From: Collinsella bouchesdurhonensis
GTDB taxonomy: Bacteria; Actinomycetota; Coriobacteriia; Coriobacteriales; Coriobacteriaceae
DNA: 64,000 nucleotides
Direction: 5' to 3'
Assembly: GCF_900155365.1 (NCBI RefSeq)
Contig: NZ_LT699739.1
Coordinates: forward strand, 428,333 to 492,332
Shown piece after piece: positions 1-64,000 of the stretch. The notes under the pieces were generated by a model. That model was given only the letters and a program-made list of their open reading frames with translations, ran no database searches and was not told where the DNA came from. Both the position numbers and the translations under genes were made by a program. Numbering within the stretch: the first letter of the stretch is position 1; each line of letters starts with the position of its first letter.

Positions 1-1164
1 CTGGCGTGGCCCGAGCAGGAGCAAAACCGCGATAAATACCAGTGCAATATCCCCTGGGCCATCCTCCTCGACCCCACAAGCGCATGCAACCTGCATTGCA
101 CGGGCTGCTGGGCAGCAGAATACGGGCACAGGCAAAACCTCTCTTTTGAAGATATCGACTCCATCGTCACTCAGGGCAAAGCGCTGGGTACGCATATGTA
201 CATCTACACCGGCGGTGAGCCCCTGGTGCGCAAGGCAGATCTTATCCGCATCTGCGAGAAACACCCCGATTGCGCGTTCCTGTGCTTTACCAACGCAACG
301 CTTATCGACGAGCAGTTCTGTCAGGACATGATTCGCGTGGCCAACTTTGTTCCCGCCATCTCGGCCGAGGGTAACGAGCATACCACCGACGCCCGTCGCG
401 GAGAGGGCACCTATAAGAAGATCGAGCGCGCAATGAAGCTCTTGCGCGAGCATGACCTGCCCTTTGGCATCTCATGCTGCTGGACCAAAGCAAATGCAGA
501 TGCCGTTGCCACCGAGGAGAACATCGACTGGATGATTAACGAGGGCGCGCTGTTCTGCTGGTACTTCCACTTCATGCCCGTCGGACGCGGCGCCACAGCC
601 GACCTCATCCCCACACCCGAGCAACGCGAGCGCATGTATCACTTCGTACGCGAGATGCGCGAGAAAAAGCCGCTGTTCACGCTCGACTTCCAAAACGACG
701 GTGAGTACGTGGGCGGATGCATTGCCGGCGGCCGTCGCTACCTGCATATCAACGCCGCAGGCGACGTAGAGCCCTGCGTGTTTATCCACTACTCCAACGC
801 CAACATCCATGACATGAGTCTTCTTGATGCGCTGCGCTCTCCCCTGTTCATGAAGTACTACGAGAATATGCCGTTTAACGACAACTACCTCAAGCCGTGC
901 CCCATGCTCGAGAATCCCGATGTCCTGCCGAAGATGGTCGCGGAATCCGGCGCACACTCTACGGACCTCGTAGAGCAAGAGACGCCCGAGCAGCTGCGTG
1001 AGAAGACCAAGGCCGCAGCTGAGGCCTGGAGCCCCGTTGCCGACCGCCTGTGGACGGATGAGAACGATCCCTTGTACACCAAGCGCCGCAACGATCGCAC
1101 TCAGGGCATGGCCGAGTCCGACATGCACAAGTTCGCCGCCCAGGGCCGCACTCTCAAGCAATAA
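1..1164 (+). CDS. Radical SAM protein, 5' end outside the window
   Basis: The frame is open from the first base, so the gene starts upstream of the window. The visible residues contain the radical SAM cluster motif CNLHCTGC (Cys at visible residues 29, 33 and 36), followed by a GGEP motif near residue 72, typical of the SAM-binding barrel. More cysteines lie near the C-terminus (GGCIAGG, VEPCVF, KPCPM), which suggests an auxiliary iron-sulfur region of the SPASM type. The family uses a [4Fe-4S] cluster to cleave S-adenosylmethionine and start radical chemistry. The substrate cannot be told from sequence. The C-terminal 80 residues are charged and helical. The stop codon touches a copy of the dispersed palindrome. 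Confidence 0.85.
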   Translation: MAWPEQEQNRDKYQCNIPWAILLDPTSACNLHCTGCWAAEYGHRQNLSFEDIDSIVTQGKALGTHMYIYTGGEPLVRKADLIRICEKHPDCAFLCFTNATLIDEQFCQDMIRVANFVPAISAEGNEHTTDARRGEGTYKKIERAMKLLREHDLPFGISCCWTKANADAVATEENIDWMINEGALFCWYFHFMPVGRGATADLIPTPEQRERMYHFVREMREKKPLFTLDFQNDGEYVGGCIAGGRRYLHINAAGDVEPCVFIHYSNANIHDMSLLDALRSPLFMKYYENMPFNDNYLKPCPMLENPDVLPKMVAESGAHSTDLVEQETPEQLREKTKAAAEAWSPVADRLWTDENDPLYTKRRNDRTQGMAESDMHKFAAQGRTLKQ

Positions 1165-1198
1165 TGTGACAAAAAGTCGACAGGTTTATTTTGTCACA
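1165..1198 (+). repeat. Dispersed palindromic element, copy A
   Basis: Perfect 10-base arms TGTGACAAAA and TTTTGTCACA enclose a 14-base centre containing GTCGACAGGTTTA. It begins directly after the radical SAM stop codon and lies between convergent genes. It is followed by TTTTCACGAGTCC, a flank also seen after copy B. Orientation is called + when the centre reads GACAGGTTTA. Confidence 0.9.
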
Positions 1199-1227
1199 TT
1201 TTCACGAGTCCTCCATATAGGTAGACA

Positions 1228-1263
1228 AACGCTCTCCCGGCACAATGCCGAGAGAGCGTTTTT
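1228..1263 (+). terminator. Intrinsic terminator after the radical SAM gene
   Basis: A 14-base stem with one mismatch (AACGCTCTCCCGGC against GCCGAGAGAGCGTT) and a short ACAAT loop is followed by a T run on the + strand. It lies between convergent genes. Confidence 0.8.
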
Positions 1264-1314
1264 ACCTAACAAATCTAAAGTGTTGACGATATGGGCCGCT
1301 GCCCTGGCACTCCC

Positions 1315-2724
1315 CTATGCGCGAGGCTTCTTTTGCTTCTTTTTGAACTGAGATGGGGACACAGTGATGCCATCTGCCGACTGGCGCACCGTCCTTCGAG
1401 CAACAGGCTTTTTGCGCGAAGGGCCCGAAGACGCGGCGCCGTTGACGCTCGAGCGATGGGAAGACGATGCGGACGCTCCCTCAAGAGACCCGACAGAAGC
1501 CAGCGGAGCAGCAATCTCGTCTTCATGATGCGAGGGATGGCTGCGCTTCTTACCCTTCTTGTGCGCAGAGCCGGATGAGGAGGATGTGGCCGATCCAGAT
1601 GAATCCTTACCAAAGCGACGCAGCACACGGTCCCAGCGAGCATGAATGCTCGCGTTGTGAGCGCTTTTAAGACCCAGAAGCGGCGCCGCCAGGATAGTGG
1701 GAGCAATAAACGTGATAAGGCGCCACAGAAGATATCCTGCTGTTGCAGCAGAGCCAAAGAAATGGCCCAGAAACAGTGCGAAGCCGCCTTCGGCACCACC
1801 GGTGCCGCCCGGCAGAGGAACCGCAGAAGAAAGCAGCTGCACAAAAGCGCTCGCCGCCATGACCGAGAAAAAGTCGACCTCGTGCTTACCAAAGGCGAGC
1901 ATCAAAAAATATGGCACCAAATAGAAGAAAGCAAGCTGCAGCATGGTGATGATGACGGTAAGCACCATCGAAGAGAAATGCCCGGCAGAAAGCTTGAACT
2001 TATCGGAGAACGAGTAGATCTCGCTGTCGACAAAGCCGCGCCATCCCTCAATCTTCGACTTGGACATGCCAACTCGCTCAAGCAGGTTGATAATCCAATG
2101 TGCCAGACGCGTCACCATACCCGGCATGAGCGCCACGGCAAAGATGCCAAGCAAGATGAGGCAGTGGCCGCCAAAACTGAAGACGCACAGCAGCGTGATG
2201 TCGCCATAATGCTCGGCAAAATACGGCATCCGAGCCAAAAGCAGAATGGCGCCCCAGGCAACGAGGCCAAATTGATACACGATAAATCGCGTGAACTGCG
2301 TGGCACCCGCCTCGCCCACGTTTTGCCCCGCCTTGGTCAAACGGTAAATCTGCGCGGGCGTGGAGCCCATCATCATGGGCGTGAGATTGCCAAAGAAAAT
2401 GCCCGAAGCCTCGACGGAGATAAGATCGCGAATGCCCACAGGCGAATTGGGATCAAGCCACACGGCAATCGCGTAAGCAAGGATACCGAAAACCAGGTAC
2501 AAGAACATGAAGAAGCAGGCAACGAACAGCCAACCGCCCTTCACAGACGCCATAGCGCCCCAAAACTGCGCCATCTGTCCCGTAACCACCAAATAAACGA
2601 TATAGGCGATGAGGACCAATCCGATGAAGATGGCACCGCGACGCGCGGTTTTGGTATCGTCGCCGCCGGCAACCTGAACGTCAACCTGCGGATGAGAAGT
2701 TTTGTGCTTAAGGGGCCCCGTCAT
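1315..2724 (-). CDS. Flippase-like membrane protein (YbhN / LPG-synthase TM family)
   Basis: A 469-residue polytopic membrane protein. Roughly eight hydrophobic segments span residues 30-350. The middle contains the family-like stretch ISVEASGIFFGNLTPMMMG and later PLPGGTGGAEGG, as in the lysylphosphatidylglycerol synthase transmembrane region (UPF0104/YbhN, AglD-like). Proteins of this family are thought to handle lipids or lipid-linked precursors at the cytoplasmic membrane; the actual substrate is unknown. The last ~100 residues form a Ser/Lys/Arg-rich, probably cytoplasmic, low-complexity tail ending in KKKQKKPRA. No catalytic LPG-synthase domain is attached. The gene is convergent with the radical SAM gene and appears monocistronic. 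Confidence 0.8.
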   Translation of the reverse strand: MTGPLKHKTSHPQVDVQVAGGDDTKTARRGAIFIGLVLIAYIVYLVVTGQMAQFWGAMASVKGGWLFVACFFMFLYLVFGILAYAIAVWLDPNSPVGIRDLISVEASGIFFGNLTPMMMGSTPAQIYRLTKAGQNVGEAGATQFTRFIVYQFGLVAWGAILLLARMPYFAEHYGDITLLCVFSFGGHCLILLGIFAVALMPGMVTRLAHWIINLLERVGMSKSKIEGWRGFVDSEIYSFSDKFKLSAGHFSSMVLTVIITMLQLAFFYLVPYFLMLAFGKHEVDFFSVMAASAFVQLLSSAVPLPGGTGGAEGGFALFLGHFFGSAATAGYLLWRLITFIAPTILAAPLLGLKSAHNASIHARWDRVLRRFGKDSSGSATSSSSGSAHKKGKKRSHPSHHEDEIAAPLASVGSLEGASASSSHRSSVNGAASSGPSRKKPVARRTVRQSADGITVSPSQFKKKQKKPRA

Positions 2725-2875
2725 GGCTCTCCTTTAATTAGACGTAGAACGTGTTCCATTGTACGTCCTGAGCGCCATTATCCCCAGACTTCCATGCAAG
2801 CCTGCATCACATTTTTGAAAGGTATGACTTTGACGCATTCGCTAGAGAATGGCAACTACGACAGCAAGCAATATG

Positions 2876-2897
2876 AAAAAGGCTCCCGAAGGAGCCC
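2876..2897 (-). terminator. Intrinsic terminator after tRNA-Glu
   Basis: The stem GGCTCC/GGAGCC with a CGAA/TTCG-type tetraloop is followed on the minus strand by a T5 run. It lies just downstream of the tRNA-Glu at 2909-2985. A nearly identical copy follows the other tRNA-Glu. Confidence 0.8.
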
Positions 2898-2908
2898 TGA
2901 GCAATCGA

Positions 2909-2985
2909 TGGTAGCCCGTACCGGATTCGAACCGGTGATCTCCGCCTTGAGAGGGCGGCGTCCTAAACCGCTAGACGAACGGGCC
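2909..2985 (-). tRNA. tRNA-Glu (anticodon CTC)
   Basis: The minus strand folds as a complete cloverleaf with acceptor stem GGCCCGT/ACGGGCT, T-loop GGTTCGAATCC and encoded CCA. The anticodon stem CCGCC/GGCGG frames the loop CTCTCAA, so the anticodon is CTC (Glu). It differs from the copy at 3283-3359 by one base in the D-arm. Confidence 0.95.
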
Positions 2986-3003
2986 ATAATATGTAAGATG
3001 CAC

Positions 3004-3077
3004 TGGCTGGGATGGAGGGAGTCGAACCCCCATTGACGGAACCAGAATCCGCTGTCCTGCCATTAGACGACATCCCA
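3004..3077 (-). tRNA. tRNA-Gln (anticodon CTG)
   Basis: The minus strand starts TGGGATGTCGTCTAATGG and ends with the T-loop GGTTCGACTCC, acceptor CATCCCA and encoded CCA. The anticodon loop TTCTGGT gives anticodon CTG (Gln). It lies between the two tRNA-Glu genes and probably shares a transcript with the downstream tRNA-Glu. Confidence 0.95.
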
Positions 3078-3248
3078 AGATGCATCCAGTCGCGCTCGGC
3101 TGCTGCCGTTGCGCAAGAAAGTATATTACGGCAGATGCCAACAGCGCGCAAGCCAAAATTTAAACTTTTTTTCGCTGAATTAAAATCCGACCGAAGAGAA
3201 GGATCAAAAAAACCGCTGTGGAGCCAGACGCCAAACTGACTGTATAAC

Positions 3249-3271
3249 AAAAAAGACTCCCGAAGGAGCCC
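3249..3271 (-). terminator. Terminator copy after the upstream tRNA-Glu
   Basis: Near copy of the hairpin at 2876-2897 (GACTCC-CGAA-GGAGCC with one mismatch) followed by a T run on the minus strand. The tRNA-Glu plus terminator unit therefore appears to have been duplicated. Confidence 0.65.
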
Positions 3272-3282
3272 TGAGCAATCGA

Positions 3283-3359
3283 TGGTAGCCCGTACCGGAT
3301 TCGAACCGGTGATCTCCGCCTTGAGAGGGCGGCGTCCTGAACCGCTAGACGAACGGGCC
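3283..3359 (-). tRNA. tRNA-Glu (anticodon CTC), second copy
   Basis: Same cloverleaf as 2909-2985 with CCA encoded and loop CTCTCAA. It has GGTTCAGG where the other copy has GGTTTAGG. It is followed by its own terminator-like hairpin. Confidence 0.95.
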
Positions 3360-3443
3360 ATGTGCCGAAGCATTGCTGCCTCAATGCGAAAGTTATATTA
3401 CGGGATACTGAGGCTTTTGCGCAAGGGGTGATTTAAAATCGTC

Positions 3444-4928
3444 CTAATTTATGGATGAATCATGAAGAGACAAGGTAGGAGCATCTGCGCAAATGCTGGC
3501 CGTCCGCGCGAGATAGCGCAGCAAATCATCCCGACGGTTGGCAACGCCACCTTGCATCGTCGCTACGAGAGCCTGATCCAGCAACTCACCGATCCGGCGG
3601 CCCGGTTCGACCCCCGCGGCAATGAGGTCGCGGCCCGAAATAGCCAAGGTCTTTACGCTATATGCCTCGTCTGCCTCAAGTAGCTTGTGAAACATCTCCC
3701 GCATGTCCTCGACTTCCCACACGTACTCAAAGCAAAGCGCAGACTTGCCCAGCGCGTCGGCACGCTTAAGGTCGAACAGCTCATCCATGAGCCGTGGGGT
3801 GTCCACACCCTCTGCCGCAAAGCGGTTCATCATCTTCAACAGGCTCTTTCGATCAGCCCCGAGCGGGCGGTCATGATATTTGATGAGAAGACAGGCGTCG
3901 CGAATCAAATCGTTTGGCAATGCCAGGCGATGCATAATCTTTTGAGCCATCGTGGAACCAAGCTCGGGATGGCCGTAAAAATGGCCATGGCCTGCCTCGT
4001 CCTTAAAAAACGTTTGAGGCTTTCCGATGTCATGCAGAAAAGCCGCCCACATAAGCGAAGGTGAAATAGCAACCGCCTGAGCGCCCCCATCGTCCTGCGC
4101 ACGAGCGAGCACGCAGGCCACCGTAAGCACACGGTGGGTATGGTCGTAAACATCGTAATCGTGATAGATGCTGCACTGGTCAAAGTCCCGGCAGGGCGCA
4201 AGCTCGGGAATGGCAGCACACATCACCTTGGGATAGCGTTCGAGAGCATCTCCCCCAAGCCCGGTTGCGAGAACGCCCTGCAACTCCACGCCAACACGTT
4301 CACGAGCGACGGCATCGAGCAGAGGCGCGCAATCTGCCAGGGCCTTTCGCGTGGCGGGCTCCACGGTAAAGTCCAGACGACAAGCAAAGCGCACGGCACG
4401 AAGCATCCGAAGGGCGTCTTCCTCAAAACGACGACGCGGCTCCCCCACCGCCCGAATTTCACGGCGTGCAAGATCGCCTACGCCGTCGTAGAGGTCGAGG
4501 AGCCCGCGAACAGGGTGCCACGCCATAGCATTCACGGTGAAATCTCGGCGGGCAAGGTCGTCTTCAACGCGTTCAGCCCGGGTTACTTCCTCTGGATGGC
4601 GGCCATCGGTATAGAAGCCGTCAAGACGATACGTGGTGACCTCAATGCGCTCGCCGTCCGCGATGGCGGTAATGCCGCCGAATTTGATACCCGACTCAAC
4701 CACGTCGATGCCCGCAGCCTCAAGCGCTGCCTTACTTTGCTGCCACGGAGCCGAGCAGCACATATCGACATCATGGGAAGGCGCATGCATGAGGGCATCG
4801 CGAACCCAGCCGCCCACGACCCATGCCTCAAGACCCGCCGCCTCAAGCGCGCACAGCACGCGACACGCAGGCCCCGAAAGTCGCGTTCCCTCAAGATCGA
4901 CATCCTCATATGCGCTGATATCCGCCAC
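3444..4928 (-). CDS. cca: CCA tRNA nucleotidyltransferase / poly(A) polymerase family protein with HD domain
   Basis: About 494 residues. The N-terminal nucleotidyltransferase has VVGGWVRD followed by HDVDMCC, the metal-binding DxD of class II CCA-adding enzymes. RRDFTVNAM and the RFEEDALRMLRAVRFACRL signature follow. An HD domain (AAFLHDIGKPQ) lies in the C-terminal half. The family adds or repairs the CCA end of tRNAs; poly(A) polymerase is the alternative. The GTG at 4928 is chosen because AAGGGAG lies five bases upstream. A longer frame would start at 4988, next to the palindromic element and without well-spaced RBS. The nearby tRNA-Arg lacks an encoded CCA, so such an enzyme is needed. 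Confidence 0.85.
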   Translation of the reverse strand: MADISAYEDVDLEGTRLSGPACRVLCALEAAGLEAWVVGGWVRDALMHAPSHDVDMCCSAPWQQSKAALEAAGIDVVESGIKFGGITAIADGERIEVTTYRLDGFYTDGRHPEEVTRAERVEDDLARRDFTVNAMAWHPVRGLLDLYDGVGDLARREIRAVGEPRRRFEEDALRMLRAVRFACRLDFTVEPATRKALADCAPLLDAVARERVGVELQGVLATGLGGDALERYPKVMCAAIPELAPCRDFDQCSIYHDYDVYDHTHRVLTVACVLARAQDDGGAQAVAISPSLMWAAFLHDIGKPQTFFKDEAGHGHFYGHPELGSTMAQKIMHRLALPNDLIRDACLLIKYHDRPLGADRKSLLKMMNRFAAEGVDTPRLMDELFDLKRADALGKSALCFEYVWEVEDMREMFHKLLEADEAYSVKTLAISGRDLIAAGVEPGRRIGELLDQALVATMQGGVANRRDDLLRYLARTASICADAPTLSLHDSSIN

Positions 4929-4994
4929 CGATCTCCCTTCCTCGTACGTTTCGCCCACCAGTATACCGACTCCGCTCCCCGCCCCCACTTCCCC

Positions 4995-5026
4995 GTGACA
5001 AAAAGTCGACAGGTTTATTTCGTCAC
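4995..5026 (+). repeat. Dispersed palindromic element, copy B
   Basis: GTGACAAAA and TTTCGTCAC arms around the same GTCGACAGGTTTA centre, + orientation. It lies between the divergent cca and pepC genes. It shares the downstream flank TTTTCACGAGTCC with copy A. Confidence 0.9.
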
Positions 5027-5219
5027 ATTTTCACGAGTCCTACATATTCAGACGCAGCCGACAGATACTCGCGCCATTGCATCCGGAACAAAAAGCGACC
5101 GGGCTGGCGGTCGCCATCTTTCTTTCGCCCTAGAACAGGAATATATTTGCAATGGTCAGCCGTCACGTTCCTGTTGCGCCGCATCGCACGGGAACGCATG
5201 CATTTGATTGGAGACAAAC

Positions 5220-6563
5220 ATGACCATGCACGCCATAGACCTCGCCATAACCCGGGAAACATCAGCCCGCATCGCGCAGGACCGCGCTACCGTCATTGCA
5301 CGCAATGCGGCCAGTTCCTGCGGCATCCGCGCTGCAGCACACAATCCACAGGCAGCGTCGCTCGCCTCGACCACCTTTGATGTGCAGCTCAAGCAGGGCG
5401 ACATCACCAACCAAAAACGCTCCGGTCGCTGCTGGATGTTCGCCAGCCTCAATACCATGCGCTACCGCATCATCAAAAAGCTTGGCATCAAGACCTTTGA
5501 ACTTTCGCAGGCCTATCCCCTCTTCTGGGATAAATACGAGCGTGCCAACTGGTTCTTCGAAAACATTATCGCCACCGCCAATCAAGACCTTGCCGGCCGC
5601 GAGGTGTCTTTCCTGCTAGCAGACCCACTGTGTGACGGAGGCCAGTGGGACATGTTCCGCTCACTCGTTAAAAAATACGGCGTGTGTCCCAAAGAGGCTA
5701 TGCCGGAAACGGCAAACTCCTCCAATACCCGTGACCTGGATAAATATCTCACCCGTTATCTGCGCGCATGTGCAAAGAAACTCCGCGAGGCGGTAACTGC
5801 TGGCCAAACCACAGAAGAGCTGCAGGCGACTAAGAACGAGATGCTCTCCGATGTCTATCGCGCCCTTGTGATCTGCCTGGGCGAGCCACCTGCGTCATTT
5901 GACGTCCGCATCCGCGATGAAAAGGGCGAACTCAAGGCATCGGGAACCTATACGCCGCAGGAGTTCTTCCGCGAGTACGTGGACATGGACCTCGATAGCT
6001 ATATCTCAATCATCAATGCACCCACGCCCGACAAGCCTTATTACCGCTCCTACACCGTTAAATACCTGGGAAATGTCGCCGAAGATGGCGGCGTGCGATA
6101 CGTAAACCTCCCCATCGAGTCACTCAAGCGCGTGGCGGTAGCGCAGATGCGCGATGGCCTGCCTGTGTGGTTTGGCTCCGACGTGGACCAGGGATTTGAT
6201 TCCGAGCGCGGTCTGCTCGACCCCGCCTCGATCGATGTGGACGCGCTCTTCGGCCTGCCTATCGAGGCTGGTCTCAACAAGGGCGATCGCCTGCAATACG
6301 GCGAATCGCTCATGACGCATGCCATGACTCTGCAGGGCGTGAGCCTAGATGCGGCGGGCGAGCCAACCTCTTGGCGCATTGAGAACAGCTGGGGCGAAGA
6401 CCACGGCCACGAAGGCTATGACATCGGCTCCGCCGCATGGTTTGACGAGTACGTTTACCAGGTGGTCGTAGACAAGAAATACCTTACGCCCGAAGAGCTC
6501 GCCGCCTTCGAGAGCGACCCAATCGAGCTTGCCCCCTGGGACCCCATGGGATCTCTTGCCTAG
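5220..6563 (+). CDS. pepC: Aminopeptidase C (bleomycin hydrolase family, C1 cysteine peptidase)
   Basis: About 447 residues, the usual PepC length. The catalytic cysteine lies in QKRSGRCWMFASLN near residue 70. The histidine lies in GESLMTHAMTL and the asparagine in WRIENSWGEDHGHEGY, completing the Cys-His-Asn triad of papain-fold peptidases. PepC acts in the cytoplasm and removes N-terminal residues from peptides taken up by the cell. The ATG at 5220 is preceded by GGAG at a spacing of six; the TTG at 5208 gives a longer frame but no RBS. The stop is five bases before palindrome copy C. The gene appears monocistronic. Confidence 0.92.
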   Translation: MTMHAIDLAITRETSARIAQDRATVIARNAASSCGIRAAAHNPQAASLASTTFDVQLKQGDITNQKRSGRCWMFASLNTMRYRIIKKLGIKTFELSQAYPLFWDKYERANWFFENIIATANQDLAGREVSFLLADPLCDGGQWDMFRSLVKKYGVCPKEAMPETANSSNTRDLDKYLTRYLRACAKKLREAVTAGQTTEELQATKNEMLSDVYRALVICLGEPPASFDVRIRDEKGELKASGTYTPQEFFREYVDMDLDSYISIINAPTPDKPYYRSYTVKYLGNVAEDGGVRYVNLPIESLKRVAVAQMRDGLPVWFGSDVDQGFDSERGLLDPASIDVDALFGLPIEAGLNKGDRLQYGESLMTHAMTLQGVSLDAAGEPTSWRIENSWGEDHGHEGYDIGSAAWFDEYVYQVVVDKKYLTPEELAAFESDPIELAPWDPMGSLA

Positions 6564-6567
6564 ACGA

Positions 6568-6601
6568 TGTGACAAAAAGTCGACAGGTTTATTTCGTCAC
6601 A
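6568..6601 (+). repeat. Dispersed palindromic element, copy C, flanking the RAYT gene
   Basis: TGTGACAAAA and TTTCGTCACA arms with the GTCGACAGGTTTA centre, + orientation. It sits 14 bases beyond the end of the transposase gene and five bases after pepC. With copy D it brackets the transposase in inverted orientation. Confidence 0.9.
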
Positions 6602-6615
6602 TTTTCATCGGTTCT

Positions 6616-7359
6616 TCACAATCGCTGAATAACGCCCCTGCCAATGCCCGTCAATCGCTCCAGCTCACGTATGCTGAAGCCGCGCGCCCTTAAATCTCTC
6701 AAAAGGCCATCGCGCTCGGGTTTTGGCAGGGCTTTTATCTTCGCGGGACTTGCGACGCCATGTTCCGTCAAGACCTCTACCACACGAAAGTCATGGCGAA
6801 GCTCCTCCAGTTCCTCCTCCGCAGGATCCCATATGGGCAAGATATTGTTCGTAAAGGCAACAAAGCCGCGCGGTCCGCCAATCAGATCAAGCACCACAGT
6901 CGTATCCGCAAGCCCTTCTTCACCGCGCGCGTACTGGCCATAGCTGCTCCATCGATAACACCAGGAAGGTTCAATACCGGCTTTTTGCGGGTTATCGTGA
7001 ATATAGCGCACGGTCTCGAGCAACTGTGCGTCGCTTTTGATCGGCTCACTCCAAAATCTCGCATCAAAAAGATGACCAGAATGACCCGTCTTGCGATTGT
7101 ATATACGCGCATATGACGAGAGAACCGCTTGAAAAGCAGCAGACAATGCTTGTTCTCGATCGAGTAACGCCAGATGAAAATGGTTGCCCATCAGACACCA
7201 CGCGATAACAACGATATGCTTTTGCGCGAAAACCTCCTCAAGTTTTTGCAGCAGGAGAAGCCGGTCATCATCGTCCTCGAAAATCAGCTGACGGCCATTG
7301 CCACGAGCGATTGCGTGATAGTAGCCAGATTCCGACATTTTACGCGCGTCTGTTGCCAT
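6616..7359 (-). CDS. REP-associated tyrosine transposase (RAYT, Y1_Tnp family)
   Basis: About 247 residues. The start at 7359 is preceded by GAGGGGGG. The protein begins ESGYYHAIARGNGRQLIF and carries the HUH metal-binding pair in MGNHFHLAL (His60, His62). A tyrosine-rich helix SSYARIYNRKTGHSGHLF (candidate nucleophile Tyr83 or Tyr87) and YIHDNPQKAGI follow, a signature of RAYT proteins and not of IS200/IS605 TnpA. The C-terminal ~85 residues add a helix-turn-helix-like segment (GFSIRELERLTGIGRGVIQ). Family members nick and rejoin REP palindromes as single-stranded DNA. The gene has no IS ends of its own. It lies between inverted copies of the dispersed palindrome, which are the predicted substrate. 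Confidence 0.88.
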   Translation of the reverse strand: MATDARKMSESGYYHAIARGNGRQLIFEDDDDRLLLLQKLEEVFAQKHIVVIAWCLMGNHFHLALLDREQALSAAFQAVLSSYARIYNRKTGHSGHLFDARFWSEPIKSDAQLLETVRYIHDNPQKAGIEPSWCYRWSSYGQYARGEEGLADTTVVLDLIGGPRGFVAFTNNILPIWDPAEEELEELRHDFRVVEVLTEHGVASPAKIKALPKPERDGLLRDLRARGFSIRELERLTGIGRGVIQRL

Positions 7360-7534
7360 AATGCCCCCCTCAGTTAATTGCATTTGACCACAGATTAGAA
7401 AAAAGGAGCTTTTAACAGGGAAAACAATGGCGAACGGTATCTGCGGAAATTCCGCTCCTTCAAATAAAAAAGATCGCAACATCTAACACAAATCAAACAT
7501 GGCTGCTTGCAATGGCCAAACAAGACAGCGCAAA

Positions 7535-7568
7535 ACAAAAGGACCCGCCGATAATTCACGGCGAGTCC
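7535..7568 (-). terminator. Intrinsic terminator of the distal 1-phosphofructokinase gene
   Basis: Ten-base stem GGACCCGCCG/CGGCGAGTCC with one mismatch and an eight-base loop. On the minus strand it is followed by TTTTGTTTTG. It lies about 80 bases after the stop at 7648. The rest of 7360-7612, upstream of the transposase, shows no gene. Confidence 0.7.
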
Positions 7569-7612
7569 ATATCTCAAAGGCCATATTCAGTAAAAATCGG
7601 CGAACGGCGGAA

Positions 7613-7646
7613 TGTGACAAAATAAACCTGTCGTCTTTTTGTCACA
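7613..7646 (-). repeat. Dispersed palindromic element, copy D, flanking the RAYT gene
   Basis: Minus orientation: on the minus strand it reads TGTGACAAAAAGACGACAGG, then TTTATTTTGTCACA. It abuts the stop codon of the 1-phosphofructokinase gene and, with copy C, brackets the RAYT gene as an inverted pair about 1 kb apart. Confidence 0.9.
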
Positions 7647-7647
7647 T

Positions 7648-8577
7648 TTAGGCAATCGCGCGAACCTCGACGTGCTGGCGGTACTCGTCGACCTTGGAAA
7701 AATCGCCCTGGCCTGCGCACTCAACAACATTGGCACCTGTCGCCATGGCCAAACGCAGCGCATCCTCAACATGCTCGGGATCGTCATGCCACATGGACAG
7801 GAACGCTGCGAGCGTAGAATCGCCTGCACAAACCGTCGAAAGCACCTTTACCGGCACCGTGCAGCGCGCATACCAGATATGCTTGCCGTTGGAGAAATAC
7901 GCCCCCTTGCCACCCAGCGTGAGCAGCACGTTTTTGGCGCCCTTCTTATGAAGCTCGGCCATCGCGTCCACAACCGTCTGCTCGTTATCAAGCGAAACCT
8001 CGAGACCAAAGATGTCGAGCAGTTCATCGTCGTTGGGTTTGATGAGCAGCGGTTCGGCCGCAATAAGATCGGACAGCTGAGGGCTCGAGATGTCGAGCAC
8101 GAACTCCGCACCGCGAGCCTTAACGCGCGAGATGACCTGCGAAAGGAAATCTTCGGACGTATGCGGCGGCAGAGAGCCGGAAACAACCAGGCACTCCATA
8201 TCCTCAAGCGAGTCAATCAGGTCGTACATTTCCTGCTCGTTGGCAGGGTTCACCGCAGCACCGGCGTTCACCATATTGAACTCGCGATCCTGAGCGTTAA
8301 GAAATACATTCACGCGCGTGATGCCATCGGTCCACACGGGGTGCACGTCGACACCCTTGGCCTCGGCGCCTTCGACGATAAAGCGGCCGGAAAAGCCAGC
8401 AAAAAAGCCAAGGATAGCAGTGTCTTTACCAAAGTGATGAAGGGCAAAAGAAACATTCAGACCCTTGCCGTTCGGGCTGTAGACGGCGTCGCGCGTGCGC
8501 GTGACGCAGTTGGGCTCCAAGCCATCGCATGTAATGTTGTAGTCGATCGCAGGATTAGCGGTAAGGGTGTAGATCAT
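7648..8577 (-). CDS. fruK: 1-phosphofructokinase, PfkB family (distal copy)
   Basis: A 309-residue ribokinase-fold sugar kinase. MIYTLTANPAIDYNI at the start and YSPNGKGLNVSFAL are typical of 1-phosphofructokinase/tagatose-6-phosphate kinases. TLGGKGAYF precedes the active-site loop VCAGDSTLAAFLS, where the usual GAGD reads CAGD. It phosphorylates fructose 1-phosphate to fructose 1,6-bisphosphate with ATP. It lies downstream of a paralog (8918-9850), ptsI, ptsH and the fructose EII on the same strand, which supports the fructose assignment over tagatose. A purine-rich AGGAGAC precedes the ATG. Confidence 0.85.
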   Translation of the reverse strand: MIYTLTANPAIDYNITCDGLEPNCVTRTRDAVYSPNGKGLNVSFALHHFGKDTAILGFFAGFSGRFIVEGAEAKGVDVHPVWTDGITRVNVFLNAQDREFNMVNAGAAVNPANEQEMYDLIDSLEDMECLVVSGSLPPHTSEDFLSQVISRVKARGAEFVLDISSPQLSDLIAAEPLLIKPNDDELLDIFGLEVSLDNEQTVVDAMAELHKKGAKNVLLTLGGKGAYFSNGKHIWYARCTVPVKVLSTVCAGDSTLAAFLSMWHDDPEHVEDALRLAMATGANVVECAGQGDFSKVDEYRQHVEVRAIA

Positions 8578-8796
8578 GATGTCTCCTTTGTATGGTCCAC
8601 GAGGCGAAATTGCTGTGTAAAACCGCTCCTAGCGTACCAAATCGAAGACCCGCGAAAGCCCTATCCAAAAACAAACAAACACGACAAAAAGCGAAAGACG
8701 GGCTGCGATGCACGCCGGCGGTGGGCATTGCGACATCACTTCATCTACCTGCATAAACTCCTGCCAACGGTCGATTTGAGCCCGTGAACGGTAAAA

Positions 8797-8830
8797 TGTG
8801 ACAAAATAAACCTGTCGACTTTTTGTCACA
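8797..8830 (-). repeat. Dispersed palindromic element, copy E
   Basis: Arms TGTGACAAAA and TTTTGTCACA with the centre in minus orientation (TAAACCTGTCGAC on +). The outer flank GTGAACGGTAAAA resembles the flanks of copies D and F. Confidence 0.9.
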
Positions 8831-8836
8831 TAGATA

Positions 8837-8872
8837 AGGCCGGGTGCCATAGGGGGATATAGCACCCGGCCT
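8837..8872 (-). terminator. Hairpin after the proximal phosphofructokinase gene
   Basis: Eleven-base perfect stem AGGCCGGGTGC/GCACCCGGCCT with a 14-base loop. On the minus strand it is followed only by TTATCTATG, so it is a strong hairpin with a weak U tract. Confidence 0.55.
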
Positions 8873-8917
8873 AAAAGACCGAACAATATGTTCGAGACGA
8901 GGCGGCAGCCTCACGTC

Positions 8918-9850
8918 CTACAGACGAGGAAGCTTGCGAACCTCAATGCGCTTGCTGTACTCGTCAACATGCGAGAAGTCGCCCAGGCCAACGCTCTCTG
9001 CAACGTTTGCGCCGGTAGCAAGAGCGAGCTTCAAAGCACTCTCCACGTTGTCGCGATCGTTGTACCACATGGTGAGGAACGCGGCGAGCGTGCAGTCGCC
9101 GGCACACACGGAAGAAACCAGCTTGATGTTGAACTGGCGCTTGGCATACCAGATGTCCTCGCCGTTGGAGAAGTACGCGGAGCCACGGCTACCCATCGTG
9201 AGCAGGACGTTTTGCACGCCCACCTCGTGAGCCATGGCAAGAGCGCGACGAGCGTCGTCATCGGTATCGATGGTGACGCCAAAAATCTCACGCATCTCGT
9301 GATGGTTGGGCTTGATGAGCAGCGGCTTCTTAGAGGCAAGCGTCTTGAGCTTGGAGCTGGAGAGGTCGAGAACCACATCGGAACCGCGCGCATGGGCATG
9401 ATCCATAACCTTGTCCAGGAAGTCCGGAGAGGCCTTGGGCGGCACAGAGCCGGAAACAACCAGGCAGTCAAGGTTACCCGCGGTATCCAAAATGTCGTAG
9501 AGCTCCTGCTGAGCCTGCGGAGTAAGCGGAGCGCCCGGGTTCAAAACGCCGTACTCGTGCTCGCCATCGTTGAGGTACGAATTGATGCGGGTGATGCCGT
9601 CGGTCCACACCGGACGGCACAGGCAGCCCATGTTCATGGTCTCGTCAACGATAAAGCGACCAGTGAAACCAGCAAAGAAGCCGAGCGCGACGGAGTCGAC
9701 ACCAAACTTCTTAAGGGCAAACGATACATCGAGACCCTTACCATTGGGCGTGTAACTAGCATTGCTCGAACGAATGTTTTCGTCGGGCACGAGTGTCTGA
9801 CAGGAGACCGTCATATCGACGGCAGGGTTGGCGGTTAACGTGTAAAACAA
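8918..9850 (-). CDS. fruK: 1-phosphofructokinase, PfkB family (proximal copy)
   Basis: About 310 residues, a close paralog of 7648-8577 (MFYTLTANPAVDMTV, YTPNGKGLDVSFAL, GFFAGFTGRFIVDE, MGSRGSAYFSNG). Its catalytic loop VCAGDCTLAAFLT also has Cys for the first Gly of GAGD. It is predicted to make fructose 1,6-bisphosphate from the fructose 1-phosphate delivered by the adjacent PTS. The start is read as TTG at 9850 because AGGGGGA lies just upstream and the length then matches the paralog; upstream in-frame starts would add an unrelated N-terminus. It lies 90 bases after ptsI and is probably in the same operon. Confidence 0.85.
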   Translation of the reverse strand: MFYTLTANPAVDMTVSCQTLVPDENIRSSNASYTPNGKGLDVSFALKKFGVDSVALGFFAGFTGRFIVDETMNMGCLCRPVWTDGITRINSYLNDGEHEYGVLNPGAPLTPQAQQELYDILDTAGNLDCLVVSGSVPPKASPDFLDKVMDHAHARGSDVVLDLSSSKLKTLASKKPLLIKPNHHEMREIFGVTIDTDDDARRALAMAHEVGVQNVLLTMGSRGSAYFSNGEDIWYAKRQFNIKLVSSVCAGDCTLAAFLTMWYNDRDNVESALKLALATGANVAESVGLGDFSHVDEYSKRIEVRKLPRL

Positions 9851-9940
9851 AGGTCCCCCTAACTTGAGTACAGGGCCGCACGACATGGGATTCCACACCG
9901 TACGACCCTGCAAATTACCTATCTCATGACCGCTGCGCGA

Positions 9941-11644
9941 TTAACGAGCGTTAGCCTCGAGAAGCGCCTTGACCTCTTCGGCGGTGTCGAGCGCCAGAGC
10001 CTTCTCGGCAAGAGCGTCGGCATCGGCCTTGGACCACTGGGAAATGGTCTTGCGGGCGCGCAGAATGCTCGGTGCAGACATGGAGAACTCCTCCAGACCA
10101 AAGGAGATGAGCACCGGCTCCAGCAGCGGATCGGCAGCGGCCTCGCCGCACATGCCGACCATGATGCCAGCCTTGACGCCGCTTTCGATGATGTTCTTGA
10201 GAGAACGGAGAACGGCCGGGTAGTACACCTGGTACAGGTTGGAAATGGTGTCGTTACCACGGTCGGCGCACATGGTGTAACCGATCAGGTCGTTGGTGCC
10301 AATGGAGAAGAAGTCGGCCTCCTGAGCCAGCTTGTCGGCGATGAGGGAGGCGGCAGGGGTCTCGACCATGATGCCGACCTCGATGTTCTCGTCAAACTCG
10401 ACGCCCTCGGCCTTGAGCTCAGCCTTGCACTCCTCGACGAGAGCCTTGACGGCGCGAACCTCTTCGACGCAGGTGACAAGCGGGATCATGATCTTGACGT
10501 CACCAAAGGCGCTGGCGCGCAGCAGGGCGCGCAGCTGGACCTTGTACTGGTCGGGGTTAGCCAGGCAGTAGCGCACAGCGCGGAAGCCCATGAAGGGGTT
10601 ATCTTCCTTGACCATGTGCAGGTACGGAATCTCCTTGTCGCCGCCCACATCGAGCGTGCGGATGATGACAGGGTTACCCTTAAGAGCCGTGGCGACCTTA
10701 CGGTAGGCCTCGAACTGCTCGTTCTCGGAAGGAAGCTCCTTTGCATCCATGAACAGGAACTCGGAGCGGAACAGACCGATAGCCTCTGCGTCGTGCTCAA
10801 GAGCAGCGGTAACGTCGTCGGGGCTACCGATGTTGCAAGCAAGGATCTTCTTCACGCCGTCGGCGGTGACGGTCTCCTTGCCGCGATAGGCCTCGAGAGC
10901 CTTCTTCTCGGCAGCGAAGGCCTCGGCGCGGGCGGTGTAATCGGCAAGGGTGGCCTCGTCGGGATCGGCAACGACAACGCCCTTGGAGCCGTCGACGATA
11001 ACGGTCATGCCGTTCTTGAGCTCGGTGCAGGAATTCTCAACAGAAAGAACCGCAGGAATCTCGAGAGCACGAGCGATGATGGCGGAGTGAGAGGTGCGAC
11101 CGCCGGTCTCGGTAACGATAGCGGCAACGTTCTTCTTGTCGATGGTGGCGGTCATGGAAGGCGTGAGGTCATGCACGCAGATGACGGTGCCGGCAGGCAG
11201 CACGGAAAGGTCGACGACCTCGCGACCCAGCAGCTCGGCCAGAAGGCCGGTACGGATGTCGGCGATGTCGGCAGCGCGCAGACGGAACATCTCGTCGTCC
11301 ATGGAGAGGAACATGTTCTCAAACATGGTGGTGGTGTCGACGAGTGCCTGCTCAGCGCAGGTGCCGGCGTCGATAGCCTGGTTGATCTGATCGCTCATGC
11401 CGGGGTCCTGAGCCAGCGCGATGTGACCGATCATAATCTCGGCCTCGTGCTCGCCCACAGAGACCTTCATGGCCTCAGCCTGAGCCTCGGTCTTCTGGCA
11501 GAAGACGTCGAGAGCCTTAGCGTAGCGCTCCTTCTCGGCGGCAGCGTCCTCAACGGCGTGCGCCTCAAAGCTCAGATCGGGCTCGACAGCAACGGCAACG
11601 GTGCCGATACCGATACCCTCGGAAGCGTTTACTCCCTTGTACAT
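9941..11644 (-). CDS. ptsI: PTS enzyme I (phosphoenolpyruvate-protein phosphotransferase)
   Basis: About 567 residues, normal for EI. The phosphohistidine is in GGRTSHSAIIAR near residue 190. The PEP-binding barrel has GLFRSEFLFMD, GGDKEIPYL, PMGFRAVR-like DNPFMGFRAVRYCL, and the catalytic cysteine in GIMVGMCGEAAADP. EI takes phosphate from PEP and passes it to HPr, starting the sugar phosphotransfer chain in the cytoplasm. The ATG at 11644 is preceded by GAGAGGACA. It lies between ptsH and a 1-phosphofructokinase gene, so general PTS proteins are encoded with the fructose genes. Confidence 0.96.
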   Translation of the reverse strand: MYKGVNASEGIGIGTVAVAVEPDLSFEAHAVEDAAAEKERYAKALDVFCQKTEAQAEAMKVSVGEHEAEIMIGHIALAQDPGMSDQINQAIDAGTCAEQALVDTTTMFENMFLSMDDEMFRLRAADIADIRTGLLAELLGREVVDLSVLPAGTVICVHDLTPSMTATIDKKNVAAIVTETGGRTSHSAIIARALEIPAVLSVENSCTELKNGMTVIVDGSKGVVVADPDEATLADYTARAEAFAAEKKALEAYRGKETVTADGVKKILACNIGSPDDVTAALEHDAEAIGLFRSEFLFMDAKELPSENEQFEAYRKVATALKGNPVIIRTLDVGGDKEIPYLHMVKEDNPFMGFRAVRYCLANPDQYKVQLRALLRASAFGDVKIMIPLVTCVEEVRAVKALVEECKAELKAEGVEFDENIEVGIMVETPAASLIADKLAQEADFFSIGTNDLIGYTMCADRGNDTISNLYQVYYPAVLRSLKNIIESGVKAGIMVGMCGEAAADPLLEPVLISFGLEEFSMSAPSILRARKTISQWSKADADALAEKALALDTAEEVKALLEANAR

Positions 11645-11714
11645 GCAGATGTCCTCTCTCTTTGGCGCCCCCGTCGGGCGCCCTTCTCTCTTTGGTGCCC
11701 AGATGCGGCACCGC

Positions 11715-11758
11715 ATAAAATAACGCAGGCACTCACCCTCATGGGGCGGGCACCTGCG
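11715..11758 (-). terminator. Hairpin between ptsH and ptsI
   Basis: CGCAGG/CCTGCG stem extended by partly paired GC bases around a CATG loop. On the minus strand it is followed by TTATTTTAT. It may partly terminate after ptsH so that HPr is made in excess over EI; this is inference. Confidence 0.5.
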
Positions 11759-11794
11759 CTATGTTACCTAAAATTACAGAGCATGATGTGCAAA

Positions 11795-12073
11795 TTACTC
11801 GCCCAGGCCACTCTTGATGAGCTCGATAGCGGTGGACAGGGCATCGGCCTCGTCCTCGCCATCGCAGCGAATCTCAACCTCGACGCCGCTCTTGATGCCG
11901 GCAGCCATCAAGGCCATGGGGCTCTTGCCATTGACCTCGCGAGTAGAACCCTCGTCCGTGACCGCGACGACCTTCACATCGCAAGCGAACTTGCCCATGG
12001 TGGACGCGAACAGACCGGCGGGACGCATATGCAGGCCCTGGGGGTTGATAAGGGTGACCTTCTCGGAAACCAT
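11795..12073 (-). CDS. ptsH: Phosphocarrier protein HPr
   Basis: A 92-residue HPr. The phosphohistidine motif is NPQGLHMRPAGLF (His near residue 14). VNGKSPMALMAAG near residue 47 includes the regulatory Ser site found in Gram-positive HPr, although the flanking residues here (GKSPM) follow the usual pattern only loosely. HPr carries phosphate from EI to the EIIA domain of the fructose transporter. The ATG at 12073 has AAGGAG upstream. It is transcribed ahead of ptsI. Confidence 0.95.
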   Translation of the reverse strand: MVSEKVTLINPQGLHMRPAGLFASTMGKFACDVKVVAVTDEGSTREVNGKSPMALMAAGIKSGVEVEIRCDGEDEADALSTAIELIKSGLGE

Positions 12074-12128
12074 GACGACTCCTTCTTTAACCAATCACGC
12101 GCAGCGTGCTGGCAAGTGTGAAACATAC

Positions 12129-12174
12129 CTCGCATAGTTTACCTCAAAGAGAGGCTAACCCCCAAGTATGCGAG
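12129..12174 (-). promoter_or_regulatory. Inverted repeat in the ptsH upstream region
   Basis: Perfect eight-base arms CTCGCATA and TATGCGAG are separated by 30 bases that contain a smaller CCTC/GAGG stem. It lies about 55-100 bases upstream of ptsH and could be a leader hairpin or an operator. No riboswitch class was recognised. Confidence 0.35.
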
Positions 12175-12196
12175 AAGACATCAGGTTTATTTACAC
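12172..12196 (+). repeat. Probable decayed copy of the dispersed palindrome
   Basis: GAGAAGACATCAGG-TTTATTTACACA matches the centre and right arm of the + orientation element but has lost the pairing of the arms. It lies 43 bases from the intact copy F. Confidence 0.4.
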
Positions 12197-12238
12197 ACCC
12201 GGCCGCAATGGGAAGAAAAAGACTGCTCAACGGCAAAA

Positions 12239-12272
12239 TGTGACAAAATAAACCTGTCGTTTTTCTGTCACA
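12239..12272 (-). repeat. Dispersed palindromic element, copy F
   Basis: TGTGACAAAA and TTTCTGTCACA-type arms, minus orientation centre (AAACCTGTCG on +), with the outer flank AACGGCAAAA. It lies downstream of the fructose EII gene. Confidence 0.85.
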
Positions 12273-12277
12273 TCATG

Positions 12278-12315
12278 AAAAAAGGCGCGCCGCAGGGGTG
12301 GACCTGCGACGCGCC
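12278..12315 (-). terminator. Intrinsic terminator after the fructose EII gene
   Basis: Long stem GGCGCG-CGCAGG paired with CCTGCG-CGCGCC, with one bulge on each side. It is followed on the minus strand by a T6 run. It separates fruA from ptsH. Confidence 0.85.
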
Positions 12316-12344
12316 CGCTGGGCGATAGCTTGCGCTAGATGCTG

Positions 12345-14345
12345 TTAAGCCAGACGGCCACTAATGGCATTGAGCACCTGGGAGGTCTCGGTAGCGCCCT
12401 TGACGGTGGTACGGAAATCCTCGTCCATAAGCGCCTCGGCAACCTTGGAAAGAAGCTTGAGGTGCGTGGTACCGGCCTGAGCCTCGGGGATGAGCAAGGC
12501 GATAGCCACATTGACCGGAGCCTGATCCATGGTGTCCCAACCGGTAACGCCCGAGTCGTCCTTGACCACAATGACGGCGGGGGTCTTAACGGCCGAGCAC
12601 TTGGCATGCGGGATGGCAAAGCCGTCCATCATGCCCGTGGTGCCCTCGCTCTCGCGATCAAGGAAGGCCTGCATGAGCGCATCGGCGTCATCGGCGATAC
12701 CGTTCTTCACAGCCTCGTTGGAAATAAAGGAGAGCGCATCGTCACGACCAGCGAAGTCCTGGCCCAAGAAGATGTTCTCCTCCTTGACGAAACCGTCGGC
12801 AGCGGGAGCCTCAGCGGGAGCGGCCACAGCGGCGGCAGATGCAGTCTCGACGGCGGGAACCACCTTCTGCTTCTTGTCGTACTCGACCTTCTTGAAGAGC
12901 ACGAAGAGAATACCGCCCACGATGGCGCCGATCAGGATGGCGATAACCCACTGCAGGCCGCCATCCACGACAGGCAGCACGAGGAAGCCGCCATGGGGCG
13001 CGGGATCGTGAACGCCAAAGAAGATGGTGAGGATAGAGGCGATAGAGGAGCCGATCATCATGATGGGCATGACAGGCCAGATGTTCTTGGTCATGAACGG
13101 AATGGCGCCCTCAGTGATGTGCGTGCAGCCCAGGATGAAGTTGACGATACCGGCGTCGTGATCTTCCTGGCTAAAGTACTTCTTGCCCACAACCACGGCA
13201 AAGGTGGTGATCAGCGGAGGAACGATGCAGGCGGCGGAAACAGCAGCCATGAAGTTCGTGCCAAAGTTGTACGTATCGGTGCCAACACCTGCGGCCAGAG
13301 CCTCGGTAAGCATAGCGGTACCGGTGACGTATGCGGCCTTGTTGACCGGGCCACCCATGTCAAAGGCGCACATGCAGCCAATGGCCAGGCCCAGGACAAT
13401 GGGGCCGGAGGCCGAGAGGCCCTTGAGGAAGTCCATCATGGCAGTGTTGATGGCAGCCATGGGACCAGAGATGCCGAGCATAACCATACCCACGATGAAC
13501 GTGGAGAACAGCGGGTACAGGAAAATGGCCTTCAGACCATTGAGGTTCTGAGGCAGCTTGGCAAAAACCTTCTCCAGCAGCAGGATAACGTAACCAGAAA
13601 GGAAACCACCGACGATGCCGCCGAGGAAGCCGAAGCCCACGCCCGAGCCACCGGCGTCAATCAGACCGGTCTCGGGCGAGACGGGAAGGCCGGTGATGGC
13701 GATCATACCGGCAACGAAACCGGGAACGAGAGCCGGACGCTTGCCGATGGACTCAGCGATGTAGGCCGAAAGCACGGGAACCATGAGGTTCATGGCAATG
13801 CCGCCGATGATCTTGAGCATCGCGGCAAAGGTGTTGTACTGGACGTTCGTGGAGTCGAACGACATGATGCCCCATAGGAACGACACCGCGGTAAGCACGC
13901 CACCGGCGACGACGAACACGAGCATATGGGAAACGCCGTTCATAAGGTGCTTATAGAGCTGGTGTCCGATGGACTCCTTCTCCTCTGCAGCGTCGTCTGC
14001 AGCAGCGACGACCTTAGAAGCGTCACCCTTGGCAGCCAGGGCGCGGTCGATCAGGGCACCTGCGGCCTCGACGGACAGAGCCTTGGACACGCCGACCGTC
14101 ACCTGGGGCTTACCGGCAAAACGCTCTGCCTGAACGTCCTTATCGGCAGCGACCACGACGGCACGAGCGCCGGCGATCTCTGCGGGGGTAAGCTCGTTTT
14201 CGATTCCAACCTGGCCGTGGGTCTCAACCTTGATGGTGAGCCCGCGCTCAGCCGCAGCCTTCTCCAGCGCTTCCTTTGCCATAAAGGTATGCGCGATGCC
14301 GGTCGGGCAACCGGTTGCCGCGATAACGTCATACTGCTGAGCCAT
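12345..14345 (-). CDS. fruA: PTS fructose transporter, fused EIIB-EIIC-EIIA
   Basis: About 666 residues with all three domains. EIIB comes first, with the phosphocysteine in ATGCPTGIAHTFMA (Cys near residue 12). EIIC follows with about nine to ten membrane segments at residues 150-480 (for example GGAVNK-like DMGGPVNKAAYVTG). EIIA is last, with the phosphohistidine in GFAIPHAKC. The order B-C-A differs from the A-B-C order of many fused fructose permeases. The protein imports fructose and releases fructose 1-phosphate. The ATG at 14345 has GGAGGGACG upstream; longer frames start in a region with no RBS. It is divergent from the RpiR regulator. Confidence 0.93.
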   Translation of the reverse strand: MAQQYDVIAATGCPTGIAHTFMAKEALEKAAAERGLTIKVETHGQVGIENELTPAEIAGARAVVVAADKDVQAERFAGKPQVTVGVSKALSVEAAGALIDRALAAKGDASKVVAAADDAAEEKESIGHQLYKHLMNGVSHMLVFVVAGGVLTAVSFLWGIMSFDSTNVQYNTFAAMLKIIGGIAMNLMVPVLSAYIAESIGKRPALVPGFVAGMIAITGLPVSPETGLIDAGGSGVGFGFLGGIVGGFLSGYVILLLEKVFAKLPQNLNGLKAIFLYPLFSTFIVGMVMLGISGPMAAINTAMMDFLKGLSASGPIVLGLAIGCMCAFDMGGPVNKAAYVTGTAMLTEALAAGVGTDTYNFGTNFMAAVSAACIVPPLITTFAVVVGKKYFSQEDHDAGIVNFILGCTHITEGAIPFMTKNIWPVMPIMMIGSSIASILTIFFGVHDPAPHGGFLVLPVVDGGLQWVIAILIGAIVGGILFVLFKKVEYDKKQKVVPAVETASAAAVAAPAEAPAADGFVKEENIFLGQDFAGRDDALSFISNEAVKNGIADDADALMQAFLDRESEGTTGMMDGFAIPHAKCSAVKTPAVIVVKDDSGVTGWDTMDQAPVNVAIALLIPEAQAGTTHLKLLSKVAEALMDEDFRTTVKGATETSQVLNAISGRLA

Positions 14346-14500
14346 ACGTCCCTCCTTCTCTCTAGAAGTGAGCGCCCTCCCCTTTTGGGCGCTGCATCCT
14401 CGATCATCCGCAAGACGTGCAATGCGCACTCCTCCCGGGTTTTCGCCGAAAATCATAGCACGTGCGTACACGGCTTCTTCACAGCGGGATACCGCACAGG

Positions 14501-14609
14501 GTGAAAGGTTCTTTCACACCGGTGAACGGTGTATGAAATGTTTTCGTCAAATACCAGCTCAGAAGCCGTGATAATGATTGCGATAGCTAATTGACCAATA
14601 CCGTTCACC
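14501..14609. promoter_or_regulatory. Operator-like inverted repeats between fruA and the RpiR regulator
   Basis: Two symmetrical signals lie in the 281-base divergent region. GTGAAAG-GTT-CTTTCAC (14501-14517) is a compact perfect inverted repeat. GGTGAACGGT (14521-14530) has its exact reverse complement ACCGTTCACC at 14600-14609, just before the regulator's RBS. Binding of the adjacent RpiR protein to these sites, with looping or autorepression, is an inference. Confidence 0.5.
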
Positions 14610-14626
14610 GAATTGCGGAGGTTTTC

Positions 14627-15487
14627 ATGGCAAGTGGAGAACTCAGTGCGTTATCGCTCATCACGTCGACCCGCGAATTCTCGAGCTCGGAGCAGCGCAT
14701 CGTCGATTACATCCTGGAGCATCGTGACGAGGCCCCCACCATGACCGCCGCACAGCTCGCGCGCCGCAGCGGCACCTCCGAGGCCACGATCTCACGCTTT
14801 TGCAAACGCTTGGGCTTTGACAACTATCGCAGCTTCCAGTTTTCACTCGGGCGCGACCTCACGCTCAAGCACGACGGGCTGGACTTAGACGGCGAGGTGT
14901 CGCTCGAAAATGTGGAAGACTCGCTTAAAAGCATCCTGGCCACCAAGGTAGGCGAGCTCGAGGCAACGCTACGCGGCCTCGATGGACCGACGGTCAGCGC
15001 GGTGGTTAAGCGCTTGGCAGGTGCCGGCGTTATCCAGATTGCTGCCGTGGGCAACACCAACTCCGTCGCGCTCGATGCCACGTTTAAGTTCTCTCAGCTG
15101 GGACTGCGCTGTACCACGCACGAGGTGAGCGAGATTGCCGTAGGCTTTGCCCTCACCATGCAGCCCGAAGACGTCTTGCTCGTAATCTCCAACTCCGGAC
15201 GTTCCCAGCGCCTGATGCGCATTGCCCAAGCAGCCAAAAACCGTGGCGCCTGCGTGATCGCAATCACAAGTGACGAGCAGTCTCCCCTCGCCCGCCAGGC
15301 ATCGTACGTTTTGCGAACCGTGAACCACGAAGCGCTGCTCACCACGGGCGACTTCGCGTTTTCCAAAATCTCTGCCATGGCGATTGTCGAAACCCTCTAT
15401 TACTTCTTGCTGCCCGAGATCGAAGGCGGCCGCGAGCACATTAGCCGCTACGAGGAGCTCATCCAGCCGGATAAGGATGTGGAATAG
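14627..15487 (+). CDS. MurR/RpiR family transcriptional regulator
   Basis: About 286 residues. The N-terminal RpiR helix-turn-helix covers residues 1-75 (SSSEQRIVDYIL, TAAQLARRSGTSEATISRFCKRLGF). A SIS sugar-phosphate isomerase domain follows at about 120-260, with VGNTNSVALDATFKFSQ, LLVISNSGRSQ and VIAITSDEQSPLA. Such proteins sense a phosphosugar through SIS and control sugar genes. Its position, divergent from the fructose EII gene, makes fructose 1-phosphate or a related ester the likely effector. The ATG at 14627 is preceded by GCGGAGG; the 12-residue longer frame has only a TTG. Confidence 0.9.
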   Translation: MASGELSALSLITSTREFSSSEQRIVDYILEHRDEAPTMTAAQLARRSGTSEATISRFCKRLGFDNYRSFQFSLGRDLTLKHDGLDLDGEVSLENVEDSLKSILATKVGELEATLRGLDGPTVSAVVKRLAGAGVIQIAAVGNTNSVALDATFKFSQLGLRCTTHEVSEIAVGFALTMQPEDVLLVISNSGRSQRLMRIAQAAKNRGACVIAITSDEQSPLARQASYVLRTVNHEALLTTGDFAFSKISAMAIVETLYYFLLPEIEGGREHISRYEELIQPDKDVE

Positions 15488-15516
15488 CAAGGACGGACGA
15501 GTAGTCCCAGCGGTCA

Positions 15517-15822
15517 CTAAACCAATTGCGCGTAATCCTGCGATTGATGGAACAGGTGAACAACCGCAACTGTATCGCCCTTGACCAAGTACAAGGCAAC
15601 ATAGCCAAGCAAACTCGCCTTGCGGTAGCCCGCCGCCTGCAATCGCGAGTCCCTGGCCTCGGGGTACATAGCGGGAAATGATTTAATGTTACCGAGAAAC
15701 TCCAGATACGCCCCGGCAAGCTTCTTAGCAAACGAAGGCTCGAACAGCACGAACTCCAGATAATCTAACGTCCTCACAAGCTCATCGTGCACGGCATCGG
15801 TCTCAACAACCTTATAGGCCAT
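15517..15822 (-). CDS. RelE/ParE family toxin
   Basis: About 101 residues (MAYKVVETDAVHDELVRTL to HQSQDYAQLV). The pattern fits the ParE/RelE fold: an early beta strand with two helices, then GYRKASLLGYVALYLVKGD and VVHLFHQSQDY at the C-terminus. Its start overlaps the end of the antitoxin gene by 11 bases, so the two are translationally coupled. ParE-type members poison gyrase and RelE-type members cleave mRNA at the ribosome; which applies here is not decided by the sequence. The gene is convergent with the RpiR gene 29 bases away. Confidence 0.8.
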   Translation of the reverse strand: MAYKVVETDAVHDELVRTLDYLEFVLFEPSFAKKLAGAYLEFLGNIKSFPAMYPEARDSRLQAAGYRKASLLGYVALYLVKGDTVAVVHLFHQSQDYAQLV

Positions 15823-16081
15823 AACGCGCCTTGAGGTAGTCGGCGGTCTGCTCCGCTTCATGAACGTTTCCCGCTGCAATCTGGGCCTCACGTTCATCGA
15901 GAATCTGGTACAGACGAGAACGGGCGGCCTCGAGGCGCAAACCCTCATACTGGGCCGGAGACATGGCAATGAACGATTCCTTGCCATTCTTTGTAACGAC
16001 AACCGGCTCCATGGCAGAAAGAACCGTATTTGTGAACTTCGACGTATCCTTAAGGTCCTTGATGGGAACGCAAATGGGCAT
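15812..16081 (-). CDS. Phd/YefM-like antitoxin
   Basis: An 89-residue protein beginning MPICVPIKDLKDTSKFTNTV. MEPVVVTKNGKESFIAMSPAQYE is the characteristic Phd/YefM DNA-binding fold signature. The C-terminal half is helical and charged and should wrap and neutralise the toxin. It is upstream of, and overlaps, the toxin gene, the usual order. The palindromes immediately upstream are probably its own operator. A GGAGGCCG sequence precedes the start. Confidence 0.85.
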   Translation of the reverse strand: MPICVPIKDLKDTSKFTNTVLSAMEPVVVTKNGKESFIAMSPAQYEGLRLEAARSRLYQILDEREAQIAAGNVHEAEQTADYLKARYGL

Positions 16082-16115
16082 AACGGCCTCCTTAGCTGCT
16101 GTTATGCTGAGAATA

Positions 16116-16140
16116 CCATAATTATGGGATGATTATCCCA
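16116..16140 (-). promoter_or_regulatory. Overlapping palindromes, probable toxin-antitoxin operator
   Basis: CCATAATTATGG (16116-16127) is a perfect 12-base palindrome. It overlaps TGGGAT-GATT-ATCCCA (16125-16140), another perfect inverted repeat. They lie 35-60 bases upstream of the antitoxin start, where autorepressor sites of this family lie. Confidence 0.6.
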
Positions 16141-16215
16141 AGGATGGGACAACAGCCTAGAAGCTTTATTTGTCATATCACGAAACGGACCGGCACGGTA
16201 TAATCAGGTGCACAT

Positions 16216-16289
16216 GCGCCATTAGCTCAGTTGGATAGAGCAGGGGACTTCTAATCCCAAGGTCGTTGGTTCGAATCCGACATGGCGCA
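16216..16289 (+). tRNA. tRNA-Arg (anticodon TCT)
   Basis: Acceptor stem GCGCCAT/ATGGCGC, D-arm TAGCTCAGTTGGATAGAGCA, and anticodon loop CTTCTAA giving TCT (Arg, AGA). The T-loop is GGTTCGAATCC. The 3' CCA is not encoded; the bases after the discriminator A are CCC. It stands just before the low-GC polysaccharide region. Confidence 0.95.
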
Positions 16290-16306
16290 CCCCATTGTTT
16301 ATGGAT

Positions 16307-16343
16307 ACGCCTCGTGCAGCAAGTGCTGTGCGGGGCGTTTTTC
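16307..16343 (+). terminator. Terminator after tRNA-Arg
   Basis: Fourteen-base imperfect stem ACGCCTCGTGCAGC/GCTGTGCGGGGCGT with an AAGT loop and a T5 run on the + strand. Confidence 0.8.
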
Positions 16344-16406
16344 TGATGTCATCGGGAAGCAGAAAAGCCAGGCCTTTAAATCATGCAGCAAATAAGCCGT
16401 AACCCC

Positions 16407-16422
16407 CAAGTGTTCACACTTG
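16407..16422 (+). promoter_or_regulatory. Palindrome upstream of the polysaccharide gene cluster
   Basis: CAAGTGT-TC-ACACTTG has perfect seven-base arms. It lies about 95 bases before the first glycosyltransferase and could be an operator for the cluster. The preceding TAACCCCCAAGT is also present upstream of ptsH. No clear promoter hexamers were fixed. Confidence 0.35.
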
Positions 16423-16515
16423 AAAGTGCCTAAGTCACTAAAATAAGATTAAGAATAGCCCGCAAAAAACACCCACACGAGTCCAAATCTGATAAGAGAA
16501 AGCAGAATTGCAATC

Positions 16516-17616
16516 ATGCCAACTGAACCGACTATATACACGATCGTTCCTGGTTATAACGTCGAAACATATCTCGATAGTCTCGCTCAGTCGCTTTCCA
16601 ACCAAACCTATTCAGGTAACAAAGTCGTCATTTTTATTGACGATGGTTCCGAAGACAAAACTCTAAAGAAAATGAATGAACTCTCGATTGAAGGCTTTTC
16701 AAAACATGTAGTCTCCAATAGCCATGAGGGTGTTTCTGCGGCCAGAAACACCGGTTTGGATTGGATAAAACAAAACTACAGCACCGACGGAGTTGTTCTT
16801 TTCCTTGATGCAGACGACATGTTCACCAACGAAGCTTTCGAGCTCATTGCCCAACAATTTATGAACAACAACCTCGACATCCTCGCCTTTGGCTCACAGC
16901 CATTGTATGAAAGCGAGCAGCTAAAGAAAGAAAAACCAGCATATCTCTCCTTTTACAAAAGAAAAGGAAGTTATCCAGCGGTAATGTCCGGTCAAGAATA
17001 CCTGCACGCGGTTCTACCCAACGGCGACTTTCGCCCCAATGTCTGCCATCAGGCATTCAGCCTCTCTTTTCTTAAATCCGCTCAGCTACGCTTCTGCAAT
17101 GGAATCATTCATGAAGACAACCTTTTCAGCTTCGAGGCATTACTCCATGCAAGCAAAGTCAAGTTTATAGCGAACGAGATTTATATACGCCGCGTGCGCC
17201 CCAACTCGATTATGACTAAAACCGCCAGTACGGCCAATCTTGATGGCTACTTTAAATGTGCTCTTAAAGCACTTGATTACCTATATAAAAGCACAGTCGT
17301 CGTTCGCCGCATCGACGACTGTGCGAGCGTCATCGATATGTGGCTCTCTTCAGCCTCTGATTATTACAGCGCGTTAGACGCGAGCGAAATTTCCGAACTG
17401 CTGGCCCTCTATGCGCCCGAAGAGCAAATTCTATTTTATGAACTCGTTGAACAACGAGCGCGATACACAAGAAATCGAGAATCGGAACTGCAGGCAGCAC
17501 GCAACGCTGCTTACCACGATGCAGAAAACGTCACTAAAGCAAAATTTGAGAGTAGCATCTCCTTTAAAATAGGCAGAGCAATTACCGCTATCCCTAGAGC
17601 ACTCCTCAGGCGTTAA
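16516..17616 (+). CDS. Family 2 glycosyltransferase
   Basis: A 366-residue GT-A fold transferase. It opens IYTIVPGYNVETYLDSLAQSLSNQT and has VIFIDDGSEDKTL for nucleotide binding and VLFLDADDMF as the metal-binding DxD. The acceptor half contains IIHEDNLFSFEALLHA, a GT2 ED-type catalytic region. The C-terminus is helical and ends SFKIGRAITAIPRALLRR, the membrane-proximal tail seen in surface-glycan transferases. It is the first gene of the + strand polysaccharide run and is followed nine bases later by the UDP-glucose dehydrogenase. The donor sugar cannot be assigned. Base composition is clearly more AT-rich than the PTS genes before it. Confidence 0.85.
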   Translation: MPTEPTIYTIVPGYNVETYLDSLAQSLSNQTYSGNKVVIFIDDGSEDKTLKKMNELSIEGFSKHVVSNSHEGVSAARNTGLDWIKQNYSTDGVVLFLDADDMFTNEAFELIAQQFMNNNLDILAFGSQPLYESEQLKKEKPAYLSFYKRKGSYPAVMSGQEYLHAVLPNGDFRPNVCHQAFSLSFLKSAQLRFCNGIIHEDNLFSFEALLHASKVKFIANEIYIRRVRPNSIMTKTASTANLDGYFKCALKALDYLYKSTVVVRRIDDCASVIDMWLSSASDYYSALDASEISELLALYAPEEQILFYELVEQRARYTRNRESELQAARNAAYHDAENVTKAKFESSISFKIGRAITAIPRALLRR

Positions 17617-17625
17617 GGATCGGAT

Positions 17626-18804
17626 ATGAAGATTACCGTAGCGGGCGTTGGATATGTGGGCCTCTCGCTCGCATGCCTGCTTTCCAAACATCACGACGTC
17701 ACTGCTATCGATATCGACGCCCACCGCGTCGAATCCATCAATGCAGGAATCTCGCCCATCCGCGACGAGCTGATCGAGGCATATCTCGCGAGCCGCCCCG
17801 CAACTCTCACGGCAACGACCGACCCCCATGCGGCATACGCTAATGCCGACATCGTGGTTATCGCCACGCCCACCAACTACGACGACACGACGCACAGCTT
17901 TGATACCACAAGCATCGAAAGCGTCCTCGATCTTGCCGCCGCCCTCAACCCCGATGCGCTTGTGGTCATAAAGTCGACGATTCCCGTTGGCTATACTGAG
18001 CAGATTGCAACGCAATACCCACAGCTTCGCGTCCTGTTCTCCCCCGAGTTCCTGCGCGAGGGACATGCTCTAGGCGACAATCTGCACCCTTCGCGCATCG
18101 TCGTTGGCACGCCGGAGCCCGCGCGCAAAGAAGACGCTGAGCTTTTTGCACGCCTACTTGCCGATGGATCGGAAGACGACGACACCCCCGTATTGGTGAC
18201 GGGCGCCACCGAGGCGGAGGCCATCAAGCTCTTCGCGAACACCTACCTTGCCCTGCGCATCTCGTATTTCAACGAGTTGGATACCTATGCGGAAAGCAAG
18301 GGGCTCGACGCCAAACAGATACTCGAGGGCGTGTGCCTTGACCCCCGCATTGGCAACCACTACAACAACCCGTCTTTTGGCTATGGCGGCTACTGCCTGC
18401 CAAAAGATTCCAAACAGCTTTTGGCAAACTACGAGGATATTCCGCAGGACCTCATGCGCGCCATCGTCGACTCGAATGCCACGCGCAAGGCCTTCATAGT
18501 AGAGCGCATCTTGGCCAAGCAGCCAAAGATGATTGGCGCCTATCGCCTTGCCATGAAGGCAGGATCGGACAATTTCCGCCAAAGCTCGATTGTCGACATT
18601 ATCGACGAGCTGCACAAACGCGATGTTGGACTCGTTATTTACGAGCCGACACTCGATGCCAAGCAGTTCCACGGCATCCCGGTAACGCACGACCTGGCGC
18701 AGTTCAAAGAGTCTTGTGACTTGATTATCGCCAATCGTTTTAACGATGAACTTTTGGACATAGCCGCCAAAGTCTACACGCGTGACCTGTGGCACAAAGA
18801 CTAG
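17626..18804 (+). CDS. ugd: UDP-glucose 6-dehydrogenase
   Basis: A 392-residue nucleotide-sugar dehydrogenase. The N-terminal Rossmann motif is VAGVGYVGLSLA. IKSTIPVGYT and FSPEFLREG follow, then the central helix region NTYLALRISYFNELD. The catalytic cysteine is in FGYGGYCLPKDSKQ near residue 258. It oxidises UDP-glucose to UDP-glucuronate with two NAD molecules, supplying a uronic acid donor for the glycan made by the surrounding transferases. The length matches the short bacterial Ugd/YwqF type. It overlaps no neighbour but is closely spaced with the GT2 genes on either side, so co-transcription is likely. Confidence 0.92.
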   Translation: MKITVAGVGYVGLSLACLLSKHHDVTAIDIDAHRVESINAGISPIRDELIEAYLASRPATLTATTDPHAAYANADIVVIATPTNYDDTTHSFDTTSIESVLDLAAALNPDALVVIKSTIPVGYTEQIATQYPQLRVLFSPEFLREGHALGDNLHPSRIVVGTPEPARKEDAELFARLLADGSEDDDTPVLVTGATEAEAIKLFANTYLALRISYFNELDTYAESKGLDAKQILEGVCLDPRIGNHYNNPSFGYGGYCLPKDSKQLLANYEDIPQDLMRAIVDSNATRKAFIVERILAKQPKMIGAYRLAMKAGSDNFRQSSIVDIIDELHKRDVGLVIYEPTLDAKQFHGIPVTHDLAQFKESCDLIIANRFNDELLDIAAKVYTRDLWHKD

Positions 18805-18875
18805 CACCGCCGCAAGCTGCCTCGGCCTACGCCAGCGGCATCCCGTACCATTACTCTCAAGCCAAAGGACAAGAC

Positions 18876-20030
18876 ATGCCTATCGTCTCCGTAATCATCC
18901 CCAGCTACAACGCGGCGGAGTATATTGCGCAAACGCTGGAGAGCGTCCTTGCCCAGACGCTCAGCGATATCGAGGTCATCGTCGTGGACGACGGATCGAC
19001 CGATAGCACACGCGACGTTGCAGCGGAGTTTGCTCGCAAAGATTCGCGCGTCACACTCATTGAGCAGGCAAACCAGTTTGCCGGAGTGGCACGCAATAAC
19101 GGCATGGCCAAAGCTCGGGGCACGTACCTCTACTTTCTCGATGCAGATGACTATATCGAAAAAACAGCCCTCGAAGAGCTTGTCGATGCCATTGAAAAAA
19201 ACCATGCGGATATCGCCATCGCCAAATCGGAAGGCTTCGACAACGAGACGGGCAACGCCTGGCCCATCGACGGTGCACTCAACGGCATAGATTTTAATCG
19301 CCCCGTCGAGCATGCCGAGTATTGCGGAAAGCTATTCCAAAGCTTTATTGGATGGCCCTGGGACAAGCTCTTCCGCAAGGACTTCATCGACCAGACCAAG
19401 CTGACGTTCCAGCCGCTCAGGACCACCAACGATGCCCTCTTTGTCTTTTGCGCCCTGGCGCTGGCAAAAAGCATCGTGTGCCTGGACTCTGTGTTGTTTC
19501 ATCATCGGACCAACAACAAGAACTCGTTGGAAGGCTCTCGTGCAAAGAGCTGGGATAACGCACTGTGCGCTATCCGCGCCATCGGGAATTTATTGAACAA
19601 ATCTGAAAATGGCAAGACTTGTCTAAACTCCTATTACCGCTGGATCCTCAACTACTCGATTTGGACCATCGAGAGCTTGCCCGATAACGAGGCAGATGCC
19701 TATCTTCGCGAGGTCGATCCCATCATCCGCGCTATACCCAGCAGCACCGACCTTCGCCTGGATCCATATGAGAACAGACTCATGGAGCTGCTGGATGCCA
19801 ACAGGGCAAAGGCCATCTCCAGTGCTATCACAACGCTGAGAGAGCGCGATAACGCAATCTGCGAGCGAGAGGAGCTGGCGCATACACTTGAGGCGGAGCG
19901 TCAGCAGTTTGACTCCTGGCGAAACGAAAGCGAGAAGAGACTTGCAGATATATATGCGTCCCATTCCTACAAGCTAGGAAATACCTTGCTTAAGCCTCTG
20001 AGCAAGGTAAAAGACATTACCAGGCGATAA
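18876..20030 (+). CDS. Family 2 glycosyltransferase
   Basis: About 384 residues starting MPIVSVIIPSYNAAEYIAQ. VIVVDDGSTDSTRD is the nucleotide-binding loop and YFLDADDYIE the DxD. FIGWPWDKLFRKDFI and LRTTNDALFVFCALALA form the acceptor half. The C-terminus is a charged helix (about residues 310-370, RERDNAICEREELAHTLE) that is probably a coiled coil, and ends YKLGNTLLKPLSKVKDITRR. The ATG at 18876 is chosen because AAAGGA lies upstream; a longer frame would start inside ugd. The next gene's product shares the GWPWDKL motif, so these two look like paralogs. Confidence 0.85.
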   Translation: MPIVSVIIPSYNAAEYIAQTLESVLAQTLSDIEVIVVDDGSTDSTRDVAAEFARKDSRVTLIEQANQFAGVARNNGMAKARGTYLYFLDADDYIEKTALEELVDAIEKNHADIAIAKSEGFDNETGNAWPIDGALNGIDFNRPVEHAEYCGKLFQSFIGWPWDKLFRKDFIDQTKLTFQPLRTTNDALFVFCALALAKSIVCLDSVLFHHRTNNKNSLEGSRAKSWDNALCAIRAIGNLLNKSENGKTCLNSYYRWILNYSIWTIESLPDNEADAYLREVDPIIRAIPSSTDLRLDPYENRLMELLDANRAKAISSAITTLRERDNAICEREELAHTLEAERQQFDSWRNESEKRLADIYASHSYKLGNTLLKPLSKVKDITRR

Positions 20031-20031
20031 A

Positions 20032-20076
20032 ATGACACAAGACAGTCCGTTGAACGAAAGAGATCGATTTACTTGA
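20032..20076 (+). other. Possible leader mini-ORF or frameshifted N-terminus of the next GT2
   Basis: Directly after the preceding stop there is ATG and 14 codons (MTQDSPLNERDRFT) ending in a TGA that overlaps the TTG start of the next gene. It may be a translational-coupling leader, or the true N-terminus separated by an indel. No good RBS is visible for the TTG-started gene other than GAAAGAGA. Confidence 0.25.
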
Positions 20077-21308
20077 ACAATAACCCCACGGCACCGAGCA
20101 TTTCCATTGTTCTTCCCGTCTATAACGGAGAGAGCTATCTGGAAACAACCTTAACGAGCATACAATCACAAACGCATTCGGACTTCGAAGTCCTGTGCGT
20201 AAATGATGGCTCGACCGACAACAGCCTCAGTATTCTAGAAGAATTTTCCCAGGCAGATACGAGGTTTCATGTCCTTACGCAAGAGAATTCCGGCCCGGGT
20301 GCAGCGCGCAATACCGGTCTCGATGCAGCAACGGGAACATATGTCATCATGCTCGACGCCGACGACATTTACGAGCCAACTCTTCTGGAAGAGCTCTATG
20401 CAAGCGCGGAGGCGCACGGCAGCGATGTTGCTGTATGCAGGTCCTCGCAATTTGACGACTCCACCGGCGCTCCTGTCGATTCGTGGTGGACTATCAACAT
20501 CGCCCAGATTCCAGATATGCCAGTTTTCAATGCCGCTGACATGCGCGACTTCATCTTCACCGCATTCATCGGCTGGCCCTGGGACAAACTGTACCGCCGC
20601 TCGTTTATCGAAGAAAATGCTATCCGCTATCCACGGCTATCTAACAGCGAGGACCTCTATTTCGTCTTCCTTTCCCTTGCACTTGCCTCAAAAATCTCCA
20701 TTGTCGACACCCCACTCATCAGCCATAGGGTCAACCGTTCGGGATCGGTCTCCGGCTCGCGCGCAAAAGACCCACTTGCTTTCTACGAGAGTACTTGTCT
20801 GCTAAAAGCGCAGCTCAAAAAGCACCCGAACCTTTACGAAAAAACCTCTTGGGGCTTTCTCAATTGGGCTATCGGGTACTTGGTGTGGAACATCGAAACC
20901 ATGGACGACGAAAGTGGCCGTCAAATACAGCTAAAGGCCCTTGCGAATGACGAGTTCCCGGAGCTTGAAATCGGGCTTCACTCCCCCGCTTTCTTTGGCC
21001 TGGAACCCACCGCCTACGCAAGGTATTGTGCCCTCCTAGACGAAGCAATTGGAAACGATGGACAAACCGCAAGTAGCACAAAGCAGCAAAAGCGCCACCG
21101 CATCATCCCGCGTTTGATAAAATTCCTCGAAGGAATCCAGTACGACGGTTTACCCCGCACTCTACGTAAGAGCCTTGGTTGGTTCAAGCGAAAACTCCTG
21201 AAGCAGGCAGTTTCGCAGCCGAGCTCTCATATAGCACGAGGGTCGGACTTTGCCCTTACTGGCAAAATTGCAGCTAAGAATACATCCTCTCGCACCTTAG
21301 GAGATTGA
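20073..21308 (+). CDS. Family 2 glycosyltransferase
   Basis: A 411-residue GT2 with SISIVLPVYNGESYLE, VLCVNDGSTDNSL, GPGAARNTGLDAATG and the DxD MLDADDIYE. FIGWPWDKLYRRSFI and LSNSEDLYFVFLSLALA resemble the preceding transferase. The last ~70 residues are basic and low in structure. The start is a TTG at 20073; no in-frame ATG lies before the conserved strand, which is unusual for this cluster. It is separated by three bases from the next GT2, so translation is probably coupled. It is predicted to extend the repeat unit on the cytoplasmic face of the membrane; the linkage is unknown. Confidence 0.83.
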   Translation: MNNNPTAPSISIVLPVYNGESYLETTLTSIQSQTHSDFEVLCVNDGSTDNSLSILEEFSQADTRFHVLTQENSGPGAARNTGLDAATGTYVIMLDADDIYEPTLLEELYASAEAHGSDVAVCRSSQFDDSTGAPVDSWWTINIAQIPDMPVFNAADMRDFIFTAFIGWPWDKLYRRSFIEENAIRYPRLSNSEDLYFVFLSLALASKISIVDTPLISHRVNRSGSVSGSRAKDPLAFYESTCLLKAQLKKHPNLYEKTSWGFLNWAIGYLVWNIETMDDESGRQIQLKALANDEFPELEIGLHSPAFFGLEPTAYARYCALLDEAIGNDGQTASSTKQQKRHRIIPRLIKFLEGIQYDGLPRTLRKSLGWFKRKLLKQAVSQPSSHIARGSDFALTGKIAAKNTSSRTLGD

Positions 21309-21311
21309 TAC

Positions 21312-22427
21312 ATGAGCAACGCAACGCCAAAAGTCTCAGTCGTCATGCCCGTATACAATGCCGAACCTTATCTGGAACAGGCGCTTGACAGCGTTTTGGC
21401 ACAAACGCTTACCGACCTCGAAATCGTATGTGTAAACGATGGCTCGAAGGACACCTCTCTCGAGACCATGCAGCGCTATGCTTCAAACGACGCTCGAATC
21501 AAAGTTATCGATAAGCCCAACGGCGGCTACGGCAACGCCATGAATGTGGGCATAAGCAATGCTACCGGCGAATACGCTGGCATTCTCGAGCCGGACGACT
21601 ACCTTAAGCCCGAGATGTTCGAGAAGCTCTATAACCGGGCAATTCAAGATGACCTCGATTTTGTTCGCTCCGACTATTATCGCCTCACCACCAATGAGAA
21701 AGGTGTCGACCATCTTGAGAAGGAACCCATTTGCAACAAGAGTTCTTATTACAACAAGGTGCTCAATCCGCAGACCAACGTCGATCTGTTCAACATTCGC
21801 ATGGAAAACTGGACAGGCATCTATAAGCGCTCCTGGCTCGCAGAGCACAACATCAAATTCAACGAAAGCCCCGGAGCGGGCTTTCAGGACAATGGTTTTT
21901 GGTTCCAGTCCTATTGCTGGGCTACCAAGATCGCCGTTTTAGACGAGGCATTCTATTGCTATCGACAGGATAACGCTGCCTCTTCGATTAACCAGTCCAA
22001 TAAAGTGTTTGTCATGCTCGATGAGTACCAGTGGATTGAGAATTGGCTGAGGAGCAACCCTGAGCTGTGCCAGAAGTTTATTGGCATCTTTGAGTACAAA
22101 AAGACGCACAACTGCGAGTTTGCCTTTAGCAGGCTCGCCGATGAGTTCCAGCTTCCGTTCCTGGAAAGGTATTCTGCCGAATACAAACAGGCTTTTGACA
22201 ATAACGAGATTGATGAAAAGCTATTTTGGCCCGACGAGCTCAAGAGGCTCAAGAGCATCGTTGAGGATCCCGAGGCATACGTGAACGAGATTCGTGACAG
22301 CAGGGAATGCAAGTCTGAGCTCGATCTTGCTCGCGAAAAGGGCAAGATGGCCGTTTTTTCCTACTACCTCAAGGAAGAAGGACTCGCCTCCGCTCTCAAG
22401 AGGGGCTTTTCTTCCCTTTGTCGCTAA
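21312..22427 (+). CDS. Family 2 glycosyltransferase (EPDD variant)
   Basis: A 371-residue GT2 with VSVVMPVYNAEPYLEQALDSVLAQTL and IVCVNDGSKDTSLE. The donor-metal motif reads GILEPDDYLKPE instead of the usual LDADD, a variant known among LPS and capsule transferases. GGYGNAMNVGI replaces the more common GxxxARN. The acceptor half includes ENWTGIYKRSWL and AGFQDNGFWFQSYCW. The C-terminus is helical and ends KEEGLASALKRGFSSLCR. AGGAGATTG precedes the ATG, and only three bases separate it from the previous gene. The substrate is not predictable. Confidence 0.83.
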   Translation: MSNATPKVSVVMPVYNAEPYLEQALDSVLAQTLTDLEIVCVNDGSKDTSLETMQRYASNDARIKVIDKPNGGYGNAMNVGISNATGEYAGILEPDDYLKPEMFEKLYNRAIQDDLDFVRSDYYRLTTNEKGVDHLEKEPICNKSSYYNKVLNPQTNVDLFNIRMENWTGIYKRSWLAEHNIKFNESPGAGFQDNGFWFQSYCWATKIAVLDEAFYCYRQDNAASSINQSNKVFVMLDEYQWIENWLRSNPELCQKFIGIFEYKKTHNCEFAFSRLADEFQLPFLERYSAEYKQAFDNNEIDEKLFWPDELKRLKSIVEDPEAYVNEIRDSRECKSELDLAREKGKMAVFSYYLKEEGLASALKRGFSSLCR

Positions 22428-22477
22428 TATTTAGCCGCCCCCTAGTACGAACGTAAGAATTTAGACAGGTCAGTGAC

Positions 22478-23503
22478 GTGAAGAACCGAGTTTACTATTT
22501 CGATCTCCTCAACATAGCCGCATGCATCTCTGTCGTTGCGCTCCACTGCAACCAGATGGTGCATACATGGCAGCCGGGCAACAACTGGCTGTTTGCCCTT
22601 CTAATCGAAGTGCTGTTTTACTGGGCGGTACCGATCTTCTTTATGCTCACAGGCGCCACCCTTATGCGCTATCACGAGCGCTATGACACTAAGACCTTTT
22701 TGTCCAAGCGCGTAAAGCGTACGGTAATCCCCTTCATCGCTTGGAGCCTTATTTGGTACCTGCTCATCTCCACGCGCAGCAGCGATGTACACCTTGGGCC
22801 GCGCAGCTTCATCAACATGATGCTCAACAATCAGATTGAACAGGTCTACTGGTTTTTCTTCCCTCTGTTTTCGATCTACCTTTCAATGCCGTTGCTCTCC
22901 CTGCTTGCCGACAACAAGAAAGCACTTGCCTACGGCGTTGGAGCGTCCTTCATTCTGCAATCCGTTCTGCCGTACGCTCTCCCCGTTCTTGGCATTGAGT
23001 GGTCTGGAAGTATTTCGATTCTAGCGCTCTCCGGAAATCTTTTCTTTACGGCATTGGGCTACCTGCTCTCAACGACAGAACTCAACAAGAAGCAACGGAT
23101 GATAATTTATGTCCTGGGCATTCTTGGAACAGTTTTCCGCTTTGCCTACACGGCGGTAAGTAGTGAAGCAATCGGGGGCGTAGATCGTCTCTTCTTTAAC
23201 TATCTGGCGTTCCCTGCCGTCCTCCAAGGCGCTGCAGTCTTCACTTTCTTTAAGAACCTGAACTTCAGCACGCTCGGTGAAAAGGAGAAGCGTCTCCTCT
23301 CGGCTATTTCTTCGTGCAGCTTTGGCGTATACCTGATTCACAAGCCGATTCTCGATCATTTCATCTTATCTCCAAGATGCCTGAATATCCCCATGACCTC
23401 AATCGCACTGCGGACGGTGGGAGTGATTATCTTCTATATCTTCTGTATCGGGATTATCTTGGTACTTAAGAGAATTCCCCTGGTTAGGAAAATTGTTCCG
23501 TAA
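22478..23503 (+). CDS. Acyltransferase family 3 membrane protein
   Basis: A 341-residue protein with about ten membrane segments. It begins KNRVYYFDLLNIAACISVVALHCNQM, the Acyl_transf_3 signature with the catalytic-type histidine (VALHC). FLSKRVKRTVIPFIAWSLIWY and, near the end, SCSFGVYLIHKPIL are also typical. The family adds acetyl or other acyl groups to sugars outside the membrane, as in O-antigen and capsule O-acetylation. Some remote members act on succinyl groups. The start is GTG (22478). Its position between transferases and the polymerase-like gene suggests it decorates the repeat unit. Confidence 0.85.
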   Translation: MKNRVYYFDLLNIAACISVVALHCNQMVHTWQPGNNWLFALLIEVLFYWAVPIFFMLTGATLMRYHERYDTKTFLSKRVKRTVIPFIAWSLIWYLLISTRSSDVHLGPRSFINMMLNNQIEQVYWFFFPLFSIYLSMPLLSLLADNKKALAYGVGASFILQSVLPYALPVLGIEWSGSISILALSGNLFFTALGYLLSTTELNKKQRMIIYVLGILGTVFRFAYTAVSSEAIGGVDRLFFNYLAFPAVLQGAAVFTFFKNLNFSTLGEKEKRLLSAISSCSFGVYLIHKPILDHFILSPRCLNIPMTSIALRTVGVIIFYIFCIGIILVLKRIPLVRKIVP

Positions 23504-23597
23504 ACCGACGATTATCGGTCTCAAATCATTTTCCGCAGCAATCGACCATTCATCGCTATTTGTTGGCGGAAAAATCCATCCCTAAAGGTAGGACCCT

Positions 23598-25625
23598 ATG
23601 CTCTCTCTCGCATTAGCTACAACCTTGCTTTTTTTCAGCCTGCTCATCCCAGGCATGCTTTTAAATAAATCTTTAACTTCAAATACCGCAAGGGCGTTTT
23701 GTCTAGCACCGGCTTCGTCGATTGCAATCCTTTGCTTCCTTGCCATCATGTATGCACAGACCGGAATCAAGGCAAGCTACAAGACCCTCACGGCAGGCTT
23801 AATCCTGCTCGCGCTGGTAGCCTTTTTGATTTCATTGCCATTCAAATTATTTAAAAAAACGCCTAGGGAGCCCATTAAGAAAAAGGAGCTCTTGGGTCTT
23901 TTCCTTTTTATTGCGATTGTCGCGTTTCTAGCTGCCCACGTTTTCTTGGTAGTTCTCGATGGCCCAGACTGCTATTTCCAGGCTTGGGACAATCAGTCAC
24001 ATTTAAGAAGAATCAGGTCTTTTATAGAAACTAAGAACTACTCATCGTTCAATAGTCAATCTTATCTAGATAGCAATCTAGCTCCAGCGGCAAGCTCCCC
24101 TTCCTTCTACCCTTCTGCCTGGCACTTGCTGGCAGCGATGATGGTTTCTGCGCTCAATATCCCTGTTACAGAAGCGGCGAACGCGGTTAACTGCCTTTGC
24201 GTTGGACTCATTCTCCCCCTGACGTTTTTCCTCATTTTGAAAGAGCTGGGGATAACCGATCCTAAAAAACTTGCCATTTGCGCCGTCATCTGCATTGGCG
24301 TGCCAATATTTCCCTGGGATCTTATTTCTTACGGCCCCCTCTATCCCAATCTTCTTGGCTTTTGTCTCCTGCCCGGTGAGATGGCGCTGCTGCTTCATCT
24401 CACTGACGTAAACAAAGAAGATCGCGCGGCGAATATCATCAAAAACGCCATACTCCTTCTCATCGGAATCACAGCTCTGACATTTGCCCACACAAATACG
24501 GTCTTCTCGCTTGGTTTGATGCTCGCGCCTTGCATTGTCAGTGCACTGGGACAGATACTGAATAAAAAGATGCCCCGTGCCCCAAAAGTCTGCTGCTATT
24601 CGATACCCTTCATCGCAATTGCGGCCATATGGATTGCGGTCAATCGCATGCCGTTCTTGAAAGGGGTTGTAAACTGCAGTTGGCCCGCCATTACCTCGCT
24701 TGGGGAAGCGGTAGGGTCGGCATTATTCCTTGGAACCACAACTCATCCGATTCAAGTGCTCATTCCGATACTGACCTTTATAGGAATATGCATTTCAATA
24801 AAGTCCAATCGATCTAACCTTGTTTTCACATATTTTATTTTGCTGGTTTTCTACGTCATCGATGCGGGAACCAATTTACCCATCAAGCCGTATCTAACCG
24901 GTTTTTGGTACAACGACTATCACCGAATAAGCGCTATGCTTGGTCTTACTTCTATCCTTCTGGCAAGTGTCGCGGCTAGTACAATAACCTCACGCATCGA
25001 ACAATGCATGCTCGCTCAAAAATACTCCAAAGCTATCAAGGGCGCCACTTTTGCCTCCATCACCATCGTGATCGCCTTACTTGTTTTTTATCCATCTGTT
25101 CCTTTTAGAAAAGATAAGGACATTCAAACGGCTTTTGGATATCAAACGACCGAGATGCAGTATCAGTTTGACAAGAATCTTATCTACTACGACGTCTTCT
25201 CTCCGCTCGAAGAAGCATTCTGCACTACCACGGTCAAACAACTCAACCCAGGAAACGCCCTTATCATCAACAACCCGGATGACGGAAGCCTTTTCGCATA
25301 CAGTGTGTATGGCATTAATGTCTACTATCGATTCTGGTATCCGCCTTCAAAGCACCTAGAAACCGAAGAAAGCAAGCTCATTCGACTTCATCTGGATGAA
25401 GTCGACCATAACGAAGAAGTTCAGCAGGCTGTAAAAAAGCTTGGAGCTAAATATGTGATTCAGCTTGATCATGGTGACGCCAGCCAGGAATATCGCATCG
25501 TCTATAACAACGATAATCAAAATAAATGGCAGGGAATCGACCGGATTGACGAATCAACCCCTGGATTCACCCTTATTGCAAGCTATGACGATATGAGGCT
25601 ATACAGCATCGACCTCATGGAATAG
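23598..25625 (+). CDS. Large multispanning membrane protein, DUF6541-like
   Basis: A 675-residue protein with roughly 13-14 hydrophobic segments between residues 1 and 500. A C-terminal soluble part of about 160 residues follows, including NPGNALIINNPDDGSLFAYSVYGINVYYRF. The layout resembles actinobacterial DUF6541 proteins and, more distantly, GT-C transferases or polymerases with an extracytoplasmic catalytic loop. An acidic QAWDNQSHLRRIR motif follows the early membrane segments (near residue 135), where GT-C enzymes keep catalytic acids. No classical Wzy was found elsewhere, so it is a candidate polymerase or lipid-linked glycosyltransferase. AAAGGTAGGA precedes the ATG. It is among the lowest-GC genes of the window. 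Confidence 0.65.
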   Translation: MLSLALATTLLFFSLLIPGMLLNKSLTSNTARAFCLAPASSIAILCFLAIMYAQTGIKASYKTLTAGLILLALVAFLISLPFKLFKKTPREPIKKKELLGLFLFIAIVAFLAAHVFLVVLDGPDCYFQAWDNQSHLRRIRSFIETKNYSSFNSQSYLDSNLAPAASSPSFYPSAWHLLAAMMVSALNIPVTEAANAVNCLCVGLILPLTFFLILKELGITDPKKLAICAVICIGVPIFPWDLISYGPLYPNLLGFCLLPGEMALLLHLTDVNKEDRAANIIKNAILLLIGITALTFAHTNTVFSLGLMLAPCIVSALGQILNKKMPRAPKVCCYSIPFIAIAAIWIAVNRMPFLKGVVNCSWPAITSLGEAVGSALFLGTTTHPIQVLIPILTFIGICISIKSNRSNLVFTYFILLVFYVIDAGTNLPIKPYLTGFWYNDYHRISAMLGLTSILLASVAASTITSRIEQCMLAQKYSKAIKGATFASITIVIALLVFYPSVPFRKDKDIQTAFGYQTTEMQYQFDKNLIYYDVFSPLEEAFCTTTVKQLNPGNALIINNPDDGSLFAYSVYGINVYYRFWYPPSKHLETEESKLIRLHLDEVDHNEEVQQAVKKLGAKYVIQLDHGDASQEYRIVYNNDNQNKWQGIDRIDESTPGFTLIASYDDMRLYSIDLME

Positions 25626-25654
25626 CAAGTCCTCGATCAACAGGAACAAAGATT

Positions 25655-25698
25655 AAGCGCGCGTGCCGCCCAAAATAAGGCGGCACGCGCGCTTTACA
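25655..25698. terminator. Strong bidirectional hairpin ending the + strand GT run
   Basis: A 16-base perfect stem AAGCGCGCGTGCCGCC/GGCGGCACGCGCGCTT with an eight-base AAAATAA-type loop. It lies between the convergent polymerase-like gene and the DUF2304 gene. The remaining 25700-25844 shows no gene. Confidence 0.8.
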
Positions 25699-25844
25699 TT
25701 CAATGTAATGCAAGCTTTGGCGGCAGCCTTCATCAGACGCTGCCAAGCTGCAGATCATGACATTCGGCAGCTACCAAAAATTAGCGCTCTCTCAGGAAAG
25801 TCCTTACGGAAAGCCTATATAAAAGAATACAGGAAGCAGGTAAC

Positions 25845-26168
25845 CTAGCTTCTCAAGGCAATCTCTTGAATGAGGGCGTTAATCTTCTTGCGAAGAGCAG
25901 CGATTTTCACCGTATTTGAAAAATCACGCATAACAAGCACGGCAATTACGTAAACGAATACAAAATTGGACGCCGCCTGAAATCCAAGCAAATGAGCAAG
26001 CCGTGCAGCTAGTTCGGGAAACACAGCGAGTACAACGAAGCTCAGTGACAAAAACAGCCAGAAGATGGTATCCATGACATCAAGCTGGTTTTTCTTGAGT
26101 CGACGAACGATAAAAAAGAGCGAGCAAGCAGCACAGACAATCAAAACGATACGTAGAGGTCCTGTCAT
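25845..26168 (-). CDS. DUF2304 membrane protein
   Basis: A 107-residue protein with three hydrophobic segments (residues 4-20, 35-57, 65-85) and a charged C-terminal helix (RDFSNTVKIAALRKKINALIQEI). This is the DUF2304 pattern. Genes of this family commonly stand next to a dolichyl-phosphate-mannose-synthase-like GT2, as here, where the GT2 ends five bases upstream. It probably anchors or partners that enzyme at the membrane. Function in the strict sense is unknown. Confidence 0.75.
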   Translation of the reverse strand: MTGPLRIVLIVCAACSLFFIVRRLKKNQLDVMDTIFWLFLSLSFVVLAVFPELAARLAHLLGFQAASNFVFVYVIAVLVMRDFSNTVKIAALRKKINALIQEIALRS

Positions 26169-26173
26169 CTACA

Positions 26174-26860
26174 TCACCTAAACCACTGAACAAAAAGAAT
26201 AGAGGTACAAACCCGAATCATATAAGCTGCAGAACGCTTAAGATTAAGATAGCTCTCCCCCGCCTGGCGTTCACGCATCGTCACCTGGACTTCTTCGACC
26301 TTTGCACCCTTTCGAATCAAGTGGGCAATAGTCTCGGGTTCCGGATTGAGAGACGAGTCGTGAGCGAACAACTCGATCATACGGCAGTTGTACATACGCA
26401 AACCACTCGTTGGATCGCTCACGCGCTTGCCAGTAGTCAGCTTGATAATGAAGGTGATGATACGAGATCCGAACATGCGCGCAGAGTGTTCCTTCTTGAA
26501 TTGAACAAAACGGGAACCGATGACGATGTCCGCATTCGAAGCGTCCATTTTGGCACGCATTGACTCCAAAACATCAGGCATATGCTGCCCATCAGCGTCA
26601 AACTGAACGGCATAACGATAACCATTGCGGGCGGCATACTTCATACCAGCTTGAAACCCAACGGTAAGGCCGCCATTAACGGGAAGGTCAAGCATGGGAT
26701 ATTTATTCTTGCAACAAATATCGCCCGTGGCATCTGTCGAGCCATCATTCACAACGATAAAATCGAAATCGGGGGCAACGGCCTTTAGCTCCTCAACCGT
26801 TAATTCGAGGCATTCCTCCTCGTTGTAAGCAGGAATAATGGCAAGCACTTTATTCGACAT
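26174..26860 (-). CDS. Polyprenyl-phosphate glycosyltransferase (DPM1-like GT2)
   Basis: A 228-residue GT2 without membrane segments. It has VLAIIPAYNEEECLE, FIVVNDGSTDAT, PVNGGLTVGFQAGM and the metal motif QFDADGQHMPD, as in dolichol-phosphate mannose synthase and bacterial undecaprenyl-phosphate sugar synthases. DPTSGLRMYN and RQAGESYLNL are further family signatures. It should transfer a sugar from a nucleotide donor to a polyprenyl phosphate, to be used by a membrane transferase outside. It is paired with the DUF2304 gene. The large DUF6541-like protein is a possible user of its product; this is inference. Confidence 0.85.
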   Translation of the reverse strand: MSNKVLAIIPAYNEEECLELTVEELKAVAPDFDFIVVNDGSTDATGDICCKNKYPMLDLPVNGGLTVGFQAGMKYAARNGYRYAVQFDADGQHMPDVLESMRAKMDASNADIVIGSRFVQFKKEHSARMFGSRIITFIIKLTTGKRVSDPTSGLRMYNCRMIELFAHDSSLNPEPETIAHLIRKGAKVEEVQVTMRERQAGESYLNLKRSAAYMIRVCTSILFVQWFR

Positions 26861-27154
26861 AGCCCAGCAATCAGATATAAACGTAACCTAAATGAGACAA
26901 AAACAATAAAGGATTTGTAAGAACAGAATCAATAACTGCAATAAATAATCTTATCGCAAAAGATAGGGAAAAATGAAATAACGCACGCTAAAAACTAATC
27001 CTTCAAGACAGAGAGCGAAAGCATGCAGCCTCAATAAAGGGCCTTCTTAACCGTCAAGCATACATCTTGCGCATTTTGCGATTTCCCACTCCCGCTTCTA
27101 AAATATACAGAGCACTAAGTGATGCACAATCGCCATGCAGCAATGGAGACGCCA
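26861..27154. other. AT-rich divergent intergenic region
   Basis: This 294-base stretch lies between the divergent DPM1-like and GT4 genes. It is markedly AT-rich and presumably holds both promoters. No gene or RNA structure was recognised. Confidence 0.5.
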
Positions 27155-28291
27155 ATGCGAATAGCTATTTTTTCGGCTTACTTTCCCCCGCATATCGGCG
27201 GGGTGGAGCAGTACACGCTCAATATCGCCAGCCAGCTGACCGGTATGGGCCATGAGGTCACCGTCGTAACGTCATCCCTGGACAACAATCCCAAACGCGA
27301 TGAGTTTCCCTTCTCAATCGTTGAGATTCCCTCCGTATCGGTAATGGGGGACCGCTTTCCCATCGTCAAACCCGGAGCCGCCCTTCATAGCGCTTTGGCC
27401 CGATTGAAATCCCAATCCTTTGACGGATATGTCATCAACACCCGCTACTACCCTATCTGCATAATCGGGTGCCATCTCGCAAAGAAAAATGGAAAGAGGC
27501 CTGTTCTCATCGACCACAGCTCCGGTTATCTATCCGGAGAGAAGACGGCGCTCGGCGTGTGCATCCGGGCATATGAAAAGATCGCCACTCGGCTTGTTGC
27601 CTATTTCCAACCACAGACATACGCCGTATCGAGCAGGAGCGGACGCTGGCTCGAGGAGCTTGGGTTCGCTTTTCTGGGCACCATCCCCAACTCCATAGAC
27701 ATTGATCGCCATCTCGCGCTCAGCTCGTCTCGGGATTGGTCGGATCTCGACAAAGAATGCACCGGGATCAAGGTCGCCTACATCGGGCGCCTGGTGAAAG
27801 AAAAAGGCGTGCAGACCGCCATCGAGGCCGTCGAGCTTCTGCGCGGGCAAGGCGAGGACGTCGATCTGGTTATCGCCGGGAACGGCCCGCTCGCCGACAG
27901 CATCGCGTCCCTTACGGAAAGCCACATCCACTTCGTGGGCGCGCTAACCCCTGCGGATGTCTGCTCCCTCATGTCGAATGTCGACATATTCTGCTATCCG
28001 TCGACCTATCCAGAGGGTCTGCCATCGGTTCTGCTCGAGGCGGCGGCCCACAAACTCGCGATCATCTCGTCAAACTGCGCCGGGGCATTAGATGTAATTC
28101 CTGATTCCGCATACGGAACTGTACTCAACGATCCATCTACCACAAACTTCGCGAAAGCAATCAAGCACTACTACGACAATCCAGCGAATTCGGCCGCTGT
28201 TGGAAAACATGTTTTCCAACATGTGCAAAAAAACTTCTCCTGGAAGACAAGTGCCGAAAAGCTAATAGACGCCCTTTCGCAAACAGAGTAG
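27155..28291 (+). CDS. Family 4 glycosyltransferase
   Basis: About 378 residues with two Rossmann-like domains. The N-terminus IAIFSAYFPPHIGGVEQYTLNIA is a typical GT4 acceptor loop. The C-terminal domain starts IKVAYIGRLVKEKGVQTAIEAV and contains the nucleotide-sugar region YPSTYPEGLPSVLLEAAA with the conserved EG and E. It transfers a sugar from a nucleotide donor with retention. The ATG at 27155 follows GGAG by six bases; a 12-residue longer frame is possible. Bases 27723-28071 are repeated exactly in a broken copy at 36.1 kb. The segment inside that block is noticeably richer in GC than the 3' end of the gene, suggesting mosaic origin. Confidence 0.88.
   Translation: MRIAIFSAYFPPHIGGVEQYTLNIASQLTGMGHEVTVVTSSLDNNPKRDEFPFSIVEIPSVSVMGDRFPIVKPGAALHSALARLKSQSFDGYVINTRYYPICIIGCHLAKKNGKRPVLIDHSSGYLSGEKTALGVCIRAYEKIATRLVAYFQPQTYAVSSRSGRWLEELGFAFLGTIPNSIDIDRHLALSSSRDWSDLDKECTGIKVAYIGRLVKEKGVQTAIEAVELLRGQGEDVDLVIAGNGPLADSIASLTESHIHFVGALTPADVCSLMSNVDIFCYPSTYPEGLPSVLLEAAAHKLAIISSNCAGALDVIPDSAYGTVLNDPSTTNFAKAIKHYYDNPANSAAVGKHVFQHVQKNFSWKTSAEKLIDALSQTE
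27723..28071 (+). repeat. 349-bp direct repeat, left copy
   Basis: I read these bases as identical to 36140-36488 in the same orientation. They lie inside the intact GT4 gene and cover the start of the donor-binding domain. The two copies bracket the minus-strand lic-like module. Confidence 0.9.
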
Positions 28292-28347
28292 CAACCTGAG
28301 GGAGAATCGTTCGACAGCGCCTTCATCAATCAAGAGCACATACTTGA

Positions 28348-29214
28348 TTAGGCACAATCTTTAGCAGGGCAGGAATCCCATACTTCGCCATCAGGAAATT
28401 GAATCAGGAGCGGGAGATGGGTATGCCTTTGATCTGCCGGCGGCACCTTGTGCCAATCGCCATACGTTAGCGTAAGATAGCGATCATAATCCGCAGGAAC
28501 CGGAAGCAGATGGCCTTCAAACTTGATTCTTGTCGTGGGGACCAAAACAGAGACGGGAAATGAAACCTGACGGCTCCAGGAAAACGGGCACAACTCTTCA
28601 GATGCTTCCCCGGCAGACGGACGCATCGATTCGTACAGTTTTTGATACACAGAAGGGTCCTTCACATGAGCCCGTTCGACCCAGTGGAGCAAAACGCAGC
28701 CCGTACGCTCAAGAAACCCTAGCAAACCGGCATGAGGAACATTGATTTTAGACGAATGATAGAGATAGGAGCGCTTTTGAGCCATTGAAGCATATTTGAA
28801 CTGAAGTGAGCTCTTAGCGCGATCCTTACATAATGCATCATACGGAAAAACATCGATGAAAATACCCTGCTGATAACCTGCAGCACGCGTCTCGGCAGTC
28901 TCAAAGCGCGTCCCATCAACGCACACTTTGGAAAACAAGGGCGCAAATTCCGGCGTATTGTCTGTATTGTGCAATGAATAGCCGGGTAGGTGTCCCTCTG
29001 ATACCAATTTACAAAACCTGTCGTAATCTGCACGCGGCATAGCAATATCGACATCATCGTCCCAGGGAATAAAACCACAATGACGAGCCGCACCCAGCGC
29101 GCTTCCGCTGTCCAGCCACCAGGTAACATCGTGTTCAGAGCAAAAAGCGTCAATCGCCAGAAGAGCATCAAGCTCAACGCGATGGAGAGCATTCAGTACT
29201 TCATCGTTTGTCAT
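28348..29214 (-). CDS. licD: LicD family phosphotransferase
   Basis: A 288-residue LicD-fold protein. It has the core TWWLDSGSALGAARHCGFIPWDDDVDIAM, a nucleotidyltransferase-like active site with DDDVD metal ligands, followed by MPRADYDRF. LicD proteins move a phospho-amino-alcohol (classically phosphocholine) from its CDP form to a sugar of a surface polymer. The other enzymes of such a pathway lie upstream on the same strand: a cytidylyltransferase and the HTH-LicC-LicA fusion. The C-terminus ends in a Cys-rich DSCPAKDCA. The real group attached is unknown; the adjacent permease points to an ethanolamine-like substrate. Confidence 0.88.
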   Translation of the reverse strand: MTNDEVLNALHRVELDALLAIDAFCSEHDVTWWLDSGSALGAARHCGFIPWDDDVDIAMPRADYDRFCKLVSEGHLPGYSLHNTDNTPEFAPLFSKVCVDGTRFETAETRAAGYQQGIFIDVFPYDALCKDRAKSSLQFKYASMAQKRSYLYHSSKINVPHAGLLGFLERTGCVLLHWVERAHVKDPSVYQKLYESMRPSAGEASEELCPFSWSRQVSFPVSVLVPTTRIKFEGHLLPVPADYDRYLTLTYGDWHKVPPADQRHTHLPLLIQFPDGEVWDSCPAKDCA

Positions 29215-29272
29215 TTAAAGACCTCATAAACAATAAGAGCGATACACGAGAAAACCTGCATAGCAACTCTTA

Positions 29273-30073
29273 CTACATGTCAACCTTATATCGCGGATCG
29301 ATTTCTTGAAGCTCTGCAAACGAATCAATCTCGACCACATCGTCAAACGCGCACGGCTCGATCAAAATACGATAGTTGTCCCTTGAGAGAACGCAGGGTA
29401 CATCGTCCCAAAAACGCTGGCGATTCTCATCTTTTGAAAAAGCAGCAGATAAGTCGACCGAGAGCTTTTCACCGTCGTTGGCGTTCCAGTAACTGATTCC
29501 AAACATGTGGTAACAGTCAGAGCCGCCTTTATGCAGATCGACAATGCGACCGTCCTCAACGTCAAAGCACCAATCCGGCGTAGAAGCAACAGGAACGCCC
29601 ATATAACAGGAATTAAATCGGTACTTTTTAAGCAATGAAGGATTGACGAGAAACAGATCGCTTTCAAAAACATAAGCGTTTTTGAAATAATCCTTTGCAA
29701 CGTACGCCGAAGAAATATTGTTTGTTTGATCATAGATAGGATTATCAAGCAGGGTGATAGTCGGATATCTATCCTTCAGGAGCTCAAATTGTTCCTTCAG
29801 GTAACCGGTCACAATATAGATTTCTGTAATATCGATAGCCAAAAGGGCATCGAGAATCGTTGAGATAATCTGCCTGCCGCGCACGTTGACAAGAGGCTTA
29901 GGGGTATTGAGCGTAACGGGCTTCATCCTGCTCCCAAAGCCGGATGCGAGCAAAACCGCGCGGCGAGCCTTGTACGGCTCAAGCGCATCAAGCTCCTTTT
30001 GTGTAGCCTCGCCCTTTTCCTGCTTTTCACACAGCTCATTAAACTGATCACACGTCAATAAAGCCATTATCAC
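29273..30073 (-). CDS. licC: LicC-like CTP:phospho-amino-alcohol cytidylyltransferase
   Basis: A 266-residue NTP_transferase. RRAVLLASGFGSRMKPVTLNTPKPL is the pyrophosphorylase signature and ITEIYIVTGYLKEQFELL follows. VFESDLFLVNPSLL carries the metal-binding acid, and NNISSAYVAKDYF matches LicC-type enzymes over hexose-1-phosphate transferases. It should form a CDP-linked amino alcohol. About 35 residues precede the catalytic domain (CDQFNELCEKQEKGEATQKE); they align in position with the HTH-to-catalytic linker of the fused protein at 34206-35966, including the shared PYKA. It is the second cytidylyltransferase in the module, so the two may differ in substrate or one may regulate. Confidence 0.8.
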   Translation of the reverse strand: MIMALLTCDQFNELCEKQEKGEATQKELDALEPYKARRAVLLASGFGSRMKPVTLNTPKPLVNVRGRQIISTILDALLAIDITEIYIVTGYLKEQFELLKDRYPTITLLDNPIYDQTNNISSAYVAKDYFKNAYVFESDLFLVNPSLLKKYRFNSCYMGVPVASTPDWCFDVEDGRIVDLHKGGSDCYHMFGISYWNANDGEKLSVDLSAAFSKDENRQRFWDDVPCVLSRDNYRILIEPCAFDDVVEIDSFAELQEIDPRYKVDM

Positions 30074-30092
30074 AATCCCTAACCGTCTAAAC

Positions 30093-31655
30093 TCAAACTC
30101 GAGCTAGCATTCCCTTAACAACAGCAGAAATCCAACTCTGTTTTTGATCCTGATATGCACAACCGCCCAATATCAAGCTCTCAACGTAAAGCTTTCTTAA
30201 GTCTTTTGCATTCATAGTATATGGATTATCGGAAAGGATGCACATATCAGCAATCTTTCCTACTTCAAGAGATCCGCGCTCCCCATCATCAAAAGAGACC
30301 CAAGCGCCGTTATACGTACACATCCTCAGCGCCTCCTGAATGGTTAGGCTCTGGCCCGGTATTGAATGATTGCAGGCCTTGTACATCCACAAAATAGGAT
30401 CAGGATCGGTACAAGGAGCGTCAGATCCAGCCGAAAGAACAATTCCCCTATCCCACATAGTACGAAGCGGATTAAGCTGCAGCGCGCGCTCGGATCCAAG
30501 AATCGAAACAAGATACGCATCTGGTTCCTGGGGCCAATCGATAAAACTCGTCTGCATAGGAAGATGTATCCCATAGTCAGCACATATCTTCAATCCCTCT
30601 TCCGTAGGCAGACAGGCATGGATGATGCCATGGCGATGATCGCCCCTCGGATAATCATCGAGCGCTGCCTTGAGGGCCTTTGTAGCTTGCTCAAAAGCCG
30701 CATCTCCAATCGCATGCATCTCAATCTCAAGACCTGCACGGTTGGCGCGCATACAAAAGTCAATCACCGTCTCGTCGGAGTAATAGAGCACGCCATCATT
30801 GGATGCATCATTTGAATACGGGTGCTTTAGCGCGGCGTCCCCGCTTCCGAAACAGCCATCGAGCGCGCACTTAAAGCAGCCCCCTATCCTTGGCAGACCT
30901 CGTTTTAAAGCGGCGTTGATATCCATCGATTGCGGGAAGACACGCACGGAGAAGCCATGCTGGACACTCTTTGAGAGCCAATTCTCAAGGGAGATATCCA
31001 AATCGCGCACAAAGCCAACCCCACTCACCGAATGGACCATTCCAATTCCCTTGGAGGCGAGGTAGTCGATGGCATGCTGGATATTGCAGACAAGATCGGG
31101 GATCGAGAGGCTGGCAGTGATGTAATCACTCACAGCAAAAAATGCCTCTTGATTCATCTCTCCGGATTCAGGGTGATACCCTCTTAGTGCGGATACTTTT
31201 TCCTTTACCTGATTGAGAAGTGCCGTGTTTACAATACAGGCATGGCCATCATATTTGACCATGAAAAACGGCCGATCCGGACAAACCGAATCAAGCTCAT
31301 CTCGATTGAGCAGGCGCCCCTCCTTCACTGAATACGGGGACGCCCCAAAGGCAATCACGATCTTCATCTTTGAAGAGGGCAAGAAGTCAGAAATCATCTG
31401 TTTGATTTCTTCGTTGGACCGTGCGTTCATCACATTCAGTCCAGCATTAAACGTAGCGAAGCTCGCCAGATGCTCATGCGTGTCAACAAAAGCAGGGCAA
31501 AGGGTCCTGCCACCAAGCTGGACGCGCGGGGCGCTACGATATCGTTCCGGGAGACAATCGCCAACATAGACAATTCTTCCAGCGTCTTCGACCAAGTAAC
31601 GGGTAATAGTGTCCATACGGTCAACGGTCAGAATTGATCCTTCGTATACGGTCAT
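30093..31655 (-). CDS. Amidohydrolase (YtcJ-like, amidohydrolase 3 family)
   Basis: About 520 residues. The metal-binding HxH is in FVDTHEHLASF near residue 60. EMHAIGDAAFEQA, IIHACLPTEEG and LSAGSDAPCTDPDP supply the remaining histidines and the catalytic aspartate. A beta-sandwich formed by both ends (MTVYEGSILTVD, GKIADMCILSDNPY) encloses the barrel. YtcJ-like enzymes hydrolyse amide or related C-N bonds in small molecules; they are cytoplasmic when, as here, no signal peptide is present. Within this module, release of an amino alcohol from an N-acyl derivative is a plausible but unproven role. The ATG at 31655 follows GTGGGGAT. Confidence 0.8.
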   Translation of the reverse strand: MTVYEGSILTVDRMDTITRYLVEDAGRIVYVGDCLPERYRSAPRVQLGGRTLCPAFVDTHEHLASFATFNAGLNVMNARSNEEIKQMISDFLPSSKMKIVIAFGASPYSVKEGRLLNRDELDSVCPDRPFFMVKYDGHACIVNTALLNQVKEKVSALRGYHPESGEMNQEAFFAVSDYITASLSIPDLVCNIQHAIDYLASKGIGMVHSVSGVGFVRDLDISLENWLSKSVQHGFSVRVFPQSMDINAALKRGLPRIGGCFKCALDGCFGSGDAALKHPYSNDASNDGVLYYSDETVIDFCMRANRAGLEIEMHAIGDAAFEQATKALKAALDDYPRGDHRHGIIHACLPTEEGLKICADYGIHLPMQTSFIDWPQEPDAYLVSILGSERALQLNPLRTMWDRGIVLSAGSDAPCTDPDPILWMYKACNHSIPGQSLTIQEALRMCTYNGAWVSFDDGERGSLEVGKIADMCILSDNPYTMNAKDLRKLYVESLILGGCAYQDQKQSWISAVVKGMLARV

Positions 31656-31745
31656 ATCCCCACCAACTGCCAATCCACAATCGAATTTCTCAATCAGTTT
31701 CGCACGAAAAAGCAAACGAACACTTTATCCGCCACGCACCCACGC

Positions 31746-32702
31746 CTAGACCCATGTCTTTAGGTCAGGCTGGGCAAGGTCGATATCAGTCAACAGATCC
31801 TTATCGAGCATCTTGTAGATATTTGCCGCAAACAAAACGTCATGCATGGCGATGCCGATATTGTATGCAAGTATCCTTTCGCTCTCGTTCGTACGACCCT
31901 CCGCCTTGCCGGTAACCACATCGGATACCTCTGCAAACGAACGGAACCGATTAAAGTTCTTGAAGCCCTTGACATGATTGGTGTCGTCGGCAAAAACCTT
32001 GTCAAAAAACAGGTCACAATTTGTAAATCCCCTGGTATGAATCGGGACAACAAGAACGCCCTCGTTAAAGCAAGAATCCGAGCATATATCGTCGGGAAAA
32101 TACGTCACCGCGGAGATAACAACCTCGGAACGTGAAACCAGTTCCTCATAGCTATCCACAACATCAAAATGTAGGTTGGGATACTTGCTAAAACGATCAA
32201 TAAAGGAATCCTCCTGACCTTTATGTGCAAGAAGCGTCACGAAGAGGTCCCTTTGCGGCATTTTTTCGGCCAGCATCAGCATCGCGGCCCTACCGGTATT
32301 GCCAAGTCCGATAACACCCAGGTTCTTAAAATCTTTCTTGGCAAAAAGCAAAACCGAATGAGCAGCAACAGCGCCGGTGCGCATGGCGGTTATCCAGTCG
32401 CCGTCAACAAACGCAAGGGTTTCTCCAGACTCTGCATCAAAGAGCAGCATCTTGCTGTCCAAGGCTGGTATGCGCTCGGGATAGCGCGTAACCAGCTTGA
32501 CGCCGCCGTACAGCCGACCAGATGCATCGGGCGCAATGCAAGGCATAAAATTGCAAAAAGTGCCCTCGACCCCAGGATGCAAGCTGATCTTTGGCGGCAG
32601 AATCGCATCCTCCTTTCGAGCGATGGCGGCATCCACCCAATCCATACACTGCAAAGGTGTAACGCCGGATTTCTGAATATCGTTGAACGTAATGAGTTTC
32701 AT
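31746..32702 (-). CDS. Ornithine cyclodeaminase / mu-crystallin family protein
   Basis: A 318-residue protein with the family core FDAESGETLAFVDGDWITAMRTGAVAAHS, where the substrate lysine/arginine and NAD sites lie. The dinucleotide-binding loop is LGVIGLGNTGRAAM. Members catalyse ornithine cyclodeamination, ketimine or imine reduction, or alanine dehydrogenation, so the reaction cannot be fixed. The start region ITFNDIQKSGVTPLQCMDWVDAAIA is typical. It lies 18 bases after the permease stop and precedes the amidohydrolase gene. A link between NAD-dependent amine chemistry and the phospho-amino-alcohol pathway is suggested only by position. Confidence 0.8.
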   Translation of the reverse strand: MKLITFNDIQKSGVTPLQCMDWVDAAIARKEDAILPPKISLHPGVEGTFCNFMPCIAPDASGRLYGGVKLVTRYPERIPALDSKMLLFDAESGETLAFVDGDWITAMRTGAVAAHSVLLFAKKDFKNLGVIGLGNTGRAAMLMLAEKMPQRDLFVTLLAHKGQEDSFIDRFSKYPNLHFDVVDSYEELVSRSEVVISAVTYFPDDICSDSCFNEGVLVVPIHTRGFTNCDLFFDKVFADDTNHVKGFKNFNRFRSFAEVSDVVTGKAEGRTNESERILAYNIGIAMHDVLFAANIYKMLDKDLLTDIDLAQPDLKTWV

Positions 32703-32720
32703 CCGAAAGCCAGCACCTTT

Positions 32721-34148
32721 CTAACGCAGTTCCTGCTCTGCAGAAATAAGAGCCGCCAACTCTTCTTCTGGCGCGTTGCCCACAATTCTATTTCGTGCAA
32801 AGAGCATGTAATAGAGCAAACCAAGCACATAAATGCAAAGAACGGAACCGGCAGCGACTACATCAACAAAAAAGGTCGAGATAACCGCAACAACGCTCAA
32901 GCAAAAGCCAATCGCAGTGGTCAAAGTACCGCCCGGAGTACGATAGCCACGTTTCATATCGGCAGCTTTTTTGCGCAAAATAATATGAGATAAATTGAGC
33001 AACGCGTAGGAAATACAGGCGCCAAAAACAGCTACGTTCAAAATAAGCGAACCGTCTCCCATGATTGCGACAATGACGATGCCAACAACCGAAAGCACGA
33101 GCAATGCCGAGACCGGCGTCTTTCTTTTCCCGGTAACAGATAGGCACGTCGGGAAATACCCAGCGCGAGAAAGGGCAAAAATCTGTCTGCTGCCAGCAAA
33201 CATCAAGCTAAAGTAGCTCGCAATGAGACCCGCAAGGCCAGCCCAGTTAACATACGTCGCAAGCGCAGGATGATCTAAAAGAACAAGTGCATCGATCAAC
33301 GGCGTATCTGAAGCACCGATTGTGGCAGCGCCCACTGTGCCGGCAGCTAAAAAAAGAACGAGCAAACCCGAAACAACAAGGATGAACATCGATCCGATAA
33401 GGCCACGAGGAACATCGACCTTTGGGTTTTCTGCTTCCTCAGATGCGAGAGGCGTGCCCTCAACGCCCAAGAAAAACCAAATTCCGTAGGGCAAACAGGC
33501 TAAAACGCCACTTACTCCCATAGGCAATGCCCGAGAAGCCCCAAAAGAAGCAATGGGGCTAATATCAAAAAGCTTGCCGAGGTGAAAACTGCCAGCGGTT
33601 CCAAAGAGAAAAACAAGTAAAGCGGAGAGCGCTATTGCAGTGATCACAAACATGAGCTTGAGCGCTTCGCCCACACCGATAATGTGCAATGCTGTAAAAA
33701 CGGCGTAAACGATAATTACCATTACCAAAGGTGGAACATCTGGAGCTATCCCCAAAGAAACGATGTAGTTTACGATAAAAGTTGAGATTGCCGCAGGCGC
33801 ACAAACATACTCGATGGTAAGAGCAAGACCCGTTGCAAAACCTCCCATCCGCCCCAGCGCACTCCGAGCAAAACCATAGCCCGCCCCGGCCGTGGGCATA
33901 GCGCTCGAAAGCTCAGCAAGCCCAAAAACGGTGCAGAGATACATAAGGCCCATAGCGGCAAAGGCGATGGCAAGACCGAGCCATCCCCCTTTTGCAATAC
34001 CGTAGTTCCAGCCAGAGAAATCTCCGCTTATGACGTATGACACGCCTAGTCCTATGAGCAAAATCCAATTAACAGAGCCGGCTTTCAAGCTCCTTTTATC
34101 AAAGTACTCAGCATCTTCGTTGCGAGATTGGGATATATCCTTTTCCAA
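32721..34148 (-). CDS. APC-superfamily permease, ethanolamine-permease (EAT) type
   Basis: A 475-residue transporter with about 12 membrane segments. The N-terminal part WILLIGLGVSYVISGDFSGWNYGIAKGG, then MYLCTVFGLAELSSAMPTAGAGYGFAR and LTIEYVCAPA, closely resembles the ethanolamine permease (EAT) branch of the APC superfamily as I know it, more than generic amino acid permeases. It probably exchanges or imports an amino alcohol or small amino compound with protons. It lies between the HTH-LicC-LicA fusion and the OCD-like gene on the same strand. It replaces the LicB choline permease of classical lic loci. Confidence 0.75.
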   Translation of the reverse strand: MEKDISQSRNEDAEYFDKRSLKAGSVNWILLIGLGVSYVISGDFSGWNYGIAKGGWLGLAIAFAAMGLMYLCTVFGLAELSSAMPTAGAGYGFARSALGRMGGFATGLALTIEYVCAPAAISTFIVNYIVSLGIAPDVPPLVMVIIVYAVFTALHIIGVGEALKLMFVITAIALSALLVFLFGTAGSFHLGKLFDISPIASFGASRALPMGVSGVLACLPYGIWFFLGVEGTPLASEEAENPKVDVPRGLIGSMFILVVSGLLVLFLAAGTVGAATIGASDTPLIDALVLLDHPALATYVNWAGLAGLIASYFSLMFAGSRQIFALSRAGYFPTCLSVTGKRKTPVSALLVLSVVGIVIVAIMGDGSLILNVAVFGACISYALLNLSHIILRKKAADMKRGYRTPGGTLTTAIGFCLSVVAVISTFFVDVVAAGSVLCIYVLGLLYYMLFARNRIVGNAPEEELAALISAEQELR

Positions 34149-34205
34149 AACAGCACCTACTCAAACATTCAATTGCCTAGCTTACGGGCACGATTTGCAT
34201 TTCTT

Positions 34206-35966
34206 TTAATAGCGCTCTAGCGCAGCAGCACCAAACTGCTTTGCGGCCTTATACCAAACGTAAAGCCACTCGCCCACAGGGTTTCCCATGGCCTCCTTGT
34301 ACATGGCCCATACATACCAATAAAAGCCCACAACGCCAACCGCCGCCAAGCAGTGCCTCTCCTCAGCAGCCGTTGGAGTTCTACCATAATAAAAATGTAG
34401 AACATCGCATGCCTCTTCAACAGAGTAGCCCGATCCCTGGGCAACAAAGTTACCCAGATCACATGCATAATCCCCCATCGCGGCATATTCCCAATCGATC
34501 AGACGCATCTCATCGCCTTTTACGAGGAAATTGGGGCCATAGAAGTCGTTATGGCAAAACACCGGTTTTCCCTGATCGACTTTCATCTTTTCACCGAGAG
34601 ACGTGATCAGCTTGAAGAGCTCATCAAAATCAAGCGGGAAGGGGTAATTGAGCTTCTTAAGCAACTCAACGATCTTCAATGCTTCGTTATAAAAATCAAA
34701 CGACCACGGAGACTCTTCCCCACTCGTATGAAGCTTTCGAATCATGAAGAGGGCTTTTTCAACATGAACCTGATTGTGATAGTCAAAATCAATGCAGCCG
34801 TCGATGTAATGACTAATCTTCCAGCCCTCATTAGGATCCTCGTAAATAAAGGTATCGTCTAGGCCCAGCTTTTTTGCAACGCCGAGAGCATGAGTCTCGG
34901 CCTTACGATTAACGATTTCCTCGGTTCCATTGCCGGGATGTCTGTAGACGTATTGAGCGCCCTTGACCTCAAAGAGAACGGACAGGTTGGTAAGACCCGC
35001 CTTAATAGGATCCACACGAACGATATCTTCGCGATCGCAATCGAGTGTGGCACAAATGTTGTCGAGGATTTTGGAATCAACGTTGGCAAAGAAATCAGCA
35101 TCAAAAGCCGTGAGATCGGTAACAAAGTTGAACTCATGGATCACATCGGGCTCAATGGGGCCGAGGACGATGTTGAACTGGTCTAGATGCGCAGCAAGAA
35201 CGTCATCCCAAAGCAACCCTGCAGCATTGGGATCAGCGTGCACTGCCTTCAATAGAGCAAGGAAGGTTTGAGCGTCTTCGCGCGTAAAGTAAGCAGGCCC
35301 CTGCATGCGATACGTGTATTTTCCACCCCGGGCCATTCCGACAACTCGGTGTTTCTTATCCGCCTGCAAAGCGTATTCTTCAGTCTCTTCTTCTTCAAAA
35401 ACCGCAGATACATAGGACTTAAAAACGTAAGACTTGAAGACGTTCTTTGAATAGTATTGATCGGAAGAGACGATATAAGCGTTGCTCAAATGGTCGCGAG
35501 CAGCCCAAACGGAGGAATGATTATTGCGGTCGGCATACTCATGGTTGATGACGATCTCCACGCCATACTTATCCTCCAAATAGAAAAAAGCCTCTTTCAT
35601 GTAGCCGACGACAACAACTATGTGATTAATACCCGCTTCTTTGAGCTGGCTAATAAGACGCTCGATTAGCGTTTCCCCACACACTTCAAACATCGCTTTT
35701 GGCTTTTCAAAAGAAAGCGGGGCAAATCGAGTGCCCGCACCGGCAGCGAGGATGACGGCGCTGTCCGCCTTATACGGCGCAAGAGCCTCATGCCCCTCCT
35801 TCGTTAAAGCCCCATCAGCTTCGATCAGTCCCTTCGACTTGAGTTCAGCAAGAGCGTTGTTGACTGAGCCTAGGGATACTTGGATAGATTCGGCTATCGA
35901 TCGTTGGGTAGCTGCCGCGTTCTGTCGCAAAGAAAGGAGCACGTCGAATTGACATTTTGTAAGCAT
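34206..35966 (-). CDS. Three-domain protein: winged HTH, LicC-like cytidylyltransferase, LicA-like kinase
   Basis: About 586 residues in three parts. Residues 1-60 are a winged helix (CQFDVLLSLRQ, TQRSIAESIQVSLGSVNNALAELKSKGLIE). Residues ~68-290 are a nucleotidyltransferase (SAVILAAGAGTRFAPLSFEKPKAM, IVSSDQYYSKNVF). Residues ~310-575 are a choline/ethanolamine-kinase fold with VFCHNDFYGPNFLV and MRLIDWEYAAMGDYACDLGNF. It should phosphorylate an imported amino alcohol and form its CDP derivative. LicC-LicA fusions are known; the N-terminal HTH suggests DNA binding or autoregulation coupled to catalysis. The ATG at 35966 follows AAAGG; the frame also has a TTG six codons earlier. It is the first gene of the minus-strand module. 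Confidence 0.85.
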   Translation of the reverse strand: MLTKCQFDVLLSLRQNAAATQRSIAESIQVSLGSVNNALAELKSKGLIEADGALTKEGHEALAPYKADSAVILAAGAGTRFAPLSFEKPKAMFEVCGETLIERLISQLKEAGINHIVVVVGYMKEAFFYLEDKYGVEIVINHEYADRNNHSSVWAARDHLSNAYIVSSDQYYSKNVFKSYVFKSYVSAVFEEEETEEYALQADKKHRVVGMARGGKYTYRMQGPAYFTREDAQTFLALLKAVHADPNAAGLLWDDVLAAHLDQFNIVLGPIEPDVIHEFNFVTDLTAFDADFFANVDSKILDNICATLDCDREDIVRVDPIKAGLTNLSVLFEVKGAQYVYRHPGNGTEEIVNRKAETHALGVAKKLGLDDTFIYEDPNEGWKISHYIDGCIDFDYHNQVHVEKALFMIRKLHTSGEESPWSFDFYNEALKIVELLKKLNYPFPLDFDELFKLITSLGEKMKVDQGKPVFCHNDFYGPNFLVKGDEMRLIDWEYAAMGDYACDLGNFVAQGSGYSVEEACDVLHFYYGRTPTAAEERHCLAAVGVVGFYWYVWAMYKEAMGNPVGEWLYVWYKAAKQFGAAALERY

Positions 35967-36084
35967 GAGCACACCTTTGTTCAAATCATTACTATTTATT
36001 TACGTATTTGAACATAGTAGTTTACTTGAGTTATCAGGGCAAACAGGAAACTCTATGTAGACAGAAACTTCTAAGCAAAAAAGG

Positions 36085-36693
36085 ATGAAATGGTCTGCTA
36101 TCCACCCCATCTGCATAATCGGTCGCCACCTCGCGCTCGGCTCGTCTCGGGATTGGTCGGATCTCGACAAAGAATGCACCGGGATCAAGGTCGCCTACAT
36201 CGGGCGCCTGGTGAAAGAAAAAGGCGTGCAGACCGCCATCGAGGCCGTCGAGCTTCTGCGCGGGCAAGGCGAGGACGTCGATCTGGTTATCGCCGGGAAC
36301 GGCCCGCTCGCCGACAGCATCGCGTCCCTTACGGAAAGCCACATCCACTTCGTGGGCGCGCTAACCCCTGCGGATGTCTGCTCCCTCATGTCGAATGTCG
36401 ACATATTCTGCTATCCGTCGACCTATCCAGAGGGTCTGCCATCGGTTCTGCTCGAGGCGGCGGCCCACAAACTCGCGATCATCTCGTCCAATTGTGCCGG
36501 AGCTGCAGACGCGACACCCAGTCCTGGCCATGGAACCATAGTTGAAACGCCAACAGCTCAAAACTTTGTAGATGCGATCCTTTGATATTGTGATAATCCC
36601 AAAGAAGCCATCAATGCTGGAAAACGCCTTTTTGAGCGTGTGCAGGACTATTTCTCCTGAAATCGAGCGCAGAGAAAATCGTTGCCGCCCTCT
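36085..36693 (+). pseudogene. Broken partial copy of the GT4 gene at 27155-28291
   Basis: The frame PICIIGRHLALGSSRDW joins GT4 residues from around 27459-27480 to those from about 27710 on, deleting roughly 235 bases. In the intact gene both junctions read CCATCTCGC, so deletion by slippage at this microhomology fits. Bases 36140-36488 then match the intact gene exactly, and the rest diverges. The frame stops at 36585 (ILTGA-type TTTGA), continues recognisably (YCDNPKEAINAGKRLFERVQDYFS), and is shifted by one missing G before KSSAEKIVAALS, ending about 36693. No N-terminal acceptor domain is left, so it should be inactive. Confidence 0.85.
36140..36488 (+). repeat. 349-bp direct repeat, right copy
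   Basis: Identical, as read, to 27723-28071, at an offset of 8,417 bases. Outside the block the two copies differ at many positions, so the identity points to recent duplication or gene conversion. Confidence 0.9.
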
Positions 36694-36843
36694 CCTAATC
36701 ACATATCAAACTCATTATGATTCGCCGGAATCAGGCGGCCCATCCTTGCGGACATGCTGGGCTTATTATCGATAATTCAATCCCGCCCTCGACAAGGCAT
36801 ATAATAACGACATTAAAAATAGCCAATATCCCACGAGGTTCAC

Positions 36844-38061
36844 GTGTCTCAGCTATCCCTAAAAAGCAATATGCTGTGGAATTCCATCGGATCCCTAACC
36901 TATTCAATGTGCCAATGGCTCATCACCGTTCTTGTCGTCAAGCTCTCCGCGGACTTCAGTGCCTCTGGTGCGCTTGCCCTCGCGATGGCCATGAGCAATG
37001 TATTTCAGCCAATCGCCCTGTATCGAATTAGGGCCTATCAAGTATCAGACGTTAAAAATGAGATAGCATCCGGCGTTTACGTTGCGTTAAGATTAGTTAC
37101 CATATTCGTAGCATTCTCCATAACGCTTCTTTACGCTTTTTCCACCACGGCCATTTCCAACATCCTCTGCATTTTTCTTTACCTGGTATTCAGGGCTGGA
37201 GATGTCTTCATTGATGTCCTCCACGGCATCGATCAAAAAGAGTTGCGCATGGATTACTGTGGGCAATCCAATGCGATTCGCGGCGTTTTAATGCTCGCTG
37301 CCTTTTGTTGCGTGATGGTCCTAACCGACAACCTTAATCTTTCCATCGTCGGTATGATTTGCGCCACCTATCCCATCATTATTCTTGACTTAAAACGCGC
37401 ATCGCAATTCTCTTCAGTTAAACCCATATTTCAGTTCTCAAAAATCTTTTTCCTGCTAAAGACTTGCCTTCCCTCGGTTATTGGAATGGCCGCGTGCAAT
37501 CTAGTTGTAACTCAGGCTCGCCAATATCTTGGTACGAACATGGGACAAGACATGCTTGGCATCTATGCTTCTGTCTGCACGCCTGTCGTAATCATTCAAG
37601 CCTGCGCCGGATATATCTACGCGCCCCTATTGGGCGGTTTTGCAAACCTGATTGAGAATGATGATTTCCCAGGTTTTAGAAAAAGGCTTGGGAAAGTGTT
37701 GGTTGCAATGTTTCTTGTTTTTGGACTTGGAGCAACTGGCTTCTTCTTTATTGGAAAACAATTCCTGACAATTGTATTTGGCGCAAAAATCAGCGCTTAC
37801 TCCTATTTGATGTATGCAGCTATACTGTCATGCGGAAGTGCCGCCTGCATTGCCTTTCTAGGCGACCTTTTGGTTGCAAAGCGAAAAATGATCATCTGTT
37901 GCATCTGCAATGCGATTGCACTTTGCCTTTCTCTCATTCTAACACCGTTCTTTATCAGAGAATTCGGCATGAACGGAGTCAGCTTGGTTATCGCGATCTC
38001 ATACATACTTGGCTCACTGCTTATGCTCGTAAGCCTGCTCAGAGAAAACCCGGTGCGTTAA
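36844..38061 (+). CDS. Polysaccharide flippase (Wzx/MATE-like)
   Basis: A 405-residue protein with about 12 hydrophobic segments spread evenly. It begins LSLKSNMLWNSIGSLTYSMCQWLITVLVVKLS, the opening of the polysaccharide biosynthesis transporter family. It continues with a central YIYAPLLGGFANLIENDDFPGFRKRLGK loop between membrane segments 8 and 9. Wzx proteins flip lipid-linked repeat units across the membrane before polymerisation. The start is a GTG at 36844 with GAGG five bases upstream. It is the only flippase candidate in the cluster apart from the YbhN-like protein at 1.3 kb. Base composition is AT-rich like the GT2 genes. Confidence 0.85.
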   Translation: MSQLSLKSNMLWNSIGSLTYSMCQWLITVLVVKLSADFSASGALALAMAMSNVFQPIALYRIRAYQVSDVKNEIASGVYVALRLVTIFVAFSITLLYAFSTTAISNILCIFLYLVFRAGDVFIDVLHGIDQKELRMDYCGQSNAIRGVLMLAAFCCVMVLTDNLNLSIVGMICATYPIIILDLKRASQFSSVKPIFQFSKIFFLLKTCLPSVIGMAACNLVVTQARQYLGTNMGQDMLGIYASVCTPVVIIQACAGYIYAPLLGGFANLIENDDFPGFRKRLGKVLVAMFLVFGLGATGFFFIGKQFLTIVFGAKISAYSYLMYAAILSCGSAACIAFLGDLLVAKRKMIICCICNAIALCLSLILTPFFIREFGMNGVSLVIAISYILGSLLMLVSLLRENPVR

Positions 38062-38169
38062 ACGCCAAGAAGACGCGTGCATAAGTTCCAGCATCCCTTA
38101 CGGAGAAAAGCGAGGCGGCCCAAAGTCCAATGGTCAAAAGGACGCTGGGGCGCCTTATCTACATGCACT

Positions 38170-40725
38170 TTAGACAAACGGCCTAAGCACGCCTTTAATC
38201 GGATATCCCACGTAAACGCTGTGCACGCGCACGCCGTAACGCGGGGACGCTGCTTCGATAATACGATCATTACCAAGATAAATTGCAATATGGCCGCTAT
38301 AGCAAATCAAATCGCCACGCTGGCGTTGCGAAAAATCAAGATGTTTGAATTTCGGATCATTCCACATATCGTTTGCATAGTGATCATGACCTGGAGTGTA
38401 GTAATGATCCCACGGATTATAGCGCCCAAGATTCATGCCGGTTGCGTACAAACACTGCATGGCAAGACCGGCGCAATCCACGCCGACACCTGGCGCACAT
38501 GAATAGTTCCAAATATATGGCGTGGTGCCCACGTAGTCATATGCACGAGTAATCATCGCGTTGATGCAGTCTTCTCTCGAAGCGTTATAGGGGATTCGAG
38601 ACTCGGTACGATAGCCAAATATCCCCGCACCCATGTTTTTGACAGAGACAGAGCGATTGGAAACTTGATAGTACTGACTAGGATTTTGAAAACCGATATA
38701 GGGAAGAGTCGCCTTACTCGAATAGAAAGGAATACCGCCGCCGAGAGCCTTTGTGCCACGCGCTCTGACGCAAACCTGCACAGCCTGAATATCCAGATAG
38801 CAGGAAATGGTTCCAGCCGAAGCTCCGTTTTTTGCCCAGCCGAGCCAACCGAGCTTATCCACGTAAACTCGATAATAGATATCGAACTTCTTTGAAAAAT
38901 CCCCGGTAGGCGTTATCTGAATCGCTTGGACTGCATGGCATGAATCAGTTGAACCAGCAGCCCCTTGCGAAACGTAGCCTTGCCAACCGAGACCCGATAA
39001 ATGAACCCGATATTTAAATGAGCCGGAAATATCAGAGGTCGAGCGAAGCTCAAAAGCATGAATAGATCCCTGACCGACCACGCCAGAAATGCCATCGGCG
39101 GCGACCTCGTTTTGCCAACCGGATGAAATAAGAGATTTATAGGTAATAACAGGAGCGGACACAAAAGGCGAGGCAGTCGAACCTGGAGCCTCCCCGCCCT
39201 TTTTAACCAGCCTCACCTGCACGGCCTCGAGCCGGCAGGACAAGCCCGTCGTGCCGGCGTCCTCGCCGTTCTTGGCCCAGCCCATCCAGCCGTAGCCGGC
39301 GGCGTGCACGCGGTACCACACGTCGTAGTCCCGCGCGGCCTCGCCGGTGAGCCTCAGGCGCACGGCCTCGACGGCGCGGTACTGCCCCGTGGTGCCGCCC
39401 TCGGAGGGCGACGGGGAGTCCCAGCCCTGCCAGCCGAGGCCCGAGACGTTCGCGTCGACCTCGACCGAGGAGCCGTCGGCGTAGTCGGAGCCGCACAGGG
39501 CGACCCTGAGGGCCTCGAGCCTCAGTGACTCCCCGGTGGTGCCGGCGGTCGCGCCGTCGCGCACGGCCGGGAGCCAGCCGTACTTCGCGACGTGGGCCCG
39601 GCACTCGACATGAAGATCACTACCGCCGGCAGAAAAACCGTCTTTATACCAGTAATTGATATCGCAATGTCCATCGATGCCCGGCACAGTAGAAAGGCAT
39701 GAATATTGCCAGCAGTCAAACTTGGCAGGATACTCCGGACCCAAGCCCAAAGAGGCGTCATAGCGCTGCCCATACCAATACTGCGCAGTCCAGATGTTCC
39801 AGCCGCTATTGGTAAAGCACGGGTCGGTCAGGATGTTTTTGAACCAGCTGGCGCTCGCATAGATACCGGGAGTGTAGCCAGCAGCAGAGATCGTGTTGCA
39901 GAATGCCGTAGCAATCGCCGCGTGATCGGTGTCCTTGATGCTGTCATCTTCAAGGTCAAGATATACCGGCAACGTAGGGTTATGGCCCTTTAGCAGCGCA
40001 ATGATGCGATCTGCACCCTTCACGGCATCGTCAGCATTCTGTGCGTACGAATAGGTGTATACGCCGTAAGGAATACCCAGGCGCTCGCACTCAGTCACAT
40101 TGCGCTGAAAATAGCTATCGGTATACCAGCCATCCGGCTCGCGAGCATTGATGTTGCCAATCTTCAGGATTGCAAAGTCAATACCTGCATCCTTGACTTT
40201 CTGCCAATCGATATCTTTCTGGTGTCCGCTTACATCGATACCCTGCAACGTAGCGCCTTCGGGCATTTCGTGCATCGAGCGAGACTCGATGCCGAGGTCA
40301 GTTGCGTTATCGTCCTGCAGGTCGCTACGTAACTGACCGTTCTGGTAACGCCAGGAGTTTGCCTCGCTGTCACCAATTACGGTGCCATCTGCCGCCTGCT
40401 CGTCCTCAGTATCGAGAGACTCGGGAGCCGCAGCGTCCTCCTCGTTCGCCGTCTGGCCTTCATCCGCAGCGTCGGCGGGGGCTGCTTCGTCTTGCGCCGC
40501 ATCCGCAGAGTCAGCGTCTTTGCTCACCCCATCGGTTGTGCCATCAGACACGTCCCCGGCAGAGCTATCCTGTGTACTGGATGCGTCAGCCGCCTCGGCA
40601 GTAGACTGCTGAGTCTGCAGCGTAGCAGCATAGGCAGCCATGGGCTGCAGAAGCGCCGATGCGCACAGCACGTAGGTGAGAGCAATAGCAACGGCGGATT
40701 TAATTAGATGCTTAAATCGATTCAT
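38170..40725 (-). CDS. Secreted GH25 lysozyme with ChW repeats and NlpC/P60 domain
   Basis: About 851 residues. A signal peptide (KHLIKSAVAIALTYVLCASALLQPMAAYAA) is followed by an acidic Ala/Ser/Asp-rich linker to about residue 140. A GH25 muramidase follows at 155-360 (GIDVSGHQKDIDW, PVYLDLEDD). Clostridial hydrophobic W repeats occupy ~365-710, recognisable by GWxGW pairs (GWQGWDS, GYGWMGWAKNG, LGWQGYVS, LGWLGWAKNG). An NlpC/P60 peptidase (VDCAGLAMQCLYA with catalytic Cys, GHIAIYLG with His) ends the protein. It should cut both the glycan and peptide parts of the wall. The stretch encoded by about 39190-39610 is far richer in GC than its flanks. The ATG at 40725 follows AAAGG. Confidence 0.9.
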   Translation of the reverse strand: MNRFKHLIKSAVAIALTYVLCASALLQPMAAYAATLQTQQSTAEAADASSTQDSSAGDVSDGTTDGVSKDADSADAAQDEAAPADAADEGQTANEEDAAAPESLDTEDEQAADGTVIGDSEANSWRYQNGQLRSDLQDDNATDLGIESRSMHEMPEGATLQGIDVSGHQKDIDWQKVKDAGIDFAILKIGNINAREPDGWYTDSYFQRNVTECERLGIPYGVYTYSYAQNADDAVKGADRIIALLKGHNPTLPVYLDLEDDSIKDTDHAAIATAFCNTISAAGYTPGIYASASWFKNILTDPCFTNSGWNIWTAQYWYGQRYDASLGLGPEYPAKFDCWQYSCLSTVPGIDGHCDINYWYKDGFSAGGSDLHVECRAHVAKYGWLPAVRDGATAGTTGESLRLEALRVALCGSDYADGSSVEVDANVSGLGWQGWDSPSPSEGGTTGQYRAVEAVRLRLTGEAARDYDVWYRVHAAGYGWMGWAKNGEDAGTTGLSCRLEAVQVRLVKKGGEAPGSTASPFVSAPVITYKSLISSGWQNEVAADGISGVVGQGSIHAFELRSTSDISGSFKYRVHLSGLGWQGYVSQGAAGSTDSCHAVQAIQITPTGDFSKKFDIYYRVYVDKLGWLGWAKNGASAGTISCYLDIQAVQVCVRARGTKALGGGIPFYSSKATLPYIGFQNPSQYYQVSNRSVSVKNMGAGIFGYRTESRIPYNASREDCINAMITRAYDYVGTTPYIWNYSCAPGVGVDCAGLAMQCLYATGMNLGRYNPWDHYYTPGHDHYANDMWNDPKFKHLDFSQRQRGDLICYSGHIAIYLGNDRIIEAASPRYGVRVHSVYVGYPIKGVLRPFV

Positions 40726-40863
40726 GAAGACGGCCTTTACAATCTCTGGCATTTACGCAGCAATCATTTTAGCAGGCTGAGCTTCTATACATATTGCATT
40801 ATCGCGAAATGACAGCTATCGAAAGGCAATGTATTTGAAAATAAGCTCCGACACCCTTCGGGA

Positions 40864-41847
40864 TTAGTCGGCCAAGTCGCGCTTGTTCATTGCTGTTCGC
40901 GCCACGATGACCTCCCGCAACCCTGATTCAAAATCATCATGTATGGGGACCCACCCAAGCTCACGTCGCAACTTAGATGTATCAATTGCATAGCGTCTAT
41001 CGTGACCGGGGCGATCACTCACCCAATCGATGAAGTTACGGGGTTTGCCCATATCCTTAAGAATCGTCTGCAGGACCTCAAGATTACTCCGCTCGCAATT
41101 GGCGCCAATCAGATAAGTCTCTCCCAGCCTGCCCTCATTCAGAATGGTCCATACAGCACGGGCATGGTCATCAACGTGAATCCAATCACGAACATTTTTG
41201 CCGTCGCCATACAGCCTCGGACGCCTACCATACCTAATGCTCCCTATCGCTGCAGGGATGAACTTCTCTTCGTTTTGCAGCGGACCATAGTTGTTGCAAC
41301 AGTTTGAAATAGTAACTGGCAAGCCATATGTGCGAGCCCATGCGCGAACAAGCAGATCAGAACTCGCCTTGGATGCCGCATAGGGCGAACCTGGTCGATA
41401 CGGCGAATCCTCCGTGAAGCGCACAGGATCTTCCAAGGCAAGATCGCCAAAAACCTCGTCCGTGCTTACATGATGGAAGCGAATGCCGTGCGCGCGAGCA
41501 ACTTCGAGCAAACAATACGTACCTTCAACGTTCGTTTTTATGAACGGCGCCGCATTGGCTATCGCGTTATCGTTATGAGACTCGGCGGCAAAATGCACGA
41601 TGGCATCATGACCTGGCACCACGCGCTTCAACAGTCCACGATCGCAGATGTCGCCCACCACAAGATGGACCCGCCCAGCAGGCAAATCCTCGATGTTACG
41701 CATGTCGGCAGCATACGTGAGCTTATCGAGCACTGTCACATGAACGTCTAGCGCGTGATTCACGACATAGCGGACAAACGCACCGCCGCAAAATCCGCAG
41801 CCGCCTGTCACTAGGATGTTCTTATATCGTGTCCGCATGTTTGTCAT
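40864..41847 (-). CDS. rfbB: dTDP-glucose 4,6-dehydratase (RmlB-like)
   Basis: A 327-residue extended short-chain dehydrogenase. The NAD loop is NILVTGGCGFCGGAFVRYV, where the usual GxxGxxG is GCGFCGG. HVSTDEVFG and SPYAASKASSDLLVRAW contain the catalytic Asp-Glu and YxxxK, and NNYGPLQNEEKFIP and GDGKNVRDWIHVDDHA are RmlB signatures. It converts dTDP-glucose to the 4-keto-6-deoxy intermediate used for rhamnose and related sugars. No rmlA, rmlC or rmlD lies in the window, so partners must be elsewhere or the product feeds another pathway. It follows the lysozyme gene's upstream region on the same strand. Confidence 0.88.
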   Translation of the reverse strand: MTNMRTRYKNILVTGGCGFCGGAFVRYVVNHALDVHVTVLDKLTYAADMRNIEDLPAGRVHLVVGDICDRGLLKRVVPGHDAIVHFAAESHNDNAIANAAPFIKTNVEGTYCLLEVARAHGIRFHHVSTDEVFGDLALEDPVRFTEDSPYRPGSPYAASKASSDLLVRAWARTYGLPVTISNCCNNYGPLQNEEKFIPAAIGSIRYGRRPRLYGDGKNVRDWIHVDDHARAVWTILNEGRLGETYLIGANCERSNLEVLQTILKDMGKPRNFIDWVSDRPGHDRRYAIDTSKLRRELGWVPIHDDFESGLREVIVARTAMNKRDLAD

Positions 41848-42051
41848 CCGTTCTCGATCTAATTGGTATCGTCATTAAGTGTATTGCCGAAACTTAACCA
41901 ACGCATCGTTAAGCAGTAAGAAAGCTATCTGGGGACCAAGCGCTGAAAACACTTATATCTATAAATGAACTTCGTTCTAATACAATTAATCCTAAGCAAA
42001 ATCTGCATGCATGTATAAAGTCAATTCCACAATCAACTCGAAGGAGAACAA

Positions 42052-42867
42052 ATGAGATTGTCTTTTTACTCACAAACATATGAAACAACCTTGTTCCAGG
42101 GCATCCGATTGCGACTTATGATGCTCTGGTTTCCCATACGGCGACTATTACGAGCATTGAAACGACTGGCGAAACGCCAAATTATTTGGATTGCCGTTCT
42201 TGTTATCTTCGTACCAACGGCGGGGGCAATGTTATACGCAGTCTGCAATGCCTTCAGCGAAGAATCGCGCTTTGTTGTAGTTTTTGAAGTCGCTTCTATT
42301 GTCTTGAGCTCTGTAGTCTTGTTGCAAATACAAGAAGCCATACAAAAAGAAACCGAAAGAAATCTTCAGCTGAAACGACAGTGGTCTTTTTATTCAGAAA
42401 TAAAGAGCGAATTAACAACGCTTACGATTCAACTTGCAAGTGCATTTGGCCATCCATCACCGGACTGGGATCTGTTCAATAATCAAAAAACTCTGAATAG
42501 CTACCTGGCCTCCTTGGGAGAAGTAACTATCCGAAAGGAACCAGGCACGGCTATTTCATTGCTGTTTGATATTCGGGACTATGTGAACGGCCTTCGAAAC
42601 GACCCTCGAAGTTATTACCTCATTGATTGCGACCTGATGGAGCCTTGTTCCCGCGATTCACACTTATTCGAATCTCTAGACTTGTTTATCAAATACAACC
42701 TCGATAATCTCTCAAAAAATGAATCAACTAAGCTAGAGTTTGAGCAGCTTCTTAATATCGAAATGGCGATTATCGCCAGCACCCGCAGGCCCTGGAATTA
42801 CGCAAACGACATAGCGCATCGGCTTCTTATCAAAAAGGTGTTGGAAACCCGCGGACAAAAGTTCTAG
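42052..42867 (+). CDS. Unknown membrane protein
   Basis: I do not recognise this 271-residue protein. It has a basic N-terminus and two hydrophobic segments (about residues 45-65, IIWIAVLVIFVPTAGAMLYAV, and 75-97). A long soluble C-terminal part begins with a charged helix (QEAIQKETERNLQLKRQWSFYSEIKSEL). AAGGAG lies seven bases before the ATG, so it is very likely expressed. The region is AT-rich. It is divergent from the RmlB gene and is followed by a 136-base gap before the DUF4869 gene; no shared operon is evident. Confidence 0.7.
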   Translation: MRLSFYSQTYETTLFQGIRLRLMMLWFPIRRLLRALKRLAKRQIIWIAVLVIFVPTAGAMLYAVCNAFSEESRFVVVFEVASIVLSSVVLLQIQEAIQKETERNLQLKRQWSFYSEIKSELTTLTIQLASAFGHPSPDWDLFNNQKTLNSYLASLGEVTIRKEPGTAISLLFDIRDYVNGLRNDPRSYYLIDCDLMEPCSRDSHLFESLDLFIKYNLDNLSKNESTKLEFEQLLNIEMAIIASTRRPWNYANDIAHRLLIKKVLETRGQKF

Positions 42868-43003
42868 GTCAGTTGTAAACGGCTCTGTCCGCTCAGTATC
42901 TATTCATCTACATTTGCTCTGCTTATCAACATCCCTCGCTAAAACCACGCCGAACAAATCAAGCTATACTTAAACCCAATAAATGACTCAGAAAGGTGCA
43001 CTC

Positions 43004-43453
43004 TTGCTCACCGTGCATTTTGGCGACATGGAAAACGTTGTGTACAACACGTCGGTGTATTTCAACAACGTCTATTCCCCCGACTGGTTTGAAGACCCCT
43101 TTGCGCAGCGCATCATCAAATCGATTGACCGTGGAACCGTCCTCGGCCCCAATGCGATCGAGACCAGAGCCCTGGGCATCATTCCTCCCGAGAAGCTCTC
43201 CAGCGGAACCAAAACGCTTCTACTCATGCACTTTATGCCCAACATGGTCTACAACGCCTCAAACTGCGGCGACAACTGCTCGTATTGGATTTTGCGAATC
43301 GCGGCTAAGCAGGACATCACCATCAATCTTTACCATCTTATGGATTTTGGTAAAGGTAGATTTACCATGACCGTCTCCAACACTGGAGACATCGTCCACT
43401 CCATGAACGAGCTTATCCCCATCGCGCTCCGTTGTCTAAAGGAGACCGCATAA
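43004..43453 (+). CDS. DUF4869 domain protein
   Basis: About 149 residues. The beginning LLTVHFGDMENVVYNTSVYFNNVYSPDWF and the later LGIIPPEKLSSGTKTLLLM match the DUF4869 family as I know it. The TTG at 43004 is preferred because AAAGG lies upstream and the family normally begins just before the IFGDM-like strand. An ATG seven codons earlier has no RBS. The protein seems soluble. The stop codon overlaps the ATG of the next gene (TAATG), so the two products are translationally coupled and probably act together. Function is unknown. Confidence 0.75.
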   Translation: MLTVHFGDMENVVYNTSVYFNNVYSPDWFEDPFAQRIIKSIDRGTVLGPNAIETRALGIIPPEKLSSGTKTLLLMHFMPNMVYNASNCGDNCSYWILRIAAKQDITINLYHLMDFGKGRFTMTVSNTGDIVHSMNELIPIALRCLKETA

Positions 43454-44430
43454 TGCACGGCGAGTACCTCGTCACCGTGGCGAACAACCGGGTTAAATTC
43501 AAACTGAATATCCGTCGCAACCTAACCATTCTCCAGGGCAACAGCGCAACCGGCAAAACGACCCTTCTTGAGCTTATCGATCAGTTCGACCAGCTAGGGC
43601 CGGACAGTGGCGTCTCCGTTGTATGTGATGCCCCCTGTCACGTCCTTTCCGGGCGCAATTGGAAACGCGATCTTAAAGAAATCAGTTCAAGCATTGTTTT
43701 TATCGATGAAGACAGTGCGTTCATGCGCTCCCATGAGTTTGCCCACGCCGCAAGAGAGAGCGACAACTACTATGTCCTTGTAGCACGCGAATCCCTCCCC
43801 CAGCTTCCCTATAGCGTGGATGAGATCTACGGATTAAAAAACACCAACAGGGCGACAACCAAGTATCCCGTCTACTCCCGGATATACACGTCGACGTACC
43901 GCATCTACGGAGAACAATCGTTCTCGGGGCAACGCCCCGGGCTTGTTATCGTGGAAGATTCCAACTCTGGATATGAATTCTTTAGCGCTTTGTGCCTTAA
44001 AAGCGGCATTCCTTGCGTAAGCGCAAAGGGAAAGTCGAATATCTACTCGACCATTCTTGCAAGCAATGCAACCAGCTTCCTGGTTATTGCCGATGGTGCC
44101 GCTTTCGGACCCGAGATGGAAGCCGTCTATGCACTCACAAGGCTAAAGAACATCGAGCTTTTCTTACCGGAGTCCTTCGAGTGGCTCGTTCTTTCTTCGG
44201 GGCTATTCGACGATACCGAAATGCGAGAGATGCTCGAGCATCCAGCCGATTTTATTGACTCGGAGCGGTTCTTTAGTTGGGAGTCATTCTTCACCGATGC
44301 TCTCATCCAAAAAACTAAGGACACCTATCTTGCCTATCGCAAGAAGGAACTCAACCGCGAATACCTAAAGGAACGCGCGGCAAGCGCCATTGAGGCCACG
44401 CTCCCAAGCTTGGGCTTTAACGCCTCGTAA
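43453..44430 (+). CDS. Compact P-loop protein with a TOPRIM-like half, partner of DUF4869
   Basis: About 325 residues. Walker A GNSATGKTTLLEL is at residues 29-40, and a Walker B-like IVFIDEDSAF lies at 81-90, unusually close and with no ABC signature helix between. The second half has GLVIVEDSNSGYEFFSAL and FLVIADGAAFGPEM, which look like the acidic motifs of a TOPRIM fold (conserved Glu, then Asp-Gly). This suggests a reduced OLD-like arrangement, but it is a pattern reading only. AAGGAGA precedes the ATG, which overlaps the upstream stop codon. A nucleotide-dependent role with the DUF4869 protein is likely; a defence role is speculative. Confidence 0.7.
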   Translation: MHGEYLVTVANNRVKFKLNIRRNLTILQGNSATGKTTLLELIDQFDQLGPDSGVSVVCDAPCHVLSGRNWKRDLKEISSSIVFIDEDSAFMRSHEFAHAARESDNYYVLVARESLPQLPYSVDEIYGLKNTNRATTKYPVYSRIYTSTYRIYGEQSFSGQRPGLVIVEDSNSGYEFFSALCLKSGIPCVSAKGKSNIYSTILASNATSFLVIADGAAFGPEMEAVYALTRLKNIELFLPESFEWLVLSSGLFDDTEMREMLEHPADFIDSERFFSWESFFTDALIQKTKDTYLAYRKKELNREYLKERAASAIEATLPSLGFNAS

Positions 44431-44450
44431 CTCCCGGCCCCATCCCCCAA

Positions 44451-44485
44451 TGTGTCACATTAAACCTGTCGACTTTTTGACACAC
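44451..44485 (-). repeat. Dispersed palindromic element, copy G
   Basis: Arms TGTGTCA and TGACACA with the centre in minus orientation (TTAAACCTGTCGAC on +). It lies between the convergent P-loop gene and argF. Its outer arms differ from the main form (TGTCACATTA). Confidence 0.8.
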
Positions 44486-44559
44486 TCCGGGGTAGACAAC
44501 GGGAACGCCGCCCCAAGGGCAACGTCCCCGTCAAAACTCGCAAATTGTCGCGCGCACAA

Positions 44560-45555
44560 CTACTTGAGCGTTGCGTACATCACGGCCTTGATGGTATGCA
44601 TGCGGTTCTCGGCCTCGTCAAAGACCTTGGACTGCGCGGACTCGAACACCTCGTCGGTCACTTCCATCTCGGTGATGCCAAACTGCGCGGCCTTCTCGGC
44701 GCCCACCTGGGTGTTGGTGTCGTGGAAGCTGGGCAGGCAGTGCAGAAAGATCGCCTCGGGCTTAGCCATCGCCATAACCTCAGACGTCACGCGGTAGGGC
44801 TCCAGCTGCTCGATGCGCTCGGCCCATACCTCGTCGGGCTCGCCCATCGAAACCCACACGTCGGTATAAATCACGTCGGCGCCCGTGCAGGCATCGGCCA
44901 CGTCGCTCGTCAGCTTGATGGTGCTGCCGTTCTCCTGGGCAATGGGCGTACATGCGTCCACCACGTCGGCGGCGGGCATGCAGGACTCGGGACCGCAGGC
45001 AACAAAGTTCATGCCCAGCTTGGCGCAAACGACCATGAGCGAACGCGCTACGTTGTTCTTGGCGTCGCCCATAAACACGACGGTGCGGCCCTTGATGTCG
45101 TAGTTGAAGTTCTCCTGGATGGTAAGCACATCGGCGAGCATCTGCGTGGGGTGCCATTCATCGGTAAGACCATTCCACACAGGCACGCCGGACTTTGCGG
45201 CAAGTTCCTCAACGTCTGCCTGGGCAAAGCCGCGGAACTCAATGCCATCGTACATGCGGCCGAGCACGCGCGCGGTGTCCTCGATGGACTCCTTCTTGCC
45301 CACCTGCGAGCCAGAGGCATCCAGGTAGGTTACGCCCATGCCCAAATCCATGGCGCCCACCTCAAAGGAGCAACGGGTACGCGTGGAAGTCTTTTGGAAG
45401 AGCAGGACGATGTTTTTGCCCTCCAAGTAGCGGTGCGGGGCGCCCGTGCGCTTGAGGTCCTTAAGGTTGCGGGAGAGTGCCAGCAGGTACTCGATCTCTT
45501 GGGTAGAGAAGTCGAGCAGCTTCAAAAAGCTGCGACCAGAGATATTGACGCCCAT
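44560..45555 (-). CDS. argF: Ornithine carbamoyltransferase
   Basis: A 331-residue transcarbamylase. [17 protein letters not shown] is the carbamoyl-phosphate site. [15 protein letters not shown] and the C-terminal HCLPSFHD signature assign it to ornithine over aspartate. It condenses ornithine and carbamoyl phosphate to citrulline and phosphate. In fermentative bacteria the same enzyme can run backwards in arginine degradation. No arcA or arcC, and no other arginine gene, lies nearby, so the direction is not decided. AAAGGACC precedes the ATG. The upstream region holds a TTTTGTTAACAAAA palindrome. Confidence 0.95.
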
Positions 45556-45868
45556 AGCAGGTCCTTTCGTCAGGGAAACTGGTCAAAAGTATGCCACGTT
45601 CGCATGCACTCTGCACGGGTAAAGCGCACGGGGCCGTTTTGTTAACAAAATGTCCCTTCATCTAGGGGCGGCACGTGTATACGATTGGGCCACCTGCTGC
45701 CGCCGGCATCGTGATTCCCGGCGCGTACACGGCCGTGCCCCGCCGGCATGTAAAACCGAGCACATAACGCCTGTGTAATCATATGGTCAACAATCCAATA
45801 TGTGCCCCCTCCCCACCCAAAAGCCGGGTATTGTTGATGGCGAGCAAAGTACATGCAAAGGGAGCATC
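45556..45868. other. Divergent intergenic region between argF and ppk
   Basis: Contains the perfect 14-base palindrome TTTTGTTAACAAAA (45637-45650), about 85 bases upstream of argF, which may be an operator. A GC-rich partly self-complementary stretch follows (GGGGCGGCACGTGTA against TACACGGCCGTGCCCC) at about 45664-45740. No gene is supported here. It is not a recognised riboswitch. Confidence 0.4.
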
Positions 45869-48385
45869 ATGGCAAAAAATAAGGACAGCAAGAAATCGGC
45901 CGCGAAAAACGTGGTAACGGTCTCGCCACGCAAGCGTCACGACCTCAGCTACACGCAAAATCGCGAGCTTTCCTGGCTGCGTTTTGACGGCCGCGTGCTC
46001 GACGAGGCCTTTGACGAGACGGTTCCGCTATTCGAACGCCTCAAGTTTGTCTCCATCTTCGAGAGCAACCTCGTCGAGTTCTTTATGGTGCGCATAGGCG
46101 GCCTGTCAGACCTCGCCACACTCAAGCGCCAGCCCGTAGACAACAAGAGCAATATGACCCCCGCCGAGCAGATAGAGTGCGTTTTTAATGCTCTCCCACC
46201 GATGATCGATCGCGCAGTTGACGCCCAGCATCGCATCGAGGCAGCGCTGGAGAGCTATGGCATCGTGCGCGCGCACCCCGACATGCTCGACGGCGATGAG
46301 CGCACCTTTGTAGAGGGTTACTTCCAAGCCTACGTCTCCCCCGTCATCTCACCGCTCGTCATCGATCCGCGCCATCCCTTCCCCAACCTGCGCAACGGAG
46401 GGCTGTATCTGGCATGCGCCATCGAGAGCGCCGAAGAGGAAAACCTGTTGGGCCTGATCGAGATCCCGCCCTCGCTCAACCGCGTGATCGAGATGCCGCA
46501 CGCTGTGGGCGAATACCGCTATATCCTGCTCGAAGACGTTATTCTCGCCTGCTTTGACAGCTGCTTTGGCAGCTATACGCCACTCGATCGCGCCGTGATC
46601 CGCGTGACGCGCAACGCCGATATCGACCCCGACGGCGAGGGTGTAGAAGAAGACGAAGATTACCGCATGCACATGAAGCGCATTCTCAAGAAGCGCTTGC
46701 GCCTGCAGCCGGTGGCTCTTTCCGTCTCGGGCGACCTTGCCCCCTCCACGCTCAAGACCATCCGCAAATCGCTTGGCCTCAAATCGCGCTCGGTTCTGCG
46801 CATGGACGCCCCGCTCGACCTTGGCTATGTCTTTGGTATCGAAAGCCATGTACCGACGCATGCGCGCGAGAGGCTTTTATTCCCCCCGTTCAAGCCACAG
46901 CAGAACCCCGATATCGACCCCTCCCGCCCCATGCGCGAACAGGTGCTCGAGGGCGATAAGCTCCTCATGTACCCCTATCAGGCCATGACGCCATTGCTGG
47001 ACCTTGTGCATCAGGCGGCCTTTGACGAGGATTGCATCTCCATCCGCATCACGCTCTACCGCGTAGCCAAGCAAAGCCGCCTGTGCGAAAGCCTGATCGA
47101 CGCGGCGGAGAACGGCAAGGAAGTCACCGTCCTCATGGAGCTGCGCGCCCGCTTTGACGAGCAAAACAACATCGAATGGGCCGAACGTCTGGAAGAGGCA
47201 GGCTGTACCGTCATCTATGGCTCCGAAGGCTTTAAGTGCCACTCCAAGGTCTGCCAGATCACCTATCGCGAGGGCATGTCGCTCACGCGTCTCACGCTTT
47301 TGGGCACCGGCAACTTTAACGAGAAGACGGCCAAGCTGTACTCGGACTTCATGCTTATGACCGCGCATCCCGGCATAGGCGAGGATGCAAACCTGTTCTT
47401 CCGCAACCTCTCGCTTGGTAACCTCAAGGGCGATTACCGCTACCTGGGCGTAGCGCCCGCAGGTCTCAAGCCCCTCATCCTGCGCGGCCTCAACCGCGAG
47501 ATCGAGCGCGCACAGGCAGGCCAGCCCGCCCGCGTGTTCTTCAAGCTCAACTCGCTCACCGACCGCGAGGTTATCGACAAGATTTCCGAGGCCAGCCGCG
47601 CCGGCGTGCAAGTGCAGATGATCATCCGCGGCATCTCGTGCCTGCTGCCGGGCATCGAGGGCAAGACCGACGGCGTGCACATCCGCTCCATCGTGGGACG
47701 CTTCTTGGAGCACGCGCGCATCTACTCGTTTGGCGTGGACTCCGACACGATCTATCTGTCCTCCGCCGATATGATGACGCGCAACACCGAGCATCGCGTA
47801 GAGATTGCCTACCCGGTGCTCGATCCCGCATGCCGTGCCCTCGTGCAACGCTATGTGCAAACGCAGCTCAAGGACAACGTGAAAGCTCGCGTGCTCTCGC
47901 CCTCAGGCGAGTGGATGCCCGTGACGCGCGGTGCGGGCGAGGCTCCGTTCAACTCGCAGGAGTATCTGCTGGCCCGCGCATATCGCGATGCCGACGAGGC
48001 AGCAACCAAACGCGAGAGTGCACCCCTAGTGGACATTCCAGACGATAGCCCCGCAGCCATGGCGCAGGCCGAGGCGGAGCTTGATGCAGCCGAGGCATCC
48101 GCTGTCGAGGCTCAGACACTGGCCGCATCAAGCGGGAATGCTGGGGCGCCGCAGACCGCAGCTGCCGCAGGCATCCCCGTAAAGGCAACCATCGTGGAGC
48201 CCGAACCGGATAGCCAGGCGGAATCTGCACCTCGCGCGACTGCCGGCAGCTCTCGTGGCCAGCACGCAAGGCCCAAAGCGGCCGCAAAAAAGGCGCTTGC
48301 ACGCCGCCAGCCGGGCCGCTTCAAGCTAGGCCTGGGGCTCATCGGCATGGGCATAAAGACGCTCATCACCGGTAAGACCAAGTAG
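45869..48385 (+). CDS. ppk: Polyphosphate kinase 1
   Basis: About 838 residues. The N-terminal domain begins YTQNRELSWLRFDGRVLDEA, a PPK1 hallmark. The catalytic phospholipase-D-like domains contain GFKCHSKVCQITYRE with the phosphorylated histidine, and FLEHARIYSFG with the second histidine. VRIGGLSDL and FNEKTAKLYSDF are also conserved. It reversibly transfers ATP gamma-phosphate into long polyphosphate chains. The enzyme is longer than typical (about 690) because of a C-terminal Ala/Glu-rich linker of about 110 residues and a basic end (AAAKKALARRQPGRFKLG), which may bind polyphosphate or the membrane. The ATG at 45869 follows AAAGGGAG. Confidence 0.95.
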   Translation: MAKNKDSKKSAAKNVVTVSPRKRHDLSYTQNRELSWLRFDGRVLDEAFDETVPLFERLKFVSIFESNLVEFFMVRIGGLSDLATLKRQPVDNKSNMTPAEQIECVFNALPPMIDRAVDAQHRIEAALESYGIVRAHPDMLDGDERTFVEGYFQAYVSPVISPLVIDPRHPFPNLRNGGLYLACAIESAEEENLLGLIEIPPSLNRVIEMPHAVGEYRYILLEDVILACFDSCFGSYTPLDRAVIRVTRNADIDPDGEGVEEDEDYRMHMKRILKKRLRLQPVALSVSGDLAPSTLKTIRKSLGLKSRSVLRMDAPLDLGYVFGIESHVPTHARERLLFPPFKPQQNPDIDPSRPMREQVLEGDKLLMYPYQAMTPLLDLVHQAAFDEDCISIRITLYRVAKQSRLCESLIDAAENGKEVTVLMELRARFDEQNNIEWAERLEEAGCTVIYGSEGFKCHSKVCQITYREGMSLTRLTLLGTGNFNEKTAKLYSDFMLMTAHPGIGEDANLFFRNLSLGNLKGDYRYLGVAPAGLKPLILRGLNREIERAQAGQPARVFFKLNSLTDREVIDKISEASRAGVQVQMIIRGISCLLPGIEGKTDGVHIRSIVGRFLEHARIYSFGVDSDTIYLSSADMMTRNTEHRVEIAYPVLDPACRALVQRYVQTQLKDNVKARVLSPSGEWMPVTRGAGEAPFNSQEYLLARAYRDADEAATKRESAPLVDIPDDSPAAMAQAEAELDAAEASAVEAQTLAASSGNAGAPQTAAAAGIPVKATIVEPEPDSQAESAPRATAGSSRGQHARPKAAAKKALARRQPGRFKLGLGLIGMGIKTLITGKTK

Positions 48386-48471
48386 AGAACGCGTCAACAC
48401 GCACGTGCCACCCGTGCCCTCCTGCGCAACCTGCTACTATGAACAGGTTGAATACGCAGGAGGGCATAATC

Positions 48472-49785
48472 ATGAAACTCACTATCGAATCCATGATGTA
48501 CGGACCGGACGGCCTCGCGCACGCCGAGGACGGCAAAGCTGTATTTGTTGCCGGCGGTGTTGCGGGAGACGTCGTGGAGGCACAAATCGTCGAGGACGGC
48601 TCTTCGTTCTCGCGCGCCACGGTAAGCGAGGTGCTGGAACCCTCCCCCAGCCGTGTGAATTCGCCCTGCCCGTTTGTGGGCGTCTGCGGCGGATGTCCCT
48701 GGGGCGGCCTCTCCCGCGAGGCACAGCTCGCCGCAAAGGAAGAAAACCTGCGTTCCTCGCTCAAACGCATTGGCAAGTTTGATGACGACGCTGTCGCCCA
48801 GCTGGTGCAGCCCATCCGCGCCACCCGCGATGATTGGGGCTACCGCAATAAAATCGAGCTCGCGCCCACCATTCAAAATGGACGCTTCCGCCTGGGCCTG
48901 CACGGGCGCGATCCGCAGCAAATCATCCATGTGGACGCCTGCCCTCTTTTTGAAAAGAAGTTCCCCCGCGCCATCAAGGCTGTTTCTGGTGCCCTGGGCT
49001 TTTTGGGCAACTCGCACGACCTTTCGCTCGAACGCGTAGGCATTCGAGCTTCACGCCGCACACGCGCGCTCGAGGTTGCCCTGTGGACGCCCACCGGTGG
49101 CTTCCCCCGAGGTCAAGTGTCGCGTGTACTCTCCGACGCACTGCCCTCAACAAGCATGGTCCGTGTGATGAGCAAGGGCGAAAAAAAGGCTCGTCGCGTC
49201 TCCAAGGTCGAGGTTCTCTCCGGCGAGGGCTCATGGACCGAGGATATCGCCGATTCTCAGATGCGCCTTTCTGCACCTTCGTTTTTCCAGGTCAACACCA
49301 AAGCGGCCGAGATTCTCATCGATCTGGTCATGGATGCACTGAACCCACAGCCCGAGGAAGTCGCCGTGGACCTTTACTGCGGTGCCGGCACCTTTACGCT
49401 GCCGCTTGCGCGCCGCTGCGAGTACGTCGCTGCCGTTGAGGCGTATGGCCCCGCAGTGCGCGACCTACGTCGCAACCTCGAAATCAACCACCTGGACAAC
49501 GTTGACGTCATCGGCGGCGATGCCGTACGCGAGTTCCCCGACGAGGATGCCGATGTGCTGGTTGTGGACCCGCCGCGCGCGGGACTCGCGCCCGAGGCTA
49601 TCGACCTCATCGCCAGCACCTCCGCCCGAGACGTCGCCTATGTGAGCTGCGACCCCGCCACGCTTGCACGCGACCTCAAGCGCTTCTGTGACGAGGGCAC
49701 ATTCGTACCTGTAAGCATCACCCCGGTGGACCTCTTCCCCCAAACATTCCACTGCGAGGCTGTCACTCATCTGACGCGCAAATAG
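48472..49785 (+). CDS. RlmD/TrmA-family uracil-C5 methyltransferase
   Basis: About 437 residues. A TRAM domain covers residues 1-55. A likely iron-sulfur motif follows (CPFVGVCGGCPWGG). The SAM-binding core has FQVNTKAAEILIDLV, DLYCGAGTFTLPLA and VVDPPRAGL. The nucleophilic cysteine is in YVSCDPATLARDLKRF. The family methylates U at C5 in 23S rRNA (RlmC/RlmD) or tRNA (TrmA/TrmFO-type). The TRAM and iron-sulfur elements favour rRNA, but the exact site is not fixed. AGGAGGG lies eight bases before the ATG at 48472. The ppk stop lies 86 bases upstream. Confidence 0.9.
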   Translation: MKLTIESMMYGPDGLAHAEDGKAVFVAGGVAGDVVEAQIVEDGSSFSRATVSEVLEPSPSRVNSPCPFVGVCGGCPWGGLSREAQLAAKEENLRSSLKRIGKFDDDAVAQLVQPIRATRDDWGYRNKIELAPTIQNGRFRLGLHGRDPQQIIHVDACPLFEKKFPRAIKAVSGALGFLGNSHDLSLERVGIRASRRTRALEVALWTPTGGFPRGQVSRVLSDALPSTSMVRVMSKGEKKARRVSKVEVLSGEGSWTEDIADSQMRLSAPSFFQVNTKAAEILIDLVMDALNPQPEEVAVDLYCGAGTFTLPLARRCEYVAAVEAYGPAVRDLRRNLEINHLDNVDVIGGDAVREFPDEDADVLVVDPPRAGLAPEAIDLIASTSARDVAYVSCDPATLARDLKRFCDEGTFVPVSITPVDLFPQTFHCEAVTHLTRK

Positions 49786-49809
49786 CCCGCGCCGCACCGC
49801 AATCCGAAC

Positions 49810-49842
49810 GTGACAAAATAAACCTGTCGACTTTTTGTCACA
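49810..49842 (-). repeat. Dispersed palindromic element, copy H
   Basis: GTGACAAAA and CTTTTTGTCAC arms with the AAACCTGTCGAC centre, minus orientation. It lies between two + strand genes, the methyltransferase and the DJ-1 gene. Confidence 0.85.
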
Positions 49843-49900
49843 CTCATGGCCTTAGCGGGGTATAAAAGCCCCAACATCAACCACGTCCGAGAGGGAAAAC

Positions 49901-50446
49901 ATGTCTGCTGTTGCCATTCTTGCCGCCGATGGCTTTGAGACGATCGAGTGTCTGACCATTGTCGATGTCCTGCGCCGCGGGGGCGTGCGCGCCACGCTTG
50001 TGTCCATCATGCCCACGCGCGACGTCATCTCGGCCCAACAGATCTCCGTCTCGTGCGACTGCACCTTTGACGAGGTCGACTTCTCGGAATATGACTACGT
50101 GGTGCTCCCCGGCGGCATGCCTGGCACCACCAACCTGCAAAACGACGGGCGCGTATGCGACGTTGTGCGCGAGTTCGCCGCAACCAAGCACGTCGCCGCT
50201 ATTTGTGCAGCACCTTCCATCCTGGCCCACCTGGGCCTGCTTGAGGGCCGACGCGCCACCTGCTTCCCCGGCTTTGAGCTCGACTTCCCCGAAGGCACCT
50301 ATGCAGGTAGCAAGACCGTCGTTGTCGACGGCAATATCATTACTGCGTCGGCCATGGGACAGGCACTTCCCTTTGCCCTCGCCGTTCTTGAAGATATTGC
50401 CGGAGAGGTTGCCGTCTCCAAGGTTCGTGAGGGTATCCAGCTGTGA
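49901..50446 (+). CDS. DJ-1/PfpI family protein
   Basis: A 181-residue single-domain protein. It begins AVAILAADGFETIECL and has YDYVVLPGGMPGTTNL. The nucleophile elbow VAAICAAPSILAHLGLL (Cys near residue 106) and the acid in DGFE form the DJ-1 active site. Members act as chaperones, glyoxalases or deglycases; one length and no signal peptide favour the cytoplasmic DJ-1/YajL type. It overlaps the maf gene by four bases (GTGA), so the two are co-translated. AGGGAAAAC precedes the ATG. Confidence 0.88.
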   Translation: MSAVAILAADGFETIECLTIVDVLRRGGVRATLVSIMPTRDVISAQQISVSCDCTFDEVDFSEYDYVVLPGGMPGTTNLQNDGRVCDVVREFAATKHVAAICAAPSILAHLGLLEGRRATCFPGFELDFPEGTYAGSKTVVVDGNIITASAMGQALPFALAVLEDIAGEVAVSKVREGIQL

Positions 50447-50997
50447 TCTTAGCTTCGCAATCGCCGCGTCGCATTGAGCTGATGCGAGAGGCCGGCTATG
50501 ACATTCAGATCGTCCCCGCCGATATCGATGAGACCCCGCGTGCTGGAGAATCACCCTTTGAGCTCGTAGAACGTCTGGCTTGCGCCAAGGCGACAGCTAT
50601 CGCTGCGCTGCCACTCGCAGCAAGCCAGATCGTTGTTGCAGCCGACACCATCGTCGCGATCGACAACAAAAAGCTTGGCAAGCCCCACGATACCGATGAA
50701 GCTTTCGCCATGCTGCGTGACCTCTCCGGTCGCACACACCAGGTGGCAACCGGCGTCTGCATTATCTCCGGAGGCACACGTCGATCCTTTGTTGAAGTGA
50801 CCGACGTCACATTCTATGAGCTAAGCGACGCCGAAATCGAAACCTATGTGGCAAGCGGCGAGCCCATGGACAAAGCAGGCGCCTACGGCATCCAGGGCGT
50901 AGGCGGCCGTATGCTCGTTCGCGCCATCAATGGCGACTTCTACAACGTGGTGGGTCTTCCCATCGCTCGCGTCAAACGCGCGCTCGACGCCCTTTAA
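50443..50997 (+). CDS. maf: Maf family nucleotide pyrophosphatase
   Basis: A 184-residue protein starting ILASQSPRRIELMREAG, the Maf signature. VVAADTIVAIDNKKLGKP and the later GAYGIQGVGGRMLVRAINGDFYNVVGLP are conserved. Maf enzymes hydrolyse non-canonical or modified nucleoside triphosphates (such as dTTP/UTP or m7GTP) to monophosphates. The start is a GTG that overlaps the DJ-1 stop. It is followed by an imperfectly folded intergenic region with a large inverted repeat. Confidence 0.93.
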   Translation: MILASQSPRRIELMREAGYDIQIVPADIDETPRAGESPFELVERLACAKATAIAALPLAASQIVVAADTIVAIDNKKLGKPHDTDEAFAMLRDLSGRTHQVATGVCIISGGTRRSFVEVTDVTFYELSDAEIETYVASGEPMDKAGAYGIQGVGGRMLVRAINGDFYNVVGLPIARVKRALDAL

Positions 50998-51050
50998 CGG
51001 GTTTCGACCTGTTTTGCCGCCCATATAATATGTGACCTGAATAAAACAAT

Positions 51051-51174
51051 TCGAAATAGGTACCCTAAATCGATTTTGCGAAGTAGAGACCGTTTTCGAA
51101 CAGCAAAGGCCCAGGATACGGAAGGGTAAAACAGTCGTCTATTCACGAAATTCTATTTAGGGTACCTATTTCGA
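51051..51174. repeat. Perfect 20-bp inverted repeat with an 84-base centre
   Basis: Arms at 51051-51070 (TCGAAATAGGTACCCTAAAT) and 51155-51174 are exact reverse complements. Pairing continues imperfectly inward (CGATTTTGCG against CGAAATTCT). It lies in the 252-base gap between maf and the convergent GT2 gene. It resembles a small non-autonomous element or a very long hairpin. No transposase or target duplication was seen. Confidence 0.8.
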
Positions 51175-51183
51175 GAAGTTTTG

Positions 51184-51213
51184 AAAAAAGAGGGGGCGAA
51201 CGCCCCCTCTTTT
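51184..51213. terminator. Bidirectional terminator between maf and the GT2 gene
   Basis: Stem AGGGGGCG/CGCCCCCT with an AA loop is flanked by A6 on the left and CTTTT on the right. It can serve both convergent genes. Confidence 0.85.
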
Positions 51214-51249
51214 CGTGTTTTAACGCAACCTGCTAGCACCGCAGACAAT

Positions 51250-52296
51250 TTAGTTGAATTTAAAGATCTTCGAGGCCATGTGATAAATGCCCACAGTGGT
51301 CTTCTCGCCGGCGCGGCCACGTAGGTTGGTAAAGAAGCCGAGCACGCCATAGCGAGCATGGCGATACATGCGAGCGTCAAACTCCTTGAGGTCCGCCCAG
51401 AGTTGCTTCAAGCGCTCGTCAGCGCCCTCCTCGTCGGAAAGCTTGGTGAACACCGAGCAAATGGCCATCATCATGGTGAAATAACCCATCATGTAGCTGC
51501 GCAAACGCGAGCTCTCGATGTCGTCAAACAAATGGAACGAGTTCATCATGATACGCGTCACGCGGAACTGCTGGTCCAGACGCTTAACCATGGTGGCCTC
51601 GTTAACGCTCTGGCCCTCGCGACCAATGAAGTAGCGATACAGGTCGATATCGGCGTAGTACATGGTGCGACAGCGCGGCAGCGGCACGTACGCATAGATG
51701 TTATCCACGTAGAAGGTGTGCGCCGGCATGGGCAGGCCCTCATCGCGCAGCACATCGGTGCGGTAGCACAGGCTATGCATGAGCAGGTTTTGATCGGGGC
51801 GGAAGCGGCCCATCTCGTCCCAGCCAAAAATCTTCTTGCGCGGCAATGCCATGCGGTAGCTCACGGTATTGTGCGTACCTTCATGCACTTTCTCGTACAC
51901 GTAGTTCGAGATAAACAGGTCCACACGCAAATCGCGCTCGATAAAGCCACGCAGGATGGAAAGCATGGCAGAAAGCGCCTGGCCGTCCAGCCAGTCGTCG
52001 GAGTCGACAACCTTATAGTAGATGCCCTGAGCCTCGCGCAGGCCGGCCATCACGGCCATGCCATGTCCGCCGTTCTCCTGATGCACCGCACGAATGATCC
52101 CGGGATAGCGAGCCTCCCACTCATCGGCCTTCTGCGGCGTCTCGTCGTGGCTGCCATCGTCGACGATGATGATCTCCACATCGGAAGCGTAGGCAGAACC
52201 CTCCAGGATAGAGGTGATGCAATGGTCCATGTCGGCAGCGGCGTTGTAGCTGGGGATGCCGAAGGTTATGGTCTTGGCGCAGGCGGTATTAGGCAT
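51250..52296 (-). CDS. Family 2 glycosyltransferase linked to glf
   Basis: About 348 residues starting MPNTACAKTITFGIPSYNAAADMD. VEIIIVDDGSHDETP and VDSDDWLD (the DxD) are GT2 motifs. ENGGHGMAVMAGL is a variant of the donor-binding loop. The acceptor half contains MPAHTFYVDNIYAYVPL. The gene's start lies eight bases within the 3' end of glf, so translation is coupled. With UDP-galactopyranose mutase upstream, galactofuranose transfer is a reasonable guess. The ATG at 52296 is the first with the conserved strand just behind it. It is outside the main polysaccharide region. Confidence 0.85.
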   Translation of the reverse strand: MPNTACAKTITFGIPSYNAAADMDHCITSILEGSAYASDVEIIIVDDGSHDETPQKADEWEARYPGIIRAVHQENGGHGMAVMAGLREAQGIYYKVVDSDDWLDGQALSAMLSILRGFIERDLRVDLFISNYVYEKVHEGTHNTVSYRMALPRKKIFGWDEMGRFRPDQNLLMHSLCYRTDVLRDEGLPMPAHTFYVDNIYAYVPLPRCRTMYYADIDLYRYFIGREGQSVNEATMVKRLDQQFRVTRIMMNSFHLFDDIESSRLRSYMMGYFTMMMAICSVFTKLSDEEGADERLKQLWADLKEFDARMYRHARYGVLGFFTNLRGRAGEKTTVGIYHMASKIFKFN

Positions 52297-53491
52297 GACA
52301 GGCGATAATCTCATCAGACAGGTTAAGGGCAGAATCGGTTACGGCGTCCATGTCGTAGTAGCGGTACTCCGCCAAACGACCCACCGGGTGGAAGTTGGAA
52401 AGGTCCTGGACGCGCTCGAGATAGCGCTCGTACAGCGCACGGTTCTCGGGCTCAAGAATCGCATAGTACGGAGTCTGACCGCTACCAGGCTCGTAGGCGT
52501 GGCTGTACTCCTTCATGATAACGGTCTTGCCGGGAACAACCTGACCGGTCATGTTCTTGAACTCGGTGATACGCGTGAAGTCCTCGCTCGTGGTGTAGTT
52601 GACGGTACCCACCGGCTGGAACTGGTCCATGTCGAGGGTCTCGAACTTCATGTCGAGCGTACGGTACGGCAGGGCGCCCAGATCAAGATTGAACAGCTCG
52701 TCCAGCGGACCGGTGTAGACAATCTCGCCGCCATAGACCTTGCCGCACACGCGCACAATGGTATCGCCGATCTCGAAGATATCGCGTGCGTCCACATCGC
52801 AGTAGACATCGATAAGGTCGTGGTCGAGCATATGCTCGAACAGCGGGGTGTAGCCATCGGCGGGCATTCCCTGGTACGGAGCCTGCGGGAAGTAGCGGTC
52901 ATCGTCACCGATGAAAACGGGCACGCGTCCGGTGATGGACGGGTCAATCTGATCGGGGGTCTGGCCCCACTGTTTCATGGTGTAGTGCAAAAAGACATTC
53001 TCGAACACGTAGTCCGCAACCTCGGCGAGGTCAGGGTCGCTCTTCTTGCGCAGCTCCATGATAGGAACCTTGACGTCGCGGCCAAAGGTATCCACAAGCT
53101 TGTTAAAGAGCTGCTCGCCGCGCTCTTCGCCAAAGGCGAGCTTTAGGCTCTGATGGTTGAAGGGCACGGGCATCAGGGTGCCGTGAATGTTGGCGAGGAC
53201 CTTGTGCTGATAGTCCGTCCACTTGGTAAAGCGCGACAGGAAGTTGTGCACGCGCTCGTTGAAGGTGTGGTAGATGTGCGGACCGTACTTGTGGACAAGG
53301 ATGCCGTTTTCGTCCAGGTAATCGTAGGCGTTGCCCGCAATATGGTCGCGGCGCTCGAGCACGGCAACATGGAATCCAGCGTTTTCGGCCAAACGGCGCG
53401 CGCAAACGGCGCCGGCGTATCCGGCACCCACGACGATCATGTCATATGCGTCGGGGTTAAATTTCTCCGGTAGACCAGAAGTGATCTGCAT
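52289..53491 (-). CDS. glf: UDP-galactopyranose mutase
   Basis: About 400 residues. The FAD loop is YDMIVVGAGYAGAVCARRLAENAG. NAYDYLDENGILVHKYGPHIYHT and FNRVHNFLSRF-like FNERVHNFL are characteristic of UGM, as are GQTPDQIDPSITGRVPV and GRLAEYRYYDMD at the C-terminus. It interconverts UDP-galactopyranose and UDP-galactofuranose with reduced FAD. The ATG at 53491 follows AAGGAG by six bases; a longer frame of 16 residues has no RBS. It is the first gene of a two-gene operon with the GT2 and is divergent from pta. Confidence 0.94.
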   Translation of the reverse strand: MQITSGLPEKFNPDAYDMIVVGAGYAGAVCARRLAENAGFHVAVLERRDHIAGNAYDYLDENGILVHKYGPHIYHTFNERVHNFLSRFTKWTDYQHKVLANIHGTLMPVPFNHQSLKLAFGEERGEQLFNKLVDTFGRDVKVPIMELRKKSDPDLAEVADYVFENVFLHYTMKQWGQTPDQIDPSITGRVPVFIGDDDRYFPQAPYQGMPADGYTPLFEHMLDHDLIDVYCDVDARDIFEIGDTIVRVCGKVYGGEIVYTGPLDELFNLDLGALPYRTLDMKFETLDMDQFQPVGTVNYTTSEDFTRITEFKNMTGQVVPGKTVIMKEYSHAYEPGSGQTPYYAILEPENRALYERYLERVQDLSNFHPVGRLAEYRYYDMDAVTDSALNLSDEIIACHA

Positions 53492-53571
53492 TACAGCTCC
53501 TTGCAGGAAATTCGAATGCGCAAGCTCTATAGCGTGCACAAAATGTCGTATGGATTATAGCGCGTGGTACC

Positions 53572-53577
53572 TATAAT
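53572..53577 (+). promoter_or_regulatory. Probable -10 element of the pta promoter
   Basis: TATAAT occurs 68 bases upstream of the pta ATG, inside ACCTATAATGTT. No good -35 hexamer is seen at the usual distance. Confidence 0.4.
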
Positions 53578-53645
53578 GTTTCGTGCCACACAAGGAATGC
53601 TCAACATGAACTTGAATGTTTGTGCGCAAAGAGATGAGGAGAGAC

Positions 53646-54626
53646 ATGAGCGATTTCCTGGACCGTATGAAAGCTGCTGCCAAGGCAGACAAGAAGACCA
53701 TCGTTCTTCCCGAGGGTGAGGACCCCCGCACCATCGAGGCTGCCAAGAAGATTGTCGAGGAAGGCCTTGCCAACCTCATCATCCTGGGCGACCCCGCAGA
53801 GATCGACGTTCCCGGCGCCACCGTTATCAACCCCCGCACTGCCGAGCGCAAAGAGGATTATGCCGCCAAGTTCGCCGAGCTTCGCGCTAAGAAGGGCGTC
53901 ACCCTTCCCGAGGCTCGCGAGCAGATGAACGACGCCACCTACTTTGGCACCATGATGGTCAAGATGGGCGACGCCGACGGCCTGGTCTCCGGCGCTTGCC
54001 ACTCCACGGCCAACACCCTGCGCCCCGCACTGCAGATCCTAAAGACCGCCCCCGGCACCAAGCTGGTCTCGGCCTTCTTCATCATGTGCACCAAGACCCC
54101 CGAGTACGGCGAGAACGGCACCCTGCTGTTTGCCGACTGCGGCCTGAATATCAACCCCACCGCCGATGAGCTCTCCGAGATCGCCATCGCCTCCGCCGAC
54201 TCCTGGCGCGCCTTTATGCCCGGTGCCGACCCCAAGGTCGCTATGCTCTCCTTCTCCACCATGGGCTCCGCCAAGGGCGACGTTCCCGCCAAGGTCCAGG
54301 AGGCCGTGCAGCTTGCCAACGAGAAGGCTCCCGAGCTTGCTCTCGACGGCGACCTGCAGCTCGACGCCGCGCTCGTGAAGTCCGTGGCCGAGCTCAAGGC
54401 TCCCCACTCCTCCGTTGCCGGTAACGCCAACATCCTGGTCTTCCCCGACCTTGAGAGTGGCAACATCGGCTACAAGCTCGTTCAGCGCTTCGCTGGTGCC
54501 GAGGCTTACGGCCCCGTGCTCCAGGGTATCGCCAAGCCGGTGAACGACCTGTCCCGCGGCTGCTCTGCAGACGACATCGTGGGCGTCGTTGCCATCACCG
54601 CCGTCCAGGCTCAGATGGCCGAGTAA
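53646..54626 (+). CDS. pta: Phosphate acetyltransferase
   Basis: About 326 residues, the short Pta form. It begins SDFLDRMKAAAKADKKTIVLPEGEDPRTIEAA, and YFGTMMVKMGDADGLVSGACHSTA is the family signature. ALVKSVAELKAPHSSVAGNANILVFPDLESGNI and AYGPVLQGIAKPVNDLSRG lie toward the end. It interconverts acetyl-CoA and acetyl phosphate, the first step of the acetate branch. The acetate kinase is 4 kb away on the other strand, with the hydrogenase genes between. The ATG at 53646 follows GAGGAGAGAC. The gene is strongly biased to C-ending codons, as expected for high expression. Confidence 0.95.
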   Translation: MSDFLDRMKAAAKADKKTIVLPEGEDPRTIEAAKKIVEEGLANLIILGDPAEIDVPGATVINPRTAERKEDYAAKFAELRAKKGVTLPEAREQMNDATYFGTMMVKMGDADGLVSGACHSTANTLRPALQILKTAPGTKLVSAFFIMCTKTPEYGENGTLLFADCGLNINPTADELSEIAIASADSWRAFMPGADPKVAMLSFSTMGSAKGDVPAKVQEAVQLANEKAPELALDGDLQLDAALVKSVAELKAPHSSVAGNANILVFPDLESGNIGYKLVQRFAGAEAYGPVLQGIAKPVNDLSRGCSADDIVGVVAITAVQAQMAE

Positions 54627-54678
54627 CCTTGCTGCTCAAAAGCCCTTTTCTAACGCGCCTGTCTACGCGGTAAGAATT

Positions 54679-54728
54679 CGCCCTCCCCCGTAACGACCAG
54701 TCGGTCAAAGCGAGGGAGGGCGTTTTTT
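54679..54728 (+). terminator. Terminator after pta
   Basis: Nine-base stem CGCCCTCCC/GGGAGGGCG with a 26-base loop that contains its own GACC/GGTC stem, followed by T6. It is followed by the convergent hydrogenase gene. Confidence 0.8.
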
Positions 54729-54737
54729 ATCTACAGG

Positions 54738-56477
54738 CTACGGCATATCCCAAGCCGTATGATCTGTGTGCAGCAGCTTTTCGGAAAGCTCGGAAAGCGG
54801 CTCGCACAGAAAGTCTCGATAGCAGGCTGCCACGTCGGGATTCTCGTGGCTAAAGCGGATCTGCGCATCATGGTCAAGCGCTCGCAGCACCGCCGCCCTC
54901 TCGTCGGCAAGCTCAACGCCATCCTGAATGGGCTGGCCGCCACCGCCAACGCAGCCGCCCGGGCACGCCATGACCTCAACGAAGTCATAGTGCACAGCGC
55001 CGCGCTCCAGCGCATCGAGCAGCTTGCCGGCATTTGCCAGGCCATGGGCTACCGCCACGCGCAGCTCGCGGCCGTTGAGGTCGAAGACGGCCTCGCGCCA
55101 GCCATCACAGCCACGAACCCCCTTAAAGGCATCGGGCGCGGGATTCTCCCCCACTACAAGGAAATATGCCGAGCGCAGCGCCGCCTCCATAACGCCGCCG
55201 GTCGTGCCAAAGATCACACCGGCACCCGTGCCAAAACCAAGCGGTCGATCGAGCTCGCGATCTTCGTAGCTGGCGGGGTCCATATGCGACGCCCGAATCA
55301 TGCGCACGACCTCGCGAACCGTCAGGACAACGTCAACATCGGGGTCGCCGCCCTCCCCCACCATGGTGGGAAGCGCGGCCTCGGTTTTCTTCGCAACGCA
55401 GGGCATGACCGAGACGCAAAAGACATCCTTCGCCTCGACACCAAGCGCATCGGCATAATGCGTCTTTGCCATGGCGCCAAACATCTGCTGCGGGGACTTC
55501 GAAGTCGAGACCTGCGGCACGAACTGCGGATAGCGCGCCTTGACGTAGCGCACCCAGCCCGGACAGCACGACGTCATGAGCGGCAACGCGGGCGCATCCT
55601 CGCCGCCGGCGTCATGCCTGGCAATGCGGTGCAGCAGCTCGGAACCCTCTTCCATAATGGTGAGGTCAGCCGAGAAATCGGTATCGAAGACATAGCTCGC
55701 ACCCATGGCATGCAGGAGGGAGCAGAGGCGCTCGACCGTTGCCTCCTCACGGGAAAGACCCAGCTCCTCTCCCCAGGAGGTGCGCACGGCAGGAGCGATC
55801 TGGAACATGACGACTTTGTTCGGGTCTGCCATGGCGTCAAAGACGCGCTCGGTGTCGTCGCGCTCACGAAGAGCGCCCACGGGACAATGGGTGATGCACT
55901 GACCGCACGCGGCGCAGTCGACCTCGGTGATGGGCTTGCGGCCGCACACGTCCACAGAGGCATGCGAGGCGCGATTGGTAAGGTCCCAGACCCCAAGCCC
56001 CTGAACCTTCTCGCACACCTGGATGCAACGAAGGCAGCGGATGCACTTCTCGTTATCGCGAATAAGCGGGAACGTGCGATCCCAGGAGTTATGCTCAACA
56101 TGCTTCTTGTACGGAAGTCGATAGATGCCCAGGTCGTTGGCTACGGTCTGAAGAGTGCAGTTGCCAGAACGCACGCAGCTCGTACACGAGGAATCGTGCT
56201 GGGAGAGCAAAAGCTCGACATTGGTCATGCGCGCGGCACGGACCTTGGGCGTGTTCGTATGGACGACCATGCCATCGAGAACAATGTTGTTGCAGGCGGC
56301 AACAAGGTGTTCGGCGCCCTCGACCTCAACAACGCAAACGCGGCAACCGCCCACCTCGTTTAGATCCTTGAGATAGCACAGTGTTGGGATCTTGATGCCT
56401 ACAGAAGCCGCCGCTTCCAGAATCGTCGTGTTGGCGGGCACTTCGCAGACGTTACCGTCAATCGTAATCGTTACCAT
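54738..56477 (-). CDS. [FeFe] hydrogenase catalytic subunit
   Basis: A 579-residue protein. An N-terminal [2Fe-2S] domain comes first (TLCYLKDLNEVGGCRVC). A His-Cys cluster region (HDSSCTSCVRSGNC) and two [4Fe-4S] sites follow (CIRCLRCIQVC, CAACGQCITHCPVG). The H-cluster domain has all three motifs: TSCCPGW, MPCVAKKTE and EVMACPGGCVGGGGQP. It makes or uses H2 with ferredoxin or another carrier. The following subunit overlaps it by seven bases and carries NAD/FAD domains. This makes it an HydA/HymC-like subunit of a complex rather than a lone M1 enzyme. No maturation genes (hydE, F, G) occur in the window. Confidence 0.95.
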   Translation of the reverse strand: MVTITIDGNVCEVPANTTILEAAASVGIKIPTLCYLKDLNEVGGCRVCVVEVEGAEHLVAACNNIVLDGMVVHTNTPKVRAARMTNVELLLSQHDSSCTSCVRSGNCTLQTVANDLGIYRLPYKKHVEHNSWDRTFPLIRDNEKCIRCLRCIQVCEKVQGLGVWDLTNRASHASVDVCGRKPITEVDCAACGQCITHCPVGALRERDDTERVFDAMADPNKVVMFQIAPAVRTSWGEELGLSREEATVERLCSLLHAMGASYVFDTDFSADLTIMEEGSELLHRIARHDAGGEDAPALPLMTSCCPGWVRYVKARYPQFVPQVSTSKSPQQMFGAMAKTHYADALGVEAKDVFCVSVMPCVAKKTEAALPTMVGEGGDPDVDVVLTVREVVRMIRASHMDPASYEDRELDRPLGFGTGAGVIFGTTGGVMEAALRSAYFLVVGENPAPDAFKGVRGCDGWREAVFDLNGRELRVAVAHGLANAGKLLDALERGAVHYDFVEVMACPGGCVGGGGQPIQDGVELADERAAVLRALDHDAQIRFSHENPDVAACYRDFLCEPLSELSEKLLHTDHTAWDMP

Positions 56478-58300
56478 TGGTCAATCCTCCCTCCGCGAAA
56501 CGAGCCAAAGCCAAAGTGGTCGCAGCGCAGGCAGCGTGAAGCCTCCTGGCGCGCCTCTTCGGACGAGAGACCCTGCTCAACAAGCTCCCAATCATCGATG
56601 CGCTCGCCAGCCTCGCGCTCCTTGAGCTCGCACCGGCCACACTTGTGAAGGCCCTTGAGCTTGAGTGAAGGAAGCTCGGTATCGATGCCGATCTTGTGAT
56701 CGAAGCCAAGATAATGGTCGATATTCGCAGCTGCGACCTTACCCGCATTGATGGCGCGAATAACCGTTGCGGGACCGGTCTGGCAGTCGCCACCGCAAAA
56801 CATGCCGTCAAACCCAGGAACGCTTCCATCGGGCTCGGTGAGGATGCGTCCCCATTTGCAGGCAACACCCATAGCCTCAAACGGCGCAGAGACGATATCC
56901 TGGCCGATGGCCACGTAGATGCGCTCGCACGCAATCACGCGTTCGGCTTCTTCGGAAGCTCGCGGTGCCGGGCGACCACGACGAGGCTCGCCGATGATCT
57001 GAGGCTGAACGCGAAGGCCGCAGGCATGTCCGGATGCATCGACCTCAACCGCAACAGGGGCCGTGAGCTCGAGAATTTCGCAGCCTTCGGCCTGGGCACC
57101 GGCGATTTCGGCATCCTGCGCCGTCATATCGCAGATACGGCGACGGTAGACGATGGAAACCTTTTGTGCGCCAAGACGAACAGCGGAGCGAGCAACGTCC
57201 ATGGCGACGTTTCCGCCTCCCACGACCACGATGCGCTGGTCCGAAAGGTCGGGCATGACCTCGTCGCCAATGGCGCGAAGCATCTTCACCGCAGACTCGA
57301 CGCCGGGCGCATCTTCGTTGGGAAGGCCAAGCTTCTTGTCTGCATGCGCACCGATTGCCAAATAGACGGAATCGAAATCGGCACCAAGACGTTCAAGCTC
57401 CGCGGCATCGATGGAATGCTCGAGTTCGACATCGATACCACAGGCGAGAATCCAGTCAATCTCGGACTGAAGGCGCTCGCGAGGCAAGCGATAGCTGGGA
57501 ATGCCGTAGCGCAGCATGCCGCCAAGATGTTTACGCTGCTCAAAGATCGTGACCTTATGGCCCATAACAACGAGGTAGTAAGCGCACGAAAGGCCGGCGG
57601 GGCCGCCTCCGACAATGGCAATCTTCTTGCCTGTGGCAGACGCGATCGCAGGGCGGTAATCGCACTCCATATGCTCGGTAGCAAAGCGTTTGAGCGCAAG
57701 GATGTTCATGGGATCGTCTACCATGCCACGACGGCAGTGCATCTCGCATGGATGCTCGCACACAAGGCCGCAGACGCACGGCAAGGGGTTGTCCTTACGA
57801 ATGAGCTTGACGGCATCGGTGTTGCGCCCAGCCTCCACCAAAGAGATGTAGCCGGGAATATCAACATGAGCAGGGCAGCCGGAAACGCAGGGAACCTGTT
57901 CTGCTCTGTCGAACCCGCAGCTATGATGCTGAATGTGATGTTCAAAGTCGTCACGGAAACCGCGGATGGCGGTAAGGGCCATCTCGCCCGCCTCGTAACC
58001 GATGGCGCAATCGCTCGAATAATAGATGGTCTCGGCCGTGCGCTCGATAAGCGCGAGCGTGTCGTCGTTGGCATCTCCCTCAAGCACATCCTGCAAAAGG
58101 TCATCGAGTGCACGCAGTCCGACTCGGCACGGCGTGCACTTGCCACAGCTCTGCGTCGAACACATGCGTACGAGCGCTGCGGTGAACTCGACAGGACATG
58201 GCGCGAGCGAACTCACTGCCAGCCTGCGGCCAAGCGCGTCGTGCAGATCGTCCATGACCGCCTGCGCATGGCTGCGCTCCATTACGTGAAGTCTTGCCAT
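56471..58300 (-). CDS. FAD/NAD oxidoreductase subunit with NuoF-like cluster domain (GltD/NfnB type)
   Basis: About 609 residues. The N-terminal 130 residues resemble the C-terminal cluster domain of NuoF (CSTQSCGKCTPCRVGLRALDDLL). A GltD-like part follows: a cysteine-rich helical domain (CVSGCPAHVDIPGYISL, CGLVCEHPCEMHCRRG), then FAD (IAIVGGGPAGLSCAYYL) and NAD(P) (IVVVGGGNVAMDVARSAVRLGA) Rossmann folds. CGRCELKE closes with another metal site. It should pass electrons between NAD(P)H and the hydrogenase subunit with which it overlaps. This matches the hydrogenase type described as glutamate-synthase-linked. The ATG at 58300 follows GGGGAG. Confidence 0.88.
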   Translation of the reverse strand: MARLHVMERSHAQAVMDDLHDALGRRLAVSSLAPCPVEFTAALVRMCSTQSCGKCTPCRVGLRALDDLLQDVLEGDANDDTLALIERTAETIYYSSDCAIGYEAGEMALTAIRGFRDDFEHHIQHHSCGFDRAEQVPCVSGCPAHVDIPGYISLVEAGRNTDAVKLIRKDNPLPCVCGLVCEHPCEMHCRRGMVDDPMNILALKRFATEHMECDYRPAIASATGKKIAIVGGGPAGLSCAYYLVVMGHKVTIFEQRKHLGGMLRYGIPSYRLPRERLQSEIDWILACGIDVELEHSIDAAELERLGADFDSVYLAIGAHADKKLGLPNEDAPGVESAVKMLRAIGDEVMPDLSDQRIVVVGGGNVAMDVARSAVRLGAQKVSIVYRRRICDMTAQDAEIAGAQAEGCEILELTAPVAVEVDASGHACGLRVQPQIIGEPRRGRPAPRASEEAERVIACERIYVAIGQDIVSAPFEAMGVACKWGRILTEPDGSVPGFDGMFCGGDCQTGPATVIRAINAGKVAAANIDHYLGFDHKIGIDTELPSLKLKGLHKCGRCELKEREAGERIDDWELVEQGLSSEEARQEASRCLRCDHFGFGSFRGGRIDQW

Positions 58301-58502
58301 ACAGTCTCCCCTCTCCATAGCAACACACAGCAAGTAAGCCTAAACTTACTTGTCTACCTTGCATTTCTCCTCTTGTTGCAATGAGCTATCGCAAAGCAAC
58401 AAATTGGTGCAAGTGTATCGGCTGCCATTTCTTCCAAGACGGATGCCCTCCCCCAGCGGCCTTAAATAGCCCGCAGGCGAAGCTATTTTGACTCGGCATA
58501 CA

Positions 58503-58518
58503 AAAGATGAACATCTTT
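58503..58518 (-). promoter_or_regulatory. Palindrome upstream of the hydrogenase operon
   Basis: AAAGATG-AA-CATCTTT has perfect seven-base arms and lies about 200 bases before the operon start. It does not match the Rex consensus (TTGTGA-N6-TCACAA). A regulator site is possible. Confidence 0.35.
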
Positions 58519-58628
58519 GTTCGGACCGTTCACCAAAAGGGACGGCCACGGCTAAAAGCAAAAAGAGCATGGGGGAATCGCCTGGAATCCGAGTGGTGCC
58601 GTGGAGTAGCGCGGGCCAGTTGCGCGAT

Positions 58629-58661
58629 AAAAAACGCCCGGCCGCACAGGGCGACCGGGCG
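58629..58661 (-). terminator. Terminator after ackA
   Basis: Stem CGCCCGG/CCGGGCG with a 13-base GC-rich loop is followed on the minus strand by T6. It lies about 30 bases after the ackA stop. Confidence 0.85.
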
Positions 58662-58689
58662 CATGCATCAATCGAGCAATCAGCTGAGA

Positions 58690-59856
58690 TTAGCCAAGCA
58701 GGGCCTCGACATCAAGAGCGATCATAAGCTCCTCGTTGGTGGGAACCACGAGAACGCGAATCTTGGAATCCGGCGTGGAGATGACGCGCGGATCGTCGGA
58801 ACGGATGGCGTTGAGCTCGGGATCGATCTTGACGCCCATCCAGGCCAGACGGTCGGCAACGCCCTGACGCATCTCGGCAGAGTTCTCGCCAATGCCCGCA
58901 GTGAAGGCCATGGTGTCCACACCCTCCATGGAAGCAGCCATCTCGGCGAAGAGCTGGCTCGTGCGATAGTAGAACATCTCGAGGGCCATGGCGCACTTCT
59001 CGTCGCCCTCGGCAGCAGCGGCCGTGATGTCACGGGAATCGGAAGACTTGGCAGAAACAGCGAGCAGACCGGACTGCTTGTTCATCATAGTGTCGATCTC
59101 GTCGATGCTCATGTTGGCAACGCGGTTGAGATAGAACACGGTAGCAGGGTCGACAGTGCCGCAGCGGGTACCCATGACCAGGCCGTCGAGCGGGGTCAGG
59201 CCCATGGTGGTATCCATGCACTGACCGTCCTCGATGGCGCACAGAGAAGCGCCAGAGCCCAGGTGGCAGCTCACGAGCTTGTGGGTCTCGTGGTTGGTGA
59301 ACTTATCAACGGTGCGCCAGATGTAGCGGTGCGAGGTGCCATGAGCGCCGTACTTGCGCACATGGTAGGTGTCGACCACGTCACGCGGAATGGCATAGCG
59401 CCAGGCGTGCTCGGGCATGTTGTAGTGGAATGCGGTATCCGGAACAATAACGTTGCCCAGCTCGGGGAACATCTCGCGGCAAATCTCGATAACATCGGCC
59501 TCGGCATAGTTGTGCAGCGGGGCAAGCGGTGCAACCTCACGGACCCAGCCGAGGGTCTCGTCGGTAACGACCTTGGACTCGGGGAAGTACCAGCCGCCTT
59601 GAACGACGCGGTGGCCGATGCCCTCGATGGGCTGGTCGACGGTCTTGAGGATATCGAAGACATGCTTGATGGCCGTCTTGTGATCGGGCAGGGCAACCTC
59701 CAGGGTATCCTTCTTGCCATTCTCGGAGTGGCCGATGAAGGAACCGTCGATGCCGATGCGCTCGCAGTTACCCTTGGCAAAAACCTCACCGGTCGTCGTG
59801 TTGAGCAACTGATACTTGAGGCTCGAGCTGCCTGCGTTCACAACAAGAACGTTCAT
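58690..59856 (-). CDS. ackA: Acetate kinase
   Basis: A 388-residue ASKHA kinase. The start MNVLVVNAGSSSLKYQLLN is the phosphate-1 motif, and GAHGTSHRYIW and MAFTAGIGENSAEMR are typical of AckA. HRVVQGG near residue 85 is the acetate site. It makes ATP from acetyl phosphate produced by Pta. It is the last gene of a minus-strand group and is preceded by a hairpin at 59887-59910. AGGAGATTC precedes the ATG. A standalone transcription unit is likely. Confidence 0.95.
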   Translation of the reverse strand: MNVLVVNAGSSSLKYQLLNTTTGEVFAKGNCERIGIDGSFIGHSENGKKDTLEVALPDHKTAIKHVFDILKTVDQPIEGIGHRVVQGGWYFPESKVVTDETLGWVREVAPLAPLHNYAEADVIEICREMFPELGNVIVPDTAFHYNMPEHAWRYAIPRDVVDTYHVRKYGAHGTSHRYIWRTVDKFTNHETHKLVSCHLGSGASLCAIEDGQCMDTTMGLTPLDGLVMGTRCGTVDPATVFYLNRVANMSIDEIDTMMNKQSGLLAVSAKSSDSRDITAAAAEGDEKCAMALEMFYYRTSQLFAEMAASMEGVDTMAFTAGIGENSAEMRQGVADRLAWMGVKIDPELNAIRSDDPRVISTPDSKIRVLVVPTNEELMIALDVEALLG

Positions 59857-59886
59857 GAATCTCCTATCTTCAAGATACTTTCAAGC

Positions 59887-59910
59887 GTGTCGAGGACGCA
59901 CCCTCGACAC
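59887..59910 (-). promoter_or_regulatory. Hairpin upstream of ackA
   Basis: Nine-base perfect stem GTGTCGAGG/CCTCGACAC with a six-base loop lies 31 bases before the ackA start codon. It has no U tract on the ackA strand, so it is not a classical terminator. It may lie in the leader or end the HIT transcript. Confidence 0.4.
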
Positions 59911-60024
59911 AACGGTGCCCATAATACGCCAGAAACGGCGTCTGCATGGGCAAAATACGCAACTGCTACAGGGTATTTACAACCAAATACGACGTTAACG
60001 CTGGGGAAACGTTGTCATGCATAC

Positions 60025-60360
60025 CTAGATGAGGTTCTCACCAAGGTCGCATCCGCCCAGCACGTGCATATGGAAGTGCATCACGGTCTGACCGGCGTCG
60101 GCGCCGGTATTGGTAATCACGCGGAATCCGCCGGTAAGGCCCTTTGCGCGCACAACCTCGTCCACAGCGTGCGCCATGGCGGCGAGCGTCTCGCCCGGCA
60201 CGCCATCGCAGATGTTGGCGTAGTGCTCCTTGGGGATAACAAGCGTGTGCACGGGCGCCTGAGGGTTCAGATCGTCAAAAGCGATAACCTGATCGTCCTC
60301 ATAGACCACGGTAGAGGGAATCTCGTGAGCAGCAATCTTGCAGAAGATGCAGTCTTCCAT
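60025..60360 (-). CDS. HIT family protein
   Basis: A 111-residue histidine-triad protein. It begins MEDCIFCKIAAHEIPSTVVYEDD, with CxxC that can bind zinc, and ends with TVMHFHMHVLGGCDL, the HxHxH nucleotide-hydrolase motif. Members hydrolyse nucleoside phosphoramidates and dinucleoside polyphosphates. The ATG at 60360 follows AAAGGA. It lies downstream of the xse genes and upstream of ackA. The neighbouring context suggests no specific pathway. Confidence 0.92.
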   Translation of the reverse strand: MEDCIFCKIAAHEIPSTVVYEDDQVIAFDDLNPQAPVHTLVIPKEHYANICDGVPGETLAAMAHAVDEVVRAKGLTGGFRVITNTGADAGQTVMHFHMHVLGGCDLGENLI

Positions 60361-60533
60361 GTTGGGTCCTTTCATGTTGAGTTGCAAGGCCAAAGCTTCA
60401 GCCGCACGGTGCACGGCAGCCGGACGCAAAGCCACGACAGCGCAGGCCTCCTCGATTATACGGCGAGCACGGGTGAGCCGGCCGCATCTATCTCACCGCA
60501 AGCGGCCGAGGCCGGCGCATCCCCGGCGCACCC

Positions 60534-60803
60534 TTATAAAAAGCTCGGCTTGTCCTCCGTGCTCGCTGCGTCTGCGGGCTGCAGCACATCGTTTCCATCG
60601 ATATCGGCCATGAGCACCGAGACCTTCTGCTCGGCATCTGCCAGGCGACCGCGCAGGCTGCGAAGCAGCTCCACACCACGTGTATAGCTCTTAAGGGAAG
60701 CCTCAAGTTCCATATCGCCCGATTCGAGGTTGCGAATGATGTGCTCGAGCTCGGTCGATGCCTCGCGGTAGCTCAGCTCGTCTACGTTGGTCTGGTTCTC
60801 CAT
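60534..60803 (-). CDS. xseB: Exonuclease VII small subunit
   Basis: An 89-residue protein with the XseB core LSYREASTELEHIIRNLESGDMELEASL followed by YTRGVELLRSLRGRLADAEQKV. It forms a coiled hairpin that binds the large subunit in several copies. The ATG at 60803 has AAAGGGA upstream. It is separated from xseA by 46 bases on the same strand, so the two form an operon. The C-terminal 20 residues are acidic and vary in the family. Confidence 0.9.
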   Translation of the reverse strand: MENQTNVDELSYREASTELEHIIRNLESGDMELEASLKSYTRGVELLRSLRGRLADAEQKVSVLMADIDGNDVLQPADAASTEDKPSFL

Positions 60804-60849
60804 TGTCACAATCCCTTTCTTCCAAGGTATCTATATCCAAAAGTTCCCG

Positions 60850-64000: not shown

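Follow-up and report, generated by a model that had tools for sequence, protein, structure and literature searches.

The window analysed here, a stretch of 64,000 nucleotides from Collinsella bouchesdurhonensis, contains a gene that encodes a RAYT-type Y1 HUH protein with an added C-terminal helix-turn-helix (HTH), bracketed by two copies of a dispersed hairpin in opposite orientation (Table 1). An ORF check of the window found the reading frame intact; the ATG start codon has GAGGGGGG 5′ of it, and the longest reading frame extends to 7482. The protein matches the Pfam family Y1_Tnp (E 8.6e-9). Among 39 aligned RAYT proteins, the two histidines of the HUH motif never vary and the tyrosine is at least 90% conserved; all 39 match REP_Tyr_transpos. 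The score of the window protein against the NCBIfam model for REP-associated tyrosine transposases is 61.4 bits, below the curated cut-off of 80, which counts against the interpretation given below. The AlphaFold model (pLDDT 90) presents an HUH core followed by a C-terminal helical region (helices 184–249) with an HTH-like end, and among PDB structures it matches that of REP-bound TnpA_REP (4er8) best (TM 0.74 by target), with IS200-type transposases next. Matches to HTH_7, HTH_23 and HTH_31 were found among the relatives of the protein; a Pfam search of the window RAYT alone found no HTH match. The earlier note, made from the letters of this DNA, had recognised a RAYT-type gene from its motifs and had placed it between inverted palindromes; the intact frame, the Y1_Tnp, NHFH and RYIHDNP matches, the 4er8 fold and the positions of copies C and D bear it out on both points. 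The source genome contains a single copy of the gene.

Table 1. The RAYT gene, the hairpin copies and an associated terminator-like hairpin in the window (window positions).
Feature	Position	Strand	Remarks
RAYT, Y1 HUH tyrosine transposase, 247 aa	6616..7359	-	NHFH = HUH motif; catalytic Tyr within RYIHDNP; C-terminal HTH SIRELERLTGIGRGVIQRL
REP-like hairpin copy C	6568..6601	+	4 nt past stop of C1-peptidase gene (5208-6563); 14 nt past RAYT stop
REP-like hairpin copy D	7613..7646	-	inverted relative to copy C; 253 bp before RAYT start; 1 nt past stop of pfkB-family gene (7648-8577)
Terminator-like hairpin with T tract, pfkB-family gene	7541..7568	-	copy D lies between the pfkB-family stop codon and this terminator
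Hairpin copy	1165..1198	+	immediately past stop codon of 196-1164; type-1 tail 1199-1218
Hairpin copy	4994..5027	+	type-1 tail 5028-5047
Hairpin copy	8797..8830	-	between two pfkB-family genes; type-2 tail ACCGTTCACGG
Hairpin copy	12239..12272	-	
Hairpin copy	44451..44484	-	compensatory stem change TGTGTCA/TGACACA
Hairpin copy	49809..49842	-	
Second-subtype hairpin ATGACAAAAGCCCACGGGTTTGTTTTGTCAT	62478..62508	+	adjoins stop of Zn_peptidase_2 gene
Hairpin copy, first of direct doublet	63287..63320	+	upstream of Zn_peptidase_2 gene
Hairpin copy, second of direct doublet	63372..63405	+	upstream of Zn_peptidase_2 gene

The hairpin has the form TGTGACAAAA-AGTCGACAGGTTTA-TTTTGTCACA, 34 bp in length and frequently extended by an A-T pair, with a stem of 10–12 bp, a loop of 13–14 nt that contains GACAGGTTTA, and a short 3′ tail. 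Folded as single-stranded DNA, the regular copies reach about -10 kcal/mol with z-scores of -3.8 to -5.5, the copy at 44451 being weaker; as RNA the hairpin folds at about -9 to -16 kcal/mol. The tail, which lies 3′ of the GACAGG strand, is commonly one of two: TTTTCACA-nn-tCcTTCATAT (type 1), or TTTTGCCGTTCACCG plus an incomplete second repeat (type 2). The presence of two different tails behind the same hairpin makes the true 3′ edge of the element ambiguous, and this too weighs against the interpretation below. Within the window, type-1 tails adjoin hairpins only, and type-2 tails are not above chance (9 seen, 5.5 expected). Tails of the CCGTTCACCG type often have a second copy about 22 bp further on, as at window positions 8782–8793 and at three other loci of the same genome (L034, L050 and L053). 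No GT[AG]G tetranucleotide was found where the hairpin has its 5′ foot, which is unconserved save for the pairing A at -1, and the foot on the complementary strand is AAAA-like.

Ten core copies lie in the window, where shuffled sequences predict none. The second subtype, ATGACAAAAGCCCACGGGTTTGTTTTGTCAT, was missed by the core search with GACAGGTTTA; it accounts for the one dispersed site of the earlier note (62478) that proved to be a different element, the others being recovered as in Table 1. The Zn_peptidase_2 gene of this region has hairpins at both ends, the second subtype past its stop codon and the direct doublet upstream. A search of the window against Rfam returned tRNAs only. Mapped over the whole source genome (1.88 Mb), the palindrome is present in 47 dispersed copies with up to 3 mismatches to a 23-base core, against 0 for a reversed-pattern control, and a covariance model gave 74 matches at E≤0.01 (rough E-values). 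Some copies form inverted doublets with the tails inward (C11:182863-182960, C15:172796-172905 and C10:95068-95190). The palindrome had been described as always lying between genes, which is true of 44 of the 47 copies under a simple ORF scheme. The other three are as follows: the copy at 63287 lies within an over-long ORF, yet upstream of its Zn_peptidase_2 domain (residues 56–267); that at 8797 overlaps only an unsupported ORF of 85 aa; and the remaining one is at L056:2515.

Copies dock just behind stop codons in a single orientation. On the hairpin (non-tail) side, 34 of the 47 copies are turned towards the end of a gene, which in 20 cases is 10 nt or less away, while none of the 26 gene ends on the tail side is that close (side difference p ~1e-7). 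A plain terminator reading of the hairpins was rejected, since in two places, copy D and a site of a sister element, a separate GC-rich terminator hairpin lies beyond the hairpin. The stems covary: 7 of 10 stem pairs were changed on both sides, and 95% of the alignment cells were paired, against 79% after shuffling and at most 61% when the alignment was slid. The 12 rows (8 own copies, 3 of the sister element and 1 from Atopobiaceae) were hand-picked to span the variation, so these values demonstrate compensated stem change and are not an unbiased rate.

Bracketing of a gene at one locus is weak evidence, because ordinary genes also lie between inverted copies in this genome, namely a 3-hydroxyacyl-CoA-dehydrogenase-like gene (L035) and an Nramp-like transporter gene (L053), both judged from their translations. 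The weight of the bracketing argument rests on the comparison across the class. Within the genus, 39 of 45 genomes have RAYT homologues, with 1 to 4 in each; the closest are about 46–51% identical to the window protein, with a full-length maximum of ~48% and ~51% over 134 residues for a truncated relic in genome G003. A scan of named genomes, from which the window's own record was left out and in which Collinsella was inferred from contigs of its genus that matched, showed members of the family to occur throughout Coriobacteriia (Collinsella, Olsenella, Enorma, Gordonibacter, Adlercreutzia, Thermophilibacter, Tractidigestivibacter and Atopobiaceae). Among the 75 Coriobacteriia loci with sufficient flank, inverted flanking repeats (E≤1e-3) occurred at 66, against 5 of 75 mismatched-pair controls. 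GGGAC or GGACAG was contained in the flanking repeats of 54 of 65 loci and in 5.5% of random segments, and in the upstream copy the motif was on the RAYT coding strand in 52 of the 54, a polarity that the window locus has as well.

A tree of 68 RAYT homologues, read together with their flanks, revealed bracketing hairpins that are specific to clades, e.g. CACTCATTGGGGACAGACTTACATGAGTG, GGGAAAATGGGGACAGGCACTTTTTTCCC, CGACAAGATGGTGCCAGGTACAAACTTGTCG and AACCTGCCAAAAAGGGACAGGTTTATTTTGGCAGGTT; the last of these has the loop GACAGGTTTA in common with the window element and a different stem. Stems are particular to the individual RAYT clades, while a GGGGACAG-like motif in the loop keeps the same orientation relative to the gene.

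The window element itself has 39 matches in its own genome and none in 66 relatives (44 from the same genus, 22 from elsewhere in the taxonomic family); for this element, the refutation test set by the earlier note thus turned out in favour of its reading. The sister element, with CCTGCC, occurs in C. aerofaciens-like species at 19–44 copies in 24 genomes and is absent from 21; the CATTGGGGACAGAC element is present in the same 24 genomes. The cognate RAYT of the CCTGCC element was seen intact in genomes G011 and G035 and as a relic in G003, and the CCTGCC hairpins bracket these genes. The proposal that copy number tracks the RAYT gene did not hold as a general rule, for the sister element is equally abundant whether or not its cognate RAYT is intact; hairpins thus outlive their RAYT.

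One site of this sister element is polymorphic between species. Eight aligned genomes read AGCTAA|AACCTGCC..hairpin..TTATCTGCGCAAA|CG, and G002 reads AGCTAA|CGACTTAG, so that the unit of difference is the hairpin with a tail of ~13 nt, cleanly gained or lost (direction unpolarised), with a stop codon on one side and a terminator on the other. At a second site (L062) every one of the 23 genomes with the locus has the element, and the site is therefore uninformative on mobility. A RAYT of another clade occupies one chromosomal place across species, where it is intact in several and reduced to relics of ~50–226 bp in others; in G035 the gene is gone and two inverted hairpins are left. This RAYT decays in situ, so it is not carried along when its hairpins spread, and by analogy the window RAYT probably stays put as well rather than moving as a unit.

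We consider it very probable that the window carries a RAYT locus of the group-1/subclass-2.1 (TIRYT) type, together with a REP-like hairpin family of its own that is spread by RAYT; the mobilisation is inferred from comparison of sequences. The best-surviving alternative, in our view rather unlikely, is that the host has selected the hairpins as RNA or DNA elements (3′ stabilisers of mRNA or weak terminators) and that they lie beside the RAYT gene by chance. It would account for the crowding of copies behind stop codons, for the stability of the hairpin as RNA and for the persistence of sister copies without an intact RAYT, but not for the class-wide and clade-specific flanking of RAYT genes, nor for a separate GC-rich terminator hairpin after stop codon and hairpin in two places. 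The conservation of the loop and not of the stem alone, the wholesale change of stems between species and the absence of the window element from all 66 relatives examined also argue against host selection.

Far less probable is an ordinary IS200-like insertion sequence, comprising the RAYT gene and its inverted hairpins, that moves as a unit and has left the scattered hairpins as MITE-like remnants. Inverted repeats do bracket the gene as in a transposon; however, the genome has one RAYT copy, the dispersed copies are hairpin units of 34–55 bp and not full-length elements, and the comparable locus keeps its chromosomal position from species to species and decays there, down to the inverted hairpin dimer of G035. 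Least probable of all is a double-stranded operator of Crp/Fnr type, which was rejected: the arms resemble a Crp-type half-site (TGTGA/TCACA), but the most conserved part is the asymmetric 14-nt loop, the arms are replaced with compensation in relatives, most copies (34 of 47) lie 3′ of genes and not upstream of them, and copies bracket RAYT.

A RAYT-spread hairpin family invites comparison with three known systems. Di Nocera 2013 (PMC3733652) named as TIRtrons the RAYT-like genes with non-GTAG inverted repeats, which have the motif GGGGWSAS. Quentin 2018 (PMC6006769) assigned 20 of 26 TIRtron genes to TnpA_Y1 subclass 2.1, which is RAYT group 1 and has a C-terminal HTH; REP-like sequences were not found there for this subclass, and further analysis of the TIRYT link was asked for. 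The texts of both papers leave Actinobacteria and Coriobacteriia unnamed. The window family likewise combines a RAYT-like Y1 gene, bracketing inverted repeats unrelated to GTAG REPs, a C-terminal HTH and dispersed copies that are moderately abundant in some genomes. The GGGGWSAS-type motif is found in the flanking repeats of the family, where GGGGACAG fits it, and the window element keeps only its GACAG part, in the shortened form GTCGACAG. The present elements differ in that the motif lies in the hairpin loop, the stems are clade-specific and covary, and fixed polarity, docking at stop codons and a polymorphic site could be shown. The window family fits RAYT group 1/TnpA subclass 2.1 (TIRYT), a match made by described features.

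With the canonical REP/RAYT systems (REPtrons) of gammaproteobacteria (Nunvar 2010, PMC2817692; Bertels and Rainey 2011, PMC3116915) the window system shares a Y1 HUH protein with Y---NP, two inverted hairpins that bracket the gene, dispersed intergenic copies of a RAYT-specific repeat family and a RAYT gene that is not multiplied; its inverted doublets resemble REPINs. In contrast to them, it lacks the GT[AG]G foot, has a loop of 13–14 nt and an HTH extension, and is present in tens of copies and not, as is often the case there, in hundreds. The residues W94, Q95 and R104, which read GTAG in E. coli (Quentin 2018, PMC6006769), are not conserved in the window RAYT: the alignment (LFDARFWSEPIKS versus IWQPRFWEHAIRN) gives W94→F, Q95→D, E100→S and R104→K, in a numbering that is our own reading. 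The REP/RAYT system announced by the earlier note therefore stands as a RAYT-type transposase with cognate, dispersed and bracketing hairpins, and not as the canonical proteobacterial pair. It is apparently a class-wide variant of proteobacterial REP/RAYT in which, to judge from the conserved bases, the recognition motif would lie in the hairpin loop instead of the foot. The IS200/IS605 elements (IS608, ISDra2) share the HUH-Tyr fold and hairpin recognition, the latter proposed for the window RAYT. They differ from it by the multiple near-identical transposase copies that move as a unit; here one copy was found in the genome, a related locus decays in place, and there is no full-length mobile unit. 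Our search of the open-access literature found no description of such a system in Collinsella or Coriobacteriia.

The binding, nicking and transposition activities of RAYT, and the roles of the loop and the HTH, are likewise deduced from sequence. With its HUH motif and one tyrosine, RAYT would act as a single-strand DNA endonuclease, most likely recognising the hairpin folded on the strand that carries GACAGG. The catalytic domain would read the conserved loop motif, and another part of the protein, possibly the C-terminal HTH, the clade-specific stem bases. Nicking at the element edges through the tyrosine, followed by joining of the nicked strand into single-stranded target DNA, would scatter copies in intergenic DNA with a preference for sites right behind stop codons. 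The RAYT gene would be inherited in place and, after its decay, the hairpins would remain as fossils. More tentatively, and with considerable doubt, Coriobacteriia might hold many orthogonal transposase–hairpin pairs, in which a constant loop motif GGGGACAG serves the HUH domain, a freely exchangeable clade-specific stem serves another part of the protein, such as the HTH, and insertion is aimed at stop codons; specificity would then diversify via stem swaps and not via a 5′ guide tetranucleotide.

The reading of these loci as RAYT genes with their hairpins extends the REP/RAYT phenomenon to Coriobacteriia, which are common in the gut. It also links RAYT group 1, a large group for which the 2018 survey found no REP-like repeats, with specific hairpins that are dispersed and follow a clear sequence rule. 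Hairpin repeats of this kind shape the 3′ ends of many genes. The many matched pairs, together with a naturally occurring, apparently catalytically dead RAYT clade that has no hairpins, make hairpin reading and movement directly testable. That clade (MQRVWRT...; loci L015, L017, L029, L030, L033, L103, L104, L106-L120 and L123) occurs in 23 C. aerofaciens-like genomes. Its catalytic Tyr is replaced by Ser in 19 of 23 members and the HUH motif is damaged in 11; the reading frame is kept, with a median dN/dS of ~0.27. These features suggest a RAYT that has been domesticated and has lost its catalytic activity.

Other loci of the comparison showed further arrangements. At L128 (G021:C1) a RAYT gene is bracketed by an inverted duplication of 166 bp that holds the hairpin and a tRNA-like sequence. 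At L136-L158 a terminator-like hairpin, CCACCACAAAG..CTTTGTGGTGG, carries a GGGGACAGGCAC loop, and such sequences suggest that other loop-motif hairpins may have been taken up as terminators. At L157, in G019, a transposase-bearing insertion (IS3-like by translation, by eye) is found within the loop of a terminator hairpin of the GGGGAC type and adjoins the place where the CCTGCC hairpin is missing.
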